A stretch of DNA of 52,254 nt from an uncultured Candidatus Saccharibacteria bacterium (GTDB taxonomy: Bacteria > Patescibacteriota > Saccharimonadia > Saccharimonadales > Saccharimonadaceae). Where the stretch lies: NCBI GenBank assembly GCA_947165975.1, contig CAMVCL010000006.1, positions 1 through 52,254 of the forward strand, written 5' to 3'. A program made the position numbers and the translations under genes. The notes under the pieces were generated by a model. It ran no database searches. It was not told the origin of the DNA and was given only the letters and a program-made list of their open reading frames with translations. Every line of letters begins with the position of its first letter. Position 1 is the stretch's first letter. Shown piece by piece: positions 1 to 52,254 of the stretch.

Positions 1-560
1 ACAGAGAGGTAGAGGAAAAAGCAAATAGAATTATTTTAGATCTTGATTCGATTTTACCTCCTTATAACTTGGAGAAAATCGCTGAAAAGCTCGGCATTAA
101 AGTTATCAAACTTTCTAGCTTGCCGGTAGAAAAACGCAAGCCGTTCGGCAAGTATTTCCTTTGTGAAGAAAATGACGCGTTCGTAGCTGTTGGCAAGAAT
201 TGCAAGAAAGTTATCGTGGACGACGTTACTCGTCCGCCGGCTAGAGTTTATTTTACGATAGCTCACGAAATCGGCCATGTTGTTCTGGGACATCTGGAAC
301 ATAGCGAGCTGGCGGAATTTGAGGCAAATGTCTTTGCGCGTTGTCTCCTTACGCCATATGGCATAGTCAGAAACCTCGAAGAGGAAGAATTTAACATTGA
401 GTTCATTAGTGAACGTTTTGGCATATCACTCGAGGCAGCCATGTACTGCCGAGATAGATCTCTTGCACGGCTGCAGTGGCACGATGATGATATACCAGAA
501 AGCACTAAGGAATTGTCTGATAAGTATTTAACTGTGAGAAAGGGGGTAGTATGTGACTGA
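1..560 (+). CDS. ImmA/IrrE-family metallopeptidase, 5'-truncated by the window edge
   Basis: The frame is open from the left edge (first full codon at position 3) to TGA at 558-560, so the true start lies outside. A TTG at 69 is possible but improbable, because the codons before it read as a normal N-terminus of this family (REVEEKANRIIL...). The zinc site HEIGHVVLGH is visible (HExxH), followed by the acidic ExEANVFA segment expected for the third ligand. Such proteins (Gly-zincin fold) usually cleave a partner HTH repressor encoded next door and sit in phages and integrative elements. The partner would be upstream, beyond the window. The following DUF4417 and EndoU genes fit a mobile or accessory island. 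Family call is firm; substrate unknown. Confidence 0.88.
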   Translation, partial: REVEEKANRIILDLDSILPPYNLEKIAEKLGIKVIKLSSLPVEKRKPFGKYFLCEENDAFVAVGKNCKKVIVDDVTRPPARVYFTIAHEIGHVVLGHLEHSELAEFEANVFARCLLTPYGIVRNLEEEEFNIEFISERFGISLEAAMYCRDRSLARLQWHDDDIPESTKELSDKYLTVRKGVVCD

Positions 561-574
561 TTATATTAATCAAC

Positions 575-621
575 AAAAAAGCGTACTTGTGATCAAGGCT
601 TAATTATCACACAAGCACGCT
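575..621 (-). terminator. Intrinsic terminator-like hairpin facing the minus strand
   Basis: Arms 580-593 and 606-621 pair imperfectly (AGCGTACTTGTGAT against ATCACACAAGCACGCT). A run of six A at 575-580 gives a U-run only for minus-strand transcripts. No conventional minus-strand gene precedes it, apart from the 21-codon frame at 600-665. It could instead be a plus-strand structured spacer. Confidence 0.45.
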
Positions 622-665
622 GAGAAGAGATACGTTACATATCTTACTCTTTTTGATTGTAACAT
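600..665 (-). CDS. Possible 21-residue peptide gene
   Basis: A short minus-strand frame starts at ATG 665 behind a good ribosome site (GAGGAG, six bases before the start) and ends with TAA at 600-602, just inside a terminator-like hairpin. The product starts MLQSKRVRYVTYLF and ends SACLCDN: a basic N-terminus followed by a short hydrophobic, Cys-containing stretch. Ribosome site, frame and terminator together look like a miniature transcription unit, antisense to the spacer between the ImmA-like and DUF4417 genes. It could equally be chance. No family recognised. Confidence 0.25.
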   Translation of the reverse strand: MLQSKRVRYVTYLFSACLCDN

Positions 666-676
666 ATTCTCCTCTC
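622..676. other. Second imperfect hairpin in the 561-731 spacer
   Basis: GAGAAGAGATACGTTAC at 622-638 pairs imperfectly with GTAACATATTCTCCTCTC at 659-676, directly next to the hairpin at 580-621. On the minus strand it covers the start of the 21-codon frame and could mask its ribosome site. On the plus strand it lies about 50 bases upstream of the DUF4417 start. Confidence 0.4.
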
Positions 677-731
677 TGTAGCAAGCATAAGCGTTTGCGC
701 CTTATCTATAAACTTTAACCAGGAGACATAT

Positions 732-1436
732 ATGTCCAGAATCAAAAGAAAGAGGCTGATCATTAATGACGGCTTCAACCCAGAACTCGCTGAAGGTGCT
801 GAATTTGAGGGGCTTTTCCAATTTCCGGTTATCGAACCGACAAAAGAAATTGCCTACCCGAAATACCTGGTACCGTTCTCCGAGCGCAACAAAATTACTA
901 ACCCTAAAGAAGCGTTCGTGGTCTTTTACGAACACGACGATAAGTTTGCCGATATTATTAGAAATCCTGATAAATATATCGACGACTTAAAACGCTTTGC
1001 CGGCGTAATTTCGCCAGACAACTCACTCTATCGCGATATTCCTCTGGCCGTTCAAGTTGCTAATATCTATCGCAATAGATTGATTGGTAGCTTTTTACAA
1101 AGGAATGGCATCCCAGTAATCGCTAACCTGCGTTGGGGTGACGAACGCACCTATAGTAAAGAGCTATTTGGCGAGGCAATCGCGTTCTCATCTGCGCCGA
1201 AACATAGCATTGTAGCCGTTGGCTGCTATGGTTGTATTCGTGGCGAAGAAAACAAGAGACACTTCGTTAGTGGCTTCCTTGCTATGTTAGATGAGCTTGA
1301 ACCAGAAGCTGTGATTGTCTATGGTAAGCTACCAGACGATATCATTGAACTACTTCGCACTAGGGTTAAACTTATTGTTTACAATGACTGGACTTCGGTT
1401 CGCCATGGAAAGGATCCAGTTTATGGGCAGTGGTAG
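732..1436 (+). CDS. DUF4417 domain protein
   Basis: ATG 732 follows AGGAGA at 721-726. The 234-residue product fits the DUF4417 family by its core signatures: GVISPDNSLYRDIPLAVQ (about residues 91-108), the segment IPVIANLRWGD (about 127-137), and AVGCYGCIRGEENKR (about 160-174). The family is common in phages and integrative elements; its biochemical role is not known. It is followed, with a 14-base overlap, by an EndoU-like nuclease gene, an arrangement that suggests co-expression. Seen: motifs and context. Inferred: part of a mobile or defence module. No function assigned. Confidence 0.8.
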   Translation: MSRIKRKRLIINDGFNPELAEGAEFEGLFQFPVIEPTKEIAYPKYLVPFSERNKITNPKEAFVVFYEHDDKFADIIRNPDKYIDDLKRFAGVISPDNSLYRDIPLAVQVANIYRNRLIGSFLQRNGIPVIANLRWGDERTYSKELFGEAIAFSSAPKHSIVAVGCYGCIRGEENKRHFVSGFLAMLDELEPEAVIVYGKLPDDIIELLRTRVKLIVYNDWTSVRHGKDPVYGQW

Positions 1437-1887
1437 GAGTGGCTTATACTCAAGCCTTGCGCAGTCCGTAAGCGGACAAGCCAGCATTAGTATCCCGGCA
1501 AGTACGGTCACACATGCTTCAGTCGGCGAATACTTAAAGAATGCCAAAAAGTTAAAGTCAGGCTGTCATAGTCAGGCTGGAATCGAAGAACTCAAGCGTC
1601 GTGGGATCAGGTTTAAAATCGAGAAAACCCTCAAGAATGGTGTCCGCATCGGCTATGTTAAAGACCACAAGCACAAGATGAAACGCAAGAGTGGCGGACA
1701 AGTGTGGTTCCCAAAGAATTGGACGGATGGCGACATCAAAAAGGCCGGCATGGCTGTTTTGAAAGCTCATAAGGGCAAGATTAAAAACGGCACAATGGTC
1801 ACTGGATGGTATAATAAAGTAAGAGTTGGAATTATCATTGGTGACGGAAAAATTAAAACAATATTTCCAACTTATGAACAGGAGTAA
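1423..1887 (+). CDS. EndoU-family nuclease toxin (polymorphic toxin type)
   Basis: The open frame begins at 1315, but ATG 1423 has a ribosome site (AAAGGA, 1409-1414, 8-base spacing) and gives MGSGRSGLYSSL, a glycine/serine-rich N-terminus common in small phage-borne toxins. The C-terminal domain has the bacterial EndoU layout: GCHS, then NGVRIGYVKDHKHKMKR, WFPKNWTDGDIKKAG, and a final VRVGIIIGDGKIKTIFP. The conserved His and Lys residues in GCHS and DHKHK are candidate catalytic residues. Known members cleave RNA, often tRNA, in contact-dependent or interbacterial competition. No signal peptide or transport domain is visible, so it is either intracellular or delivered by a means not encoded here. 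ATG 1405 is an alternative start. The gene after it is the likely antidote. Confidence 0.72.
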   Translation: MGSGRSGLYSSLAQSVSGQASISIPASTVTHASVGEYLKNAKKLKSGCHSQAGIEELKRRGIRFKIEKTLKNGVRIGYVKDHKHKMKRKSGGQVWFPKNWTDGDIKKAGMAVLKAHKGKIKNGTMVTGWYNKVRVGIIIGDGKIKTIFPTYEQE

Positions 1888-1890
1888 TCT

Positions 1891-2208
1891 ATGGAAGAAT
1901 TAAAGAAACAGATGCAAATCATCCTTGCGGAACACGATAAAGTCACTGCAATGGGTGAAGCTGATAATGATAATCACGAGCACGAAAAGGTCTGGGCCAA
2001 AGAAATTGAGCTACTCTCCAAAGACTTGGACGCAACACTCGTATATCTCGATAGCGTAGAGTCTGCAAATGATCTCGAATCGTTAAGCGAGATTATTGAT
2101 GATCTTATACCGGTGTTTGGCGCAAGGAGAGATGAACTAATCGCTTGTTTTAAGCGAAATAGCGACAGGCTCCATGCTGATTTGGATGGCTACCTAGAAG
2201 GCTTCTAG
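1891..2208 (+). CDS. Small acidic protein, candidate immunity protein for the EndoU toxin
   Basis: ATG 1891 follows AGGAG (1880-1884) and begins 3 bases after the toxin stop, so the two are surely co-transcribed and probably translationally coupled. The 105-residue product is strongly acidic and looks helical (MEELKKQMQ... ending LDGYLEGF). No cysteines line up with a metal site and no membrane segment is seen. No family is recognised from sequence. The role is inferred from position, size and charge: immunity proteins of RNase toxins are usually small, acidic and encoded immediately downstream. A terminator closes the unit at 2222-2253. Confidence 0.6.
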   Translation: MEELKKQMQIILAEHDKVTAMGEADNDNHEHEKVWAKEIELLSKDLDATLVYLDSVESANDLESLSEIIDDLIPVFGARRDELIACFKRNSDRLHADLDGYLEGF

Positions 2209-2221
2209 TTATCAGGTACAG

Positions 2222-2255
2222 AAATAGCTCCATTAATAACGGGGCTATTTTTTAT
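2222..2255 (+). terminator. Intrinsic terminator of the DUF4417-EndoU unit
   Basis: AAATAGCTCC (2222-2231) pairs with GGGGCTATTT (2241-2250, one G-U pair) and is followed by more T. Confidence 0.75.
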
Positions 2256-2367
2256 TGTCACCAGATTTCTCAGCCTGCTTTAGCTCTTTATCTGTTTCCC
2301 AGAGCAGCTTAAAGAACTTAGCTAGGCGTTCTATTTCTTCGTGAGTTAATTCGCGTCTCTTTTCCAT
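2245..2367 (-). CDS. 40-residue hypothetical protein
   Basis: ATG at 2367 is preceded by AAGGAGAG (2375-2384 region), a strong ribosome site. Forty codons run to TAG at 2245-2247, inside the opposing terminator. The product begins MEKRRELTHEEIERLAK and is charged and helical, without cysteines. It starts 14 bases after the stop of the 62-residue gene at 2382-2570, so the pair forms a small minus-strand operon. No family recognised; small proteins like this are common in phage-like islands. Confidence 0.5.
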   Translation of the reverse strand: MEKRRELTHEEIERLAKFFKLLWETDKELKQAEKSGDNKK

Positions 2368-2381
2368 GATTTTTTCTCTCC

Positions 2382-2570
2382 TTAATACTTATATAACATC
2401 TCGTCGCCATCCCAGGCCGCCCACTCGTTGCGCTTCTTTTCTTCTGGTGTCATCTTAGCTTGTTCTTTTTCAAACTTCTTCAGCGTGCGTAAAAGGCTTA
2501 TTAAGTTTTCTGTAGCTTCTATACGTTTTTGCCTTTCTTCATCTTCGTTAAGTTGATTCTTGTCACTCAT
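2382..2570 (-). CDS. 62-residue hypothetical protein
   Basis: ATG 2570 has an AAGGAG ribosome site at 2576-2581. The product (MSDKNQLNEDEERQKRIEAT at the N-terminus) is rich in Lys and Glu, probably helical or coiled-coil, and ends DGDEMLYKY. No membrane segment or metal motif. It heads a two-gene minus-strand unit with the 40-residue frame downstream. Function unknown. Confidence 0.5.
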   Translation of the reverse strand: MSDKNQLNEDEERQKRIEATENLISLLRTLKKFEKEQAKMTPEEKKRNEWAAWDGDEMLYKY

Positions 2571-2622
2571 ATCGACTCCTTATTTAGTTATGACTATTAG
2601 ACCGCGGTTCGAGCATAAAGTC

Positions 2623-2646
2623 AAAAAACGGCCCTACAGGGGTCGT
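2623..2646 (-). terminator. Intrinsic terminator, minus strand
   Basis: Arms 2628-2634 (ACGGCCC) and 2639-2646 (GGGGTCGT) with a short loop. The A-run at 2623-2628 becomes a U-run in minus-strand RNA. It lies 8 bases beyond the stop codon of the fragment at 2655, which argues that the fragment is the true 3' end of a once-complete gene. Confidence 0.65.
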
Positions 2647-2654
2647 AAAATCGT

Positions 2655-2825
2655 CTATTTTTCGCCAAAATCGCCAAGGGCTAGCGTTTGTAATCCGGCT
2701 CCAACCAGAGCCATGGATTCCATGGATTTAGCTCTTGCGCGTCGCACCTCTGTAATAACGGTTGATACAGTACTAGCAATCCGAACCCCCGTGTCCACGT
2801 CTCCAGGGGTAATTTTATTGGACAC
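2655..2825 (-). pseudogene. 3' fragment of an unidentified gene next to the IS element
   Basis: The minus-strand frame ending at TAG 2655-2657 reads as a plausible protein tail (NKITPGDVDTGVRIASTVST, then RRARAKSMESMALVGAGLQT, then LALGDFGEK). A proper terminator follows. Upstream the frame dissolves into A/T-rich sequence with a doubled TTTTTCACTTTTT motif (2829-2870) and then the IS. A GTG at 2825 could start a 56-residue protein but has no ribosome site. Best explanation: a gene truncated by the insertion, with its 5' part lost. The adjoining stretch 2826-2877 shows nothing else. Confidence 0.35.
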
Positions 2826-2877
2826 TAAAAATAAAAAGTGAAAAAATGAATCACAAAAAGTGAAAAAAATTGAGATC

Positions 2878-4145
2878 TGAACCCCCATGTTTTCAGTTTT
2901 ATCTCTGTTAAATCGGACAAATGTCCACTTCTTATAAATTAACGATTTGCTGGGTTTAGGCAGTAATTTTTTTATTATAATTCTTTTCGTATACATCTGG
3001 TGCGACGTACCTTAGACGTTCATGTGATCTTCCAGAGTTATACCATTCAACATATGTTTCTACTCGTTCTCTAAGTTCCCTGAAAGAACTAGGGTAGTCA
3101 TCACGGATTAATGACTCACGTTTTAGGGTGTTAAAGAAAGACTCTGCTACTGCATTGTCATGAGGAATTCCTGGTCTGGAATAAGAGTGCTCTACTTTTC
3201 GTTCTGACAGCATCTTATTAAAGCTGTATGAGGTATAGATTGCTCCATTGTCCGAATGAACAGTTAATGATTTTGGTTGTCTGTCGCTGTAAGCCTTGAT
3301 AAATGCCCTTTTAATTAATTGGACACTACTATTCCTGCCGACGCTATATCCCACGACTTTCCTAGAGAATAGATCAATAAAAACACATACGTAATAATAA
3401 TGATTATGAATACAGACTGCCGTTACATCACTGACCCATACTTGGTTTGGGGCTTCCGGTTTAAACTTTTGGCTAGACTGAGCTGCTTGACGCATATTTC
3501 TAACAATAATTCTATGGTTCTTGTTGCTAGGGTTTCTTACGCTATTTAAGCCATTTTTAACCATGATTTTACGAACATATTTGGCGGAAACTGGTCTGCC
3601 GTTCTTTCGCATAATAGCTGCTATCTTTTTCCCACCATAAACATTTCCACTATCTTCAAATATTTTATTGATAATTTCTGCATATTCAGCTTCACGCTTA
3701 ATGAACCATGCATCTTCATTTTTATTGCGATATTTGTGGTTTAGATATGTTGCCCGGTTTACACCAAGAGCTTCACATTGCACTTTTAGGCTTTCCTTAC
3801 CATATTCGTTGTCTATGATTCGCATTCGTTCTCTGAGTGGCATTTGATTAGTTACGGTGCGATGTAAGAAATCTAATTCTGCCTCAACTTTCTGTGTATG
3901 ACTAATCATACGGGTGATATTAATAGGTTTTTCTTTTTTAATATTTGCTAGGATTATGCTTTCCTTAGGATAATCTGTGATCCATTTATAGAGGGTACTA
4001 TGAGCAATATGATAATCACGACATAGAGTATTAGCAGACTCTCCCTCATAGTAAAGTTGTAGAATCTTATATTTTTTATTAGTGTTTATTCTTCTTTTCA
4101 TTCATACATTATATGACACTTAATGAAAAGAAGGATGGGCTTTCA
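2878..4145 (-). mobile_element. IS3-family insertion sequence (about 1.27 kb)
   Basis: Proposed ends are TGAACCCCCAT (from 2878) and, on the other strand, TGAAAGCCCAT (to 4145): an 11-base terminal inverted repeat with two mismatches, and TG...CA ends as usual in this family. A further TTTTCA matches just inside each end. The single transposase gene fills the element. No target duplication is visible (flanks GAGATC and GTGTGAT), so the insertion is old or its flanks were rearranged. The ends are a by-eye estimate. Confidence 0.6.
2956..4101 (-). CDS. IS3-family transposase, single continuous frame
   Basis: The 381-residue protein has an N-terminal helix-turn-helix (residues 1-45: ILQLYYEGESANTLCRDY..STLYKWI), a central HTH_21-like segment (about 130-190, VYGGKKIAAIMRKNGRPVS), and a DDE integrase core: D in WVSDVTAV, D in HSDNGAIYTS, and E in DNAVAESFFNTLKRE. 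In most IS3 elements the HTH (orfA) and integrase (orfB) are in two frames joined by -1 slippage; here they are fused in one. The start is supported by TATAAT six bases upstream (4108-4113), giving a leaderless message. All three catalytic residues are present, so it may be active. Confidence 0.92.
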   Translation of the reverse strand: MKRRINTNKKYKILQLYYEGESANTLCRDYHIAHSTLYKWITDYPKESIILANIKKEKPINITRMISHTQKVEAELDFLHRTVTNQMPLRERMRIIDNEYGKESLKVQCEALGVNRATYLNHKYRNKNEDAWFIKREAEYAEIINKIFEDSGNVYGGKKIAAIMRKNGRPVSAKYVRKIMVKNGLNSVRNPSNKNHRIIVRNMRQAAQSSQKFKPEAPNQVWVSDVTAVCIHNHYYYVCVFIDLFSRKVVGYSVGRNSSVQLIKRAFIKAYSDRQPKSLTVHSDNGAIYTSYSFNKMLSERKVEHSYSRPGIPHDNAVAESFFNTLKRESLIRDDYPSSFRELRERVETYVEWYNSGRSHERLRYVAPDVYEKNYNKKITA

Positions 4146-4212
4146 GTGTGATGCCAACTTAAGACAAAAGATAAGGGCCAATTTCTTCAACAATTTTGCT
4201 AAATAAAATCGT

Positions 4213-5973
4213 TTAGTCACCACTGACGCAACGAATCGCAGCCCCTTCGTATTTGCTGTCACGCCAAGTTCCAGGGGCTAAACTATTATATGCAAACTGA
4301 AGAAGATTAGCATTAGTATTATCGTAGGATGTAGATGCCCAATAATATGCATACATAAATCGTCTGCCAACCCCATCATTAAATGTTTGCCCAGAATAAA
4401 TATAATTATTCGGAAACGTCCTCCATCGCTTAGACATTGTTTCGCCAGTGGGATTTGTGCCGGTGCCAGAATTCGTCCCAGACCCTCCCAAGGCAATATC
4501 CAATAGACCAAAATCACCAGAAGCATCCCTACCTGTAGGTAGATGCCAACCTGTCGGGCATATATCACCAGACGCTGTATAACTTGAACTATAGTCACTA
4601 CCGTATTTGCCATGACCTGCTGTAGCTGAATACCAGTTGTAGTAGTTGCCATAACTATAAACATCTTTATCTGGGCTAAAATAATTGGATATATTATTAT
4701 CCAAATATAATGTTGTGTTGTTCGTTGCTAGCATAGATTGGTCTACGCAATCAGAAGTACCACGAATACACCATGCAGTTTGGAATGGATTAGTAGTTAA
4801 AGAAAGATGATTTGATGTAACAAGCGTAATTTGTGAATCTTTAAAATACCAAGAATTGTTCAGTGGTAGAGATGGGTTATGAGTATTTGCAGATGAGAGT
4901 TCTGGCCCATCATCTAACCTAAGGTTCTCTATCATCCAACATTTACCATCTGCTAGTTTAGCGACAGCGTATGTATTGCCGTCTCTTTCGTCTGTAAGGG
5001 CAGTAGTAGCACCACTTGCTAGACTTGAACAGCCATCCCAGTTCTGAATTGTGCCTGCTGATTTGATCCAGACTGCATAGAGGGATAGACCGTTTGTAGA
5101 TACGTCAGCTGGAGTAGTGATAGTTTGGTTAGGACCATAGAAGTTGCCAGAATAATCGTATTTATCATTCCAACCAGCGAAGCCGTAGCCATCTCGTTTA
5201 AAGTTACTCGCCCATAATGTGACTGAAGCATTATTATATGCATTTTGTTCGCCCATCTCTCCTAGAGCAGTACCAGTATTTGGCTGGTAGCAGATACTTT
5301 CAGCCTCACAAGCAACCGGCTGAAGTGGAGTCTCATTTGCCGGATGAACAAGAGTATATATGACTTGCCCTGTGTAAGTATCAGCTGGTTGTGTTTTGTT
5401 TATATAAGCTGCATAAGTAGAAATAAGAGTAGCCCCTTCGGCGGATGTGCCTAGGTCTGTACCAGAATCTCTATGAGCTACTTTAGTATAAGTAGATGGA
5501 ACTATATGATATGAAGTAAAGCTACCATTAGTATCTGAATCTATAGTTAATGGATAAGTTGGAGCTGGAGAAGTAGGAGTAGATAGTTTCATGGCCCAGT
5601 TAGATACATCTCCTGATGTAGCGGTTCCTGTAGCGATATTATAAGTAGGTTCTACTGAGCTACTTAGATGAGTTTCACCATAAGTATCATCAGAATAGCC
5701 TATCGCATAAATAGAAAAGCCATTGTTATCATTACAGAATGCTTTCATGGTAGTAGTACCTATATTATTTTGATAGGTGCCATTCATCATATTGGCATTA
5801 TGTGAAGTCATACCTGTGCCCTCTAGAGAACAGGAGACTGGAACGGTGATGTTAATGTTATCTACCGTAGAATCATCTGCATGAGAATAAGAAGACATTA
5901 AAAAGGCTCCAGAAAGAACTGTAAGGCTAAGTAGTCCTAATGGAGCGAATAATAGACTTTTCTTTAAAAGCAT
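4213..5973 (-). CDS. Secreted FISUMP / InlB-repeat protein (copy 1)
   Basis: 586 residues. A signal peptide occupies about 1-32 (LLFAPLGLLSLTVLSGAFLM, then a SHA-like cleavage region). Residues 38-215 form a Thr/Ser-rich N-terminal domain shared with the 14046-15944 protein. Around 258-302 is an InlB / Listeria-Bacteroides type repeat (FKRDGYGFAGWNDKYD ... LSLYAVW). From about 320 to the end is a FISUMP domain: DERDGNTYAVAKLADGKCWM, ENLRLD, GDICPTGWHLPTG, YYWASTSYDN, and the closing AAIRCVSGD. No sortase motif or C-terminal membrane segment is seen, so anchoring is unclear. Likely surface or secreted; adhesion to the host is an inference. A consensus promoter lies at 6006-6034. Confidence 0.85.
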   Translation of the reverse strand: MLLKKSLLFAPLGLLSLTVLSGAFLMSSYSHADDSTVDNINITVPVSCSLEGTGMTSHNANMMNGTYQNNIGTTTMKAFCNDNNGFSIYAIGYSDDTYGETHLSSSVEPTYNIATGTATSGDVSNWAMKLSTPTSPAPTYPLTIDSDTNGSFTSYHIVPSTYTKVAHRDSGTDLGTSAEGATLISTYAAYINKTQPADTYTGQVIYTLVHPANETPLQPVACEAESICYQPNTGTALGEMGEQNAYNNASVTLWASNFKRDGYGFAGWNDKYDYSGNFYGPNQTITTPADVSTNGLSLYAVWIKSAGTIQNWDGCSSLASGATTALTDERDGNTYAVAKLADGKCWMIENLRLDDGPELSSANTHNPSLPLNNSWYFKDSQITLVTSNHLSLTTNPFQTAWCIRGTSDCVDQSMLATNNTTLYLDNNISNYFSPDKDVYSYGNYYNWYSATAGHGKYGSDYSSSYTASGDICPTGWHLPTGRDASGDFGLLDIALGGSGTNSGTGTNPTGETMSKRWRTFPNNYIYSGQTFNDGVGRRFMYAYYWASTSYDNTNANLLQFAYNSLAPGTWRDSKYEGAAIRCVSGD

Positions 5974-6005
5974 TAAATATATTCCAGTATTACCTTTACA
6001 TAACC

Positions 6006-6034
6006 ATTATAACAACATATAATATATTTGTAAA
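6006..6034 (-). promoter_or_regulatory. Sigma-70 type promoter of FISUMP copy 1
   Basis: Read on the minus strand: TTTACA (6029-6034), 17-base spacer, TATAAT (6006-6011). The predicted transcript starts near 5999 and has a leader of about 26 nt containing AAGGTAATA (about 5988-5996), also found in the leader of FISUMP copy 2. Confidence 0.75.
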
Positions 6035-6042
6035 TTTTTTTT

Positions 6043-6069
6043 AAAAAAGTGCCCGCGACCAGCGCGGGC
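6043..6069 (-). terminator. Intrinsic terminator, minus strand
   Basis: Stem GCCCGCG (6051-6057) / CGCGGGC (6063-6069), then a U-run from the A-run at 6044-6048. It ends the 77-residue gene and separates it from the FISUMP promoter. Confidence 0.85.
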
Positions 6070-6081
6070 AAAAGTGAAAAA

Positions 6082-6315
6082 CTATTTATTTGATTTGTGT
6101 GATTCTCCCCTCCAGATCCCAGAAGAGTCCTGGTTATAATCGTAGGAATTGTGACCTTTTTCATTGTCTGCAGAGACGTAGTCAGTGATATGACCATCAT
6201 CATATTCTTTCATGACTCCATTTTCGGTAAAAGTCACGCCCACGACGCTTCCGTTATAAGCAATATCCTTCAGTGCCTCGTCAACTCCATAATCTGTTTT
6301 AGGATCCCATTTCAT
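6082..6315 (-). CDS. 77-residue hypothetical protein
   Basis: The open frame begins upstream at 6381, but ATG 6315 has a near-perfect ribosome site (GGAGGTG, 6323-6329, 7-base spacing) and is preferred. The product starts MKWDPKTDYGVDEALKDIAY, is soluble and hydrophilic, and has a Gly/Asp/Tyr-rich C-terminal half. No signal peptide, metal motif or membrane segment. It has its own strong terminator, so it is a monocistronic unit. Family not recognised. Confidence 0.6.
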   Translation of the reverse strand: MKWDPKTDYGVDEALKDIAYNGSVVGVTFTENGVMKEYDDGHITDYVSADNEKGHNSYDYNQDSSGIWRGESHKSNK

Positions 6316-6432
6316 AATTTTCCACCTCCATTGTAAGATACTAAAGGAACCAATCGTCCTTTGCTCAAGATAATATATCATTATGTTATAAATATGTCAA
6401 CCATATATTATATATGATATAATTTTATAATA

Positions 6433-7392
6433 ATGGCAAAGAAAAAAGTCTTTAGTATCAAAGAACTCGAGAAAATGAGTGCAGAAGAAGTGATTGATAA
6501 GATTCAGCATCACAATTATTCTTTATTAACCACCCTTGGCTCAGATAATCTCCGTAAAGAAATGGTTCCGGTAGGTAAAGCCTGCAACATAGCGATTAAT
6601 TATTTTTTTAGTACCACTGGCCCAAAATTCAATGCCGAAAAGCACAATCAAGCTGCCCGTCGTAAACTTGTTAGAGTTCTATCAAAATTGACGCCTGGTT
6701 CATATGCTGGTATGCCAAAAGACCAGAAAAATGGTTTGGTAATTGGTTTTAATCACCCTTCTCTTGGTGAGATCGCACGTATTTTAGTGATGAAGATTGA
6801 CATTATGGGCGACAAGCCAATGTATTTTCCTGTAAACTTGCCTTGGTATGAAGCTTTGGCGCCAAATTTTGACAAAATCAAACGTTTAGGTATTGTTATT
6901 ACACCAACTATTACGCCGTCAACCTGGAGCAAAATGGCTTTAAAAGAGGGGACTAAAAAATTCTCAGTTGCCAACCGCTTGAAACGAGATTTTCGTGATA
7001 TTTATACGAATCTTTCGCATGATGCAGTCAAGAAGGGCGGAGTGATTTTTGTTGCACCTTCCGCTACCCGCCAGGCTACTGTGTTTAAAAATGAAGACGT
7101 ATATAATAAACATGAGGATATTATCCCTACTATGTCAATGTTAGCCGTAAAACTATACTCTGACCCTGAAATGAAATGCGATTTTCTACCGATGGCGGTT
7201 CTACCACCAGAAGATTATAGCCGTGGACTAAACTTTCGTAAGAAATACAAACTAATCCCTGGAAAAATCATGACCGCTGGTTATATCCGTAAAACATATT
7301 TTACAGACACGACTGTTAAACGTCTTGATGGCTTTGATTATGATTTTCATAAACGAATCGCGGACAAATTACCTAAGCATTTTTGGTTTTAG
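6433..7392 (+). CDS. Acyltransferase-like protein (PlsC/LPLAT type), conserved
   Basis: 319 residues. The segment LVIGFNHPSLGEIARIL (about 103-119) resembles the NHxxxxD/NHPS block of lysophospholipid acyltransferases. GGVIFVAPSATRQA (about 201-214) corresponds to the later FPEGtRs-like block. The Asp of the NHx4D motif is not obvious (NHPSLGE), which weakens the assignment. Hydrophobic stretches are moderate, suggesting membrane association. The message is predicted leaderless: TATAAT at 6418-6423, ATG 9 bases on. The neighbouring glucan phosphorylase is separate, with its own -10 box. Other lipid genes occur later in the window. Could be an unrelated conserved Saccharibacteria protein. Confidence 0.45.
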   Translation: MAKKKVFSIKELEKMSAEEVIDKIQHHNYSLLTTLGSDNLRKEMVPVGKACNIAINYFFSTTGPKFNAEKHNQAARRKLVRVLSKLTPGSYAGMPKDQKNGLVIGFNHPSLGEIARILVMKIDIMGDKPMYFPVNLPWYEALAPNFDKIKRLGIVITPTITPSTWSKMALKEGTKKFSVANRLKRDFRDIYTNLSHDAVKKGGVIFVAPSATRQATVFKNEDVYNKHEDIIPTMSMLAVKLYSDPEMKCDFLPMAVLPPEDYSRGLNFRKKYKLIPGKIMTAGYIRKTYFTDTTVKRLDGFDYDFHKRIADKLPKHFWF

Positions 7393-7410
7393 TATGATAT
7401 AATCATAAGC

Positions 7411-9159
7411 ATGAATGAAGAAGATGGGCAGTATTTTTATCATCCGCTAGAAAATATCGAAGATGTTGAAATCTTTTATGAGGCAGTCGAAAGACAACAT
7501 CTTACTAAGGCAGTTTCTAAAGAACGCCCATATACTTATTGGACAATTGAATTATATGATCAAAAAAATGGTATCCGCGGAGGTGGTGGTTTAGGTGTTT
7601 TGGCTGCGGATACTAGGCGTGTAGCTGAAGATACTGGTGTGCCATTTGCATTAATTACGCCATTTTATCCGTCTGAAACTCACCAAAAAATGAAAAACGG
7701 CGACATAATTGATGAGCATATTCCTGTAAATTATAAGGATTTTGGATTCAAGTTTATTGATAAGGTTAACGTAAAATGTTGCAATAATCTATGCCAACTA
7801 GATGTAATTGAAAAAGCCTTCAAAAACACGCGTATCATTGCGATAACAGAACCCAACTTTGGTGAATTATATTCTGGCATGAGCGGTTCCGATCATCGCC
7901 TATATCAGGAAGTAGCTTTGGGATTTGGTGGTTACGCTGCTTTGAAGCTATTAGGTTTAAAGCCGGCTATAATGCAGCTTAACGAAGTCGCCACCTTCTT
8001 TGCGGCATTGGCGCGCCTAGATGAGCTCGCTCGCAACGGTATGGATTTCTATGAAGCCGTCGTTTATACTCGTAAACATACTTTATACACTAATCACACA
8101 TTAGTGCAAGCAGCCGAAGCAGATTTTAGTTTTGAACAGTTCGAGCGTTTTGTATTTCCGAACCTCAAATCTCTGGCCGTTAAAAAATGGTTGAAAGATA
8201 AGTTTGTCGATGGACATATCAAACTGTCTTCAGTTACGATTGAAATTGCTGAACTACGTTCAGGTGTTTCTAAATTACATGCAAGAGTTGCAAATTATCG
8301 TGACATTGCTGGCAATAAGGTTAAATTTAAAGCCGTAACTAATGGTATCGATATGCATACTTGGGTATTACCGGAAATTAATGATTTTTATGAGAAAAAC
8401 GGTATACTTGATATGTACTTAGCGCCTACGGCGGATTATGAGGAAAAATTGGAACAAGTCACTGCGGAAAAGATTCGTGAATTTAAAAAGATTGGTCGCG
8501 AAAAGCTTAATCAAGTACTTAAAACCCGTCCTGATCAATATGGCAAAATTCTTAAATTCTCCGATGAAGATTTCATTTTTGATTTTAAGCGTCGCTTCGT
8601 CGACTATAAACGTCCAGAATTGCCATTTAAAGATGCTGAGAGGCTGAAGAACATCTTATCGCGCAGAAATGCTCATTATATTTTGGCGGGTCGTGTACAT
8701 TCAGGTGACGAAGTAATGTCCGGAAAGCTTAAAAAGCTTCTTGAGACTGTAGACAAAGATGATTACTTACGTGAACATGTTCACTATATTGCTGATTATG
8801 ATGAAGAATTAGCTTACGGTTTATCTAGTGGTTCAAACGTAGCAATTAACGTTCCGATCGTTGGATTAGAAGCCTGCGGTACATCTTGGATGAAAGATAT
8901 TGCTAACCTCAATCTTCTAATTTCCACTCATGACGGTGGTGTTGCAGATGGTTCTATCAATAGTTACCTGAATGTCTCTGGTGAAAACGAAAGCGAAGAA
9001 CTAGACATGCTATACCAACGAATGGAAGAGGCAATTTCGGCTTATGACAATGATTTCGATCTTGAATTTCTGATCAAGCGCCAGCTCGAAACATTTCTAC
9101 CTGTTATTTCTGGCGCCAGAATGCTAAAAGATTATCTTGACTATTTATTCCCAGCGTAG
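7411..9159 (+). CDS. Short GT35 alpha-glucan phosphorylase
   Basis: Releases glucose 1-phosphate from alpha-1,4-glucans using pyridoxal phosphate. Signature blocks are recognisable in order: GGGGLGVLAADTRRVAEDTG (residue 57 on), QLNEVATFFA (about 190), TLYTNHTLVQAAEADFS (about 226), AVTNGIDMHTW (about 310), RFVDYKRPEL (about 391), and GLEACGTSWMKDIANLNLL (about 489), whose Lys is the expected PLP-binding residue. At 582 residues it is much shorter than enteric GlgP (about 800), like the compact bacterial and archaeal alpha-glucan phosphorylases. Leaderless: extended -10 TGATATAAT, ATG 7 bases later. The stop is followed by a terminator. It implies access to stored or host-derived glucan. Confidence 0.85.
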   Translation: MNEEDGQYFYHPLENIEDVEIFYEAVERQHLTKAVSKERPYTYWTIELYDQKNGIRGGGGLGVLAADTRRVAEDTGVPFALITPFYPSETHQKMKNGDIIDEHIPVNYKDFGFKFIDKVNVKCCNNLCQLDVIEKAFKNTRIIAITEPNFGELYSGMSGSDHRLYQEVALGFGGYAALKLLGLKPAIMQLNEVATFFAALARLDELARNGMDFYEAVVYTRKHTLYTNHTLVQAAEADFSFEQFERFVFPNLKSLAVKKWLKDKFVDGHIKLSSVTIEIAELRSGVSKLHARVANYRDIAGNKVKFKAVTNGIDMHTWVLPEINDFYEKNGILDMYLAPTADYEEKLEQVTAEKIREFKKIGREKLNQVLKTRPDQYGKILKFSDEDFIFDFKRRFVDYKRPELPFKDAERLKNILSRRNAHYILAGRVHSGDEVMSGKLKKLLETVDKDDYLREHVHYIADYDEELAYGLSSGSNVAINVPIVGLEACGTSWMKDIANLNLLISTHDGGVADGSINSYLNVSGENESEELDMLYQRMEEAISAYDNDFDLEFLIKRQLETFLPVISGARMLKDYLDYLFPA

Positions 9160-9165
9160 TATAAT
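9137..9165 (+). promoter_or_regulatory. Promoter of secE-nusG
   Basis: TTGACT (9137-9142), 17-base spacer, TATAAT (9160-9165). It lies in the last codons of the phosphorylase gene. The predicted transcript start (about 9172) falls on the first base of the following hairpin. Confidence 0.8.
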
Positions 9166-9171
9166 CTTGAC

Positions 9172-9193
9172 AAGTCTGGTATCAGACTTTTTT
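9172..9193 (+). terminator. Intrinsic terminator of the phosphorylase gene, also a 5' stem of the secE mRNA
   Basis: AAGTCTG (9172-9178), loop GTAT, CAGACTT (9183-9189), then T to 9193. A perfect 7-bp stem with U-run. Confidence 0.8.
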
Positions 9194-9214
9194 GATATCA
9201 AATAAAGGAGTAAG

Positions 9215-9598
9215 ATGGCTAAAGTAACAAGAATAAAGGCGAGTGAAGAATCGTCAAAACACGATTCTGACGAGCCGGCAATTACTCGAAAAAAAGTTGT
9301 TGTCAAAGACAAAAAGTCCGAAAAGTCCAAAAGAGCTAAAATCAAAAAAGCCGAAAAAGAGATTGGTAAATCAAAGAAGAAATCTGAAAAGAAACCATTT
9401 ATCCTATTTCGACCATTCGTAGCACTTTATAGGTATCTACGTAATTCTTGGATGGAGCTACGTCAAGTACGTTGGCCAAATCGTAAAGCCACTTGGAAAA
9501 TGGTACTCGCAGTGATGGTCTATACGTTACTCTTCGTAGTAATTATCTCATTGCTCGATTTATTCTTTTCATGGTTATTTAATTTAATTTTAGGATAA
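9215..9598 (+). CDS. secE: Preprotein translocase subunit SecE
   Basis: 127 residues. The first 60 or so are strongly charged (Lys/Glu/Ser), an extension relative to the minimal bacterial SecE. The SecE core follows: LRNSWMELRQVRWPNRKATW (amphipathic helix), then a single membrane helix (MVLAVMVYTLLFVVIISLLD) and a hydrophobic tail. SecE clamps SecY in the plasma membrane. It is followed after 9 bases by nusG, the classic secE-nusG-rplK order. Ribosome site AAAGGAG before ATG 9215. Confidence 0.95.
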   Translation: MAKVTRIKASEESSKHDSDEPAITRKKVVVKDKKSEKSKRAKIKKAEKEIGKSKKKSEKKPFILFRPFVALYRYLRNSWMELRQVRWPNRKATWKMVLAVMVYTLLFVVIISLLDLFFSWLFNLILG

Positions 9599-9607
9599 GG
9601 AGATAAA

Positions 9608-10156
9608 ATGGCAGTAAATAGATATGATGATACACGTGCTTGGTATGCGATTTCTACCTATTCAGGTTATGAAGATAAGGTTGCTGACTCGATCAATCAA
9701 CGCGTCGATACCGTAGAAATGGCTGATAAGATTTTTGAGGCCATCGTACCCAAGGAAAAACAAATTGAAATTAAAAATGGTAAACGCAAGATTGTTGACC
9801 GCAAGATTCTACAGGGCTATGTACTTGTTGATATGAAGCTCTCTGATGAGACTTGGTATATCATTCGCAATACTCCAGGTGTTACTGGTTTTATTGGCAC
9901 CGGTACTCAGCCTACTCCAGTTTCTGAAAAAGAAATCACTAAAATCAAGAAACGTATGGGCGTCGAAGATCCTAAATTCTCCGTCAAATATGAAGTTGGT
10001 GAGGTAGTTTCAATTACAGATGGTCCATTTAAAGGCTTTGACGGGGCAATCTCTGAAATTGATGCTGCAAAAGGTAAGCTTAAAGTTATGGTCTCGATGT
10101 TTGGCCGCGAAACGCCCGTTGAGCTTGATGCTTTACAGGTTAAACAATTGAATTAA
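9608..10156 (+). CDS. nusG: Transcription termination/antitermination protein NusG
   Basis: 182 residues. The NGN domain starts WYAISTYSGYEDKVADSI and contains KILQGYVLVDM and NTPGVTGFIG. A KOW domain follows (GEVVSITDGPFKGFDGAISE). NusG binds RNA polymerase beta-prime and links it to Rho or the ribosome. A strong AAGGAG ribosome site precedes ATG 9608. Length and domain order are normal. Confidence 0.97.
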   Translation: MAVNRYDDTRAWYAISTYSGYEDKVADSINQRVDTVEMADKIFEAIVPKEKQIEIKNGKRKIVDRKILQGYVLVDMKLSDETWYIIRNTPGVTGFIGTGTQPTPVSEKEITKIKKRMGVEDPKFSVKYEVGEVVSITDGPFKGFDGAISEIDAAKGKLKVMVSMFGRETPVELDALQVKQLN

Positions 10157-10175
10157 TTAGAATTTGTGATATAAT
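10148..10175 (+). promoter_or_regulatory. Promoter of rplK
   Basis: TTGAAT (10148-10153), 16-base spacer, TATAAT (10170-10175) with TG at 10167-10168. It overlaps the last codons and stop of nusG, so rplK can be transcribed separately. Confidence 0.6.
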
Positions 10176-10229
10176 TTAATTTGTTACATAAATGCTTCTA
10201 AATATATTAATTTTAAAAAGGGTATTATA

Positions 10230-10658
10230 ATGGCAGGTAAAAAAGTTATTGGTAATTTGAAATTACGTATCCCGGCAGGTCGCGCGACAGCTGGTCCTCC
10301 AGTTGGTTCAACACTCGGTCAGTGGGGATTAAACATGATGGATTTCATCAATCCATTCAATGAGGCTACCAAAGATTTAATGGGAAAGAATGTGATTGTC
10401 CATATTCGTGTCTTTGAAGATCGTACTTTTGATTGGAAATCACTTGGTCAACCAGTTGATGATTTGATTCGTGAGGCAATCAAGATCCAAAAGGGCTCCG
10501 GTAAGCCAAACGTTGATAAGGTTGGTAAAATCACTAAAGCCCAACTTAAAGAGATTGCCGAAAAGAAAATGGATCAACTCAATGCAGTTGATATCGAAGG
10601 CGCTATTAAGATTGTAGCGGGTACTGCTCGTTCAATGGGTGTAACGGTTGAAGATTAA
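10230..10658 (+). CDS. rplK: 50S ribosomal protein L11
   Basis: 142 residues, the standard length. Recognisable are LRIPAGRATAGPPVGSTLGQ near the N-terminus, MMDFINPFNEAT, and the C-terminal rRNA-binding domain closing with IKIVAGTARSMGVTVED. L11 forms the GTPase-associated centre with 23S rRNA and the L10/L12 stalk, whose genes lie 3 kb on. A terminator follows. Confidence 0.97.
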   Translation: MAGKKVIGNLKLRIPAGRATAGPPVGSTLGQWGLNMMDFINPFNEATKDLMGKNVIVHIRVFEDRTFDWKSLGQPVDDLIREAIKIQKGSGKPNVDKVGKITKAQLKEIAEKKMDQLNAVDIEGAIKIVAGTARSMGVTVED

Positions 10659-10678
10659 ATTCGTTTTAATACACAGGA

Positions 10679-10707
10679 AGTCAATCTGTTAACAGATTGA
10701 CTTTTTT
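10679..10707 (+). terminator. Intrinsic terminator of rplK
   Basis: Perfect 24-base palindrome at 10679-10702 (arms AGTCAATCTG / CAGATTGACT, TTAA loop) with a T-run to 10707. The TTGACT of its right arm also serves as the -35 of the next promoter. Confidence 0.92.
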
Positions 10708-10725
10708 GTTAAAGTGTGCTATAAT
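10697..10725 (+). promoter_or_regulatory. Promoter embedded in the rplK terminator
   Basis: TTGACT (10697-10702, right arm of the terminator stem), 17-base spacer, TATAAT (10720-10725) preceded by TG at 10717-10718. It drives the 153-residue unknown gene. Confidence 0.75.
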
Positions 10726-10755
10726 ATATGTATATACCATAAGGAGGTGCGGCAA

Positions 10756-11217
10756 ATGGGAGTACATTTTAAAAAACATGAAAGTCGTTATTGTAGGATG
10801 TTCGAGCGAACCTTGAATCTTTGGGAAAAGTATAATGAAGAATATCGTACTATTCTTAAAGATTACGAAAGATTATTGGCCAAAAAGCGCGAACTAAATA
10901 TCAAGCCACTTAACAAGATTAAGGAGTCTTCTTTGAGGGAATTTCCGATCATAAATTTCCTCTATATTGATGATGAATCAAAAGCCGAAGAATATCTTCT
11001 AAATCTTACCGAGAGAAGGCTCTGTGAACTGATGGGTGACATTGATCTGTACGTTGACAGTAAGTTGCGTAGAGATTTGCTCGCAAAGATCTTCGACTAT
11101 CGCTATGAAATTAGGAACAGATTTATTCCAAAATCTCAGTATGCGATGAACCCTGACGCTTGTGGAAGAGGTCGTAAGGCCAGCAATAGTACTATACTTT
11201 ATAGTGACGACAAATGA
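10756..11217 (+). CDS. Conserved-looking hypothetical protein, 153 residues
   Basis: ATG 10756 is chosen over the upstream in-frame codon at 10714 because of the strong ribosome site AAGGAGGT (10741-10748) and because the upstream codons overlap the promoter. The product begins MGVHFKKHESRYCRMFERTL, is rich in charged residues and appears mostly helical; residues 30-60 could form a coiled coil. No membrane segment or known motif. It sits alone between rplK and rplA with its own promoter and a following stem-loop, so it is a separate unit inside the ribosomal-protein cluster. Function unknown. Confidence 0.65.
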   Translation: MGVHFKKHESRYCRMFERTLNLWEKYNEEYRTILKDYERLLAKKRELNIKPLNKIKESSLREFPIINFLYIDDESKAEEYLLNLTERRLCELMGDIDLYVDSKLRRDLLAKIFDYRYEIRNRFIPKSQYAMNPDACGRGRKASNSTILYSDDK

Positions 11218-11226
11218 TTTTTTTCA

Positions 11227-11247
11227 GGGAGAGCCCACGGCTCTCCC
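11227..11247 (+). terminator. Stem-loop after the 153-residue gene
   Basis: Perfect 9-bp stem GGGAGAGCC / GGCTCTCCC with CAC loop. The following sequence is T-rich but interrupted, so termination may be partial. Confidence 0.65.
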
Positions 11248-11252
11248 TTCTC

Positions 11253-11281
11253 TTGCTTTTTGCTGATTTTTTTGTTATAAT
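11253..11281 (+). promoter_or_regulatory. Promoter of rplA
   Basis: TTGCTT (11253-11258), 17-base spacer, TATAAT (11276-11281) with TG at 11273-11274. About 55 nt of leader precede ATG 11343. Confidence 0.6.
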
Positions 11282-11342
11282 ATTTGAAGTTAAATTAATT
11301 CGTGGGAGAATATACTTCGTTTGCACCACAGAAAGGATATTT

Positions 11343-12281
11343 ATGGCCGAAGAAGAGGTCAAAGACTTAAAAAATACTGAAGCTACAGAAGAAGTAGCTG
11401 AGGCTAAACCAGAAATCGTTGATGCTCCTGAAACCGAGGAGAAAGAAACTTTTGCAAAATCTGGTAAGAAGTCCAAGAAACACATTGAAGAAGTTAAGGC
11501 TGAAGAAGAACGCCAAGCTCGCAAGGCAGAGCGTGCTGCCAAAGAAGCTGCTGGTGAAAAGCCAAAAGGTGCTACTCCAGTCACTCGTCCACGCATTGAG
11601 CGTCGCGGTAAGAAATATCAAGAAGCCGCTAAAATGGTCGAAAAGAAACCTTACGACTTAAAATCTGCAATTGAATTAGCTATTAAAAGTAACCCGGTTA
11701 AATTTGACGCCTCAGTTGAAGTCCACGTACGTCTTGGCGTAGACCCGCGTCAAGCCGATCAAAACATCCGTACCACCATGGTATTGCCAAATGGTAATGG
11801 CAAAACCGTTCGTGTAGCCGTATTTGCTCCATTAGATGTCTGTAAAGCCGCCAAGGCCGCTGGTGCTGATATTGCTGAAGACGAAGAATTCTTGAAGCAA
11901 CTCGAGAAGGGAACTATCAATTTTGATGTCTTAATCTCTACCCCACAATACATGCCGAAACTTGGTAAGTTTGCCCGTGTGCTTGGCCCTAAGGGATTAA
12001 TGCCAAACCCTAAGGCTGGTACTGTGACTATGGATGTTGAAAAAGCCGTTAAGGAAGCCAAAGCTGGTAAGGTTGAGTATCGCGTCGATAAGCAATCTAT
12101 TGTTCATATTGGTATTGGTAAAGTATCATTTGGTACCGACAAACTAGTCGAGAATGCTACCGCTTTCTTCGATTCACTGAAGGCTCAGAAACCTGCCTCA
12201 CTTAAGGGTACTTATGTGAAGTCTGTATTTATTGCCACCACTATGGGCCCTTCAATTCAACTTGAGAACAATTACAATTAG
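11343..12281 (+). CDS. rplA: 50S ribosomal protein L1 with long charged N-terminal extension
   Basis: ATG 11343 follows AAAGGA (11332-11337) and is preferred to the in-frame start at 11214, which lies upstream of the promoter. The product is 312 residues against about 230 usually. Residues 1-80 are Glu/Lys/Ala-rich and low complexity. The L1 core begins near RIERRGKKYQEAAKMVEKK and continues with LGVDPRQADQNIRTTMVLPN, NGKTVRVAVFA, and PKLGKFARVLGPKGLMPNPK, the highly conserved rRNA-binding block. L1 forms the mobile stalk by the E-site. Some CPR lineages lack L1; its presence here is compatible with Saccharibacteria. Confidence 0.95.
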   Translation: MAEEEVKDLKNTEATEEVAEAKPEIVDAPETEEKETFAKSGKKSKKHIEEVKAEEERQARKAERAAKEAAGEKPKGATPVTRPRIERRGKKYQEAAKMVEKKPYDLKSAIELAIKSNPVKFDASVEVHVRLGVDPRQADQNIRTTMVLPNGNGKTVRVAVFAPLDVCKAAKAAGADIAEDEEFLKQLEKGTINFDVLISTPQYMPKLGKFARVLGPKGLMPNPKAGTVTMDVEKAVKEAKAGKVEYRVDKQSIVHIGIGKVSFGTDKLVENATAFFDSLKAQKPASLKGTYVKSVFIATTMGPSIQLENNYN

Positions 12282-12305
12282 TTTTGCTTATGTTATAATT
12301 GCAGT

Positions 12306-12869
12306 ATGGAGGCAATTCAAAATCTGCAATTATATGAATTGATAATCTTTATTGCGCTTGGGTTGGCGGTACTGCTGTTTGGTTATCGCATTAAAAAAAT
12401 CGCCTTTTTCGTGGCTTGGTTCTTACTTGGCCTAAATCTAATGCGGTTTTTGATGCCATATATTAATGACGCTGTGCCACAAATTGCAAATGACGCAATC
12501 TATCAGACCTTATTGCCAATTGGTGGAGGTATTATTCTGGGAGCGATGGGTTTTTCAATCGAGAAACTATGCGTAGCTGGTATCATCTTTGTACTTGTAA
12601 TGATGATCACGATTCAATATTTTGGCACAGAATGGCTAACTCTTGGTATTGGTGCTGTTGTTGGCGTGATTGCCGGTGGTCTGGGCGTACAAATGATGAA
12701 GCCAGCAATTATCATCGCAACCGCCGCGGTAGGCTCATATGCCCTAACTTTAGCAATTCTACACTTAATTCCACAAATAGATCCCTCTGTCTTTTATTGG
12801 CCAATTCTAATTGTCTTGGCTGTCCTCGGAGCCCTATTCCAGTTTAAAAACGCCAAAAACGTCTCTTGA
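12306..12869 (+). CDS. Polytopic membrane protein, possibly DUF4203-like
   Basis: 187 residues with six or so hydrophobic helices (about 12-27, 32-50, 66-86, 88-104, 110-128, 132-150, 160-178). Gly-rich helices such as LGIGAVVGVIAGGLGVQMM suggest close helix packing as in DUF4203/TMEM198-type proteins, but this is only a resemblance. No catalytic motif. Predicted leaderless: TGTTATAAT with ATG 6 bases downstream. Position between rplA and the L10 leader may be incidental. Function unknown. Confidence 0.55.
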   Translation: MEAIQNLQLYELIIFIALGLAVLLFGYRIKKIAFFVAWFLLGLNLMRFLMPYINDAVPQIANDAIYQTLLPIGGGIILGAMGFSIEKLCVAGIIFVLVMMITIQYFGTEWLTLGIGAVVGVIAGGLGVQMMKPAIIIATAAVGSYALTLAILHLIPQIDPSVFYWPILIVLAVLGALFQFKNAKNVS

Positions 12870-12894
12870 ATTTTTATCCCTAGTGTGATATAAT
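12866..12894 (+). promoter_or_regulatory. Promoter of rplJ-rplL
   Basis: TTGAAT (12866-12871), 17-base spacer, TATAAT (12889-12894), with TG at 12886-12887. The predicted transcript starts about 12901, exactly where the L10 leader begins. Confidence 0.8.
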
Positions 12895-12901
12895 TATTGG
12901 A

Positions 12902-12973
12902 GTTACCAAAGACAGTGGCGGAGTTTTCTCTTAATTATGCCACCGAGGAATTTCTTACAATTTGTTTGGTGAC
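12902..12973 (+). ncRNA. L10-type mRNA leader (autoregulatory site for L10(L12)4)
   Basis: Outer stem GTTACCAAA (12902-12910) with TTTGGTGAC (12965-12973), inner stem GTGGC (12915-12919) with GCCAC (12939-12943). Unpaired AGAC and CGAGGAA segments between them match the kink-turn arrangement of ribosomal protein L10 leaders. The position, from the transcript start to about 50 bases before rplJ, is as expected. Binding of excess L10-L12 complex would repress the operon; this is inferred from the family. Confidence 0.75.
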
Positions 12974-13025
12974 GCTATTTAACAATTAGTCAACCGAATT
13001 ATTAAATTAACCAAAGGAACTTTTT

Positions 13026-13547
13026 ATGGCAATTTCAAAAGATAAAAAGAATACATTGGTTGCTGATTTGACTGAGCTTTTATCAAGCGCAAAAACGACA
13101 GTTTACGCTAAATATCAAGGATTGACTGTAGCTGAACTCCAAGAGCTTCGCAAAGCTGCACGTGAATCGGGCGTAAAAATTAAAGTTGTCAAAAATCGCT
13201 TGGTGCGTGTAGCAATGGGACAAATCGCCGTCTACAAGGACACTGATACAACTGGCCTGACCGGTCAATTGCTTTATGCTGTTTCTGCAGACGACGAAGT
13301 TGCTCCTGCTAAAGTCTTGGCAGAATTCGCTAAGAAACATAACGCCCTAAGTTTGGCTGGTGGTTTTAGTGATCTTGGTGTCGCTCTTTCTGAAGACGAA
13401 GTCAAATCACTCGCCGCTATGCCAACCAAAAACGAGCTTATCGCTCAGGTGGTGGCACAACTTCTCTCGCCAGTCACCGACAGTATCTCTGGTCTCTCCG
13501 GAGGCTTGTCAGGTATTGTATCTGGCCTTGAAGCACATGCTAGTTAA
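13026..13547 (+). CDS. rplJ: 50S ribosomal protein L10
   Basis: 173 residues. N-terminal rRNA-binding domain: SKDKKNTLVADLTELLSSAK, VYAKYQGLTVAELQELRKA, and VKIKVVKNRLVRVAM. The C-terminal helix that docks L12 dimers is at residues 135-170. L10 anchors the stalk to the L11 region. Ribosome site AAAGGAA before ATG 13026; the L10 leader is upstream and rplL starts 36 bases downstream. Confidence 0.95.
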   Translation: MAISKDKKNTLVADLTELLSSAKTTVYAKYQGLTVAELQELRKAARESGVKIKVVKNRLVRVAMGQIAVYKDTDTTGLTGQLLYAVSADDEVAPAKVLAEFAKKHNALSLAGGFSDLGVALSEDEVKSLAAMPTKNELIAQVVAQLLSPVTDSISGLSGGLSGIVSGLEAHAS

Positions 13548-13583
13548 TTAGCAACCTATTAATATATTAGAAAGGAATTAAAA

Positions 13584-13967
13584 ATGGCTACTGATATTAA
13601 AAAATTAGCCGAGGAATTGGTAAAACTTACCGTTCTCGAAGTAAATGAACTTAAGAACGTCCTTAAGGACGAATATGGCATTGAGCCTGCTGCAGCCGCT
13701 GTTGCTGTAGCTGCTGGTCCAGCTGCTGGCGCTGAAGCCGCTGCTGACGAAGGCAAATCTGAATATGACGTCGTATTGAAAGACGCCGGCAGTCAAAAGA
13801 TTGCCGTGATCAAGGCTGTCAAGGAAGCTACTGGTCTTGGTCTTGGTGAAGCTAAGGCTATCGTTGATGGTGCTCCTGCTACCGTCAAAGAAAAGGTCGC
13901 TAAAGCTGACGCCGAAGCTATGAAGAAAGCCCTCGAAGAAGCTGGTGCTACTGTTGAATTAGCTTAA
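13584..13967 (+). CDS. rplL: 50S ribosomal protein L7/L12
   Basis: 127 residues. The N-terminal dimerisation helix is followed by an Ala/Gly/Val-rich hinge (about 33-55) and the conserved C-terminal domain ([51 protein letters not shown]) that recruits translational GTPases. AGAAAGGAA ribosome site. It ends the operon before a bidirectional terminator. Confidence 0.97.
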
Positions 13968-13996
13968 TATATATAAATAGGTTGGCTATTGTTACT

Positions 13997-14022
13997 AAAA
14001 ACCGCCCGAGAGGGCGGTTTTT
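13997..14022. terminator. Bidirectional intrinsic terminator between rplL and FISUMP copy 2
   Basis: AAAAACCGCCC (13997-14007), GAGA loop, GGGCGGTTTTT (14012-14022). A/T tails on both sides serve the convergent genes. Confidence 0.92.
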
Positions 14023-14045
14023 GTGTTATATTGATTTAAACTAAA

Positions 14046-15944
14046 TTAATAGCCGACTAGACACCGAATAGACTGTCCAATATTCTTTGACCACCCCATC
14101 GATGGGTACACGGACTTGTATGTAGGCCTAGGACCATCATATATACTCATGTTGTACGCCGAAAAACCATAACTAACAGTAGAAGTTAAATAGCGCCCCA
14201 GTCTACCTCTATCAACGACATTAGAGTTTTGAATTTCACCGGAATAGACGAAATTGTTTGGATATGAACGTATAGCATTTGATATTGGACCTGCTTCTGC
14301 GACATCTTCGTAAGATGGAGTTGAATCGCTGTCGTAATTAGCAGGTTTTTCCCCGTTATTCAGCCCGTTAACGATGAGGTTCCAATACTCATTGTTGGCC
14401 TCGTTGGTTTTGTCACTACCTCTCGGTAATCTCCAGCCCATAGGACAAAGCGAAGTAGTTTCTACAGATTGGTTGTTGACGTCGTATTGAGTGGTATCTG
14501 CAATAGCAGCAGCCCAAGTGTAAAAATTACCATATCCATACCATTGGTAGTAGATAGAGCTATCACTACCATTATAACTAGCTGTTAATGAACGATTATT
14601 GTTATCATTATTATAACGTGGCATGCGACTACTATAACTATAACTACTACCACCTGAGATTACATTTGTGGTAGTTCCATCTATACTATAGAGACTGTTT
14701 GGTAATGGTGGGGTAGTATCGTTAAAATTCGCATCTTCTGACTTAGCAAGGCCTGTAAACACACCGCCAAAAGCACCATTATTACTATGAGTATTGGATG
14801 GAGTAATGTTAGCATCATTACTTAACCTTAAGTTTTCTACCATCCAACATTTTCCATCAACCAATTTCGCAACAGCGTAAACATTGTTATCACGTATATC
14901 TGTTCTAGCTGTGACTTCACCTATACTCATAGCATTACAATCAGAAGATGTGAAGCTTTGCATGGAGCCAGCAGAAGCTACCCAGACTGGATAAAGGATT
15001 AAGCCATTAATAGAAACATTAACTCCTCCTGGTTCATTTGGATTAGTGGAGATGGTAGCTTGAGGACCATAAATAATGTCAGATGTATTCACCTTAGCAT
15101 CATATTTCGGTGACCAGCCAGCAAAGCCGTAACCTGGACGGGAATAGTTGTAGGCGGCAAGCAGTACTGTAGAATTCGTTGAAATATTATAGTACATACC
15201 ACTAACGCTGTAAGTTTTCGTTTGCCTACCAGCCCTAGTCGTAGCTGCAATAGGTTGAAAATCGTCACTTAGCATAGTACCTTCTACGTCATCAGCATTA
15301 GGAGCGTAACATATACTACGGGCGGGACAATCAGATGCAGCTAATGGAGCAACAGGTGCAGGCCCAGCAGCTGGGTGTATAAGAGTATACTTGACTTTAC
15401 CCAAATAATTACCAGCCAGTTGAGTAGAAGAGATGTTGGCTTTATAAGTAGCATTAACGGATAGACTACCAGTACCAGTAGAACTAGCATATGAGGCTAC
15501 TTTGGTATGAGCATTTGGTACTATATGGTAGTTACTGAAGGAGTTTTCTATAGTAGGAGTAGTACCTGATGTAGGATTAATCTTCATAGCCCAGAAGGAG
15601 TCTGTACCGGATGTATTAGTGGCTATATTAGTGCTTTGTCCTATCATATTATTATTACCAATAGTGTCATTAGAATAACCTACAGCATATAATGCAAAGC
15701 CCCCTGCATCATTACAGGACACTGACATAGTACTACCTGCTATTTCTGCGCTAGTACCATTTGGTACAGTGGCAGAATAATTACCTCCTCCTGTGGTAGA
15801 CATAGTACAAGATGCGGCTACTTTGACGGCGGCAGTAGCGGAGGTAGATGTAGCATTGGTATTGGCAGAACTTAAAGCACCGTATATCAAGATTGTAATT
15901 GCATGTAACCCCAATAAGATAACCAATTGTAACTTATTATGCAT
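14046..15944 (-). CDS. Secreted FISUMP / InlB-repeat protein (copy 2)
   Basis: 632 residues. The N-terminus has one hydrophobic helix (LVILLGLHAITILIYGAL), a signal peptide or anchor. An N-terminal domain homologous to copy 1 follows (SVSCNDAGGFALYAVGYSND; SNYHIVPNAHTKVASY; YLGKVKYTLIHPA). Around 270-330 is an InlB-type repeat (YSRPGYGFAGWSPKYDA ... LILYPVW). From about 350 is the FISUMP domain (TDIRDNNVYAVAKLVDGKCW, ENLRLSND, TSLCPMGWRLPRGSD, and QSIRCLVGY at the end). Cysteines are paired as expected for an exported, disulfide-containing protein. The promoter -10 is at 15979-15984. Surface or secreted; role in host contact inferred only. Confidence 0.85.
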   Translation of the reverse strand: MHNKLQLVILLGLHAITILIYGALSSANTNATSTSATAAVKVAASCTMSTTGGGNYSATVPNGTSAEIAGSTMSVSCNDAGGFALYAVGYSNDTIGNNNMIGQSTNIATNTSGTDSFWAMKINPTSGTTPTIENSFSNYHIVPNAHTKVASYASSTGTGSLSVNATYKANISSTQLAGNYLGKVKYTLIHPAAGPAPVAPLAASDCPARSICYAPNADDVEGTMLSDDFQPIAATTRAGRQTKTYSVSGMYYNISTNSTVLLAAYNYSRPGYGFAGWSPKYDAKVNTSDIIYGPQATISTNPNEPGGVNVSINGLILYPVWVASAGSMQSFTSSDCNAMSIGEVTARTDIRDNNVYAVAKLVDGKCWMVENLRLSNDANITPSNTHSNNGAFGGVFTGLAKSEDANFNDTTPPLPNSLYSIDGTTTNVISGGSSYSYSSRMPRYNNDNNNRSLTASYNGSDSSIYYQWYGYGNFYTWAAAIADTTQYDVNNQSVETTSLCPMGWRLPRGSDKTNEANNEYWNLIVNGLNNGEKPANYDSDSTPSYEDVAEAGPISNAIRSYPNNFVYSGEIQNSNVVDRGRLGRYLTSTVSYGFSAYNMSIYDGPRPTYKSVYPSMGWSKNIGQSIRCLVGY

Positions 15945-15978
15945 ATAATTTTGTCCCCATATTACCTTATATATTTTT

Positions 15979-15984
15979 ATTATA
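15979..15984 (-). promoter_or_regulatory. -10 box of FISUMP copy 2
   Basis: TGCTATAAT on the minus strand. The leader of about 27 nt contains AAGGTAATATGGGG (15955-15968), matching AAGGTAATAnnGG in the leader of copy 1. No -35 at consensus distance. Confidence 0.55.
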
Positions 15985-16011
15985 GCATAAACAATATGTA
16001 TTTATGACAAT

Positions 16012-16040
16012 TTGCGTGAAAGAAGTATTTGCGGTATGAT
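16012..16040 (+). promoter_or_regulatory. Promoter that fixes the start of the SufS-like gene
   Basis: TTGCGT (16012-16017), 17-base spacer, TATGAT (16035-16040). The codons at 16012-16047 are therefore promoter, and translation most likely begins at ATG 16048, 7 bases after the -10. Confidence 0.65.
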
Positions 16041-16047
16041 TAAACGT

Positions 16048-17211
16048 ATGAACGAATTTGATTATTTAGGTGAAAAAGATATTTATCTTGATTCCGCATG
16101 CCAAAGCCTGCGCCCACGTCCGGTCATTGAAGCAATTAATGCTTATTACACAAAGCATAATTCTTGTGGTGAACGTGTTAAATATAAGTGGGGTATCGAA
16201 ACTGACGAGAAAGTCGAAGCCACACGTAAAAAAGTTATTAAATTTTTAAAATTACCGGCTCGTAAATATACTGTTTCTTTTACGCTTAACACAACTTATG
16301 GCATCAATCTTATACTGAGTCAATTAAATCCAAAGCATTTTAAAAAGATCATGACTAGTGAAATCGAGCACAATTCGCCATTCTTAAGCTCAATTGCCTT
16401 TAGTCAACGCACTAAATTGCCACGTGAAGTAATGAAACGCGAGGAAGATGGTTCGATTGATTTAGATGACTACAACTTCGAGAAGGCAGTTGTAGTGGTT
16501 AATTGTGCCTCAAATTTTGATGGCAGAAAATTACTGAACATCAAAGAACTTACCAAGGCCGTGCATAAAGCTGGGGGCATCCTAATTATTGACGCAGCAC
16601 AAGCTATGGCACATTCTACCGATATAATCAGGAACGTCGAAGTTGATGCAATTTGTTTTTCAGCACACAAATTATACGCTCCGTCACTAGGCGTAATCGT
16701 CTGGCAAAGCGACCTAGCCGAAAAGATGGATGTCGGTTTTGTGGGCGGCGGCATGGTAGATGACGTTAACAAAGATTCTTATCTATTATCTGCAGAAGGG
16801 AAGGAACATCGTTATACAAGGTTTGAAGCTGGTTTGCAGGCTTGGGGTGAGATTGTTGGATTCGGCGCCGCACTTGATTGGCTAAATGGCGTATCCAAAA
16901 AGGATTGGAAAAATCTGGAAGACAACACCAGGGAATTATATGACTTTCTAGATAGCTCCGACAAAGTTCGTCTAGTCAATCGCGAAGCAAATCCTACTAT
17001 GTCTTTCTATGTAGAGGGTATCGACTCGCATATGCTTGGTAATGCTTTGTCGCGTGATAATATTATGGCTCGTACTGGATATTTTTGTGCGCATTATTAT
17101 TTAGACCATGTAATGAAGTTTCCACCGTTAATTAGATTTTCTCTTGGTTTACACAACCGACCTAAGGATATTGAAATAGTCAAAAACGAATTATCGAAAA
17201 TTGTTAAATAA
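16048..17211 (+). CDS. Class V aminotransferase, SufS/CsdA-like cysteine desulfurase
   Basis: 387 residues from ATG 16048 (MNEFDYLGEKDIYLDSACQS). PLP-enzyme blocks: FTLNTTYGINLI (about 75), the EIEHNSPF segment (about 110), IIDAAQAMAH (Asp binds the PLP ring nitrogen, about 182), FSAHKLYAPS (Schiff-base Lys, about 207), and GYFCAHYY near residue 350, whose Cys would carry the persulfide. Such enzymes supply sulfur for Fe-S clusters or tRNA thiolation. No SufU, SufE or IscU partner is adjacent, so the acceptor is unknown. A second desulfurase of the IscS/NifS branch lies at 49276-50535. Confidence 0.82.
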   Translation: MNEFDYLGEKDIYLDSACQSLRPRPVIEAINAYYTKHNSCGERVKYKWGIETDEKVEATRKKVIKFLKLPARKYTVSFTLNTTYGINLILSQLNPKHFKKIMTSEIEHNSPFLSSIAFSQRTKLPREVMKREEDGSIDLDDYNFEKAVVVVNCASNFDGRKLLNIKELTKAVHKAGGILIIDAAQAMAHSTDIIRNVEVDAICFSAHKLYAPSLGVIVWQSDLAEKMDVGFVGGGMVDDVNKDSYLLSAEGKEHRYTRFEAGLQAWGEIVGFGAALDWLNGVSKKDWKNLEDNTRELYDFLDSSDKVRLVNREANPTMSFYVEGIDSHMLGNALSRDNIMARTGYFCAHYYLDHVMKFPPLIRFSLGLHNRPKDIEIVKNELSKIVK

Positions 17212-17235
17212 TTTTCTATTCTGCTTATGCTGTGC

Positions 17236-17241
17236 TATAAT
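17236..17241 (+). promoter_or_regulatory. -10 box of the InlB-repeat surface protein gene
   Basis: TGCTATAAT with TG at 17233-17234. About 57 nt of leader follow, containing GGAGGTAAC (17279-17287) and CGAGG just before ATG 17305. Confidence 0.5.
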
Positions 17242-17304
17242 TATTTTGAGCGTTTCGTATTATTTTAATATGAGCGTGGAGGTAACTAAAAAAGTAACGA
17301 GGTT

Positions 17305-18735
17305 ATGGTGTCAAAACTATTCAGTTTATACCGAGTATGTTTGATGGTTATTGTAACTTTGTTAGGTGGGCAGCTGTTTTTCAGTTTGCCGGTTTTTGGT
17401 GCAACGGATTCGACTATTACCATCAGTCTCAGTGCTTTACCTTCTCTTGATTTGACCCCCAATTCATTTGGTCAAGTTTCGCAGTCGGTCGAGGTGACGT
17501 CCGATAACTATACTGGGTGCACTACCACATTGACTAATCCTTCTTCGGATACGAACCTAGTTAATTCTTCTGATGCAACTCTCACTATTCCAACAATAAC
17601 TCTACCTAGCGGAAGCACCTCAATTACTGGCGATGATTTTGAATTTGGCTATGGGGTCAGTTTGGATGCTACAAATTTCGTACCTGCGCCAACGGACTCT
17701 ACTCCATTATTAATTGGTAGTAATACTACTGCTGGTACTGCTTCGTATGCCTTAACGTTTGGGGCTAAGATTTTGCCCGAAACCGTACCTGGCAGCTACA
17801 GTAAAACATTCGTCGTAATGGCCGTCGCAAAGAATCCGCAGTATTCCATAGACTTTAATCAAAATACTGCTGACACAGTAAATGATATGCCTAGTGATAT
17901 AGCAACTACTATTTCTGATACCGGAAGTATAGTTTTGCCAGATAACGTACCAACAAGAAGTGGTTATTTATTCCAAGGATGGGACGAAAACAGTTCCGCC
18001 ACTACCGCGACTTATCCAGTTGGGAGTACTAATGTTTTATCACTTGACCCTACTCAAGCAAACGCAATCACGCTCTATGCTGTCTGGATAATTGCTCGTC
18101 CTATTACTTATATTAATTTAACTGATAATGATTTTCCAGCTGTAATTGCTGACGGTAGCGATTTGCAAATTACTACGATTGATGCACAGATATCTGGGTT
18201 CAATATTACTATGGGTGGGACTACTTTAGTGTCTAATACAGATTATACTTATTCTAATGGCGTATTAACGGTGTTTAATGTGACTGACAGTTTGACTATT
18301 GAAGCAATTACCCAAACTGCGGACTATACAGAAATATTCCCGCCAGATCCTAGCTCGTCAAGTGCATCGGCTACGACTTCGCTCAATTTGAACGTAGCTG
18401 ATTATCAAACTAAGACTTTTGAATATATTAATAATTCTGGCAGACCAATTTCTGCAGTACGAATGGAAATTGTTTATTCGAAAGCTAATAACGGTGGTAC
18501 CACTTCGCAGTATATTACTGGTAAACTAATATTTAATGGTGTGACTCATACTGGCGGACAAATCTCAGTACCGAAGCAGAAAGCTACAAACGCTACATTA
18601 TTTATCGCCGACTTCAACAACCTAAATATTCCTTCTGATTCGGGCCTCAGCTTTACAATCGATGCGATTGACAGTAGTTTTACAAGTAGCATTACGATTG
18701 TTAGCCAAATTATTACAATTACTTATGGGAACTAG
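17305..18735 (+). CDS. Secreted InlB-repeat surface protein
   Basis: 476 residues. A signal peptide (VCLMVIVTLLGGQLFFSLPV, FGA cleavage region) precedes a beta-rich, Thr/Ser/Asn-rich N-terminal domain. Its ITISLSALPSLDLTPNSF and later GAKILPETVPGSYSKTFVV segments resemble the N-terminal domain of the right-edge FISUMP protein. An InlB / Listeria-Bacteroides repeat covers about 186-268 (VPTRSGYLFQGWDENS ... ITLYAVWI). The C-terminal 120 residues form another beta-domain with no FISUMP signature. Only one or two cysteines. No wall-sorting motif. Likely surface-exposed; function inferred only from domain type. Confidence 0.75.
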   Translation: MVSKLFSLYRVCLMVIVTLLGGQLFFSLPVFGATDSTITISLSALPSLDLTPNSFGQVSQSVEVTSDNYTGCTTTLTNPSSDTNLVNSSDATLTIPTITLPSGSTSITGDDFEFGYGVSLDATNFVPAPTDSTPLLIGSNTTAGTASYALTFGAKILPETVPGSYSKTFVVMAVAKNPQYSIDFNQNTADTVNDMPSDIATTISDTGSIVLPDNVPTRSGYLFQGWDENSSATTATYPVGSTNVLSLDPTQANAITLYAVWIIARPITYINLTDNDFPAVIADGSDLQITTIDAQISGFNITMGGTTLVSNTDYTYSNGVLTVFNVTDSLTIEAITQTADYTEIFPPDPSSSSASATTSLNLNVADYQTKTFEYINNSGRPISAVRMEIVYSKANNGGTTSQYITGKLIFNGVTHTGGQISVPKQKATNATLFIADFNNLNIPSDSGLSFTIDAIDSSFTSSITIVSQIITITYGN

Positions 18736-18782
18736 ATAACTTTTGTCACTAATGGTTAATATGTGATAATATATAATATATT

Positions 18783-19832
18783 ATGGTCTGTATAGCTGCA
18801 TTTATTATTTTGGCGATTGTGGGTGTATTCGTAGCGATCGTTTCAATATTTAAACCAAAACTATGGAAATCTTATACTAAGGCCCTCAAGAAAGCATGGG
18901 GGTGTTTATGGAAAAAGGTTCGTTTACAAAAATGCGAAACTGGATTTAAAGACGATGTTAAGAATACCTTGCTCAGTAGAATAATGCTAAAACATCCAAA
19001 ATGGGTGAAGCCATTATCCGTCATCATCGAGATATTATCGGTTATTATTGTAGTTGTAGTCGTATGGGCAATTCTAACTGCAATCAAATCTTTGCTAGCA
19101 ATCTGGACACTTGGTTCTTGCAATGTTACAAAGCCTTCTGCTTGCGCATTAGGGGCTGAGGTATGCTCAATTGATGAATCTGAGCCAACCAACATCCTGG
19201 AAGCCACCGGCCGTTGGTTTACGGAATGGGGCGAGGTATTTGAAGCTATTCCTGAAAAATTTAAAACTTATAATGCCGACAACTACGATTTTGAATATAT
19301 TAATGTGGGCGAAAACAGTGGAACTTCGGCTGTTATTGATATCTTCGACCCAGGTTGCTCTGTTTGTATGATTTCATATCGCAATCAAAAAGAAGCTGGG
19401 TTCTTTAACGAACGCAACGTACGCTTGGTTCCTTTTGCGATTCAAGGAGACGATGATACTTATAAGTTCAAGAATTCCGAAATCATTGTCCGCTTCATGT
19501 TCGCTGCAAATAAAATAAAGTCTGCATATGCTGTTGCGATTATCGATAAGATCTTTACTGGCAAAAACAGTGAAGATATTTCTTACCAAAATAAATTTAA
19601 TGAAGATTATTCAAGTGATGAAGCCACTAAGAAACTCGAAAGTTGGCTTAAGGACGCCGGTGCCTCTAAGAAAGAGATCGAGTCAATAAAACAGGACGCT
19701 TTTAGTGATGAAATCTCTGAGATCCTATCTAAGAATCGTAATATCGTCGAAAATGAACTCAAAGTTAAAGGTATCCCAACCATGATTCTCGATGGCAAAA
19801 AACACACTGGACTTTGGGAAGCTAATCAATAG
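18783..19832 (+). CDS. Membrane-anchored thioredoxin-fold (DsbA/DsbG-like) protein
   Basis: 349 residues. Two hydrophobic segments (about 2-24 and 79-104, IEILSVIIVVVVVWAILTAI) place the C-terminal domain outside the membrane. That domain has a CxxC redox site in IFDPGCSVCMIS (about 192), a long helical insertion, and a cis-Pro loop near the end (KVKGIPTMILDG), as in DsbA-like thioredoxin folds. It probably makes or repairs disulfides in exported proteins; the Cys-containing FISUMP proteins nearby are possible clients, which is inference. TATAAT at 18772-18777 lies 5 bases before the start, suggesting a leaderless message. Confidence 0.7.
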   Translation: MVCIAAFIILAIVGVFVAIVSIFKPKLWKSYTKALKKAWGCLWKKVRLQKCETGFKDDVKNTLLSRIMLKHPKWVKPLSVIIEILSVIIVVVVVWAILTAIKSLLAIWTLGSCNVTKPSACALGAEVCSIDESEPTNILEATGRWFTEWGEVFEAIPEKFKTYNADNYDFEYINVGENSGTSAVIDIFDPGCSVCMISYRNQKEAGFFNERNVRLVPFAIQGDDDTYKFKNSEIIVRFMFAANKIKSAYAVAIIDKIFTGKNSEDISYQNKFNEDYSSDEATKKLESWLKDAGASKKEIESIKQDAFSDEISEILSKNRNIVENELKVKGIPTMILDGKKHTGLWEANQ

Positions 19833-19968
19833 CTGTTTGTAAAAATTACAACATTTTTAGCATTACCGATGTTATTTAGGTGGAAAACTTTTAAAAATAA
19901 TTCTTGACTTTACGTAGGTTTAGATATAATATAATAATAATACTATATATTAGACAGGATGCGAGGTG

Positions 19969-20487
19969 ATGTCTGAAATACCAGAAAAACAAATAAAAAG
20001 ATTGCGAAGCTTATTAAGTGAAGCTGAGACTAATTTATCGGCGGCGAAAGAGCTCTTAATTTCCATACTTGGTGACGGTGAGACTATTTCTGCGCCACGC
20101 GAAACTGTTGTTTCGGGCCCAGATGGCAAAATTATTGAGGGCATATTCGACGGCCAGATTATGATTGGCCCAGATGGCAAGAATTACCCAGTGCCAGCCA
20201 ACTATGCCTCAAAGTCTAAATTAGTTGAAGGTGATATTATGAAATTAACTATCACTGAAGAAGGGAAGTTCCTTTATAAGCAGATAGGCCCAGTCGAACG
20301 TAAAACTGTGATTGGCACTTTGACTCACCATGATGACAAGTATTTTGTTGAAGTAGCCGGCAAAGAATATCAAATCCTTTATGCCTCAGTGACCTATTTC
20401 CACCTGCGCGAAGGTTCGCAGGTTTCCGTAACGATTCCTGCCAAAAACGATGAAGCTACTTGGGCAGCCGTAGAAGCCGCATTGTAA
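19969..20487 (+). CDS. Conserved hypothetical protein upstream of dnaX
   Basis: 172 residues. ATG 19969 is preferred over GTG 19966; AGGA at 19957-19960 gives good spacing. Residues 1-35 form a helical or coiled-coil segment. Two similar motifs follow (VVSGPDGKIIEGIFDGQ and IMIGPDGKNYPVPANYASKS), then a beta-rich domain with YKQIGPVERKTVIGTL and a final IPAKNDEATWAAVEAAL. No cysteines, no membrane segment. It looks like a soluble, conserved CPR protein, possibly nucleic-acid-binding by its small beta-barrel look, but no function can be assigned. A strong terminator follows. Confidence 0.65.
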   Translation: MSEIPEKQIKRLRSLLSEAETNLSAAKELLISILGDGETISAPRETVVSGPDGKIIEGIFDGQIMIGPDGKNYPVPANYASKSKLVEGDIMKLTITEEGKFLYKQIGPVERKTVIGTLTHHDDKYFVEVAGKEYQILYASVTYFHLREGSQVSVTIPAKNDEATWAAVEAAL

Positions 20488-20494
20488 ACATTTG

Positions 20495-20515
20495 CCGCCC
20501 TCTGGGCGGTTTTTT
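20495..20515 (+). terminator. Intrinsic terminator before dnaX
   Basis: CCGCCC (20495-20500), TCT loop, GGGCGG (20504-20509), T-run to 20515. Confidence 0.9.
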
Positions 20516-20557
20516 GTTGTTTATATGTTCGTCTTGTAACGTGCTATAATTATAGAT

Positions 20558-21877
20558 ATGAAGGCGCTGTATAGAAAATATCGTCCAGTAAAACTTTCGG
20601 ATGTAGTTGGTCAAGAGCAAGTTTGTGCTCCACTCGAAAATTCTTTAAAGCAAAACAAGGTTGGTCACGCCTATCTTTTTGTTGGTCCTAGGGGATGCGG
20701 CAAAACTTCTGTAGCACGAATTTTTGCTCACGAGGTAAACGGCTTTAAATACGAAATCGAAGATGAATATATCGATATTATTGAGATTGATGGAGCATCT
20801 AATCGTGGTATCGAAAACATCCGTGAACTACGCGAGAAAGTAATGATCGCACCGACCGTTGGTAAATATAAAATATATATTATTGATGAAGTTCATATGT
20901 TAACCAGGGAAGCTTTCAATGCATTATTGAAGACTCTAGAAGAACCACCGAAACACGCGATTTTTATTATGGCTACTACGGACGTATATAAAGTTCCTGT
21001 TACTATCACCTCGCGAGCACAAACTTACACGTTTAAATTAGCTGACAGAGATGTGATGTTTAAATACCTACGACAGATTGCCGACCAGGAGAAGATCAAG
21101 ATCACCGATGATGCGCTTTCTATTATTGTAAAGCGTGGTGGAGGGTCGTTTAGGGATTCTTTGTCGCTACTTGATCAAATCTCTTCTCTTTCATCTCAAG
21201 AAATCACGAAGGATATGGTCGTTGAAGCAATGGGCTTGCCACAAGATGAGACTATAGCTAATCTATTAGCTGAATACGTCCAAGGTAACGTTGTAAATAT
21301 TACAACAATTATGAAAGACTTGCTGGCCTCTGGTGTAAAACCGGAGACACTAGCGGAAGAATTAATCGAGACGATTATTGACAAGCCAGAAACAGTGCTT
21401 TTGCCACTTTTATCGAGCTTAACTAGCGTGAAAGCTCCATTTGCCGACGCTAAACTTCTAGTTGCACTTACTGAACGAATCGAAAATTCCAAAAAATTAG
21501 ATACCGCCACCCCCGCAATTAATACCACAACCACACAATCCAACACGACTACCGTTCAGACAATCTTCAACTGGGATGATTTCCTTAATCGGGTACATGA
21601 TGCCAGCGAGGCGATTTATTCACAACTTATCAAAACTACACATCGATTCAACAATGGTTTACTCGAGATATTTCCTAAGAGAAACATTGTAAAGAATATT
21701 TTATCTCGTGAAAATAATCTGAAAGTATTAAATCAGATTGCTGGACAATCTGTCAGAATCAAGATTCATGCCGCAGATAAACTTCCTGATGATGTCAAAA
21801 AAGATGCAATGCTTGAACAAATATCTGATATAATGGGGGGAGAGGTTCAAAATGACGGAGGAGGTAACCCATTCTAA
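20558..21877 (+). CDS. dnaX: DNA polymerase III subunit gamma/tau, lacking the zinc module
   Basis: 439 residues. AAA+ clamp-loader ATPase: LYRKYRPVKLSDVVGQEQV, Walker A FVGPRGCGKTS (about 44-54), Walker B YIIDEVHML (about 107), LLKTLEEPPKHAIFI, and TSRAQTY for the arginine finger. Between Walker A and IEIDGASN, the usual CxnCxxCxxC zinc module is absent: only HEVNGFKYEIEDEYID is left. The C-terminus (340-439) keeps a tau-like domain. Leaderless start: TGCTATAAT, ATG 7 bases later. The end overlaps dnaB by 26 bases, so the two replication genes are coupled. Confidence 0.93.
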   Translation: MKALYRKYRPVKLSDVVGQEQVCAPLENSLKQNKVGHAYLFVGPRGCGKTSVARIFAHEVNGFKYEIEDEYIDIIEIDGASNRGIENIRELREKVMIAPTVGKYKIYIIDEVHMLTREAFNALLKTLEEPPKHAIFIMATTDVYKVPVTITSRAQTYTFKLADRDVMFKYLRQIADQEKIKITDDALSIIVKRGGGSFRDSLSLLDQISSLSSQEITKDMVVEAMGLPQDETIANLLAEYVQGNVVNITTIMKDLLASGVKPETLAEELIETIIDKPETVLLPLLSSLTSVKAPFADAKLLVALTERIENSKKLDTATPAINTTTTQSNTTTVQTIFNWDDFLNRVHDASEAIYSQLIKTTHRFNNGLLEIFPKRNIVKNILSRENNLKVLNQIAGQSVRIKIHAADKLPDDVKKDAMLEQISDIMGGEVQNDGGGNPF

Positions 21878-23213
21878 AAATAGTGGTCGCGTACCACCGC
21901 AAGATGTCGTAGCTGAGAAATCATTGCTCGGTGCGATTATGCTTTCTGATGCTATCTTGCCAGATATCCTGACGATTCTTAGACCAACTGATTTTTATGA
22001 AAAACGACATGAAATAATCTTCAATGTTATGTCGCAACTCTATGACGAACATAAACCAATTGATTTACTTACTCTGACTTCTGCCTTGAAATCCAGGAAA
22101 TTACTTAAGGATGTCGGTGGCGCTACTTATTTAGCCGAACTTTCTAATTTCGTTCCTGCAGCTTCACATGCTAAGGCTTACGCTGAAATAGTCGAACGCG
22201 CTTCAGTCAGACGTCGGTTAATCAAGGCTGGGACAGAAATAGCCAATAAGGCCTTTGAAGAAGATGCCGAAGTCGACAGCTTAATCGGCGCTGCTGAACG
22301 AGATTTGTTTGAAGTCTCTGATAAGATTGTAAAGAGCGATTATATACCGATGAGCGAACTACTGGCTGATGCTTTTGACCGTATCGAAGAATTACATAAA
22401 AATAAAGGTGCATTGCGCGGACTCAAGACTGGATTTCGCGACCTTGACAAAAAAACTGCTGGTTTTCAAAAAGGCGATCTAATAATCGTCGGTGCTCGCC
22501 CAGCCATGGGTAAAACGACTTTTGCTCAGAATCTTGCGTATAATATTGCTAGCATCAATAAAAAAGGCGTGTTATTTTTCTCAATGGAGATGGCGGCGAA
22601 CGAGATTCTCGATCGAATCATTTCGGATGTTTCTGGCGTCGATAACTGGAAGATGCGTACAGGTAATTTATCTGACGAAGAATTTCAGAAGATTGGCGAT
22701 GCGCTTAGCGAACTTGACGAAGTACCAATTTATATTGACGATACTAGCTCTATGACCATCGTAGAACTTCGTAATAAAGCGCGTCGCGCTATGCACGATC
22801 ACGATATTGGTATCGTGATCGTAGATTACCTACAGCTAATTGCTGGTTCAGATCGTTACGCAGGGAATCGCGTACAGGAAGTCACAGAGATTTCGCGTGG
22901 TCTTAAAATCTTGGCTCGTGAGCTACAAATACCAGTAGTTGCTCTGGCGCAGCTATCACGTAATGTAACTGGCAGAGAGGACCCGCGTCCGGTTTTATCA
23001 GATTTACGTGAATCTGGCTCAATCGAGCAGGATGCCGACCTTGTGATGTTCTTACATCGACCAGACTACTACAAGCAAAATGACGATAACTATGAAGAAA
23101 CTCATATCACTGAACTAATCGTAGCGAAACATCGTCATGGCGCTGTTGGTAAAATCGAATTATATTTCCATCCAGAATTACTCAGATTCATGTCTCTCGA
23201 CAAAGAACACTAG
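21852..23213 (+). CDS. dnaB: Replicative DNA helicase DnaB
   Basis: 453 residues. N-terminal helical collar domain (VPPQDVVAEKSLLGAIMLSD; FYEKRHEIIFNVMSQLYDE), linker, then the RecA-like domain: LKTGFRDLDKKTAGFQKGDL, Walker A GARPAMGKTTFAQN, catalytic Glu in FFSMEMA, Walker B IVIVDYLQLI, and the arginine region SDLRESGSIEQDADLVMFLH. Standard length, no intein. Starts inside the dnaX 3' end with a GGGGAGAGG ribosome site. Unwinds DNA at the replication fork and contacts the clamp loader encoded by dnaX. Confidence 0.96.
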   Translation: MTEEVTHSKNSGRVPPQDVVAEKSLLGAIMLSDAILPDILTILRPTDFYEKRHEIIFNVMSQLYDEHKPIDLLTLTSALKSRKLLKDVGGATYLAELSNFVPAASHAKAYAEIVERASVRRRLIKAGTEIANKAFEEDAEVDSLIGAAERDLFEVSDKIVKSDYIPMSELLADAFDRIEELHKNKGALRGLKTGFRDLDKKTAGFQKGDLIIVGARPAMGKTTFAQNLAYNIASINKKGVLFFSMEMAANEILDRIISDVSGVDNWKMRTGNLSDEEFQKIGDALSELDEVPIYIDDTSSMTIVELRNKARRAMHDHDIGIVIVDYLQLIAGSDRYAGNRVQEVTEISRGLKILARELQIPVVALAQLSRNVTGREDPRPVLSDLRESGSIEQDADLVMFLHRPDYYKQNDDNYEETHITELIVAKHRHGAVGKIELYFHPELLRFMSLDKEH

Positions 23214-23248
23214 TATTATTTTGGTTCTGTTTATGATATAATTATTTT

Positions 23249-24691
23249 GTGAAGAAAATTGTAATTTCTAAGCTTTTTTTATACCGATATCGCTTCATTA
23301 TTGGTTATCTGATGTTGGGTTTTGCTTTTGCAACTTTACTATTCGTGTTGCCTTTTATCGCTCAAAAAGGCTTGTCGCAAGCCGAGATTGAATCAGCAAC
23401 TAGTTCTTATTACCTTGGTCGTAATGGTATATTGAATGGTGACCTAGTCGACTTACCATACCGAATCCTACAAAAGTATTCTATCACTTTTCTAGGGCTA
23501 TCAGCTTTCTCAATCAAATTGCCAAGCATAGTGATAGGGCTGCTACTTGGTCTTTTATTGATTTTACTTCTGAATCGCTGGTTTAAGAGCAACGTCTCGC
23601 TCCTTGCATCATGTCTAATTATCTTGTCGACCCCTTTCTTATTTTTGGCAGGTAATGGTACACCATTAATCATGTTAGTCTTATGGCCAACATTACTGTT
23701 GTGGCTCGGTTCTAAAATCCAAGGCGAAAAAAGACCTAAGCCACTATATAGCTTTGCGTTTTCCTTAGCAATGCTACTTTCTGTGTTTACGCCCTATATG
23801 ATTTACTTTGCCGTCTTTTGTGTATTATTTGTCTTTTTGCAACCACATCTACGTTTTATTATTAAAAATCTACCAAAACTCCCACTGTCGTCAGTAATCG
23901 TATTAATGCTGGTTGGCTTTACGGTGCTAGGTATAAGCATCTTCAACCACCCAGACACAATTATGGAATTACTATTCGCTAAAGACTTTCACATTGGTGC
24001 ATTTTTCGGAAATATCTTAGCGGGTTTAGCGCCGGTATTTTCGTGGTATTCTAGTATGGAAAATGTGTTTTTGTCGCCGCTTATTAGCTTGCCGACATTA
24101 GCTTTGGCACTGATTGGTTTATTCTCTACTACCAAAGGTTTTTTCGCCTCGCGCAATTCAATTGCTTCAATTTTAATAGTTTTCTGTCTAGTGATCACTG
24201 GTTTTAATCCCGATGCAGCTATCTCTTTGATCCTGCCATTTTCAATCCTTGTTGCGCATGGTATCAAATACTTATTAGAAAAATGGTACGGACTCTTTCC
24301 AGAGAATCCTTATGCGCGAATTTCGGCATTGCTTCCTCTCACTATTCTATTTGGCATCATTATCATTCCGGCATTATTACAATATATCTATGGTTATCGC
24401 TATAATCCAAGTGTCGCGAGCGAATTTAGTTATGACCTATCCGTAATACGCCATAATTTAACAAACGAGAAATTGGTAGTCAAAGATAATATCGATTTTT
24501 ATCGGATTCTGGAAGCCTCTACGGATATTAAGATTGTAGAGAGTGCTGAGAATGATCAAACTATTGCCTTCCTTGGTGCCCCCGAAAAAACACCTGAGAA
24601 CTATGAGTTGTCTAAGATTATTACCTCGCCAATGGGTGATAATTCTGATATAATATACATATATACATATTCTGAAAAAGAAGGAGAGTAA
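23249..24691 (+). CDS. Polytopic membrane protein, GT-C glycosyltransferase-like
   Basis: 480 residues from GTG 23249, predicted leaderless (TGATATAAT, 6-base gap). Ten to twelve membrane helices are followed by a soluble C-terminal domain of about 100 residues. The first extracytoplasmic loop (SQAEIESATSSYYLGRNGIL ... PYRILQKYSITFLGLSAFSI) has the layout of ArnT/PMT-type GT-C enzymes, with Glu instead of the usual Asp-Glu pair. Those enzymes transfer sugars from lipid carriers on the outer membrane face. The gene sits 1 base upstream of ybaB-recR. The enzyme assignment rests on topology and is tentative. Confidence 0.55.
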   Translation: MKKIVISKLFLYRYRFIIGYLMLGFAFATLLFVLPFIAQKGLSQAEIESATSSYYLGRNGILNGDLVDLPYRILQKYSITFLGLSAFSIKLPSIVIGLLLGLLLILLLNRWFKSNVSLLASCLIILSTPFLFLAGNGTPLIMLVLWPTLLLWLGSKIQGEKRPKPLYSFAFSLAMLLSVFTPYMIYFAVFCVLFVFLQPHLRFIIKNLPKLPLSSVIVLMLVGFTVLGISIFNHPDTIMELLFAKDFHIGAFFGNILAGLAPVFSWYSSMENVFLSPLISLPTLALALIGLFSTTKGFFASRNSIASILIVFCLVITGFNPDAAISLILPFSILVAHGIKYLLEKWYGLFPENPYARISALLPLTILFGIIIIPALLQYIYGYRYNPSVASEFSYDLSVIRHNLTNEKLVVKDNIDFYRILEASTDIKIVESAENDQTIAFLGAPEKTPENYELSKIITSPMGDNSDIIYIYTYSEKEGE

Positions 24692-24692
24692 T

Positions 24693-24998
24693 ATGGGTCA
24701 AACGATGGACCAAATGAAATTATTAAATCAATTACGCAAAGCACAAAAAGAACTTAAAAACGAAATCGTTGAAGTTGAAGCCGGTGATGGTGCAGTTATC
24801 GTACAAATTAATGGCGAATTAAAAGTCAAAAAAGTAAAAATCGATCCTGAAAAAGTAGACCTAGATGATATCCATGAATTGGAACGTTGGATCGAAAATT
24901 GCATGCGTGATGGTTTCGCTAAAGCTCAAGAGATCGCCACTGACAAAATGAAGCCATTAATGGGCGGTCTTGGTAATCTCGGCCTCGGCGGAATGTAA
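24693..24998 (+). CDS. ybaB: YbaB/EbfC nucleoid-associated protein
   Basis: 101 residues. Typical YbaB profile: LLNQLRKAQKELKNEIVEVE, GDGAVIVQINGELKVKKVKI, and a C-terminal helix followed by a Gly-rich tail (GGLGNLGLGGM). It forms dimers that bind DNA. AAGGAGAG ribosome site just before ATG 24693, one base after the previous stop. It directly precedes recR, the arrangement seen in many bacteria, where YbaB and RecR are encoded together. Confidence 0.9.
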   Translation: MGQTMDQMKLLNQLRKAQKELKNEIVEVEAGDGAVIVQINGELKVKKVKIDPEKVDLDDIHELERWIENCMRDGFAKAQEIATDKMKPLMGGLGNLGLGGM

Positions 24999-24999
24999 A

Positions 25000-25605
25000 A
25001 TGCTTCCACAGGCTTTTGAGAATGTTATTGAAGCCTTAGGGCGTTTGCCTGGCGTGGGTCCACGCACAGCGGAACGTTATGCATATTATTTATTTAAGTC
25101 AAACCCTAAAGTAGCTGATACTATCGCCGAAACGTTATCCGAATTCCATGACAGAGTCAAGTCGTGTCCGGTGACTTTTGCGTTGATGGATGCGAATGAT
25201 GAAATGTCGCCACTATATACGGACGCCTCTCGTGACAAGACCACTGTACTAGTAGTTGAAGAACCTTTAGACATTTACGCCATTGAGCAGACTAAAAGCT
25301 ATAAGGGCACATATCACGTCCTTGGTGGTGCCATTTCACCGATTGACGGTATTACGCCTGAGCAATTGCATATCGGTGAGCTGGTCAAGCGTGTTAACAA
25401 TGATAATGTCAAGGAAGTGATTATTGCCACCAATCCTTCGGTTGAAGGTGAATCTACGGCTTTATTTTTGGAAAAAATCTTACATGAACAAAACCCCAGC
25501 CTGAAACTTACTAGGCTAGCGCGCGGCTTACCTTTGGGAGTCGACTTATCGTATGCCGATCAGATTACTCTTTCGGCTGCACTAGAAAACCGCACTGATT
25601 TATAA
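25000..25605 (+). CDS. recR: Recombination protein RecR, zinc finger degenerate
   Basis: 201 residues from ATG 25000 (MLPQAFENVIEALGRLPGVG), 1 base after the ybaB stop. The helix-hairpin-helix (LPGVGPRTAERYAYYL) and the Toprim domain (VLVVEEPLDIYAIEQT; HVLGGAISPIDGI; IIATNPSVEGESTA) are intact. In the middle, where RecR normally has a Cys4 zinc finger (CxxCxnCxxC), the sequence is SCPVTFALMDANDEMSPLYT, with a single Cys. RecR loads RecA at gaps with RecO or RecF. The last six bases overlap the stop of the convergent acyl ligase gene. Confidence 0.93.
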   Translation: MLPQAFENVIEALGRLPGVGPRTAERYAYYLFKSNPKVADTIAETLSEFHDRVKSCPVTFALMDANDEMSPLYTDASRDKTTVLVVEEPLDIYAIEQTKSYKGTYHVLGGAISPIDGITPEQLHIGELVKRVNNDNVKEVIIATNPSVEGESTALFLEKILHEQNPSLKLTRLARGLPLGVDLSYADQITLSAALENRTDL

Positions 25606-27333
25606 AGCTTCCAACGCTTTAAAATCAACTTTTGACATTTTAGTCTTAGGCAGAGAATCTAAGAATTTTATTTCGCGTGGTGCCTCGTAGCGTGCTAGAT
25701 ACTTTCGATAAATCGTATTAAGTTCTTTTCTGATATTGCGCTCCGATGCGCCCTCTTTTGCTACGACAAAGACTACGACTTTTTCACCACGTAATTTGTC
25801 TTCTTTACCAACCACAGCACAAGCTTCTACTAATTTGCATCTTAAGGTAACGTCTTCAATGTTGGCCGGATAAATATTATAGCCATTTGATACTATCATA
25901 CGTTTCAAGCGCGAACGAAAATGGATGACGCCACGTTCATCGGCGTAACCAATGTCTCCAGTGCGCAAGTATTTTTTGGTCCCAATTCTTATAAATGCCT
26001 CTTCTGTTTCTTTTGGCTTACCTAGATATTTTTTCATTACCGATAAGCCACGCACAAGAATCTCACCATCTTCGCCAAGTGCGGCAGGTTTTTTGGTCTT
26101 TATATTCATGATCATTACTTCATTATCGGGAATTGGATAGCCAATTACATCTGGCTCTTCGGCGATTGAACGAGGAGAAAAGATAAAACCACCGGATGCT
26201 TCAGTAAGACCATAGCCGTTTTCAATAACGGCTTTGGAGCCATGATTTTTAAGAAACTCATTTATAATTTCCTTACTTGTAAGACTAATCATATCACCAC
26301 CGGACACTACAAATTTAACATTCCTAAGATCGTCTTTTTTGAATTTAATTTTGGTGAGATATTCAAATACTGTCGGAACGCCTACCAAAATATTAACTTT
26401 ATATTTTTTGATATATTGCTTAAATTTTTTGGGGTTAAATTGGGGAATGAGAAAGGTTCGTGCACCAAAATATAATGGCATATGAATACAACAACCCAAG
26501 CCAAACGCATGAAAATTCGGCAGGAATGCCATAAATGAATATTCGGGTTTAAACAACTCTGGCACTAGATATTTGGCACCAAGTGCTTGAGCATTAAAAT
26601 TCAAATTTGATAGGACAATGCCTTTGGGCTTACCTGTAGTACCACCAGAGTACATAATTACGGCGTCATCTTTAGAATTGACTCGTGCATGAGGATTGCC
26701 AATGTATCGATTGGCTTTCGATAAGAATTTATCCCACGTAATAATATGCTGCGACTTCTTGATATGGTTTTTGCGACCTTTAGTCAATTTATATACAGCA
26801 CGCACGACAATATCCATAGAGCGAGTCGGTGAAACAACTACAACTTGCTCCAAATCGGTATTCTTGATGATTGCCTCAACTTTTGGATAGGCCACATCGA
26901 CACAGAGTATAATACGAGACTTGGCCTGATTGACGTAATCTTCGATTTCCATTTCAGATGATAGAGGATGGATCATATTGGCGACTGCGCCAATTTCGTT
27001 AATGGCGTAAAACATATATATCGCTTCCGGGGTGTTTGGCATGCAAATAGTAATACGTTCGCCTTTCTCAGCACCTATGGCCTTGAGACTGGAGGCAACT
27101 TTATTAATCTTTTTGATTAATTCTTTATAAGTAATCTGGTTATCAAAATATTCCAAAGCAGTATTATGCGGCCATTTACAGGAAGCCTCATAGATGGCGT
27201 CATACATACCGCCATCAAAATACTCGATCTCTTTAGGTAATTTATCGATATAACCATATTTGGCACGCTCTATCCGCATGTCAATCTTGCGTAGAGTATT
27301 CTTTATCTTATTGTACACATATTCCAACGGCAT
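25600..27333 (-). CDS. AMP-forming acyl-CoA/acyl-ACP synthetase (FadD-like)
   Basis: 577 residues from ATG 27333 (MPLEYVYNKIKNTLRKID). The frame is open further upstream to 27531, but that part would be antisense to the next gene, while TGTTATAAT (-10 at 27340-27345) lies just 6 bases before ATG 27333. Adenylate-forming motifs: MYSGGTTGKPKGIVLSN (P-loop), ENGYGLTEASGG, YLRTGDIGYADERG, and the C-terminal catalytic Lys in PKTKMSKVDF. It activates a carboxylate, probably a fatty acid. With CdsA, PgsA and YqeG nearby, it may feed scavenged acyl chains into phospholipid; that is inference. Confidence 0.87.
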   Translation of the reverse strand: MPLEYVYNKIKNTLRKIDMRIERAKYGYIDKLPKEIEYFDGGMYDAIYEASCKWPHNTALEYFDNQITYKELIKKINKVASSLKAIGAEKGERITICMPNTPEAIYMFYAINEIGAVANMIHPLSSEMEIEDYVNQAKSRIILCVDVAYPKVEAIIKNTDLEQVVVVSPTRSMDIVVRAVYKLTKGRKNHIKKSQHIITWDKFLSKANRYIGNPHARVNSKDDAVIMYSGGTTGKPKGIVLSNLNFNAQALGAKYLVPELFKPEYSFMAFLPNFHAFGLGCCIHMPLYFGARTFLIPQFNPKKFKQYIKKYKVNILVGVPTVFEYLTKIKFKKDDLRNVKFVVSGGDMISLTSKEIINEFLKNHGSKAVIENGYGLTEASGGFIFSPRSIAEEPDVIGYPIPDNEVMIMNIKTKKPAALGEDGEILVRGLSVMKKYLGKPKETEEAFIRIGTKKYLRTGDIGYADERGVIHFRSRLKRMIVSNGYNIYPANIEDVTLRCKLVEACAVVGKEDKLRGEKVVVFVVAKEGASERNIRKELNTIYRKYLARYEAPREIKFLDSLPKTKMSKVDFKALEAL

Positions 27334-27379
27334 ATGTATATTATAACACTTTAGAGATTGATATGATATAATGAGTATT

Positions 27380-28066
27380 ATGGATAAGAATTTTAGAGTG
27401 AGATTAACGGTTGGGACTGTTATGTTTATAATAGCCGTGGTTGCTCTATATACTTTCAATAGTACGCCTTTTAGGGTGATATTTGGTCTATTCGCTTTGA
27501 TCGCAGCTCTAGAGTTGTTGAGTTTTTTCAAAAAACAAAGAAATTTCCGTTTGTTTGTTCTAGCAGTAATAGAACTTGCCTTTCTATTTTACGGCACCTT
27601 GTTCGTGGCGCAAACCGAAATGCCATATTTCTGGTATGTGATTTTGGGTGTACCTGGTTATGACGTCTTCGCTTATTTATTCGGCAAAGCATTTGGTGGT
27701 AAGATTTTTGGCAAATCTCGACCATTTCCTAAAATTTCCAAAAATAAAACTTGGGAAGGTACTATACTTGGGCTAACTATGTCGATCGGCCTGGTTGCAA
27801 TCCTGCTAGCTATTCAGGGCGCTTTTGCGACGGATTGGATTTACTTATTCTGTGGTCCTCTGGCGCTACTAGGTGATTTGTATGAGAGCTATCTAAAGCG
27901 CCAATTTAAAGTCAAAGATTCCAATGAGATCGTGATAAAGTATCCGTTATTTGAAAAGTTAGAATTACTAGTTGGCGGTTCTGAGGGGCATGGTGGATTT
28001 TTGGACCGTATTGATTCGACCGCTTTTACAGCCGCAATGCTGATAATAATAAACCTATTTATTTGA
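27380..28066 (+). CDS. cdsA: Phosphatidate cytidylyltransferase (CDP-diacylglycerol synthase)
   Basis: 228 residues from ATG 27380; the in-frame ATG 27371 lies inside the TATAAT box (27367-27372) and is rejected. About six membrane helices are followed by the CdsA signature near the C-terminus: SYLKRQFKVKDSNE, then GSEGHGGFLDRIDSTAF, with the conserved Lys, Asp and HGG-x-DRxDS elements. It makes CDP-diacylglycerol from phosphatidate and CTP. It converges on pgsA (8-base overlap), so the first two steps of phosphatidylglycerol synthesis are end to end on opposite strands. Confidence 0.88.
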   Translation: MDKNFRVRLTVGTVMFIIAVVALYTFNSTPFRVIFGLFALIAALELLSFFKKQRNFRLFVLAVIELAFLFYGTLFVAQTEMPYFWYVILGVPGYDVFAYLFGKAFGGKIFGKSRPFPKISKNKTWEGTILGLTMSIGLVAILLAIQGAFATDWIYLFCGPLALLGDLYESYLKRQFKVKDSNEIVIKYPLFEKLELLVGGSEGHGGFLDRIDSTAFTAAMLIIINLFI

Positions 28067-28595
28067 TAAACTTTTTATAACCTTTTATTAAATAATCTGC
28101 ACCAGAGTAGATAGTCATAATGAGTGAGACATAAAGTACAATATTACCAATGATTCCAATAATATTGTTACTTATAAGTGTATTAAGTAGTATTATGATC
28201 AATGCGGCCATCTGAAAAGTGGTCTTAAGTTTACCATAGAAGGATGCGGAGATAGTTTTATGTTTTTTGGCAGCCATCATGCGCATGCCGTCAACAGCAA
28301 AGTCGCGTACTAGTATAATAGCAAATACCCACAAGGGAATTATCTCTTGGTAAACTAAGACCAAAAACGCTAGATTGACAAGCATTTTGTCGGCCAGCGG
28401 ATCTAAAAAAGCACCTAAATCCGTGACCTCTTTTTTCTTACGAGCCCATTCGCCATCAATTCTATCGGTAATGGCCGCTGAGACAAAAATTAGCAATGCA
28501 GTTATCCTCGCCCATCTCGTGGGGATCATAGCAAACACCGTAAATAATGCCGCCAGCAACATTCTAATGACAGTTAGAGAGGTTGGGCCATTCAT
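28059..28595 (-). CDS. pgsA: CDP-diacylglycerol-glycerol-3-phosphate 3-phosphatidyltransferase
   Basis: 178 residues, four to five membrane helices. The CDP-alcohol phosphatidyltransferase motif is intact: DRIDGEWARKKKEVTDLGAF followed by LDPLADK, that is DGx2ARx8Gx3Dx3D, with the four metal/catalytic Asp. N-terminus MNGPTSLTVIRMLLAALFTV is typical for PgsA. The start overlaps the yqeG stop by 4 bases (ATGA), so the two are co-translated. Product is phosphatidylglycerol phosphate. Confidence 0.9.
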   Translation of the reverse strand: MNGPTSLTVIRMLLAALFTVFAMIPTRWARITALLIFVSAAITDRIDGEWARKKKEVTDLGAFLDPLADKMLVNLAFLVLVYQEIIPLWVFAIILVRDFAVDGMRMMAAKKHKTISASFYGKLKTTFQMAALIIILLNTLISNNIIGIIGNIVLYVSLIMTIYSGADYLIKGYKKFIK

Positions 28596-29023
28596 ACGAT
28601 GTTCCTGCGATGATCAACTTTCCAAGCGCGTATCTTAGCAAATTTAGCTGCCAAGACGTCAGTTGACCACTTATCGCCAAGCATCACAGTTTCTGATGGT
28701 TTATAATCGTAGGTTTGCATGGCCTCAGTAAGCTTGGTACTCATTGGTTTTTTAGCCCACCAGACACAATCAACTTTGATGGGTTTACAGAATTTCTGCA
28801 TCATTTTTTTACGGCCATTATTACTGATGATAACTATCTTAACGCCAGCGTTTCTACATTCCTCAACCCAATTCTGTAATTCGTCAGCTGGTTCTTTTTC
28901 GGAATGAAGACGAAGTGTATTATCTAAATCGCACAGCAAGAGTTTGACTCCCTCTTTTTTGAGTAGACCAGGAGTGACGTCTTCGAATTTCTCAAAATTT
29001 TTATCTGCGCGAAAAATACTCAT
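28592..29023 (-). CDS. yqeG: YqeG-family HAD phosphatase, probable PGP phosphatase
   Basis: 143 residues, HAD superfamily IIIA. Motif I LLLCDLDNTL (nucleophile Asp and acid/base Asp), motif II IVIISNNGRKK, motif III Lys in WWAKKP, motif IV VMLGDKWSTD. YqeG is the bacterial relative of mitochondrial Gep4, which dephosphorylates phosphatidylglycerol phosphate. Being translationally coupled to pgsA strongly suggests this role here. The gene is predicted leaderless (TGTTAAAAT, 6-base gap) and divergent from the DHH phosphoesterase gene. Confidence 0.85.
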   Translation of the reverse strand: MSIFRADKNFEKFEDVTPGLLKKEGVKLLLCDLDNTLRLHSEKEPADELQNWVEECRNAGVKIVIISNNGRKKMMQKFCKPIKVDCVWWAKKPMSTKLTEAMQTYDYKPSETVMLGDKWSTDVLAAKFAKIRAWKVDHRRNIV

Positions 29024-29027
29024 GCAT

Positions 29028-29049
29028 CTATTTTAACATGATATAATGA
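29028..29049. promoter_or_regulatory. Divergent promoter shared by yqeG and the DHH phosphoesterase gene
   Basis: ATTTTA (29030-29035) is the minus-strand TAAAAT; TATAAT (29042-29047) is the plus-strand box. Their TG extensions meet at CATG (29037-29040), giving near-symmetry. Start codons lie 6 bases beyond each box. Confidence 0.65.
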
Positions 29050-29053
29050 TTGT

Positions 29054-30034
29054 ATGTATACAAAATTCAGTGATTTTTTGCAGAATAAAGAGAGAATCTG
29101 CGTTATTCAGGCCGAGAATCCAGATGGAGATTCGCTTGGCAGTGCAATCTCACTTGATTATCTTCTTTCTGACAAAGAGGTGTCTTTGTATTGTCCTGTA
29201 GATATTCCTAAATACCTACATTATTTTAACGATTGGTCACGCGTGACTTGTGAATTTGATTTTAAAGCTGATGGATATATTATAGTTGATACGGCTGCAG
29301 AAGTATTGTTGTCGAAACTTCTTGACGACACCGCAATCCGTAACCGTCTTTACTCGGCTCCCGTATTCGTAATCGACCACCATGAAACCGATGACGATCT
29401 AACTTTTCCGCATGAAAGCATTATAGAAGTGCGCCCTGCTTGCACAGAAATAATTTATCGAATCGCAAAAGATTTAAATATCAATATAAATCAGGAGGCC
29501 GCTGAGGCAATCTTCCAAGGAATCCTGTCTGATACCTTGGGTTTAACTAGTTCTTCGGTAGAGGCTGAAACTTTTGAAGTCGCAGCAGAACTAACGCGAC
29601 TTGGTGCTAATATCTCTGAGCTTGAAGATCGCCGCCGTGAATTTATGAAAAAATCCCAGAGAATTTTAGATTACAAGGCTGATCTAATTAAAAGGATTGA
29701 TTACTCTTTGGATGGCGAATTAGCCACAGTGCATATTCCTTGGGATGATATACGTGAATACTCGGATGAATATAATCCAAATGTTTTAATATTAGAAGAG
29801 ATGCGTTTGGTTGAAGGGGTAAAAGTTGCGGTTGCGATAAAAACCTATCCTGACGGAAAAGTAACCGGTAAAATCCGTACCGCTTCCGATGCGCCTATCG
29901 CCGAAAAAGTTGCTGGATATTTTGGTGGTGGTGGCCATCCGCAAGCTGCTGGCTTTAGAACTTATGACACTACCTACGATGAGGTTGTAAGAGAATTAGT
30001 TAAAATCTTGCCGGAGTTAATTAAAAATGCTTAG
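29054..30034 (+). CDS. DHH/DHHA1 phosphoesterase (NrnA/RecJ-like)
   Basis: 326 residues. Motifs in order: NPDGDSLGSAISL (metal-binding Asp), IIVDTAAE, VIDHHET (DHH), ILSDTLGLTS, and the DHHA1 substrate loop GGGGHPQAAGF. NrnA-type enzymes degrade nanoRNA and pAp or cyclic dinucleotide products. Size fits NrnA (about 310-330) rather than full RecJ. It starts leaderless, and its end overlaps the alpha/beta hydrolase gene by 8 bases. Confidence 0.85.
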   Translation: MYTKFSDFLQNKERICVIQAENPDGDSLGSAISLDYLLSDKEVSLYCPVDIPKYLHYFNDWSRVTCEFDFKADGYIIVDTAAEVLLSKLLDDTAIRNRLYSAPVFVIDHHETDDDLTFPHESIIEVRPACTEIIYRIAKDLNININQEAAEAIFQGILSDTLGLTSSSVEAETFEVAAELTRLGANISELEDRRREFMKKSQRILDYKADLIKRIDYSLDGELATVHIPWDDIREYSDEYNPNVLILEEMRLVEGVKVAVAIKTYPDGKVTGKIRTASDAPIAEKVAGYFGGGGHPQAAGFRTYDTTYDEVVRELVKILPELIKNA

Positions 30035-30767
30035 TCGAACAAGAGAAATCTATTTAAAGAAAACCCATGATTTTTGCGCCGTCAAAAAACCCCGCTTAAC
30101 TGTAGTCATGATTCACGGCATCGCCTCGGATTCATCTACCTATACGCATGCTTTGAGATACTTGGAGGGCACGACTTCGCTAAAAGATGTCAGGTTTGTG
30201 ACTTTCGACTTGCTTGGCTCAGGCGAATCTCCTAAGAGTGATAGGTTTAATTACGATTACAAAGACCAACTTGAAGCCCTGCATAATTCAATTGAAAGGC
30301 TAAAAGCAAAGACTCCGATAGTTTTGGTTGGGCATTCTTTGGGAACATTTATAGTGACTAGGTATGCTGACACATATAAGCGATCTATCAAGAAGTTGAT
30401 TCTCATCTCCCCACCGGTCTATACCGCGCGTGATTTCGATAATCCGGCTTTTGATCTTGGTATTAGAATGTTCAAGGATGCTGTAAGTGTAAAAAACCGC
30501 AAAATATTAGAAGAAAAATCTTTCAACAATTCAATGAATTTAATCGTATTGGATCGAAAAAACTATGATGTTCTAGCTAATCTCAAAACGTCGACCACTT
30601 TGATATATGGGAATATGGATCAATTAATCGCTTCATTTAATATCCCTCGCGTAGTTAAGGCTAACCCTAAATATATTTCTGCTATTCAAACCGAGGGCAG
30701 ACATGGCGTTTCGCGCGATAAATACACTAAATTGGTCGGGATTTTGGAGGAAACCTTAAATGCTTAA
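30027..30767 (+). CDS. Alpha/beta hydrolase
   Basis: 246 residues. Oxyanion-hole block VVMIHGIASDSSTYTHAL, nucleophile elbow VGHSLGTF (Ser about 96), acid in the YGNMDQLI region (Asp about 197), and the catalytic His in EGRHGVSRD (about 223). No signal peptide, so cytoplasmic. It sits between a DHH phosphoesterase and cysS with 8-base overlaps on both sides, so it is firmly in the operon. Substrate cannot be told; an esterase or lipid-like substrate is possible. Confidence 0.8.
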   Translation: MLSRTREIYLKKTHDFCAVKKPRLTVVMIHGIASDSSTYTHALRYLEGTTSLKDVRFVTFDLLGSGESPKSDRFNYDYKDQLEALHNSIERLKAKTPIVLVGHSLGTFIVTRYADTYKRSIKKLILISPPVYTARDFDNPAFDLGIRMFKDAVSVKNRKILEEKSFNNSMNLIVLDRKNYDVLANLKTSTTLIYGNMDQLIASFNIPRVVKANPKYISAIQTEGRHGVSRDKYTKLVGILEETLNA

Positions 30768-32106
30768 GTTATATAATACCGCTAGTCATAAATTAGAAGA
30801 GTTTAAACCCGCTTCAGAAATAGTCAAGATTTATACTTGTGGTCCGACTGTCTATAGCTATGCTCATATAGGCAACCTTACTGCTTACATTTATTGGGAT
30901 TTATTAATACGGTTACTTAGGGTTAATAATTACAAAATACGCCGGGTACTAAATCTAACTGATGTAGGTCATCTGGTCTCCGATGGCGATGAAGGTGAGG
31001 ATAAGCTTGAAAAAGGCGCGGCGCGTGAAGGAAAAACCGTCTACGAAGTGGCAGATTTCTACATCGATGCATTTATGAATGATTATCGTGCCTTAGAGCT
31101 AGTAGAACCAGAAGTATTAGCCAGGGCTACAGATTATATTGATGCTGATATAGATGCCGTAGATAAAATGACCGAGAATGGCTTCACTTATGAGACCACC
31201 GATGGGGTATATTTTGATACGTCTAAATTTGCCGACTACGCTAAATTTGCAAAACTAGATTTGGCTGGCCTGCAAGCGGGTGCCAGAGTAGAATTTTCCG
31301 GTGAAAAGCGCAACGCCTCTGATTTTGCCGTTTGGAAGTTTATTCAACCTGGTGAAAAACACGCTATGCGTTGGGACTATTTAGGCCGACCGGGTTATCC
31401 TGGTTGGCATCTTGAGTGCTCTACTATTATTGACAAGGAATTTGGCGGACCGATTGACATTCATACTGGTGGAGTGGATCATATTCCTGTACACCATACG
31501 AATGAGATCGCTCAATACTTCGCTATGACCGGTAGAGAGCTATCGCGTTTTTGGCTACATTGTAATTTTATTATGATCAATAATGAAAAGATATCCAAAT
31601 CGCTAGGGAACGTCTATACTCTAGCCGATTTAAGAGAACGTGGTTTTTCGCCAATGGATTATAAAATGTGGGTGCTTTCTGGTCACTATCAGGGCACTAG
31701 AAACTTTACTTTTGAAAGTTTAGAAGCCGCAAAAACTCGCCGCTTGAATTGGCGTAACCGCATTGCCGAATCACGCCAGATCGAAATCGATGCTGACAGC
31801 GGCTTTATTCAACACTTACTCGAAATAATTGGTAATAATTTAAACTCTGCTGAAGCTTTTGCGGTAATCGATAACACTGAGCTTTCTTTTGAACAATGGA
31901 AAAAGATCGATGAATTATTCGGATTAAAACTGATTGCAGACTCACCTCTAATTTCGGAGAAAACTCAGGCGCTAGTTTCGGCGCGTGAAGAGGCCAGAAA
32001 AGCTCGAGATTTCACCCGTGCTGACGAGATACGTGACACCTTGACTGCTGAGGGGATTACTGTGAAGGATACTTCCCGTGGACCAATTTGGCAATATCTC
32101 GCTTAA
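30760..32106 (+). CDS. cysS: Cysteinyl-tRNA synthetase
   Basis: 448 residues. Class I motifs: YTCGPTVYSYAHIGNLTAYI (HIGH box, with the first zinc Cys), WHLECSTI and the HHTNE segment (remaining zinc ligands), and KISKS (KMSKS loop, residues about 276-280). The C-terminal region has the usual EARKARDFTRADEIRDTLTA helix. Normal length. Start overlaps the hydrolase gene by 8 bases. Confidence 0.95.
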   Translation: MLKLYNTASHKLEEFKPASEIVKIYTCGPTVYSYAHIGNLTAYIYWDLLIRLLRVNNYKIRRVLNLTDVGHLVSDGDEGEDKLEKGAAREGKTVYEVADFYIDAFMNDYRALELVEPEVLARATDYIDADIDAVDKMTENGFTYETTDGVYFDTSKFADYAKFAKLDLAGLQAGARVEFSGEKRNASDFAVWKFIQPGEKHAMRWDYLGRPGYPGWHLECSTIIDKEFGGPIDIHTGGVDHIPVHHTNEIAQYFAMTGRELSRFWLHCNFIMINNEKISKSLGNVYTLADLRERGFSPMDYKMWVLSGHYQGTRNFTFESLEAAKTRRLNWRNRIAESRQIEIDADSGFIQHLLEIIGNNLNSAEAFAVIDNTELSFEQWKKIDELFGLKLIADSPLISEKTQALVSAREEARKARDFTRADEIRDTLTAEGITVKDTSRGPIWQYLA

Positions 32107-32124
32107 TTAAGGTATAATAATAAT

Positions 32125-32742
32125 ATGATTACGCTTTTTGGAGCACCTGGTGCCGGTAAGACTGAACAAGGCCGTTTAATGGCACGGAAATATGGTTGGG
32201 AATGGGTTTCCTATCGTGAATTATTAATGGAGTTACGCGATAAAGATATCCGCTTTGCCTTAGACCATGGTATGTTCATTGATGATGCAAAGGCTACTAA
32301 ACTCATTGACGAAACTCTTAATAGATTAGAAAAAGCTGAAAGATCGATTTTTACGTCCGATATTAAAGTAGGGAAAAAGCGACAAGTAATATTAGACGGA
32401 TTTCCAGCGGATTATCGACAAGTTAAATGGATGATTGACAGTGGACAAATCAAGAAATTAGATGCCGCTATTGTTTTGCGCGTACCGCGTGGAGAATTGT
32501 GGCGAAGACTAGTTAACAGAAAACGCGTGGATGACACGAGGGCAGCGATTGAGCGTCGTCAAGACGCATATGACCGTAATATTACTGGTATGATTAAAAC
32601 ACTCTCTAAAAATGGTATATTAATTCGCGAAGTTGACGGTGGAAATTCACCCCAAGACGTCTTGAAGCGAATCGATGAAGTCTTAGGCGATTGGGGGATG
32701 GTGCCGAGAAAACAATACGAAAGAATTAGTGAATCATTATAA
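32125..32742 (+). CDS. adk: Adenylate kinase-like nucleotide kinase
   Basis: 205 residues. P-loop ITLFGAPGAGKTEQGRLMA, nucleoside-monophosphate segment ILDGFPADYRQVKW, and the Arg cluster LWRRLVNRKRVDDTRAAIE RR. The LID domain is the short form without zinc cysteines. The sequence is divergent, with a basic C-terminus, so a related NMP kinase is possible. Leaderless: TATAAT at 32113-32118, ATG 6 bases later. It is followed by a strong bidirectional terminator. Confidence 0.78.
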   Translation: MITLFGAPGAGKTEQGRLMARKYGWEWVSYRELLMELRDKDIRFALDHGMFIDDAKATKLIDETLNRLEKAERSIFTSDIKVGKKRQVILDGFPADYRQVKWMIDSGQIKKLDAAIVLRVPRGELWRRLVNRKRVDDTRAAIERRQDAYDRNITGMIKTLSKNGILIREVDGGNSPQDVLKRIDEVLGDWGMVPRKQYERISESL

Positions 32743-32751
32743 CTGACCATA

Positions 32752-32782
32752 AAAAACCAGCTAGTCTTACTAGCTGGTTTTT
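32752..32782. terminator. Bidirectional intrinsic terminator
   Basis: AAAAACCAGCTAGT (32752-32765), CTT loop, ACTAGCTGGTTTTT (32769-32782). A 14-bp perfect stem with A/T tails, between convergent adk and the SPFH gene. Confidence 0.95.
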
Positions 32783-32790
32783 AGTTAAGG

Positions 32791-33540
32791 CTATATCATC
32801 TTTTTGAATAAATCCGTTGGCATCATCACTACGGTCTTTTGTGACGGATCAGAGGAAATCTTTTCAAGGGTTTGAAGGGTACGGATATTAAGCGCACCTG
32901 GTGTACGAGCAAGTAAACCAGCGGCCTCTGCTACTGCTGTAGCGGCAGATTTTTCACCCTCAGCTGAGATGATTGCGGCACGTCGTTCGCGTTCAGCTTC
33001 AGCTTGTTTTGCCATGGCGCGTTTCATGTCGGCAGGAAGTTCAATGTTCTGAAGTTTAACGCTTTCAATATCGATACCCCATTTATCTGTTTGAGCGTCG
33101 ACGATCTCGCGAATCTTAACTGATATTTCGTCACGTTTGCTCAATATCTCATCAAGATCAAAGTTACCAGTGACGTCACGAAGTGCGGTCTGCGCAAATG
33201 TGCTAGTTGCATAGGTATAATTAGTTGTTTCAAGCACAGCTTTTTCAGCATTAAGTACTCTGAAATAAACAATGGCATCGACATTTACAGTCACGTTGTC
33301 ACGGGTAATGACTTCTTGTTTAGGTATATCCATTGGTGTGGTACGAACGTCAACTTTAATGAGACGATCGATATTGAATGGCAGAATAAGCCTGAGACCT
33401 GGATTGCTGGTGTGGTGATATTTACCAAGACGCAAAACAATCCCGCGTTCGTATTGGTTAACAATGCGAATTCCTGAGACGATAATACAAATCAGCACTA
33501 TCGCTATAAAAATTAATAATGATGCCGTTGCTTCTTCCAT
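32791..33540 (-). CDS. SPFH/band 7 (stomatin-like, slipin) membrane protein
   Basis: 249 residues. One N-terminal membrane helix (LLIFIAIVLICIIVSGIRIV) followed by the SPFH domain: QYERGIVLRLGKYHHTSNPG, RTTPMDIPKQEVITRDNVTV, and ALRDVTGNFDLDEIL. A coiled-coil region (AMAKQAEAERERRAAIISAE) ends the domain. Slipins scaffold membrane microdomains and often pair with an NfeD protease, which is not seen next to it. Its own promoter is present: TGATATAAT box at 33564-33569 and an AAGGAG ribosome site before ATG 33540. Confidence 0.9.
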   Translation of the reverse strand: MEEATASLLIFIAIVLICIIVSGIRIVNQYERGIVLRLGKYHHTSNPGLRLILPFNIDRLIKVDVRTTPMDIPKQEVITRDNVTVNVDAIVYFRVLNAEKAVLETTNYTYATSTFAQTALRDVTGNFDLDEILSKRDEISVKIREIVDAQTDKWGIDIESVKLQNIELPADMKRAMAKQAEAERERRAAIISAEGEKSAATAVAEAAGLLARTPGALNIRTLQTLEKISSDPSQKTVVMMPTDLFKKMI

Positions 33541-33574
33541 ATAACTCCTTTTTATTGCTTATGATTATATCATA

Positions 33575-34711
33575 CTAATGATAATATTTGGACAAAAAAG
33601 ATTCTTTAAATTCTGCAAAAGTTTCATCAAGGAGTGATTGCCTAATCTGATCAACCGTGCGGACAATAAACCTTTCGTTATGGATACTAGCTAGGACTTT
33701 AGCGGTAATTTCATCGACTTTAAATAAATGATGGAGATATGCGCGTGTATAGTTCTGGCATAGTTCGCAATCACAATCTTCCATAAGTGGAGTGAAGTCG
33801 TGTTTAAACTTGGCGTTCTTAATGTTAATGCGGCCGTCATTGGTATAAAGTGAGCCATTTCTAGCCATCCGTGTAGGACCAACGCAGTCAAAAGTATCAC
33901 AGCCATTTTCGACGCCAATGAATAAGTCGATTGGTTCTTGACCCATACCAAGTAAATGACGTGGTTTATCTTCTGGCAAAATGCTATTAACGGTTTTTAG
34001 CATCTCCTCCATGCCATCTGCAGTAAAGACTCCACCAATACCGAAGCCATCTGGGTTTTTGCTAGCACAGTATCTAGCTGACTCGGCGCGGAGGTCATTG
34101 AATGTACCACCCTGGACGACAGCATATAAATATTGTTCCGCTGGTGGCAAAGAAACATTTTTCTCGATGTTTTTAGTTGCGTTTTTTAACCGTTCGTGCT
34201 CGGCGACACAGCGGTCGAGCCAGCGATGAGTGCGATGCATAGCTTCTTCCATGTCATCGCGACTCTCAGATTTAGCAAGGTGGTCAAACGCCATATGAAT
34301 ATCGGCACCAACGGCCCACTGAGCTTGCATAGATGATTCCGGCGTCATCTCTAGTTGTGCGCCGTCGACATGAGATTTGAATTTAACGCCTTTTTCTGTG
34401 ATTTTGACATTAGGAAGAGAAAAGATCTGAAAACCACCAGAGTCAGTAAAAGTTGGGGCGTGCCAGGAACAAAATTCAGCCAAACCTCCAGCTTCTCTAA
34501 TTAAATCGGTGCCTGGTCGCAAAATTAGGTGGTAAGTATTAGCCAGAATAGCCTGCGATCCAAGTTCACGCATTTCTTTCATAGTAAGAGCTTTAACCGT
34601 AGCTCTGGTGGCGGCCCCAACGAACGCTGGAGTTTTGATGTCACCGTGCGGCGTGTGAATTACGCCAACTCTGGCTAATCCATTCTTTTTTTCAATATCA
34701 AACTTTAACAT
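33575..34711 (-). CDS. tgt: tRNA-guanine transglycosylase
   Basis: 378 residues from ATG 34711 (MLKFDIEKKNGLARVG), overlapping the queA stop by 7 bases; the longer frame to 34792 is antisense-free but lies within queA and is rejected. Conserved blocks: HTPHGDIKTPAFVGAATRAT, ANTYHLILRPG, TDSGGFQIFSL (catalytic Asp), VVQGG, GIGG, DCVGPTRMARNG (nucleophile Asp), and zinc site CDCELCQNYTRAYLHHL. It exchanges guanine 34 for preQ1 in tRNA-Asp, Asn, His and Tyr. Operon with queA. Confidence 0.95.
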   Translation of the reverse strand: MLKFDIEKKNGLARVGVIHTPHGDIKTPAFVGAATRATVKALTMKEMRELGSQAILANTYHLILRPGTDLIREAGGLAEFCSWHAPTFTDSGGFQIFSLPNVKITEKGVKFKSHVDGAQLEMTPESSMQAQWAVGADIHMAFDHLAKSESRDDMEEAMHRTHRWLDRCVAEHERLKNATKNIEKNVSLPPAEQYLYAVVQGGTFNDLRAESARYCASKNPDGFGIGGVFTADGMEEMLKTVNSILPEDKPRHLLGMGQEPIDLFIGVENGCDTFDCVGPTRMARNGSLYTNDGRINIKNAKFKHDFTPLMEDCDCELCQNYTRAYLHHLFKVDEITAKVLASIHNERFIVRTVDQIRQSLLDETFAEFKESFLSKYYH

Positions 34712-35907
34712 ATCAGCATCGAATCTCCATAGCTCAGGAAGTTGTATTTTTCGGCAATAGCGTGCTCGTAGGCATTCTTTAGATGACCCCAACCGGCGAA
34801 GGCGGAAGCGAGCATCAGAACGGTGGATTTGGGGGCGTGATAATTTGTAATGAGGCCATCAATTACTTTAAAATCGAAACCAGGGTAGATAAAAATATCG
34901 TCTTCGCCACTAGTTTTACCAGTCTTACCGTAGTATTCTAAGGTCCTGGCGACAGTGGTGCCGAGAGCGATTACCCTTCCTGATGATTGAGGCGAGAAAA
35001 ACTCTTTCGAGGAGCCTTTGCGAGGACGGCGAGCAAGGGGAGTGACCGAAGCCCGTGACGACGGGCCTGAGGGAGCGTTCCGAGAAAGACGTTTTTTCGC
35101 CTCAATAATAGCGGCAATGGTGTCGTCTGGGATATTGAACCATTCGGAGTGCATCTTGTGGTCTTCGATATTGTCGGAACGAATGGGAAGAAAAGTACCA
35201 AGGCCGACATGCAGAGTGAGGTACTTGACAATAACGCCTTTTTGCTTGAGTCGGTCCAATAAATCTTCCGTCATATTGAGCGATGCGGTTGGAGCGGCGG
35301 CGGAACCCATATGCTTAGCCCAGACGGTCTGGTAGCGCTTTTTGTCAGATTCGGTGGCGTCGCGATGGAGATATGGTGGCAAGGGAACTGTACCGTATTT
35401 CTCGGCAAGATCAGCGAGTGGCGTATCGGATTCGACTTCGGCGATACCGTTACCCACGATATGCTTGATGAGGATTCTTTCTCGAAACATTCCCTCAGGC
35501 TTGTCGCCACGGACTTCAGACGCCCCTGTTGCTCGCCGTCCTCGCAAAGGCTCCTCGAAAGAACCATCATCGAGCGTTTTATCCGTTATAGTTAAAATAT
35601 CCCCATCGTGGAGTTTACCGCGGTACATGACACGTTGAGGTTCGTCGCCATGTTTTTCCAATACTACGAGCTCGCGCTGACGGCCATCGGGTAGAGTACA
35701 AAATAGGCGGGATTGCATGACACGAGTGTCGTTTAGAATCAATACGTCACCGGGGTTTAAGAATTCGTCCAGATTGCGGTAATAAGAATCAGTGATATCG
35801 CCAGTCTGACGGTCCAGTACTAATAGGCGTGACGAACCACGTTCCTTGGGAGGGAATTTAGCAATGCGCTCATCTGGTAGGTCATAATTATAATCTGAAA
35901 CTAGCAT
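34705..35907 (-). CDS. queA: S-adenosylmethionine:tRNA ribosyltransferase-isomerase with two palindromic inserts
   Basis: 400 residues against about 340-350 usually. Core motifs are normal: DYNYDLPDERIAKFPPKERG, NPGDVLILNDTRVMQSRLF, TVPLPPYLHR, YQTVWAKHMGSAAAPTASLN, TLHVGLGTFLPIRSDNIEDH, MHSEWF, FIYPGFDFKVIDGLITNYH, and SYGDSML near the end. The excess comes from two inserts encoding Arg/Pro/Ser-rich sequence: about residues 112-148 (EEPLRGRRATGASEV...), and about 269-304 (LSRNAPSGPSSRASVT...), the latter splitting the AKKR/GRVIALGTT block. Both inserts are copies of one repeat and keep the frame. QueA converts preQ1-tRNA to epoxyqueuosine-tRNA. Predicted leaderless (TATAAT at 35916-35921). 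Confidence 0.93.
   Translation of the reverse strand: MLVSDYNYDLPDERIAKFPPKERGSSRLLVLDRQTGDITDSYYRNLDEFLNPGDVLILNDTRVMQSRLFCTLPDGRQRELVVLEKHGDEPQRVMYRGKLHDGDILTITDKTLDDGSFEEPLRGRRATGASEVRGDKPEGMFRERILIKHIVGNGIAEVESDTPLADLAEKYGTVPLPPYLHRDATESDKKRYQTVWAKHMGSAAAPTASLNMTEDLLDRLKQKGVIVKYLTLHVGLGTFLPIRSDNIEDHKMHSEWFNIPDDTIAAIIEAKKRLSRNAPSGPSSRASVTPLARRPRKGSSKEFFSPQSSGRVIALGTTVARTLEYYGKTGKTSGEDDIFIYPGFDFKVIDGLITNYHAPKSTVLMLASAFAGWGHLKNAYEHAIAEKYNFLSYGDSMLIC
34986..35105 (-). repeat. Palindromic coding insert, copy A (in queA, sense)
   Basis: Outer inverted repeat of 23-24 nt: 34986-35008 (ATTGAGGCGAGAAAAACTCT...) against the complement of 35082-35105 (ATTGAGGCGAAAAAACGTCT...), with one mismatch, one indel and few differences. 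Core: hairpin GCCCGT-GACG-ACGGGC at 35051-35066 (perfect 6 bp) and hairpin 35015-35038 (CCTTTGC / GCAAGG). Coding frame reads IEAKK-R [insert] ...FFSPQSS-GRVIA. About 85% identical to copy B over the 87-base core. Confidence 0.88.
35463..35575 (+). repeat. Palindromic coding insert, copy B (in queA, antisense)
   Basis: Outer inverted repeat of 19 nt with three mismatches: 35463-35481 (GCTTGATGAGGATTCTTTC) against the complement of 35557-35575 (GCTCGATGATGGTTCTTTC). The core is the reverse complement of the queA sense orientation. It aligns without gaps to copy A; 34 bases around the second hairpin (TTGC 35529-35532 / GCAA 35544-35547) are identical. The first hairpin (35499-35514) has decayed to partial pairing. 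Confidence 0.86.
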
Positions 35908-35936
35908 GATTATATATTATATAACTTTTTCGGCGC

Positions 35937-35984
35937 TTAATCAACAGAGCTCATGGTGGTATTTAGGTTGCTAATTGCCTTCAT
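35937..35984 (-). CDS. Possible 15-residue peptide upstream of queA
   Basis: ATG 35984 has an AGGAG ribosome site (35993-35997, 8-base spacing) and a possible extended -10 TGCTATATT (36009-36017) at the right distance; stop TAA at 35937-35939. Product MKAISNLNTTMSSVD. It lies between queH and queA on the same strand. It contains two Asn and one Asp codon of the type decoded by queuosine tRNAs, but this is too few to argue for attenuation. No riboswitch pattern for preQ1 was recognised in 35908-36034. Confidence 0.25.
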   Translation of the reverse strand: MKAISNLNTTMSSVD

Positions 35985-36034
35985 GAAGTATGCTCCTATA
36001 TTAGGGTTAATATAGCATAATCATTATATTTTTA

Positions 36035-36589
36035 TTATTGACCCATGTCACGCAGAATTTGTTTTTTATAACGCTCCTCTTCTGAGAAGATACAGCCGCA
36101 ATATTTCTGCATATATAGACCGAGCTCACGAGCTTTTGTCTGACCTTCACGGAAACCAACTCGAAAGTCACGATAAACAAAATCTATGTCATAATAGTCT
36201 GCAACTTGTTCGCAAACTTTCTTCAATTCTTCATGTTTTTGGTAGGGAGAAACAAGCAATGTGGTAGTAAAAGCATCGAACCCGTTATCCTTGGCAAATC
36301 TCGCCGTTTCACCTATGCGTTTTGGGTAACAATAATTGACACAACGATTTGGAATGTCAGAAACTACATTTTGGCAAAATTCATCCAGACCGTATTCTTC
36401 CTTAATTAATATCTCAACACCAATCTGTTTAGCATATTCTTTTAGACAGTCGCGTCTAGTTTTATATTCAATATATGGGTGAATGTTCGGATTGTACCAA
36501 AAAAGCGTCGGCTCGATATTTTCCGCACGTAAACTATCAACACAATATACACTACATGGCGCACAGCAAGTGTGCATTAATAATTTCAT
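36035..36589 (-). CDS. queH: Epoxyqueuosine reductase QueH
   Basis: 184 residues from ATG 36589 (MKLLMHTCCAPCSVYCVDSL). ATG 36595 is only 1 base from the -10 box (TATAAT, 36597-36602) and is rejected. Diagnostic features of the QueH/DUF208 family: HTCCAPC near the N-terminus, FWYNPNIHPYIEYKTRRD, DIPNRCVNYCYPKRI, LLVSPYQKHE, and YCGCIFSEEERY, giving the Cys set for the 4Fe-4S cluster. It performs the last step of queuosine synthesis and replaces the cobalamin-dependent QueG. Placed upstream of queA-tgt on the same strand. Confidence 0.92.
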   Translation of the reverse strand: MKLLMHTCCAPCSVYCVDSLRAENIEPTLFWYNPNIHPYIEYKTRRDCLKEYAKQIGVEILIKEEYGLDEFCQNVVSDIPNRCVNYCYPKRIGETARFAKDNGFDAFTTTLLVSPYQKHEELKKVCEQVADYYDIDFVYRDFRVGFREGQTKARELGLYMQKYCGCIFSEEERYKKQILRDMGQ

Positions 36590-36596
36590 CTTCATA

Positions 36597-36616
36597 ATTA
36601 TAACATATGATATAAT
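36597..36616. promoter_or_regulatory. Near-symmetric divergent promoter of queH and the AI-2E permease gene
   Basis: ATTATA (36597-36602; minus TATAAT) and TATAAT (36611-36616) flank a central CATATG (36604-36609). The 20-base block is a palindrome except for one base pair on each side of CATATG. On each strand it supplies TATG-n-TATAAT. Confidence 0.7.
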
Positions 36617-36634
36617 ATATGCATAAGGAGGTTT

Positions 36635-37738
36635 ATGTCTAAAAATATTGAGACAGATTTAAGGACATTTGTTAAATTTTGGACCGTGCCACTTGGCATT
36701 GTTTTGATGATTTTATTTCTTTATAAAGCTCTTACTGGCTTAGTAATCATCGGTGCTTCAATCTTCTTAGCGCTAGCTTTGAGACCACTGGTTGGAAAAG
36801 TGAATGGATTTTTCAATAAACACTTCGGCAAAGATAAGCGTCATCAAAATGTTTCCGTGATATTAGCTTTCTTCATCGTTGTAATAGTATTCGGCGCGAT
36901 TATTTCAATTATTGGTCCAGTTGTCGTAAACGAAACAGCTAAATTTATTCAGAACTTCCCACAAACTTTTGAAAATACCTTTGGTGGCTGGAAGGGAATC
37001 AATGAATTCGGTAAGACAATCGGCGTACAAGATCTGCATGCCGAAATAGAAAATGGCTTAGTCTCATTGTCCAACAATATTATGGGGGTATTAGGAAGCA
37101 ATCTGATCTCTAGCGTAAGTGGTGCCGCTGATATTATCATGAAGGTCATGTTGGTGCTTATTTTGTCACTTCTTTTCCTACTAGAAGGCCCAGAGATGAT
37201 GAATTCGTTTTGGAAAAATGCAGAAGACGAAGAAAATTCCAAGATGATTAAGGTTGCCAAACGAACTATTTCAAAAATGGCAAATGTGGTCTCAATTTAT
37301 GTGTCACGCCAAGTGATCGTAGCACTAGTTGATGGCTTCGCAACTATGTTGATTGTTTTCATAATGTCCCTATTTTTCGGTTTTTCGTCGAGCTTAGCAA
37401 TCCCGATGGGGTTGATCACGGCTTTGTTCTATTTAATTCCAATGTTTGGCCAATTTATTGGTGGCACACTTGTCACAGTTCTACTTATATCATCTAATCT
37501 GTGGGCAGGACTTGTTTATGCAATTATTTATATACTATATGCCCAAATCGAAAATAATATCATCGCACCAAAGATTCAAGGTGATGCACTCAAATTGCAA
37601 CCTGTGATAATCTTATGTGCAATCGTAATTGGTATGTATATGTTTGGATTGCTTGGCGCAATCATTGCAATTCCAATTGCTGGATGTGTAAGAGTATTGG
37701 TCGAAGAATATCCGAATATTAAACAGGCACGTCACTAG
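36635..37738 (+). CDS. AI-2E family transporter (TqsA/PerM type)
   Basis: 367 residues, about eight membrane helices: an N-terminal pair (VPLGIVLMILFLYKALTGLV; ASIFLALALRPLV), a soluble stretch of about 90 residues, then five or six helices with LVTVLLISSNLWAGLVYAII and ENNIIAPKIQGDALKLQPVI, the family's conserved C-terminal block. Members export signals or other small molecules, or act as ion antiporters; the name does not prove AI-2. An AAGGAGGT ribosome site precedes ATG 36635. The next gene starts directly after the stop. Confidence 0.87.
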   Translation: MSKNIETDLRTFVKFWTVPLGIVLMILFLYKALTGLVIIGASIFLALALRPLVGKVNGFFNKHFGKDKRHQNVSVILAFFIVVIVFGAIISIIGPVVVNETAKFIQNFPQTFENTFGGWKGINEFGKTIGVQDLHAEIENGLVSLSNNIMGVLGSNLISSVSGAADIIMKVMLVLILSLLFLLEGPEMMNSFWKNAEDEENSKMIKVAKRTISKMANVVSIYVSRQVIVALVDGFATMLIVFIMSLFFGFSSSLAIPMGLITALFYLIPMFGQFIGGTLVTVLLISSNLWAGLVYAIIYILYAQIENNIIAPKIQGDALKLQPVIILCAIVIGMYMFGLLGAIIAIPIAGCVRVLVEEYPNIKQARH

Positions 37739-38827
37739 ATGTCAGAACGAAAATCTACAACATCAGGCGATAATTTGAATATTAAGAGTTTTTTCAAAAA
37801 GCCTTTGATGATTGTTATTTTTATCCTAATCAATGTGGCGGTGATCGCTATCACGGCTTTTTCTGAATTCGGAAATTCACAAAACGCCGCGAAGCTTTCA
37901 GAAGTCAGGATGAATCCGTGGTTCCTGCTACCAGCGATCTTTTGTTTCTTAGCAGCAATTACGGCAGAAATATATAAATATGTCATCATGATGCGCGAAA
38001 TGAACAAGAAGGGAAGCTTCGATATTAAACGCGCAGGCACAGTAGCAAGAAGAACAGTTCTACTTGGCAAATACTATGACAATATTACTCCTGCTGCGAT
38101 AGGCGGGCAGCCATTTCAAATCTATTACATGCGCAAGAATAGTAACTTACCAAATGGCGTCTCAACTTCAATTCCCATCTTCGGCATGATCGCGGGGCAA
38201 ATTGGTTTTATTATCATTGCTTTTTTCTGTTTTATTTTCGGAAGTCTATCCATCAATAATGCTGTCCTAATTGGTACTGCCTGTTTTGGATTGTTGTTTT
38301 ATGCATTTTGGCCAATCGCAGTAATGATTGCAACTTTTCTGCCCAAAGCTACAGCTGAGCTAATCAATATTATTGTAAAATTTCTAGCTAAGATTCGGAT
38401 CGTTAAAAATCATAAAGAGACTATCAAAAAAGTTGAATATGAAATCAATGAATATGCAAAATGCGTACGACATATACTGAAAACTCGTGGCTTGTTTGCA
38501 AAAACCGTCGCTCTTTCAGTAGCCTTTCATATATTAGTCTCAATGATTCCTTTCTTTGTATTGACTGCATTTGGCGGTAACGTAGATTTCTTGCCATGTT
38601 TTGTGACGACCGTAGCAGTGACTTCTGCTGTGTATTTTATCCCAACACCCGGTAACGCTGGTGCTGCTGAAGGTACATTCTTTATTGTGTTTTCGGCACT
38701 ATCTTCTGGGTATATCTTCTGGGCAATGCTAGTCTGGCGATTCTTCTCATATTATGTATATATATTGTGTGGTCCAATTATTTATTTTGTTATGCACTTA
38801 GAGAAGAAACGTGGTAGAATAGATTAG
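37739..38827 (+). CDS. Lysylphosphatidylglycerol synthase TM-region-like (UPF0104) protein
   Basis: 362 residues, eight or so membrane helices. Family signals: LLGKYYDNITPAAIGGQPFQ, the central EINEYAKCVRHILKTR, and AVYFIPTPGNAGAAEGTFF near residue 300. This is the flippase-like part of MprF or related polyisoprenoid/lipid handlers. The synthase domain is absent, so it cannot itself aminoacylate lipid. ATG abuts the stop of the AI-2E gene (TAGATG), implying coupled translation. It is followed after 3 bases by the first ABC exporter gene. Confidence 0.83.
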   Translation: MSERKSTTSGDNLNIKSFFKKPLMIVIFILINVAVIAITAFSEFGNSQNAAKLSEVRMNPWFLLPAIFCFLAAITAEIYKYVIMMREMNKKGSFDIKRAGTVARRTVLLGKYYDNITPAAIGGQPFQIYYMRKNSNLPNGVSTSIPIFGMIAGQIGFIIIAFFCFIFGSLSINNAVLIGTACFGLLFYAFWPIAVMIATFLPKATAELINIIVKFLAKIRIVKNHKETIKKVEYEINEYAKCVRHILKTRGLFAKTVALSVAFHILVSMIPFFVLTAFGGNVDFLPCFVTTVAVTSAVYFIPTPGNAGAAEGTFFIVFSALSSGYIFWAMLVWRFFSYYVYILCGPIIYFVMHLEKKRGRID

Positions 38828-38830
38828 CAT

Positions 38831-40606
38831 ATGTTAAAACTCTTTCGTTTTTTGAGACCATACTGGTGGCAAGTTGTCATATTAGTTTTGGCGACTGCCC
38901 TGCAGGTGTATACTGTCCTGCGTTTACCAGCGCTGATGGCCGACATCATCAATAATGGGATTGTACCAGGAGATAATAATTTTATTTGGATGGCTGGGTT
39001 CAAAATGATTGGACTTGCGATCATTTCCGCTATCGGTTCTTTGATCTCTAGTTATTTTGCGGCAAGAATTGGCACTAGTTATGCTCGAGATATTCGTCGC
39101 GCAGTCTTCGAAAAAGTAATCAATCTCAATCTACTAGATTTAAAAGAATTCAGCACGGCTTCTTTATTAACTCGAACTACTAATGACGTTACTCAGGTAC
39201 AAATGGTAACGATTATGCTTCTTTCTATTATGTTGCGTGCTCCACTATTTTTAGTGATTTCAGTAATAATGGCTATTCAAACCGCTCCGGATATGAGTTG
39301 GATTATCATAGTCGGCGCAGTTGCGATTATTGGCTCGGCAATTATGATTATGGCATTAGTGATGCCTAAGTTTAAGATTTTCCAGGAATTAATCGATAAG
39401 GTAACCCTGGTAACTCGTGAAAACCTAACAGGTTTGCGCGTAGTCCGAGCTTTTGACAATGAAAAAGTTGAAAAGAAAAAGTTTGTTAAGAACAATGATG
39501 CATTAACTAAACTTCTTATCTACATCGATAAAGTTCTTGAATTGCAAAATCCAATGGTCAATATTATCTTTAATGGCACAACTCTGCTTTGTTTTTGGGT
39601 GGGGATTACTTTGTTGTCAAAAGATTTTGCGTATTTAGGCAATATGACTGCGTTCGCGCAATATGTCACACATGTGATGATGTCGTTTTTGATGATGTCA
39701 TTGATATTCGTGACATTACCTCGTGCTAACGTTTCTGCTCACCGTATTAATAATGTTTTGGCGACCAAGGAGAAAATAAATTGGCGTGACAAGACTAATG
39801 GAGTGCCCGACAAAACTCCATCAGTAGAGTTTAAAAATGTAGATTTCTATTATCCGGAAGCATCGGAAAAGGTACTTAATGATATATCTTTCAAAGCCGA
39901 AGCTGGGCAGACTACAGCCTTTATTGGCTCAACTGGCTCCGGTAAATCTACTTTGATTAATCTAGTACCGAGATTTTATGAAGCTACGAGTGGCGAAATC
40001 TTGGTTAATGGTCTGTCGGTAAAAGAGTACGATAAAAAAGACCTGATCAAACGAATCGGTTTCGTGCCTCAACGTGGAATGCTGTTTGCTGGTTCTGTCA
40101 AATCCAATATTAAGTTTGGTGCGCCTAATGCTTCAGATGAACAAATGCATAAAGCGGCTCGAATAGCACAAGCTGAAAACTTCATTGAAAGGTTACCACA
40201 AAAATATAATTCACATATTGCTCAAGGCGGCTCAAACGTTTCAGGTGGGCAAAAACAAAGATTATCGATCGCCCGTGCAATATGCAAAAATCCGGAAATA
40301 TTCATTTTTGATGATGCATTCTCAGCCTTAGATATGAAAACCGATGCAAGACTACGTGAAGCCCTAAAAGACGTGACTGAGTCGGCTGTAGTATTGATTG
40401 TTGCACAACGCGTCTCTACAATCAAGGACGCCGATCAGATTGTCGTATTAAACAATGGGCATGTAGTCGGAAAAGGGAAACATTTAGAACTATTGAATGA
40501 TTGTAGCATCTACCAAGAAATTGTTAAATCACAGCTTTCTGACAAGGAATATTCAGCTGAATTAAAACTCGCTGCTAAGACTGTAAAGAGGAGGGCTAAT
40601 GAGTAA
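38831..40606 (+). CDS. ABC exporter half-transporter, degenerate nucleotide site
   Basis: 591 residues: six-helix transmembrane domain (1-310), then an ATPase domain. Walker A FIGSTGSGKSTLI, Q-loop FVPQRGML, signature VSGGQKQR, Walker B IFIFDDAFSALD, and H-loop IVAQRVST. The catalytic Glu after Walker B is Asp and the switch His is Gln. Both changes are typical of the degenerate subunit in heterodimeric exporters such as TM287/288. The partner follows with an 8-base overlap. Substrate (lipid, peptide or drug) unknown. Confidence 0.93.
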   Translation: MLKLFRFLRPYWWQVVILVLATALQVYTVLRLPALMADIINNGIVPGDNNFIWMAGFKMIGLAIISAIGSLISSYFAARIGTSYARDIRRAVFEKVINLNLLDLKEFSTASLLTRTTNDVTQVQMVTIMLLSIMLRAPLFLVISVIMAIQTAPDMSWIIIVGAVAIIGSAIMIMALVMPKFKIFQELIDKVTLVTRENLTGLRVVRAFDNEKVEKKKFVKNNDALTKLLIYIDKVLELQNPMVNIIFNGTTLLCFWVGITLLSKDFAYLGNMTAFAQYVTHVMMSFLMMSLIFVTLPRANVSAHRINNVLATKEKINWRDKTNGVPDKTPSVEFKNVDFYYPEASEKVLNDISFKAEAGQTTAFIGSTGSGKSTLINLVPRFYEATSGEILVNGLSVKEYDKKDLIKRIGFVPQRGMLFAGSVKSNIKFGAPNASDEQMHKAARIAQAENFIERLPQKYNSHIAQGGSNVSGGQKQRLSIARAICKNPEIFIFDDAFSALDMKTDARLREALKDVTESAVVLIVAQRVSTIKDADQIVVLNNGHVVGKGKHLELLNDCSIYQEIVKSQLSDKEYSAELKLAAKTVKRRANE

Positions 40607-42371
40607 AACTGAAAGAGCAGCAAAAAATAAAAGTATGTGGCAATCTTTTAAAGTATTCTTAAAATCAATTAAAGGTTATCGCATTCCAATCACTATTGCA
40701 GTAATACTAACCATTGGTTCGGCAATTCTTGGGTTATTCATTCCTAAAATTCTTGGCGATATGACTACGATTGCCGTAAATAGTTATCCTGAATTGGATT
40801 GGCCGGCTTTAGGTAGTAAGGCAATCCTGGCAATAGCATTATTTTGTGGCTCCGCGGCCTTAAACTATGCCCAGGCATTTATCCTTGCCGTAGTTTCCGC
40901 TAAATACACTAAGGAAATGCGCGAAAGAATTCTAGATAAGATCTTTAGGCTTCCTATCTCGTATTTTGATAAGCATCAATATGGAGATACTTTGTCTAGG
41001 ATGTCCAACGATGTAGATGTACTAACTACTTCGATGTCCCAAGAGATTGCCGATGTTTCGCTCAGTTTGACGACGTTGATAGGCGTTATGATCATCATGC
41101 TAACGATCTCAGTGCCTTTATCACTCATTGTATTCTTAGTGGTGCCAATTTCCGTAGTAGTTGTGGCAAGGATCATGCATTATGCTCAGAAGTTCTTCCG
41201 TGAACAACAGAGTACGCTTGGCGTATTGAATAGTGAAATTGAAGAAGATTATGCTGGCAGCATCGTGATCAAATCAAATTCTTATGAAGATGATGCTTTA
41301 GTAGAATTTGACAAAATAAATGAGAAATTAACCAATGTAGCAAGAAAAGCCCAAGTTTTCTCTTCGCTTTCATTTCCGGTTACTCATATCTTTACAAATT
41401 TAGGATATGTTGGCGTATGTGCACTTGGTGGCATCTTTGTAGTACAAGGTCAGATCTCGATCGGTGACATCCAGGCGTTCATTCAATACGTCTCTAGATT
41501 CAATCGTCCAATTACCGAGATTGCTTCAACCACCTCTACCTTACAATCATTACTGGCGGCTTCAGAACGAATTTTTGAGTTCTTAAATGAACCAGAAGAA
41601 GAGCCAGACGCTGAGCCCGCAAAGACGATCGATAAGGTTAAAGGCGAGGTAGAGTTTCATCATGTTAATTTTGGTTATCTACCTGATACTCCAATAATTC
41701 GTGATTTTTCAGTCAAAATCAAGCCCGGCATGAAAGTGGCGATCGTCGGCCCAACTGGAGCAGGTAAGACTACGATCATTAACCTTCTTATGAGATTTTA
41801 CGAGCCTGATTCTGGCTATATCACCGTGGATGGCATTCCTACGCGCGAGATGAAAAGAGCCGATGTTAGAAAAATGTTTGGAATGGTACTTCAGGATACT
41901 TGGTTGTTTAGTGGCACTGTAGAGGAAAATTTACGTTATGGTAGTTTGAGCGCTTCACTAGATGATATCAAGAAAGCGGCTAAGGCTTCAAATGTAAACC
42001 ATATCATTGAGGCTTTACCGAAAGGTTATCGATCAATGATTTCTGAAGATTCAGATAATATTTCGGCAGGTGAAAAACAATTGATCACGATTGCACGTGC
42101 GATGGTAGCAAATCCACCCATGATGATTCTTGACGAAGCGACGTCCAATGTGGACACACGCACAGAACAACTAATCCAAGAGTCTTTTGAAAAGCTAACA
42201 GCTGGTAGAACTTCTTTCGTAATCGCACATAGGTTATCGACAATCCGTAATTCTGATTTAATTCTAGTAATGCGTGATGGCGCTGTAGTAGAACAAGGGA
42301 ATCACGATGAATTATTAAAGCTGGGTGGTTTTTACGCAGAATTATACAATTCTCAGTTCGCAGAAGGATAG
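40599..42371 (+). CDS. ABC exporter half-transporter, catalytic subunit
   Basis: 590 residues: six-helix transmembrane domain, then an ATPase domain with Walker A IVGPTGAGKTTII, Q-loop MVLQDTWLF, signature ISAGEKQL, Walker B MMILDEATSNVD, and H-loop VIAHRLST. Glu and His are canonical, while the signature deviates from SGGQ (SAGEK). It therefore complements the preceding subunit: one competent and one degenerate site in the dimer. AGGAGG ribosome site in the end of the previous gene. The stop is 1 base from the convergent tmk stop. Confidence 0.93.
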   Translation: MSKTERAAKNKSMWQSFKVFLKSIKGYRIPITIAVILTIGSAILGLFIPKILGDMTTIAVNSYPELDWPALGSKAILAIALFCGSAALNYAQAFILAVVSAKYTKEMRERILDKIFRLPISYFDKHQYGDTLSRMSNDVDVLTTSMSQEIADVSLSLTTLIGVMIIMLTISVPLSLIVFLVVPISVVVVARIMHYAQKFFREQQSTLGVLNSEIEEDYAGSIVIKSNSYEDDALVEFDKINEKLTNVARKAQVFSSLSFPVTHIFTNLGYVGVCALGGIFVVQGQISIGDIQAFIQYVSRFNRPITEIASTTSTLQSLLAASERIFEFLNEPEEEPDAEPAKTIDKVKGEVEFHHVNFGYLPDTPIIRDFSVKIKPGMKVAIVGPTGAGKTTIINLLMRFYEPDSGYITVDGIPTREMKRADVRKMFGMVLQDTWLFSGTVEENLRYGSLSASLDDIKKAAKASNVNHIIEALPKGYRSMISEDSDNISAGEKQLITIARAMVANPPMMILDEATSNVDTRTEQLIQESFEKLTAGRTSFVIAHRLSTIRNSDLILVMRDGAVVEQGNHDELLKLGGFYAELYNSQFAEG

Positions 42372-42372
42372 A

Positions 42373-42981
42373 TTATTTCGTATCAATTATCTTAACGATT
42401 TTTGCAAAAATCTCGTCGATAGATGGTGCAGCATCTATAATCGTAATATTAAATTCTTTGGCAATTTTTGGATAAGCCGCATTTACTTTTTGCTGGAAGA
42501 TGTTGGGTTTCTTTTCGAATGTTTCGGTGGCTTTACCTCGGTTTTGTTGGCGAGCGAGCCTTACTTCGTCGGAAACTGTTAAAATAAACCCGTAGTCTGG
42601 ATGAACATAACGTTCTGGCAGCAAGTCCTTGGTGATGCGAATAATCTTACTGCGTGAGACACCTTCACCATAACCTTGATAGGCTAAGGTTGACCAATAA
42701 TTGCGCGCTGAAATCACAATACCGCCACGCTTCAAGACTGGTTCAGCAATTTTCTTCCAGAGTTCTATGCGAGCGGCAGTAAATAGCAAAACATTAGTTA
42801 GTGGTTCTAAATCGTAGCCACGCGTTAAGATCATATCATGAAGATCGTGAGCCTGAGGCAAATCACCATCTGGCTCCTCCATCATTACAACTTCTTTACC
42901 TGTGGATTCGAAGTGTTTTTTTAATAGCTCGGCCTGAGTGGATTTTCCGGTACCATCTTGACCTTCGATTACTATATACAT
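42373..42981 (-). CDS. tmk: Thymidylate kinase
   Basis: 202 residues. P-loop YIVIEGQDGTGKSTQAELL, the DR/H-like EPDGD segment, the RNYWSTLAYQGYGEG region (substrate block), and the LID-containing LARQQNRGKATETF. It phosphorylates dTMP to dTDP. AAGGAG ribosome site before ATG 42981. It lies 35 bases downstream of tdk on the same strand, so salvage of thymidine to dTDP is encoded by the pair. Confidence 0.92.
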   Translation of the reverse strand: MYIVIEGQDGTGKSTQAELLKKHFESTGKEVVMMEEPDGDLPQAHDLHDMILTRGYDLEPLTNVLLFTAARIELWKKIAEPVLKRGGIVISARNYWSTLAYQGYGEGVSRSKIIRITKDLLPERYVHPDYGFILTVSDEVRLARQQNRGKATETFEKKPNIFQQKVNAAYPKIAKEFNITIIDAAPSIDEIFAKIVKIIDTK

Positions 42982-43016
42982 ATTTCTCCTTGCGTTAATG
43001 TTTTCGGCTGAACTAA

Positions 43017-43607
43017 CTAATTCGCTTGCTCGCGTAGGTATTTTTCATAGCAGGCAGGACAGATAGCGCGATATTCAATCTCGGTAGTACCGTCGATCAA
43101 CACATCGGGGCCATCGGCCACGAATTTTCCGTCCAGAAAGCGAGCATTGCAAGTGGCTTTATGGCCACATTCACAAATGGTTTTAATCTCTTCGATATCG
43201 TGAGCGATCTGGAGCAATCTGGTTGCACCTTTAAAGCCACCGTCGGTTAGTCGAAAGTTAAGACGCAAACCATATGCCATCACGGGAATATTGAGGTTGT
43301 TTACCACTTGCATAAGTTGATCAGCTTGCTTTGGCGTTAAAAATTGAGCTTCATCGACTAAAATACATTGTACATCTTTATACTCTTTAGATATTTTTTT
43401 GAATAAATCGGTTTTGCGATCAAAACAAAAGTCGGTCTCACGTTCGGGCCCGATACGAGTTAGAATTTTTGTACCATTTTTGGTGTCTGTGGCAGGCTTT
43501 ATTACGCAGACTTTATGACCACGCTCTTCGTAATTGAAGGCGACCTGCAAAAGCTGCATCGTTTTACCACACCCCATCGCACCATATCTAAAATATAATT
43601 TTGCCAT
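43017..43607 (-). CDS. tdk: Thymidine kinase
   Basis: 196 residues, type II (TK1-like). P-loop FRYGAMGCGKTMQLL, lasso and catalytic segment ILVDEAQFLTPKQ (Glu base), YGLRLNFR, and a four-Cys zinc ribbon (CECGHKATC ... CPACYEKYL). Substrate loop IEYRAICPACY. The zinc site is intact, in contrast to DnaX and RecR. Leaderless from a divergent promoter shared with ung (gap of 9 bases from the -10 box at 43617-43622). Confidence 0.94.
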   Translation of the reverse strand: MAKLYFRYGAMGCGKTMQLLQVAFNYEERGHKVCVIKPATDTKNGTKILTRIGPERETDFCFDRKTDLFKKISKEYKDVQCILVDEAQFLTPKQADQLMQVVNNLNIPVMAYGLRLNFRLTDGGFKGATRLLQIAHDIEEIKTICECGHKATCNARFLDGKFVADGPDVLIDGTTEIEYRAICPACYEKYLREQAN

Positions 43608-43625
43608 GTTATAATCATTATAGCA
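43607..43625. promoter_or_regulatory. Back-to-back symmetric promoter of tdk and ung
   Basis: The 19-base block TGTTATAATCATTATAGCA holds an extended -10 on each strand (plus TATAAT 43610-43615; minus TATAAT 43617-43622) separated by one base. Start codons of tdk (43607) and ung (43625) are only 17 bp apart, so each -10 lies beside the other gene's start codon. Confidence 0.8.
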
Positions 43626-44272
43626 TGCATGAGAGTTGGAAACCTTTTTTGAAATCAGAATTTGCTAAGCCTTATTTTAAGGAATTGTCGCGATTTTTAC
43701 ATGAAGAATACGAAAGAAAGACTATCTTTCCTCGTAAAGAATTAGTTTTTCGGGCATTCGCTACAGACTTAAATGATGTAAAAGTAGTGATCTTAGGACA
43801 AGACCCCTATCATACGCCAGGGGCGGCCGAAGGTTTGGCTTTTTCGGTACCTAACTCGCAGCCAATTCCGCCATCGTTAGTTAATATATATAAAGAGATC
43901 GATGCAGATATCGGTCATCATGAGAATCCGCGCGGCAGTTTGCGAAATTGGCAGCAGCAAGGCGTTTTATTATTGAATACTGTTTTAACTGTGGAGGCAC
44001 ATAAACCTAAGTCCCACGCCGGTAAGGGTTGGGAGATCTTTACGACAGCCACAATTGAATATCTAAATCAAAATAGACCGCATCTAGTATTTATATTATG
44101 GGGACGTGACGCCAGAAATAAAAAATCTTTGATAGATTCTTCTAGACATTTAATCTTAGAGTCTGCGCATCCTTCGCCATTGTCGGCTTATAATGGATTT
44201 TTTGGTAGTAAGCCATTTTCTAAATGCAATGAATTTTTGAAGAAAAATAATTTAAGTGAAATAGTGTGGTAA
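43625..44272 (+). CDS. ung: Uracil-DNA glycosylase, family 1
   Basis: 215 residues from ATG 43625 (MHESWKPFLKSEFAKPYFKE); the in-frame TTG 43601 is upstream of the -10 box and rejected. Family 1 motifs: VVILGQDPYHTPGAAEGLAF (water-activating Asp in GQDPYH), VLLLNTVLTVE, FILWGRDA, and the leucine loop ESAHPSPLSAYNGFFG (HPSPLS). Length normal. Removes uracil from DNA. Confidence 0.96.
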   Translation: MHESWKPFLKSEFAKPYFKELSRFLHEEYERKTIFPRKELVFRAFATDLNDVKVVILGQDPYHTPGAAEGLAFSVPNSQPIPPSLVNIYKEIDADIGHHENPRGSLRNWQQQGVLLLNTVLTVEAHKPKSHAGKGWEIFTTATIEYLNQNRPHLVFILWGRDARNKKSLIDSSRHLILESAHPSPLSAYNGFFGSKPFSKCNEFLKKNNLSEIVW

Positions 44273-44330
44273 TTAAGATTATTTTAAGTACCGTGTTATA
44301 TCATCATATTGTTAATTAAGAAAGGAAACT

Positions 44331-44930
44331 ATGGAATTAACAACTGAAGAAAGTACTACCACGACTAAAAAAGAAAGGCCTAGTGGTACTCCACCAGCAA
44401 AACCTAATAAAAACAGCACCAGTGACAGTAGCGGTAGTGGGACTGGAAGCTCATCTGGTTCAAGTTCGAACTCGAATTCTGATTCAAAAACAAATTCTGA
44501 CACTAATTCAAACTCTAGTTCGAACTCAACTAATAGTAACAATTCAACTGAAACACCTGCTACACCGAGCGGAGAAGAAGGTGAAAGACCAGAAATGCCA
44601 CAATGCGAAGAAGGCGATGAAAATTGTGAAATGCCTGAGCCACCTGAAGGTATGGAGGGCGGCCCTGGCGGTGAAGGCTTCCCGGGCGAGACAACTCAAG
44701 ATGCTTCACAGGGGAATTCTTGGCATCCAGCCGCCTATCTTGGCATGGGCGCAGGAAGTGTAATTCTTGCAATCGTAATAATGTATAGTTGTTTCTCGAA
44801 TTTTTATCACAAAAGTCCCGGTGCAACTTTTGATAAGTGGCAAAAATTTGCATTATTCTGCGGAGCAGCTGTCATTCTAGCGACGGGAATCGCTACACTT
44901 TGCTATTTTATACCCACTTGGCTAGCCTAG
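44331..44930 (+). CDS. Ser/Asn-rich membrane protein
   Basis: 199 residues. Residues 1-75 are low complexity (Ser, Asn, Thr, Lys), residues 76-125 are acidic with Pro/Gly/Met and two Cys (QCEEGDENCEMPEPPEG), and two membrane helices follow (about 135-157, LGMGAGSVILAIVIMYSCF; about 170-193). No signal peptide: the N-terminal region probably faces one side as a flexible tail. The ribosome site GAAAGGA precedes ATG 44331. The end overlaps the convergent dCMP deaminase gene by 23 bases. No family recognised. Confidence 0.65.
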   Translation: MELTTEESTTTTKKERPSGTPPAKPNKNSTSDSSGSGTGSSSGSSSNSNSDSKTNSDTNSNSSSNSTNSNNSTETPATPSGEEGERPEMPQCEEGDENCEMPEPPEGMEGGPGGEGFPGETTQDASQGNSWHPAAYLGMGAGSVILAIVIMYSCFSNFYHKSPGATFDKWQKFALFCGAAVILATGIATLCYFIPTWLA

Positions 44931-45453
44931 CGTATTCGGCGGAATCCTTTTCATAGGAGTCGAGAATGTCCTGAATGTATGTTTTGCCATTTGAAAGATT
45001 CAGTGTCTCGACTTCGGGCATAGCTGCAAGGAGACGGATGACAGCTTCATCCGTCTCTATGTTTGTCATGGAATGTTCAGGATCAGTAGTATGAGAATGT
45101 ACGCGAAGTTCTTCGTATACAAAACGCGTGATACCAGCCTGGAGACAATATTTCAAACAGTTCTCACAGGTTGCTACACGATTATAGATCGTGCAACCAT
45201 TTAGAGGTTGTCGAGCAAAAAGTACCGCGTTCATTTCAGAATGAATTGAAAAATAATATTTCATTGGACGTTCCGACATAGTCATCTTAGACTCGTCAGC
45301 GCCTTGTACTAAACCATTATAACCGAGTGAGACTACTCGCTTATTTTGATCGACGATTACACATCCCATTTTGGAGGATGGATCTTTGCTTTTAGCCGAG
45401 ACCGCCTCGGCAATATTCATAAAGTATTTATCCCATTCTTCTTGGCTTGTCAT
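44908..45453 (-). CDS. dCMP deaminase family protein
   Basis: 181 residues from ATG 45453 (MTSQEEWDKYFMNIAEAVSA); ATG 45462 overlaps the -10 box (TATAAT, 45461-45466) and is rejected. Cytidine/deoxycytidylate deaminase zinc motif: HSEMNAV (HxE) and TCENCLKYC (CxxC). CVIVDQNKRVVSLGYNG is a typical dCMP deaminase segment. Makes dUMP for dTMP synthesis, in line with tmk, tdk and ung nearby. Residues Pro-Cys of the usual PCxxC are Thr-Cys, a small deviation. Confidence 0.85.
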   Translation of the reverse strand: MTSQEEWDKYFMNIAEAVSAKSKDPSSKMGCVIVDQNKRVVSLGYNGLVQGADESKMTMSERPMKYYFSIHSEMNAVLFARQPLNGCTIYNRVATCENCLKYCLQAGITRFVYEELRVHSHTTDPEHSMTNIETDEAVIRLLAAMPEVETLNLSNGKTYIQDILDSYEKDSAEYARLAKWV

Positions 45454-45471
45454 AGATACCATTATAGCATA

Positions 45472-45678
45472 CTAAGTTGAGCTCAAATGGTAATGATTAG
45501 CGTAAGGACATTTGTAAGGTTTAAGTGGTGTTTTGATATCATGGTCGTAGGCGGCAACTTCGGCTGCCAACTCGGCTTCTTCTAATGTATCAAAAATGAT
45601 TTTGTGGGTTTCGCCAACCCAACAACGTTTTGGTTCGTAGATTTTAGCGGGGTTTAAGTGTTTATTTCGATTAGCCAT
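45472..45678 (-). CDS. 68-residue hypothetical protein
   Basis: ATG 45678 lies 8 bases from TGATATAAT (-10 at 45687-45692), so leaderless. The product (MANRNKHLNPAKIYEPKRCW at the start; CPYANHYHLSST at the end) is soluble, with two Cys and a His-rich tail that might bind metal. ETHKIIFDTLEEAELAAEVA forms a likely helix. It resembles small phage or CPR proteins that carry a DTLEEAEAAA segment and an NHYHLSS tail, but no family name can be given. Confidence 0.6.
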   Translation of the reverse strand: MANRNKHLNPAKIYEPKRCWVGETHKIIFDTLEEAELAAEVAAYDHDIKTPLKPYKCPYANHYHLSST

Positions 45679-45760
45679 ATACTATCATTATATCACAGAT
45701 TGCCATTTTTGTCAATTTTACCCCTAGACAGAGCCTGGGTTATATGATAGAATTACACTT

Positions 45761-47578
45761 ATGACTTTAGACAAAACTAAAATTCGTAATGTGGCCATTA
45801 TCGCGCACGTCGATCATGGAAAAACTACTTTAGTGGATGGTCTTTTGAAGCAATCCCATACTTTTCGCGACAACCAAGCCGAAATGAATCAGACTTTAAT
45901 CATGGATTCGATGGACCAGGAACATGAACGTGGTATCACTATCACTGCTAAACAAACTTGTGTTTATTATGATGGCTACAAAATCAATATTATTGATACG
46001 CCGGGACACGCAGATTTTTCCGGCGAAGTAGAAAGAACTTTGAATATGGCGGATGGTGTGCTCCTGATTGTTGATGCGCAAGAAGGACCAATGCCGCAAA
46101 CTAAATTCGTTTTATCTAAGGCTTTAGCGCTTGGTTTGAAGCCAGTAGTGGTAATTAATAAGATCGACAAGCCAGCGGCAAGGATTCCTGAAGTATTGAG
46201 CGAGATCGAAAGCTTGTTCCTGGAGCTAGCAACAGATGAATCACAATTGTTTTATCCTGTATACTACGCTATCGCGCGAGAGGGAAGAGCAGGTAAAACT
46301 ACTGAGCTCGACAACGACCTACATGTGATCTTTGAATCAATCATCAATGATATCCCAGCACCATCAGTGGATCCCGATTCAGACTCTGCGCAGCTTTTGG
46401 TTGCAGCTTTAGCTGGTGACAATTATCTTGGCAAATATTGTATCGGTAAAATCTTTCGTGGAAAGTTAAAAAAAGGACAAAGTGTCAAAATCCTACATAG
46501 CGACTCCGTAAAAAATAGTAAGATTGATAATTTATTTATCTATAAAGGACTAGGCAAAGAAGAGGTACAAGAAGCTTCAGCGGGTGACATCGTGGCAGTT
46601 ACGGGTGTGTCGGAGGCAAATATCGGTGATACGATTGCGACTGGCGACAACCCTGAAGCATTGCCTGGCATTGAACTTGAGGCGCCAACTTTATCAATTT
46701 ATATTGGACCAAATACTTCTCCTTTAAAAGGTCGTGAAGGTGAATTTACGACTTCACGACAAATTGCTGAAAGACTAAACCGCGAGCTCGAAACTAATAT
46801 CGCTCTTAAAATCCAGCCCGACGGATTGGGTTATAAAGTATCCGGTAGGGGTGAATTACATTTATCTGTTTTAATCGAAACTATGCGCCGTGAAGGATAC
46901 GAATTAGAAGCTGGTCGTCCTGAAGTCGTCTATCGAGAAGTTGATGGTGTAAAGTGCGAACCAATTGAAGATTTAACTATCGAGGTATCCTCGGAATATG
47001 TCGGTGCCGTGTCCCAGGAGCTTGGTATCCGTAAGGCCGAACTCAAAACTCAAGATATTACCAGTAGTGGTTCAACTAGGTTTGTTTACGAGATTTCTAC
47101 TGCTGCCTTGATTGGCCTACGCAACAATCTGCTTACTGCTACTAAAGGCACTGTGATCATGTCCAGTATCCCTTCCGGCTATCGTCCGGTCGAAGGTCGT
47201 TACAAGCCGGAACGCAATGGCGCTTTGATCTCGTTCGAGGATGGCGTTTCGACAGCTTACGCATTGGATTCGGCACAGGCTCGTGGTATTTTGTTCATTC
47301 CACCACAAGTTCCAGTCTATCAAGGTATGATCGTAGGGCTCTCTAACAAGAAAGACGACTTGGATATTAATATCTGTCGCGAAAAACAGCTCACCAATAT
47401 GCGTACCCACGCTTCGGATGGCGCAATTCAGCTTACGCCATACACGCAGTTGTCCTTGGAGCAATGTTTGGATTTCTTACTCGATGATGAATTGCTTGAG
47501 GTGACACCTAAATCATTACGTTTACGTAAACGTCAATTAGATCCAATCAAGAGAAAGCGGGAAAATCGTGCTAATTGA
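45761..47578 (+). CDS. typA: Translational GTPase TypA/BipA
   Basis: 605 residues. G1 [16 protein letters not shown]2 [11 protein letters not shown]3 [17 protein letters not shown]4 VINKIDK. Then domain II, the EF-G-like domain III ([20 protein letters not shown]) and the TypA-specific C-terminal domain. Binds the ribosome and affects assembly and stress response. Leaderless: TGATAGAAT, ATG 7 bases later. The 3' end overlaps tatD by 11 bases. Confidence 0.96.
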
Positions 47579-48344
47579 TTCACACTGTCATTTGCATGAT
47601 CCGCAATTCTTTAGTGCCGAAGAAGCAGAAACCTGCATAAAACGAGCCCATGAGGCTGGCGTTGAAAAAATTGTTTGTATTGGAACAGATCCGCAAGATT
47701 CGTTAGTAGCACGGGATTTTGCAATGAAGCATGAAGGGGTATATTGGACTTATGGAGTTCACCCCGAAGAAACTAGTCAGGAATCATTTTCCGGTTTTTC
47801 CTCAGATGAATTCGATGAACAAAAGAATACTTTTAAGAAATTAGTCGCCATTGGTGAAGTTGGTCTGGATTATCATTATGAAGGATATAAACGCGACGCG
47901 CAGATAAAGCTATTTGAACAAATGCTACAACTTGCGACAGACAATAATCTACCTGTCTCTTTCCATATTAGGGAAGCATTTGTGGACTTTTTTCCAATTA
48001 TTGAAAATTTTCCAAAAATTCGTGGCGTCGTACATTCTTTTACAGATAGCAAAAAAGTTTTAAGGCGTATTCTGAATGAGACTGATTTTTATGTAGGAGT
48101 AAACGGCTTAGCTACCTATTCTACTTTGCCTTTACCGCCATTAGAGAGAGTTCTTTTAGAAACCGACGCACCATTTTTAGCGCCAATACCTTACAGGGGT
48201 AATACCAATGAACCCGCTTATATTGCTGATATTGCAAATTGGCTAGCAGAAAAACTTGGTATATCTCGGGAAGAAGTTGCTTTAGTTACCTCTGTAAATG
48301 TTGAAAAACTTTACAATATAGGTGGCGACCATTATAAGCATTGA
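47568..48344 (+). CDS. tatD: TatD-family metal-dependent hydrolase
   Basis: 258 residues from GTG 47568 inside the typA 3' end. Metal ligands: [10 protein letters not shown] (HxH), IGEVGLDYH (Glu), FHIREAF (His), GVVHSFTDS (His) and LLETDAPFL (Asp). These nucleases act on DNA 3' ends and repair. Between residues 160 and 175 the sequence is a little short, but the TIM barrel seems complete. The promoter of the next gene overlaps its stop. Confidence 0.93.
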   Translation: MLIDSHCHLHDPQFFSAEEAETCIKRAHEAGVEKIVCIGTDPQDSLVARDFAMKHEGVYWTYGVHPEETSQESFSGFSSDEFDEQKNTFKKLVAIGEVGLDYHYEGYKRDAQIKLFEQMLQLATDNNLPVSFHIREAFVDFFPIIENFPKIRGVVHSFTDSKKVLRRILNETDFYVGVNGLATYSTLPLPPLERVLLETDAPFLAPIPYRGNTNEPAYIADIANWLAEKLGISREEVALVTSVNVEKLYNIGGDHYKH

Positions 48345-48369
48345 CTTTTTGAGTATTTTGTGCTATAAT
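48341..48369 (+). promoter_or_regulatory. Consensus promoter for the 46-residue gene
   Basis: TTGACT (48341-48346), 17-base spacer, TATAAT (48364-48369) with TG at 48361-48362. ATG 48376 is 6 bases from the -10. The -35 covers the tatD stop codon. Confidence 0.85.
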
Positions 48370-48375
48370 TAGGGT

Positions 48376-48516
48376 ATGGATAGAGAGTTTATGGTTCCAT
48401 CATTTGCAAAACGCGAAACTTATGACTTTGGCGCAACCAGAGAAAGTTTTGATGTTTATGAGGAATTAAATGCAATTGCAGAGGAGATTGAAGCATGTCG
48501 TTTACGAAATTGTTAA
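48376..48516 (+). CDS. 46-residue hypothetical protein
   Basis: ATG 48376, leaderless behind a consensus promoter. The product (MDREFMVPSFAKRETYDFGA ... ending EACRLRNC) is acidic with a C-terminal helix and two Cys in the last six residues. It overlaps the next gene by 22 bases; the next gene's ribosome site GAGGAG lies within it, so the two are coupled. Too short for most gene callers. Function unknown. Confidence 0.55.
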   Translation: MDREFMVPSFAKRETYDFGATRESFDVYEELNAIAEEIEACRLRNC

Positions 48517-48851
48517 GACCAAAATCTGCTCGCTACACCAATAAATTCACTTATGAGGATTTAATCAACGCCGAATCAGAACTTGGCAGGACCTTGTTTG
48601 GGCCGGTGCCAGAAGGACACCGACGAGAATTTTTTGAATCCCGTCGTAATGTCTGGATCTGGCATGAAAGTTTTATTAATGATCTCGGCAAGCTTGAAGA
48701 AATGACGATTCGTTATGAGGTGCGCCCAACAGGCGTATTCAAAAAACCAGTAGGCGGTAGTTATGAGAAGATAACCGGCACGGAATTAGATAATTTCCGC
48801 AAAGCCGCCCGTGGTTACCTCGAACTTGTCAAAACAAAACTCTATTGCTAA
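48495..48851 (+). CDS. 118-residue hypothetical protein
   Basis: ATG 48495 behind GAGGAG (48481-48486). Soluble protein, MSFTKLLRPKSARYTNKFTY at the start, with GPVPEGHRREFFESRRNVWI and the segment IRYEVRPTGVFKKPVGGSYE in the middle. No Cys motif except a final Cys. The Arg/Trp/Phe-rich middle and beta-hairpin-like tail suggest a small nucleic-acid- or peptide-binding fold, but that is a guess. Co-transcribed with the 46-residue gene. Confidence 0.6.
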   Translation: MSFTKLLRPKSARYTNKFTYEDLINAESELGRTLFGPVPEGHRREFFESRRNVWIWHESFINDLGKLEEMTIRYEVRPTGVFKKPVGGSYEKITGTELDNFRKAARGYLELVKTKLYC

Positions 48852-48860
48852 AATAGAGTT

Positions 48861-49256
48861 ATGGACAAGAAGAAAAAGAAGATTTTGTTTATGTCTGTGT
48901 TTGTAGTCGGGTTAATGACTTTGATTGCAGGCACAGTTTTTTTAGTACTAAATCTGACTCGGGGCACTGAGGTAGCGGACGGGGAATATCTGGTCTCTGT
49001 TGATAGGTGGGTGTTAGCGGATTCTGAGGATAAGGTCGAGTGGAAATTTACTGAAATTGGTAAGGGAAGCCTCACTACGAACGCACACACAAATGATTAT
49101 GATTTTATTTGGGCACTAGAAGAGAACAAATTAAAGATTGAGACCGATTGGCTGTACGATTTAGAGAATGAGTATAATTATTCCTTAAATCAGGATACTG
49201 GTGAATTAATTCTTTCTGCCGATGACGTTGAATACCGATTTGTAGCACAGCAATAA
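48861..49256 (+). CDS. Membrane-anchored small protein, 131 residues
   Basis: A basic N-terminus (MDKKKKKI) and one hydrophobic helix (LFMSVFVVGLMTLIAGTVFL) are followed by an extracytoplasmic beta-rich domain: VADGEYLVSVDRWVLADSED, then FIWALEENKLKIETDWLYDL. No Cys for lipidation, so it is a signal-anchor protein. The extended -10 TGCTAAAAT (48846-48854) has ATG 6 bases on, suggesting its own leaderless message, although a short hairpin over the previous stop (AACTCTAT / ATAGAGTT) is present. Function unknown. Confidence 0.6.
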   Translation: MDKKKKKILFMSVFVVGLMTLIAGTVFLVLNLTRGTEVADGEYLVSVDRWVLADSEDKVEWKFTEIGKGSLTTNAHTNDYDFIWALEENKLKIETDWLYDLENEYNYSLNQDTGELILSADDVEYRFVAQQ

Positions 49257-49275
49257 ATATGTTATAATATTGTTT

Positions 49276-50535
49276 ATGATATATCTTGACCATGCGGCGG
49301 CGACGCCGGTTTCTGCTAAAGTATTAGAGGCAATGCAGCCGTATTTTGGTGTTGATTTTTTTAATCCTTCGGCCGCTTATCTGCCAGCAAAAAAAGTGGC
49401 AGCAGATTACGAAAAGGCTAAGGGCGTAATTGCTCATGCGATAGGGGCCAAAGCATCTGATCTTATTATCACAGCTGGAGCAACTGAAGCAAATAATTTA
49501 GCATTTACGGCCGTGTATGATTATAAGAGCGCAGGATCAGATGTCTCTCGGCACGCTCCTTCGCGCCCGTCTTCACGGGGCTCAGTCGCTACTACGTGCC
49601 CCCAGCCGGTTGCGCACTGCCTCAAGACATCTGATTCCTGCGCACACATACTCTATCTAACAACAGAGCACGACTCAGTTCGCCAGGTAGCGGAAGGCCT
49701 TGGTGGTATAGCTATCAATGTATTACCGAATGGGTTAATTGATTTAAAAGATCTGCAAGCCAAGATTACTGATGATACTCAATTGATATCGGTCTCATTA
49801 GTAAATAATGAACTTGGGACGATCCAGCCCTTAGCGGAGATCGCGGAGATTGTTCGAACAACCAAGATCGACCGAATGAAACGGGGAATAAAAACACAAT
49901 TATTACTACACTCTGATGCTTCTCAAGCTTTAAATTTACTGGATATTAATGTAGCAAGATTAGGCGTAGACTTATTGACACTGAATGCCGCCAAGGTTTA
50001 TGGTCCGAAGGGTGTGGGAGCTTTATATGTTTCACATAATGCAAGACTTCGCCCGTTGGTGGTGGGCGGTGGACAGGAAAAGGGTTTGCGCTCAGGGACC
50101 GAAAATGTGCCTGGAGTGATAGGATTTGCGAAGGCAGTAGAACTAGCTAAGGAACATTTGAATGGAAACCGAAAAAAATACGCCTTGTGGCGAAAATCTT
50201 TATTATCGGAACTAAAAGATTATGAGCTAATCAATAAAAAGCATTGTTTGGATAATTTTGTAGTTGTGAGTTTCCCGGGACTTGATGCAGAAAGGCTAAT
50301 ATTCTTGCTCGAAGAAAAAAATGTATATGTAGCGACCGGAGCAGCTTGCGCAGCGTCAAAGGGTGAAAAGTCGCACGTATTAAAAGCGATTGGGTTGTCA
50401 GACCTGCAGATTGCTGGATCACTTCGCCTGACTCTAGGTGAAACAAACACCGAAGAACAAATACGTGACGCCGCAAGAATTATTAATGATGTTGTTTCTT
50501 TGGAGCATAGGAGAATCAATAAAAATAAGGATTAA
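49276..50535 (+). CDS. Cysteine desulfurase (IscS/NifS type) with palindromic insert
   Basis: 419 residues from ATG 49276 (MIYLDHAAATPVSAKVLEAM); TTG 49270 lies too close to the -10 box. Blocks: TAGATEANNLAF, LTTEHDSVRQVAEGL, SVSLVNNELGTIQPLAEIAE, LLHSDASQAL (Asp), LTLNAAKVYGPKGVGALYV (PLP Lys), GGGQEKGLRSGTENVPGVIG, and VATGAACAASKGEKSHVLKA with the active-site Cys. Residues about 88-126 (SAGSDVSRHAPSRPSSRGSV...) are an insert absent from IscS homologues, made by the repeat at 49529-49643. Provides sulfur for tRNA or Fe-S. No IscU gene is adjacent. Confidence 0.92.
   Translation: MIYLDHAAATPVSAKVLEAMQPYFGVDFFNPSAAYLPAKKVAADYEKAKGVIAHAIGAKASDLIITAGATEANNLAFTAVYDYKSAGSDVSRHAPSRPSSRGSVATTCPQPVAHCLKTSDSCAHILYLTTEHDSVRQVAEGLGGIAINVLPNGLIDLKDLQAKITDDTQLISVSLVNNELGTIQPLAEIAEIVRTTKIDRMKRGIKTQLLLHSDASQALNLLDINVARLGVDLLTLNAAKVYGPKGVGALYVSHNARLRPLVVGGGQEKGLRSGTENVPGVIGFAKAVELAKEHLNGNRKKYALWRKSLLSELKDYELINKKHCLDNFVVVSFPGLDAERLIFLLEEKNVYVATGAACAASKGEKSHVLKAIGLSDLQIAGSLRLTLGETNTEEQIRDAARIINDVVSLEHRRINKNKD
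49529..49643 (+). repeat. Palindromic coding insert, copy C (in the cysteine desulfurase gene, sense)
   Basis: Outer inverted repeat: GCGCAGGATCAGATGTCT (49529-49546) against AGACATCTGATTCCTGCGC (49625-49643), perfect except one extra base. Core begins CTCGGCACGCTCC, about 78% identical to copy A over the first 46 bases, and translates in the same frame (SRHAPSRPSSRGSV against SRNAPSGPSSRASV). Hairpin 1 is perfect: CCCGT-CTTC-ACGGG (49566-49579). Hairpin 2 has GTGC (49596-49599) / GCAC (49614-49617). Confidence 0.85.
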
Positions 50536-50678
50536 AAACATAAGAATTCGTCCGGCTAGCAAGCCGTAGTTATCAGTTAAACCGGCAGGTGGATACATAA
50601 ATATTATATCATGGTTCCATTTTGAATCCGGAATGGTCGTATGATTTTGATTGCGCAATACTTTTTTATATTAAGTTG

Positions 50679-50748
50679 CTAAGTACTCGGATTGCCAGCG
50701 ACGCAACGTACCATCCCGTCACCGTACTTGACCAATAATATCTATAAT
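50679..50748 (-). pseudogene. Degraded FISUMP C-terminal remnant
   Basis: Just past the stop of the right-edge FISUMP gene, the minus strand reads YRYYWSST in one frame and GDGMVRCVAGN, then a stop at 50679-50681, in another. These match the two last FISUMP landmarks (YYWAST and IRCV-G) in order and spacing. So it looks like a second, frameshifted FISUMP tail. The rest of 50536-50678 shows nothing recognisable. Confidence 0.5.
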
Positions 50749-52254
50749 TTATCGCGCTAAGCAACGAAGAGGATATGCAAAATTTCTACCTCCATTAGCA
50801 TCACCAGGCGTCATTCTACCAGACGACGATTCGTATATATAAATATAATAGTTGCCCCTCATGACACTGGATAAATATTCGCTATCGGTCCCCGAATCGA
50901 CAACACTATAATGATAACGCCCAGAGCGTACAAAATATAATGGAGTAGCTTCCATACCGGTCGAATCACCGGCGGTCATACCACCAGCTCCATCATGCCC
51001 AGAATAAAGGTATGCTAATCTCGTAAATTCATCCTTAGAACCAGCATTCCGCCCATTTGGACTATTGTTGGTAATAGTAGGTAGTCTCCAGCCAGCTGGA
51101 CAAATGGAATTCTGGGGGTTATTACTCATGTCGCTATAACCAGTAGTGTAGCCGCTAGTGTCATTACTTGCTACGGCCGCAGACCAATTATAATAATTTC
51201 CTACATGACCATGAGTTCCATTAATAGCATATGGAGTTGTTTTGAAATAATCTTCATTGGTTGTGGTGAGATAATTTACGGAAGTATATGGTAAGAGGTT
51301 TTCTCCATCATATCCGGCGTAATAATAGTCGCCAGGATCAACGGAACGGGGGCTGGTACTGGAACCACTGTAGCCAGAAATTTGACCATTGTCGGAGATG
51401 ATAGTGCTATAGTCTGGCGTCCAACTTTGAGTAGCAGTGTCATTTCCCCACCCCAGATCAGTATCAGCATGAGTTAGTGTTACGTTAGAACTCAGATTTA
51501 AGTCTAGATTTTGTGTCATCCAACAATGGCCATCTTTTAATTTAGCAATCCAGTACACCTTATTGTCTCTTGTATCTATTACTTGCATTTGACTATCTTC
51601 GTCTACTATTTCTACATTTTCACAGATGGAATTATTCATATCCTGAAGCTTATAATATCCGTTAAGTTTAGTTTTGCCGGCAGCAGCATATGAAGCTCGT
51701 AAAGTCAGCGGTTCTGGATTAGCTACAGCATAGAAGTTTACTGTGTTAGTGTAAGTACCTGATGCTTGTTCAGTACTAGCTTTAGCGCCTATCTTAAACT
51801 TAATGGTTCTATTGTCTGCTGGGTTAGTAGTACTAATCAAAGCTATACCACCATTACCACGTTCTTCTGCGTTATTATTATTGTCTAATGGTAATCCTGC
51901 ATAACCTGATGCAGTAGAACCAGTACTACCGGATATCCAGTTAGTACCATTATCTACTGAATAGGAGTATCCCCATGTATCATCAGTGAAGTTAGCTAGT
52001 GAGCTTACTGTACCTGGAGTAGTAGATAGGTTAGTGAAGGTATAGCTATTATTGCTTGAATTAACTAGTGAAGATGTACCACCTTTTACTCCTACTGTGG
52101 TTAGTAGGTTATAGCCTTGTGAGGCATTAGTAGCTACAGTTACGTCTATGATATTACTATCACTAGCTGTACCAGGAGTTAGGTTATTGATGATAAGATC
52201 TCCTGAGAGGTTAAGTGAGATAGTAGGATTGAAGGTGAAGCCGACGTCTACTGA
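50749..52254 (-). CDS. FISUMP protein (copy 3), N-terminus beyond the right edge
   Basis: The frame is open from the right edge to TAA at 50749-50751; 501 residues are visible. The TTG at 51840 is not a real start, since good coding continues upstream (SVDVGFTFNPTISLNLSGDL ... FTDDTWGYSYSVDNG). The visible N-terminal part is a beta-rich domain resembling that of the 17305-18735 protein (GAKASTEQASGTYTNTVNF). From about residue 200 there is a FISUMP domain: IDTRDNKVYWIAKLKDGHCW, TQNLDLNL, GNYYNWSAA, SICPAGWRLPTI, and YPLRCLAR. No InlB repeat is seen in the visible part. Probably secreted. Confidence 0.83.
   Translation of the reverse strand, partial: SVDVGFTFNPTISLNLSGDLIINNLTPGTASDSNIIDVTVATNASQGYNLLTTVGVKGGTSSLVNSSNNSYTFTNLSTTPGTVSSLANFTDDTWGYSYSVDNGTNWISGSTGSTASGYAGLPLDNNNNAEERGNGGIALISTTNPADNRTIKFKIGAKASTEQASGTYTNTVNFYAVANPEPLTLRASYAAAGKTKLNGYYKLQDMNNSICENVEIVDEDSQMQVIDTRDNKVYWIAKLKDGHCWMTQNLDLNLSSNVTLTHADTDLGWGNDTATQSWTPDYSTIISDNGQISGYSGSSTSPRSVDPGDYYYAGYDGENLLPYTSVNYLTTTNEDYFKTTPYAINGTHGHVGNYYNWSAAVASNDTSGYTTGYSDMSNNPQNSICPAGWRLPTITNNSPNGRNAGSKDEFTRLAYLYSGHDGAGGMTAGDSTGMEATPLYFVRSGRYHYSVVDSGTDSEYLSSVMRGNYYIYIYESSSGRMTPGDANGGRNFAYPLRCLAR

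Follow-up and report, generated by a model that had tools for sequence, protein, structure and literature searches.

The palindromic elements of Rickettsia and Wolbachia are dispersed hairpins of about 105-150 bp that lie in frame in unrelated conserved genes (PMC2229807, PMC10969869). Several families of these Rickettsia palindromic elements (RPEs) occur in one genus, the enzyme that mobilises them is unknown (PMC2229807, PMC10969869), and each has been reported with a conserved peptide (PMC10969869). Nematomorph mitochondrial genes contain inverted repeats whose arms are place-specific yet matched, and these have been gained and lost repeatedly (PMC6649704). The byp elements of Magnusiomyces mitochondria, which are associated with translational bypassing, are likewise hairpins inserted within coding genes (cited in PMC6649704). 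The prokaryotic MITEs NEMIS, RUP, ERIC, and YPAL are small, non-autonomous inverted-repeat elements that are sometimes fused in frame to genes (PMC2229807).

The window analyzed here comprises 52,254 nt of a contig from an uncultured gut Candidatus Saccharibacteria bacterium (CAMVCL010000006.1). It carries copies A, B, and C of a palindromic element, with the following features:

49270..50535, plus strand: host gene of insert C, an IscS/NifS-type cysteine desulfurase (Aminotran_5), from the open reading frame list, Pfam, and PDB phmmer
49529..49643, plus strand: insert C, palindromic element with its arms, 115 nt, in frame
49529..49546, plus strand: left arm of C, GCGCAGGATCAGATGTCT, with the outer 8 nt, GCGCAGGA, beyond the bulge
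49566..49579, plus strand: core hairpin of C, CCCGTCTTCACGGG, a variant of the family motif CCCGTCGTYACGGG
49625..49643, plus strand: right arm of C, AGACATCTGATTCCTGCGC, which pairs with the left arm apart from a 1-nt bulge
34986..35106, minus strand: copy A with its arms in queA, core strand the same as the gene strand
35476..35562, plus strand: copy B, also in this queA gene, with its core on the strand opposite the gene

The desulfurase, 419-421 aa long, starts at TTG 49270 or ATG 49276 in the open reading frame list. It matched Pfam PF00266 with 178 bits, and its PDB phmmer match was 4r5f (E 3e-61). Insert C lies in frame between AFTAVYDYK and HILYLTTEHDSV and codes for SAGSDVSRHAPSRPSSRGSVATTCPQPVAHCLKTSDSCA, about 38 extra residues; its GC content is 64%, compared to roughly 40-45% in the surroundings. 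Between the arms GCGCAGGATCAGATGTCT and AGACATCTGATTCCTGCGC there are 18 bp of pairing, interrupted only by a bulged T near 49635. The self-complementarity score of the insert was 33, whereas none of 1000 dinucleotide shuffles scored above 23, and its RNA folding z was -5.6. A first-pass annotation, made from the sequence alone, had proposed a 115-bp in-frame insert with a near-perfect outer inverted repeat in this gene, and both claims were confirmed. The phenomenon proved to be larger than claimed: the sharing of one slot by unrelated hairpin families, the copy-specific arms, and the use of all stop-free frames described below go beyond that annotation. It had also raised the possibility that the insert projects from the protein surface. 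This could not be demonstrated by modeling, as the AlphaFold model (mean pLDDT 47 from a 7-sequence alignment) was unusable, and alignment to solved IscS places the site at a helix-strand connection. A second PLP-dependent desulfurase-like (SufS/Csd-like) open reading frame, at 16012-17211 on the plus strand of the window, has no obvious insert.

The core of insert C is related to the queA copies A and B beyond chance. Its similarity score with copy A was 28, while the maximum of 1000 dinucleotide shuffles was 19, and the two peptides share a reading frame (SRHAPSRPSSRGSV in C and SRNAPSGPSSRASV in A). Copies A and B are 85% identical over 87 nt. A BLASTN search of the genome with insert C found no match besides C itself, because C is a diverged copy. 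With copy A as the query, one more genomic copy was found at G000:C1:9201, and a core pattern search identified an additional one at G000:C1:111833. The G000 copies are known only from stretches around matches and the genome count is therefore not exhaustive. An open reading frame on the minus strand of the window (2956-4101), about 30 kb from the queA copies, is IS3-type DDE transposase-like by sequence.

Insert C is a member of a genus-specific family of small, dispersed, and polymorphic palindromic elements. The 14-nt core hairpin motif CCCGTCGTYACGGG was found in 133 of the 174 genomes of the genus, with a maximum of 25 per genome, and the reversed motif, used as a control, had no match in the same 174 genomes. 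None of 284 sampled genomes from elsewhere in the phylum contained the core motif. When a specific type-1 pattern was searched against 84,980 species genomes, matches were restricted to Saccharibacteria, including ruminant-gut isolates and other uncultured assemblies. The same pattern was absent from the IMG/VR viral contigs, and a phage or viral carrier was rejected on this basis. We found no description of such elements in Saccharibacteria in the open-access literature searched; subscription literature was outside our reach.

Across species, one and the same protein slot can be occupied by unrelated hairpin families or have no insert at all. The desulfurase was matched in 172 of the 174 genomes of the genus, and most of these orthologues lack insert C. 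Among the orthologues whose slot was read, at least 35 had a hairpin insert and 41 were empty; the inserts, belonging to at least five unrelated core families, all had lengths that were multiples of 3 and no stops. On a tree built without the insert, about 26 changes between filled and empty were counted, of which at least 12 were forced by supported branches. A few long non-hairpin loops were scored as filled in this count, and one type-2 row was labelled "other". L359 and L385, near-identical strains with 98% identity in the left flank, have different hairpins at a single slot. The L198 sequence is identical to a type-4 insert cut between two GTCC repeats with its left arm remaining as a scar, and this is likely to be a loss of the insert by deletion. 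Desulfurase orthologues from other families of the order were empty.

Some further occupants of these slots were observed. The type-2 core in the L185 desulfurase is reversed, which suggests an inversion between the arms or an independent insertion. A longer, lower-GC palindromic family (roughly 150-270 nt) occupies the desulfurase slot in L194, L196, L202, and L213 and also fills other slots (L133 and L189). The empty desulfurase sites of L198 and L224 keep SLDGS or LDGS codons from the type-4 left arm, consistent with scars of deletion between short direct repeats.

The remaining claims of the first-pass annotation can be judged on these data. Similarity of the core to copy A in the same translated frame held. 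Its view that the element is dispersed and not a local duplication also held, given the extra genomic copies, the occurrence in 133 of 174 genomes, and the presence or absence at the same site in close relatives. It would have been refuted by a lack of further genomic copies, or by the same insert being native in distant desulfurases. Neither is the case, as shown by the copies at G000:C1:9201 and G000:C1:111833 and by the insert-free desulfurases of other families in the order.

Frame and orientation were assessed with 246 copies that have clear arms. Of these, 201 lie inside genes with a frame open across both flanks, and they are divided 62/60/40/23/16 over five frames, with none in the sixth, in which the core always carries a conserved stop. 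Thus, whichever of the five stop-free frames a genic copy fell into, the reading frame of its gene stays open. When copies were compared with orthologues, the length between the flanks was divisible by 3 in all but one of 996 cases (995), although these comparisons are not independent. Since five frames are used, the stop-bearing sixth is avoided, and the gaps are multiples of 3, the frame is selected and the peptide is not. Translation of the insert as an extra surface loop is inferred from this preservation of frame; we have no RNA or protein data. The other 45 copies are outside open gene frames, and only four of them have flanks that match one continuous gene elsewhere. Element copies probably occupy both genes and intergenic DNA.

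The arms of each copy complement each other and differ from the arms of other copies. The median complementarity score was 19 for the two arms of one copy versus 6 for arms taken from different copies, and 98% of the own-arm scores were above the 95th percentile of the mismatched scores. Of the 39 pairs in ten orthologous type-2 inserts, 20 had changed on both sides; the covariation was 0.445, as against 0.187 after shuffling and no more than 0.096 in the slid controls. In 124 copies, the right arm has a single extra base whose distance from the core hardly varies, and the single bulge of C falls in the same position class. Outward of the bulge, the arms have almost no sequence information but remain complementary over about 8-10 bp; on its inner side lies a weak RAAAT...TTTTC consensus. 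Copy C fits this plan with GCGCAGGA outward and TCAGATGTC inward. Arms can also travel with the element, because one type-1 subgroup has a constant arm sequence, CGCGAGAATACCC, at many sites.

Empty orthologues were used to look at the origin of the arms. Both arms as a pair are mostly missing from them (gap near 0). The left-arm residues RDKNVSVR of L369, in a host gene which we take to be leucyl-tRNA synthetase-like from its translated sequence, align with RTDKTINIR of two empty relatives, and the inverted copy took the place of adjoining native residues. Similarly, the left arm of L103 codes for DNQNSV where the empty site natively has DNQNSI, and the left arm of copy A codes for IEAKK, which aligns to native residues in the empty queA orthologues L119 and L272. 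Over 31 slots, the more native arm was the left in 20 and the right in 6 (p=0.009), and a simpler score gave 21 and 10 (p=0.02); alignment to empty sites exceeds the null for either arm. This native-left, inverted-right polarity is of moderate significance and gives moderate support to the idea that the target flank is duplicated in inverted orientation when the element inserts. In the clear cases, the right arm repeats the native left flank in inverted orientation, and this suggests a replication-linked snapback insertion, although this is an inference. No direct target duplication was evident in the filled and empty pairs, whose flanks are too diverged to reveal very short duplications. Copy C has no close empty relative that would reveal which of its arms is native.

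Elements of like orientation cluster together, and over long distances their orientation tracks the GC skew of the strand. Neighboring copies more than 5 kb apart had the same orientation in 70 cases and different orientations in 17 (p=8e-9). The core strand was on the positive-skew strand for 201 of the 246 copies, including 89 of the 122 whose host gene runs opposite to the core strand and 38 of the 45 outside gene frames. Relative to the host gene, 79 copies were sense and 122 antisense. Because orientation follows GC skew, coupling of insertion to replication is indicated, with the limitation that these are draft genomes in which the origin and terminus are unmapped.

Further hairpins of 75 and 33 nt were observed in L386, L388, and L397 within the core motif, between CCCGTC and GTYACGGG, with a similar case in L029. 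Two different host copies carry the 75-nt kind at an identical position. Because hairpins nest in the core loop, hairpin loops appear to be landing sites themselves.

Arm mismatches were also counted by strand. On the mRNA strand there were 32 G-U and 41 A-C mismatches, and since G-U is not the commoner of the two, there is no sign of maintained RNA pairing. On the core strand, 47 GT versus 116 AC mismatches were found over the arms, and 26 of each in the outer 10 bp. Strand-specific wobble was considered as evidence for a single-stranded DNA or RNA intermediate and was dropped, as the bias comes only from the inner arm, which is common by descent.

No mobilising agent was identified. Y1_Tnp/RAYT transposases were found in 8 of 174 genomes and are absent from G000; a REP/RAYT (Y1 transposase) system was therefore rejected as the universal agent. 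Reverse transcriptases (RVT_1) were found in 98 of 174 genomes, but G003 (12 copies) had no match and G122, G158, and G113 (19-25 copies) were not among the matching genomes. A reverse transcriptase was thus also rejected as the universal agent, since several high-copy genomes lack a match. The reverse transcriptases in these 98 genomes are about 380 aa long and are possibly diversity-generating retroelements. A known structured RNA family was excluded, as the best Rfam match overlapping an element reached 27 bits against a gathering score of 35. Integron attC sites were excluded because there are no conserved GTT/AAC boxes and the outer ends are almost without conserved bases; the integrase was outside the search.

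We favor the interpretation that these are likely RPE-like, non-autonomous mobile DNA elements that insert by replication-coupled snapback, are tolerated only where they lie in frame within surface loops, and are translated, with the mobilising enzyme unidentified. In this view, the unit of mobility would be the DNA hairpin and insertion would be coupled to replication, both of which are inferred. The element would join behind a native flank, after which its self-complementary end would snap back and copy about 10-20 nt of that flank inverted, giving copy-specific arms. The new inverted arm would often replace a few native codons, and the insert would be translated as an added surface loop. 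Frame-breaking or core-disrupting insertions would be removed by selection. Copies may be lost through deletion across the hairpin, and the loops of existing copies may receive further hairpins. The agent would act in trans, a role that neither Y1 transposases nor reverse transcriptases suit. A bolder reading, which we lean slightly against, is that this mobile DNA represents a new class in which each insertion makes the ends afresh. A hairpin element would be copied in at a replication fork and snap back to give an inverted duplicate of the target flank, so that structure and not end sequence defines the element and unrelated cores are moved by one cellular process. If that were true, the proteins of a whole genus would be constantly re-looped by one process.

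The alternative that survives best is quasi-palindrome correction, which remains possible. Here, template switching in the hairpin keeps the arms complementary and the palindrome grows outward, so the arms would not be made at insertion. The copy-specific arms agree with this, as does the even split of mismatch types (26 versus 26) over the outer 10 bp, and such correction has been proposed for the nematomorph mitochondrial coding palindromes (PMC6649704). However, in the close relatives L362 and L373, which have an insertion in common, the arms gain one-sided mismatches, bulges persist, and the native arm lies more often on one side of the element than on the other, which is not expected of a symmetric process.

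Less probable is an element acting at the RNA level (in regulation, RNase protection, or ribosome bypass or excision), where the mRNA needs the hairpin and the arms covary through selection for RNA pairing. The strong folding of insert C (z -5.6), the compensatory pairs in orthologous inserts, and the recurring positions of the bulges could be explained in this way. Against it are the lack of a G-U excess on the mRNA strand (32 versus 41 A-C), the mixed orientation relative to genes, and the 45 of 246 copies outside an open gene frame. In addition, bypass or splicing needs neither lengths in multiples of 3 nor avoidance of the stop frame, and no hairpin matched Rfam at the gathering score.

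A classical MITE that depends on a transposase, has variable terminal repeats, and makes direct target duplications is also doubtful. The elements are small, non-autonomous, and dispersed with inverted ends, as this would predict, but the terminal repeats beyond the bulge are almost without common sequence, direct duplication was not evident in the filled and empty comparisons, and the Y1 transposase, the best hairpin candidate, is in only 8 of 174 genomes. Finally, a native clade-specific loop extension selected for its peptide would account for an in-frame insert in a tolerant loop, but is very unlikely given that different genes read the same DNA in five frames and that unrelated peptides occupy the same slot in sister genomes.

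Snapback insertion of an RPE-like element, our preferred reading, can be set against the known systems. The byp elements stay untranslated, while the frame and stop statistics of the Saccharibacteria elements point to translation. NEMIS, RUP, ERIC, and YPAL have common terminal repeats and mostly direct target duplications, in contrast to the copy-specific outer ends seen here; the requirement of a MITE for shared terminal inverted repeats was not met by ends almost without common sequence, although resident transposons were not individually surveyed. The nematomorph coding palindromes are similar in their matched, place-specific arms inside genes and their repeated gain and loss. They differ in that both arms code for conserved protein, the repeats are perfect, and there is no mobile core, whereas the Saccharibacteria elements have a family-specific core and bulges, and the hairpin is an added loop. 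Arms coding for conserved native protein on both sides were not found here, since the arms are largely missing from empty orthologues.

The closest likeness is to the Rickettsia and Wolbachia elements, and rests on dispersed in-frame hairpins with several families per genus. This is an analogy drawn from papers, without sequence comparison. The defining property of an RPE, a dispersed palindrome of about 100-150 bp in frame in unrelated genes, is met; a conserved peptide in one frame is not, as five frames are used and the sixth is blocked by a stop. The Saccharibacteria elements also belong to a different phylum and have complementary, copy-specific arms, their unrelated families share slots, their orientation follows skew, and hairpins nest in the core loop. 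Protein-coding palindromic elements have so far been an oddity of Rickettsia and Wolbachia with an unknown mechanism. This Saccharibacteria genus provides a second, independent, and much richer system, with 174 species genomes, many filled and empty pairs, nesting, and deletion scars, in which an enzyme surface loop is filled, emptied, and refilled within one genus with unrelated, inferred peptides of 20-70 residues. The origin and spread of coding palindromes thus become directly testable in these ultra-small bacteria.
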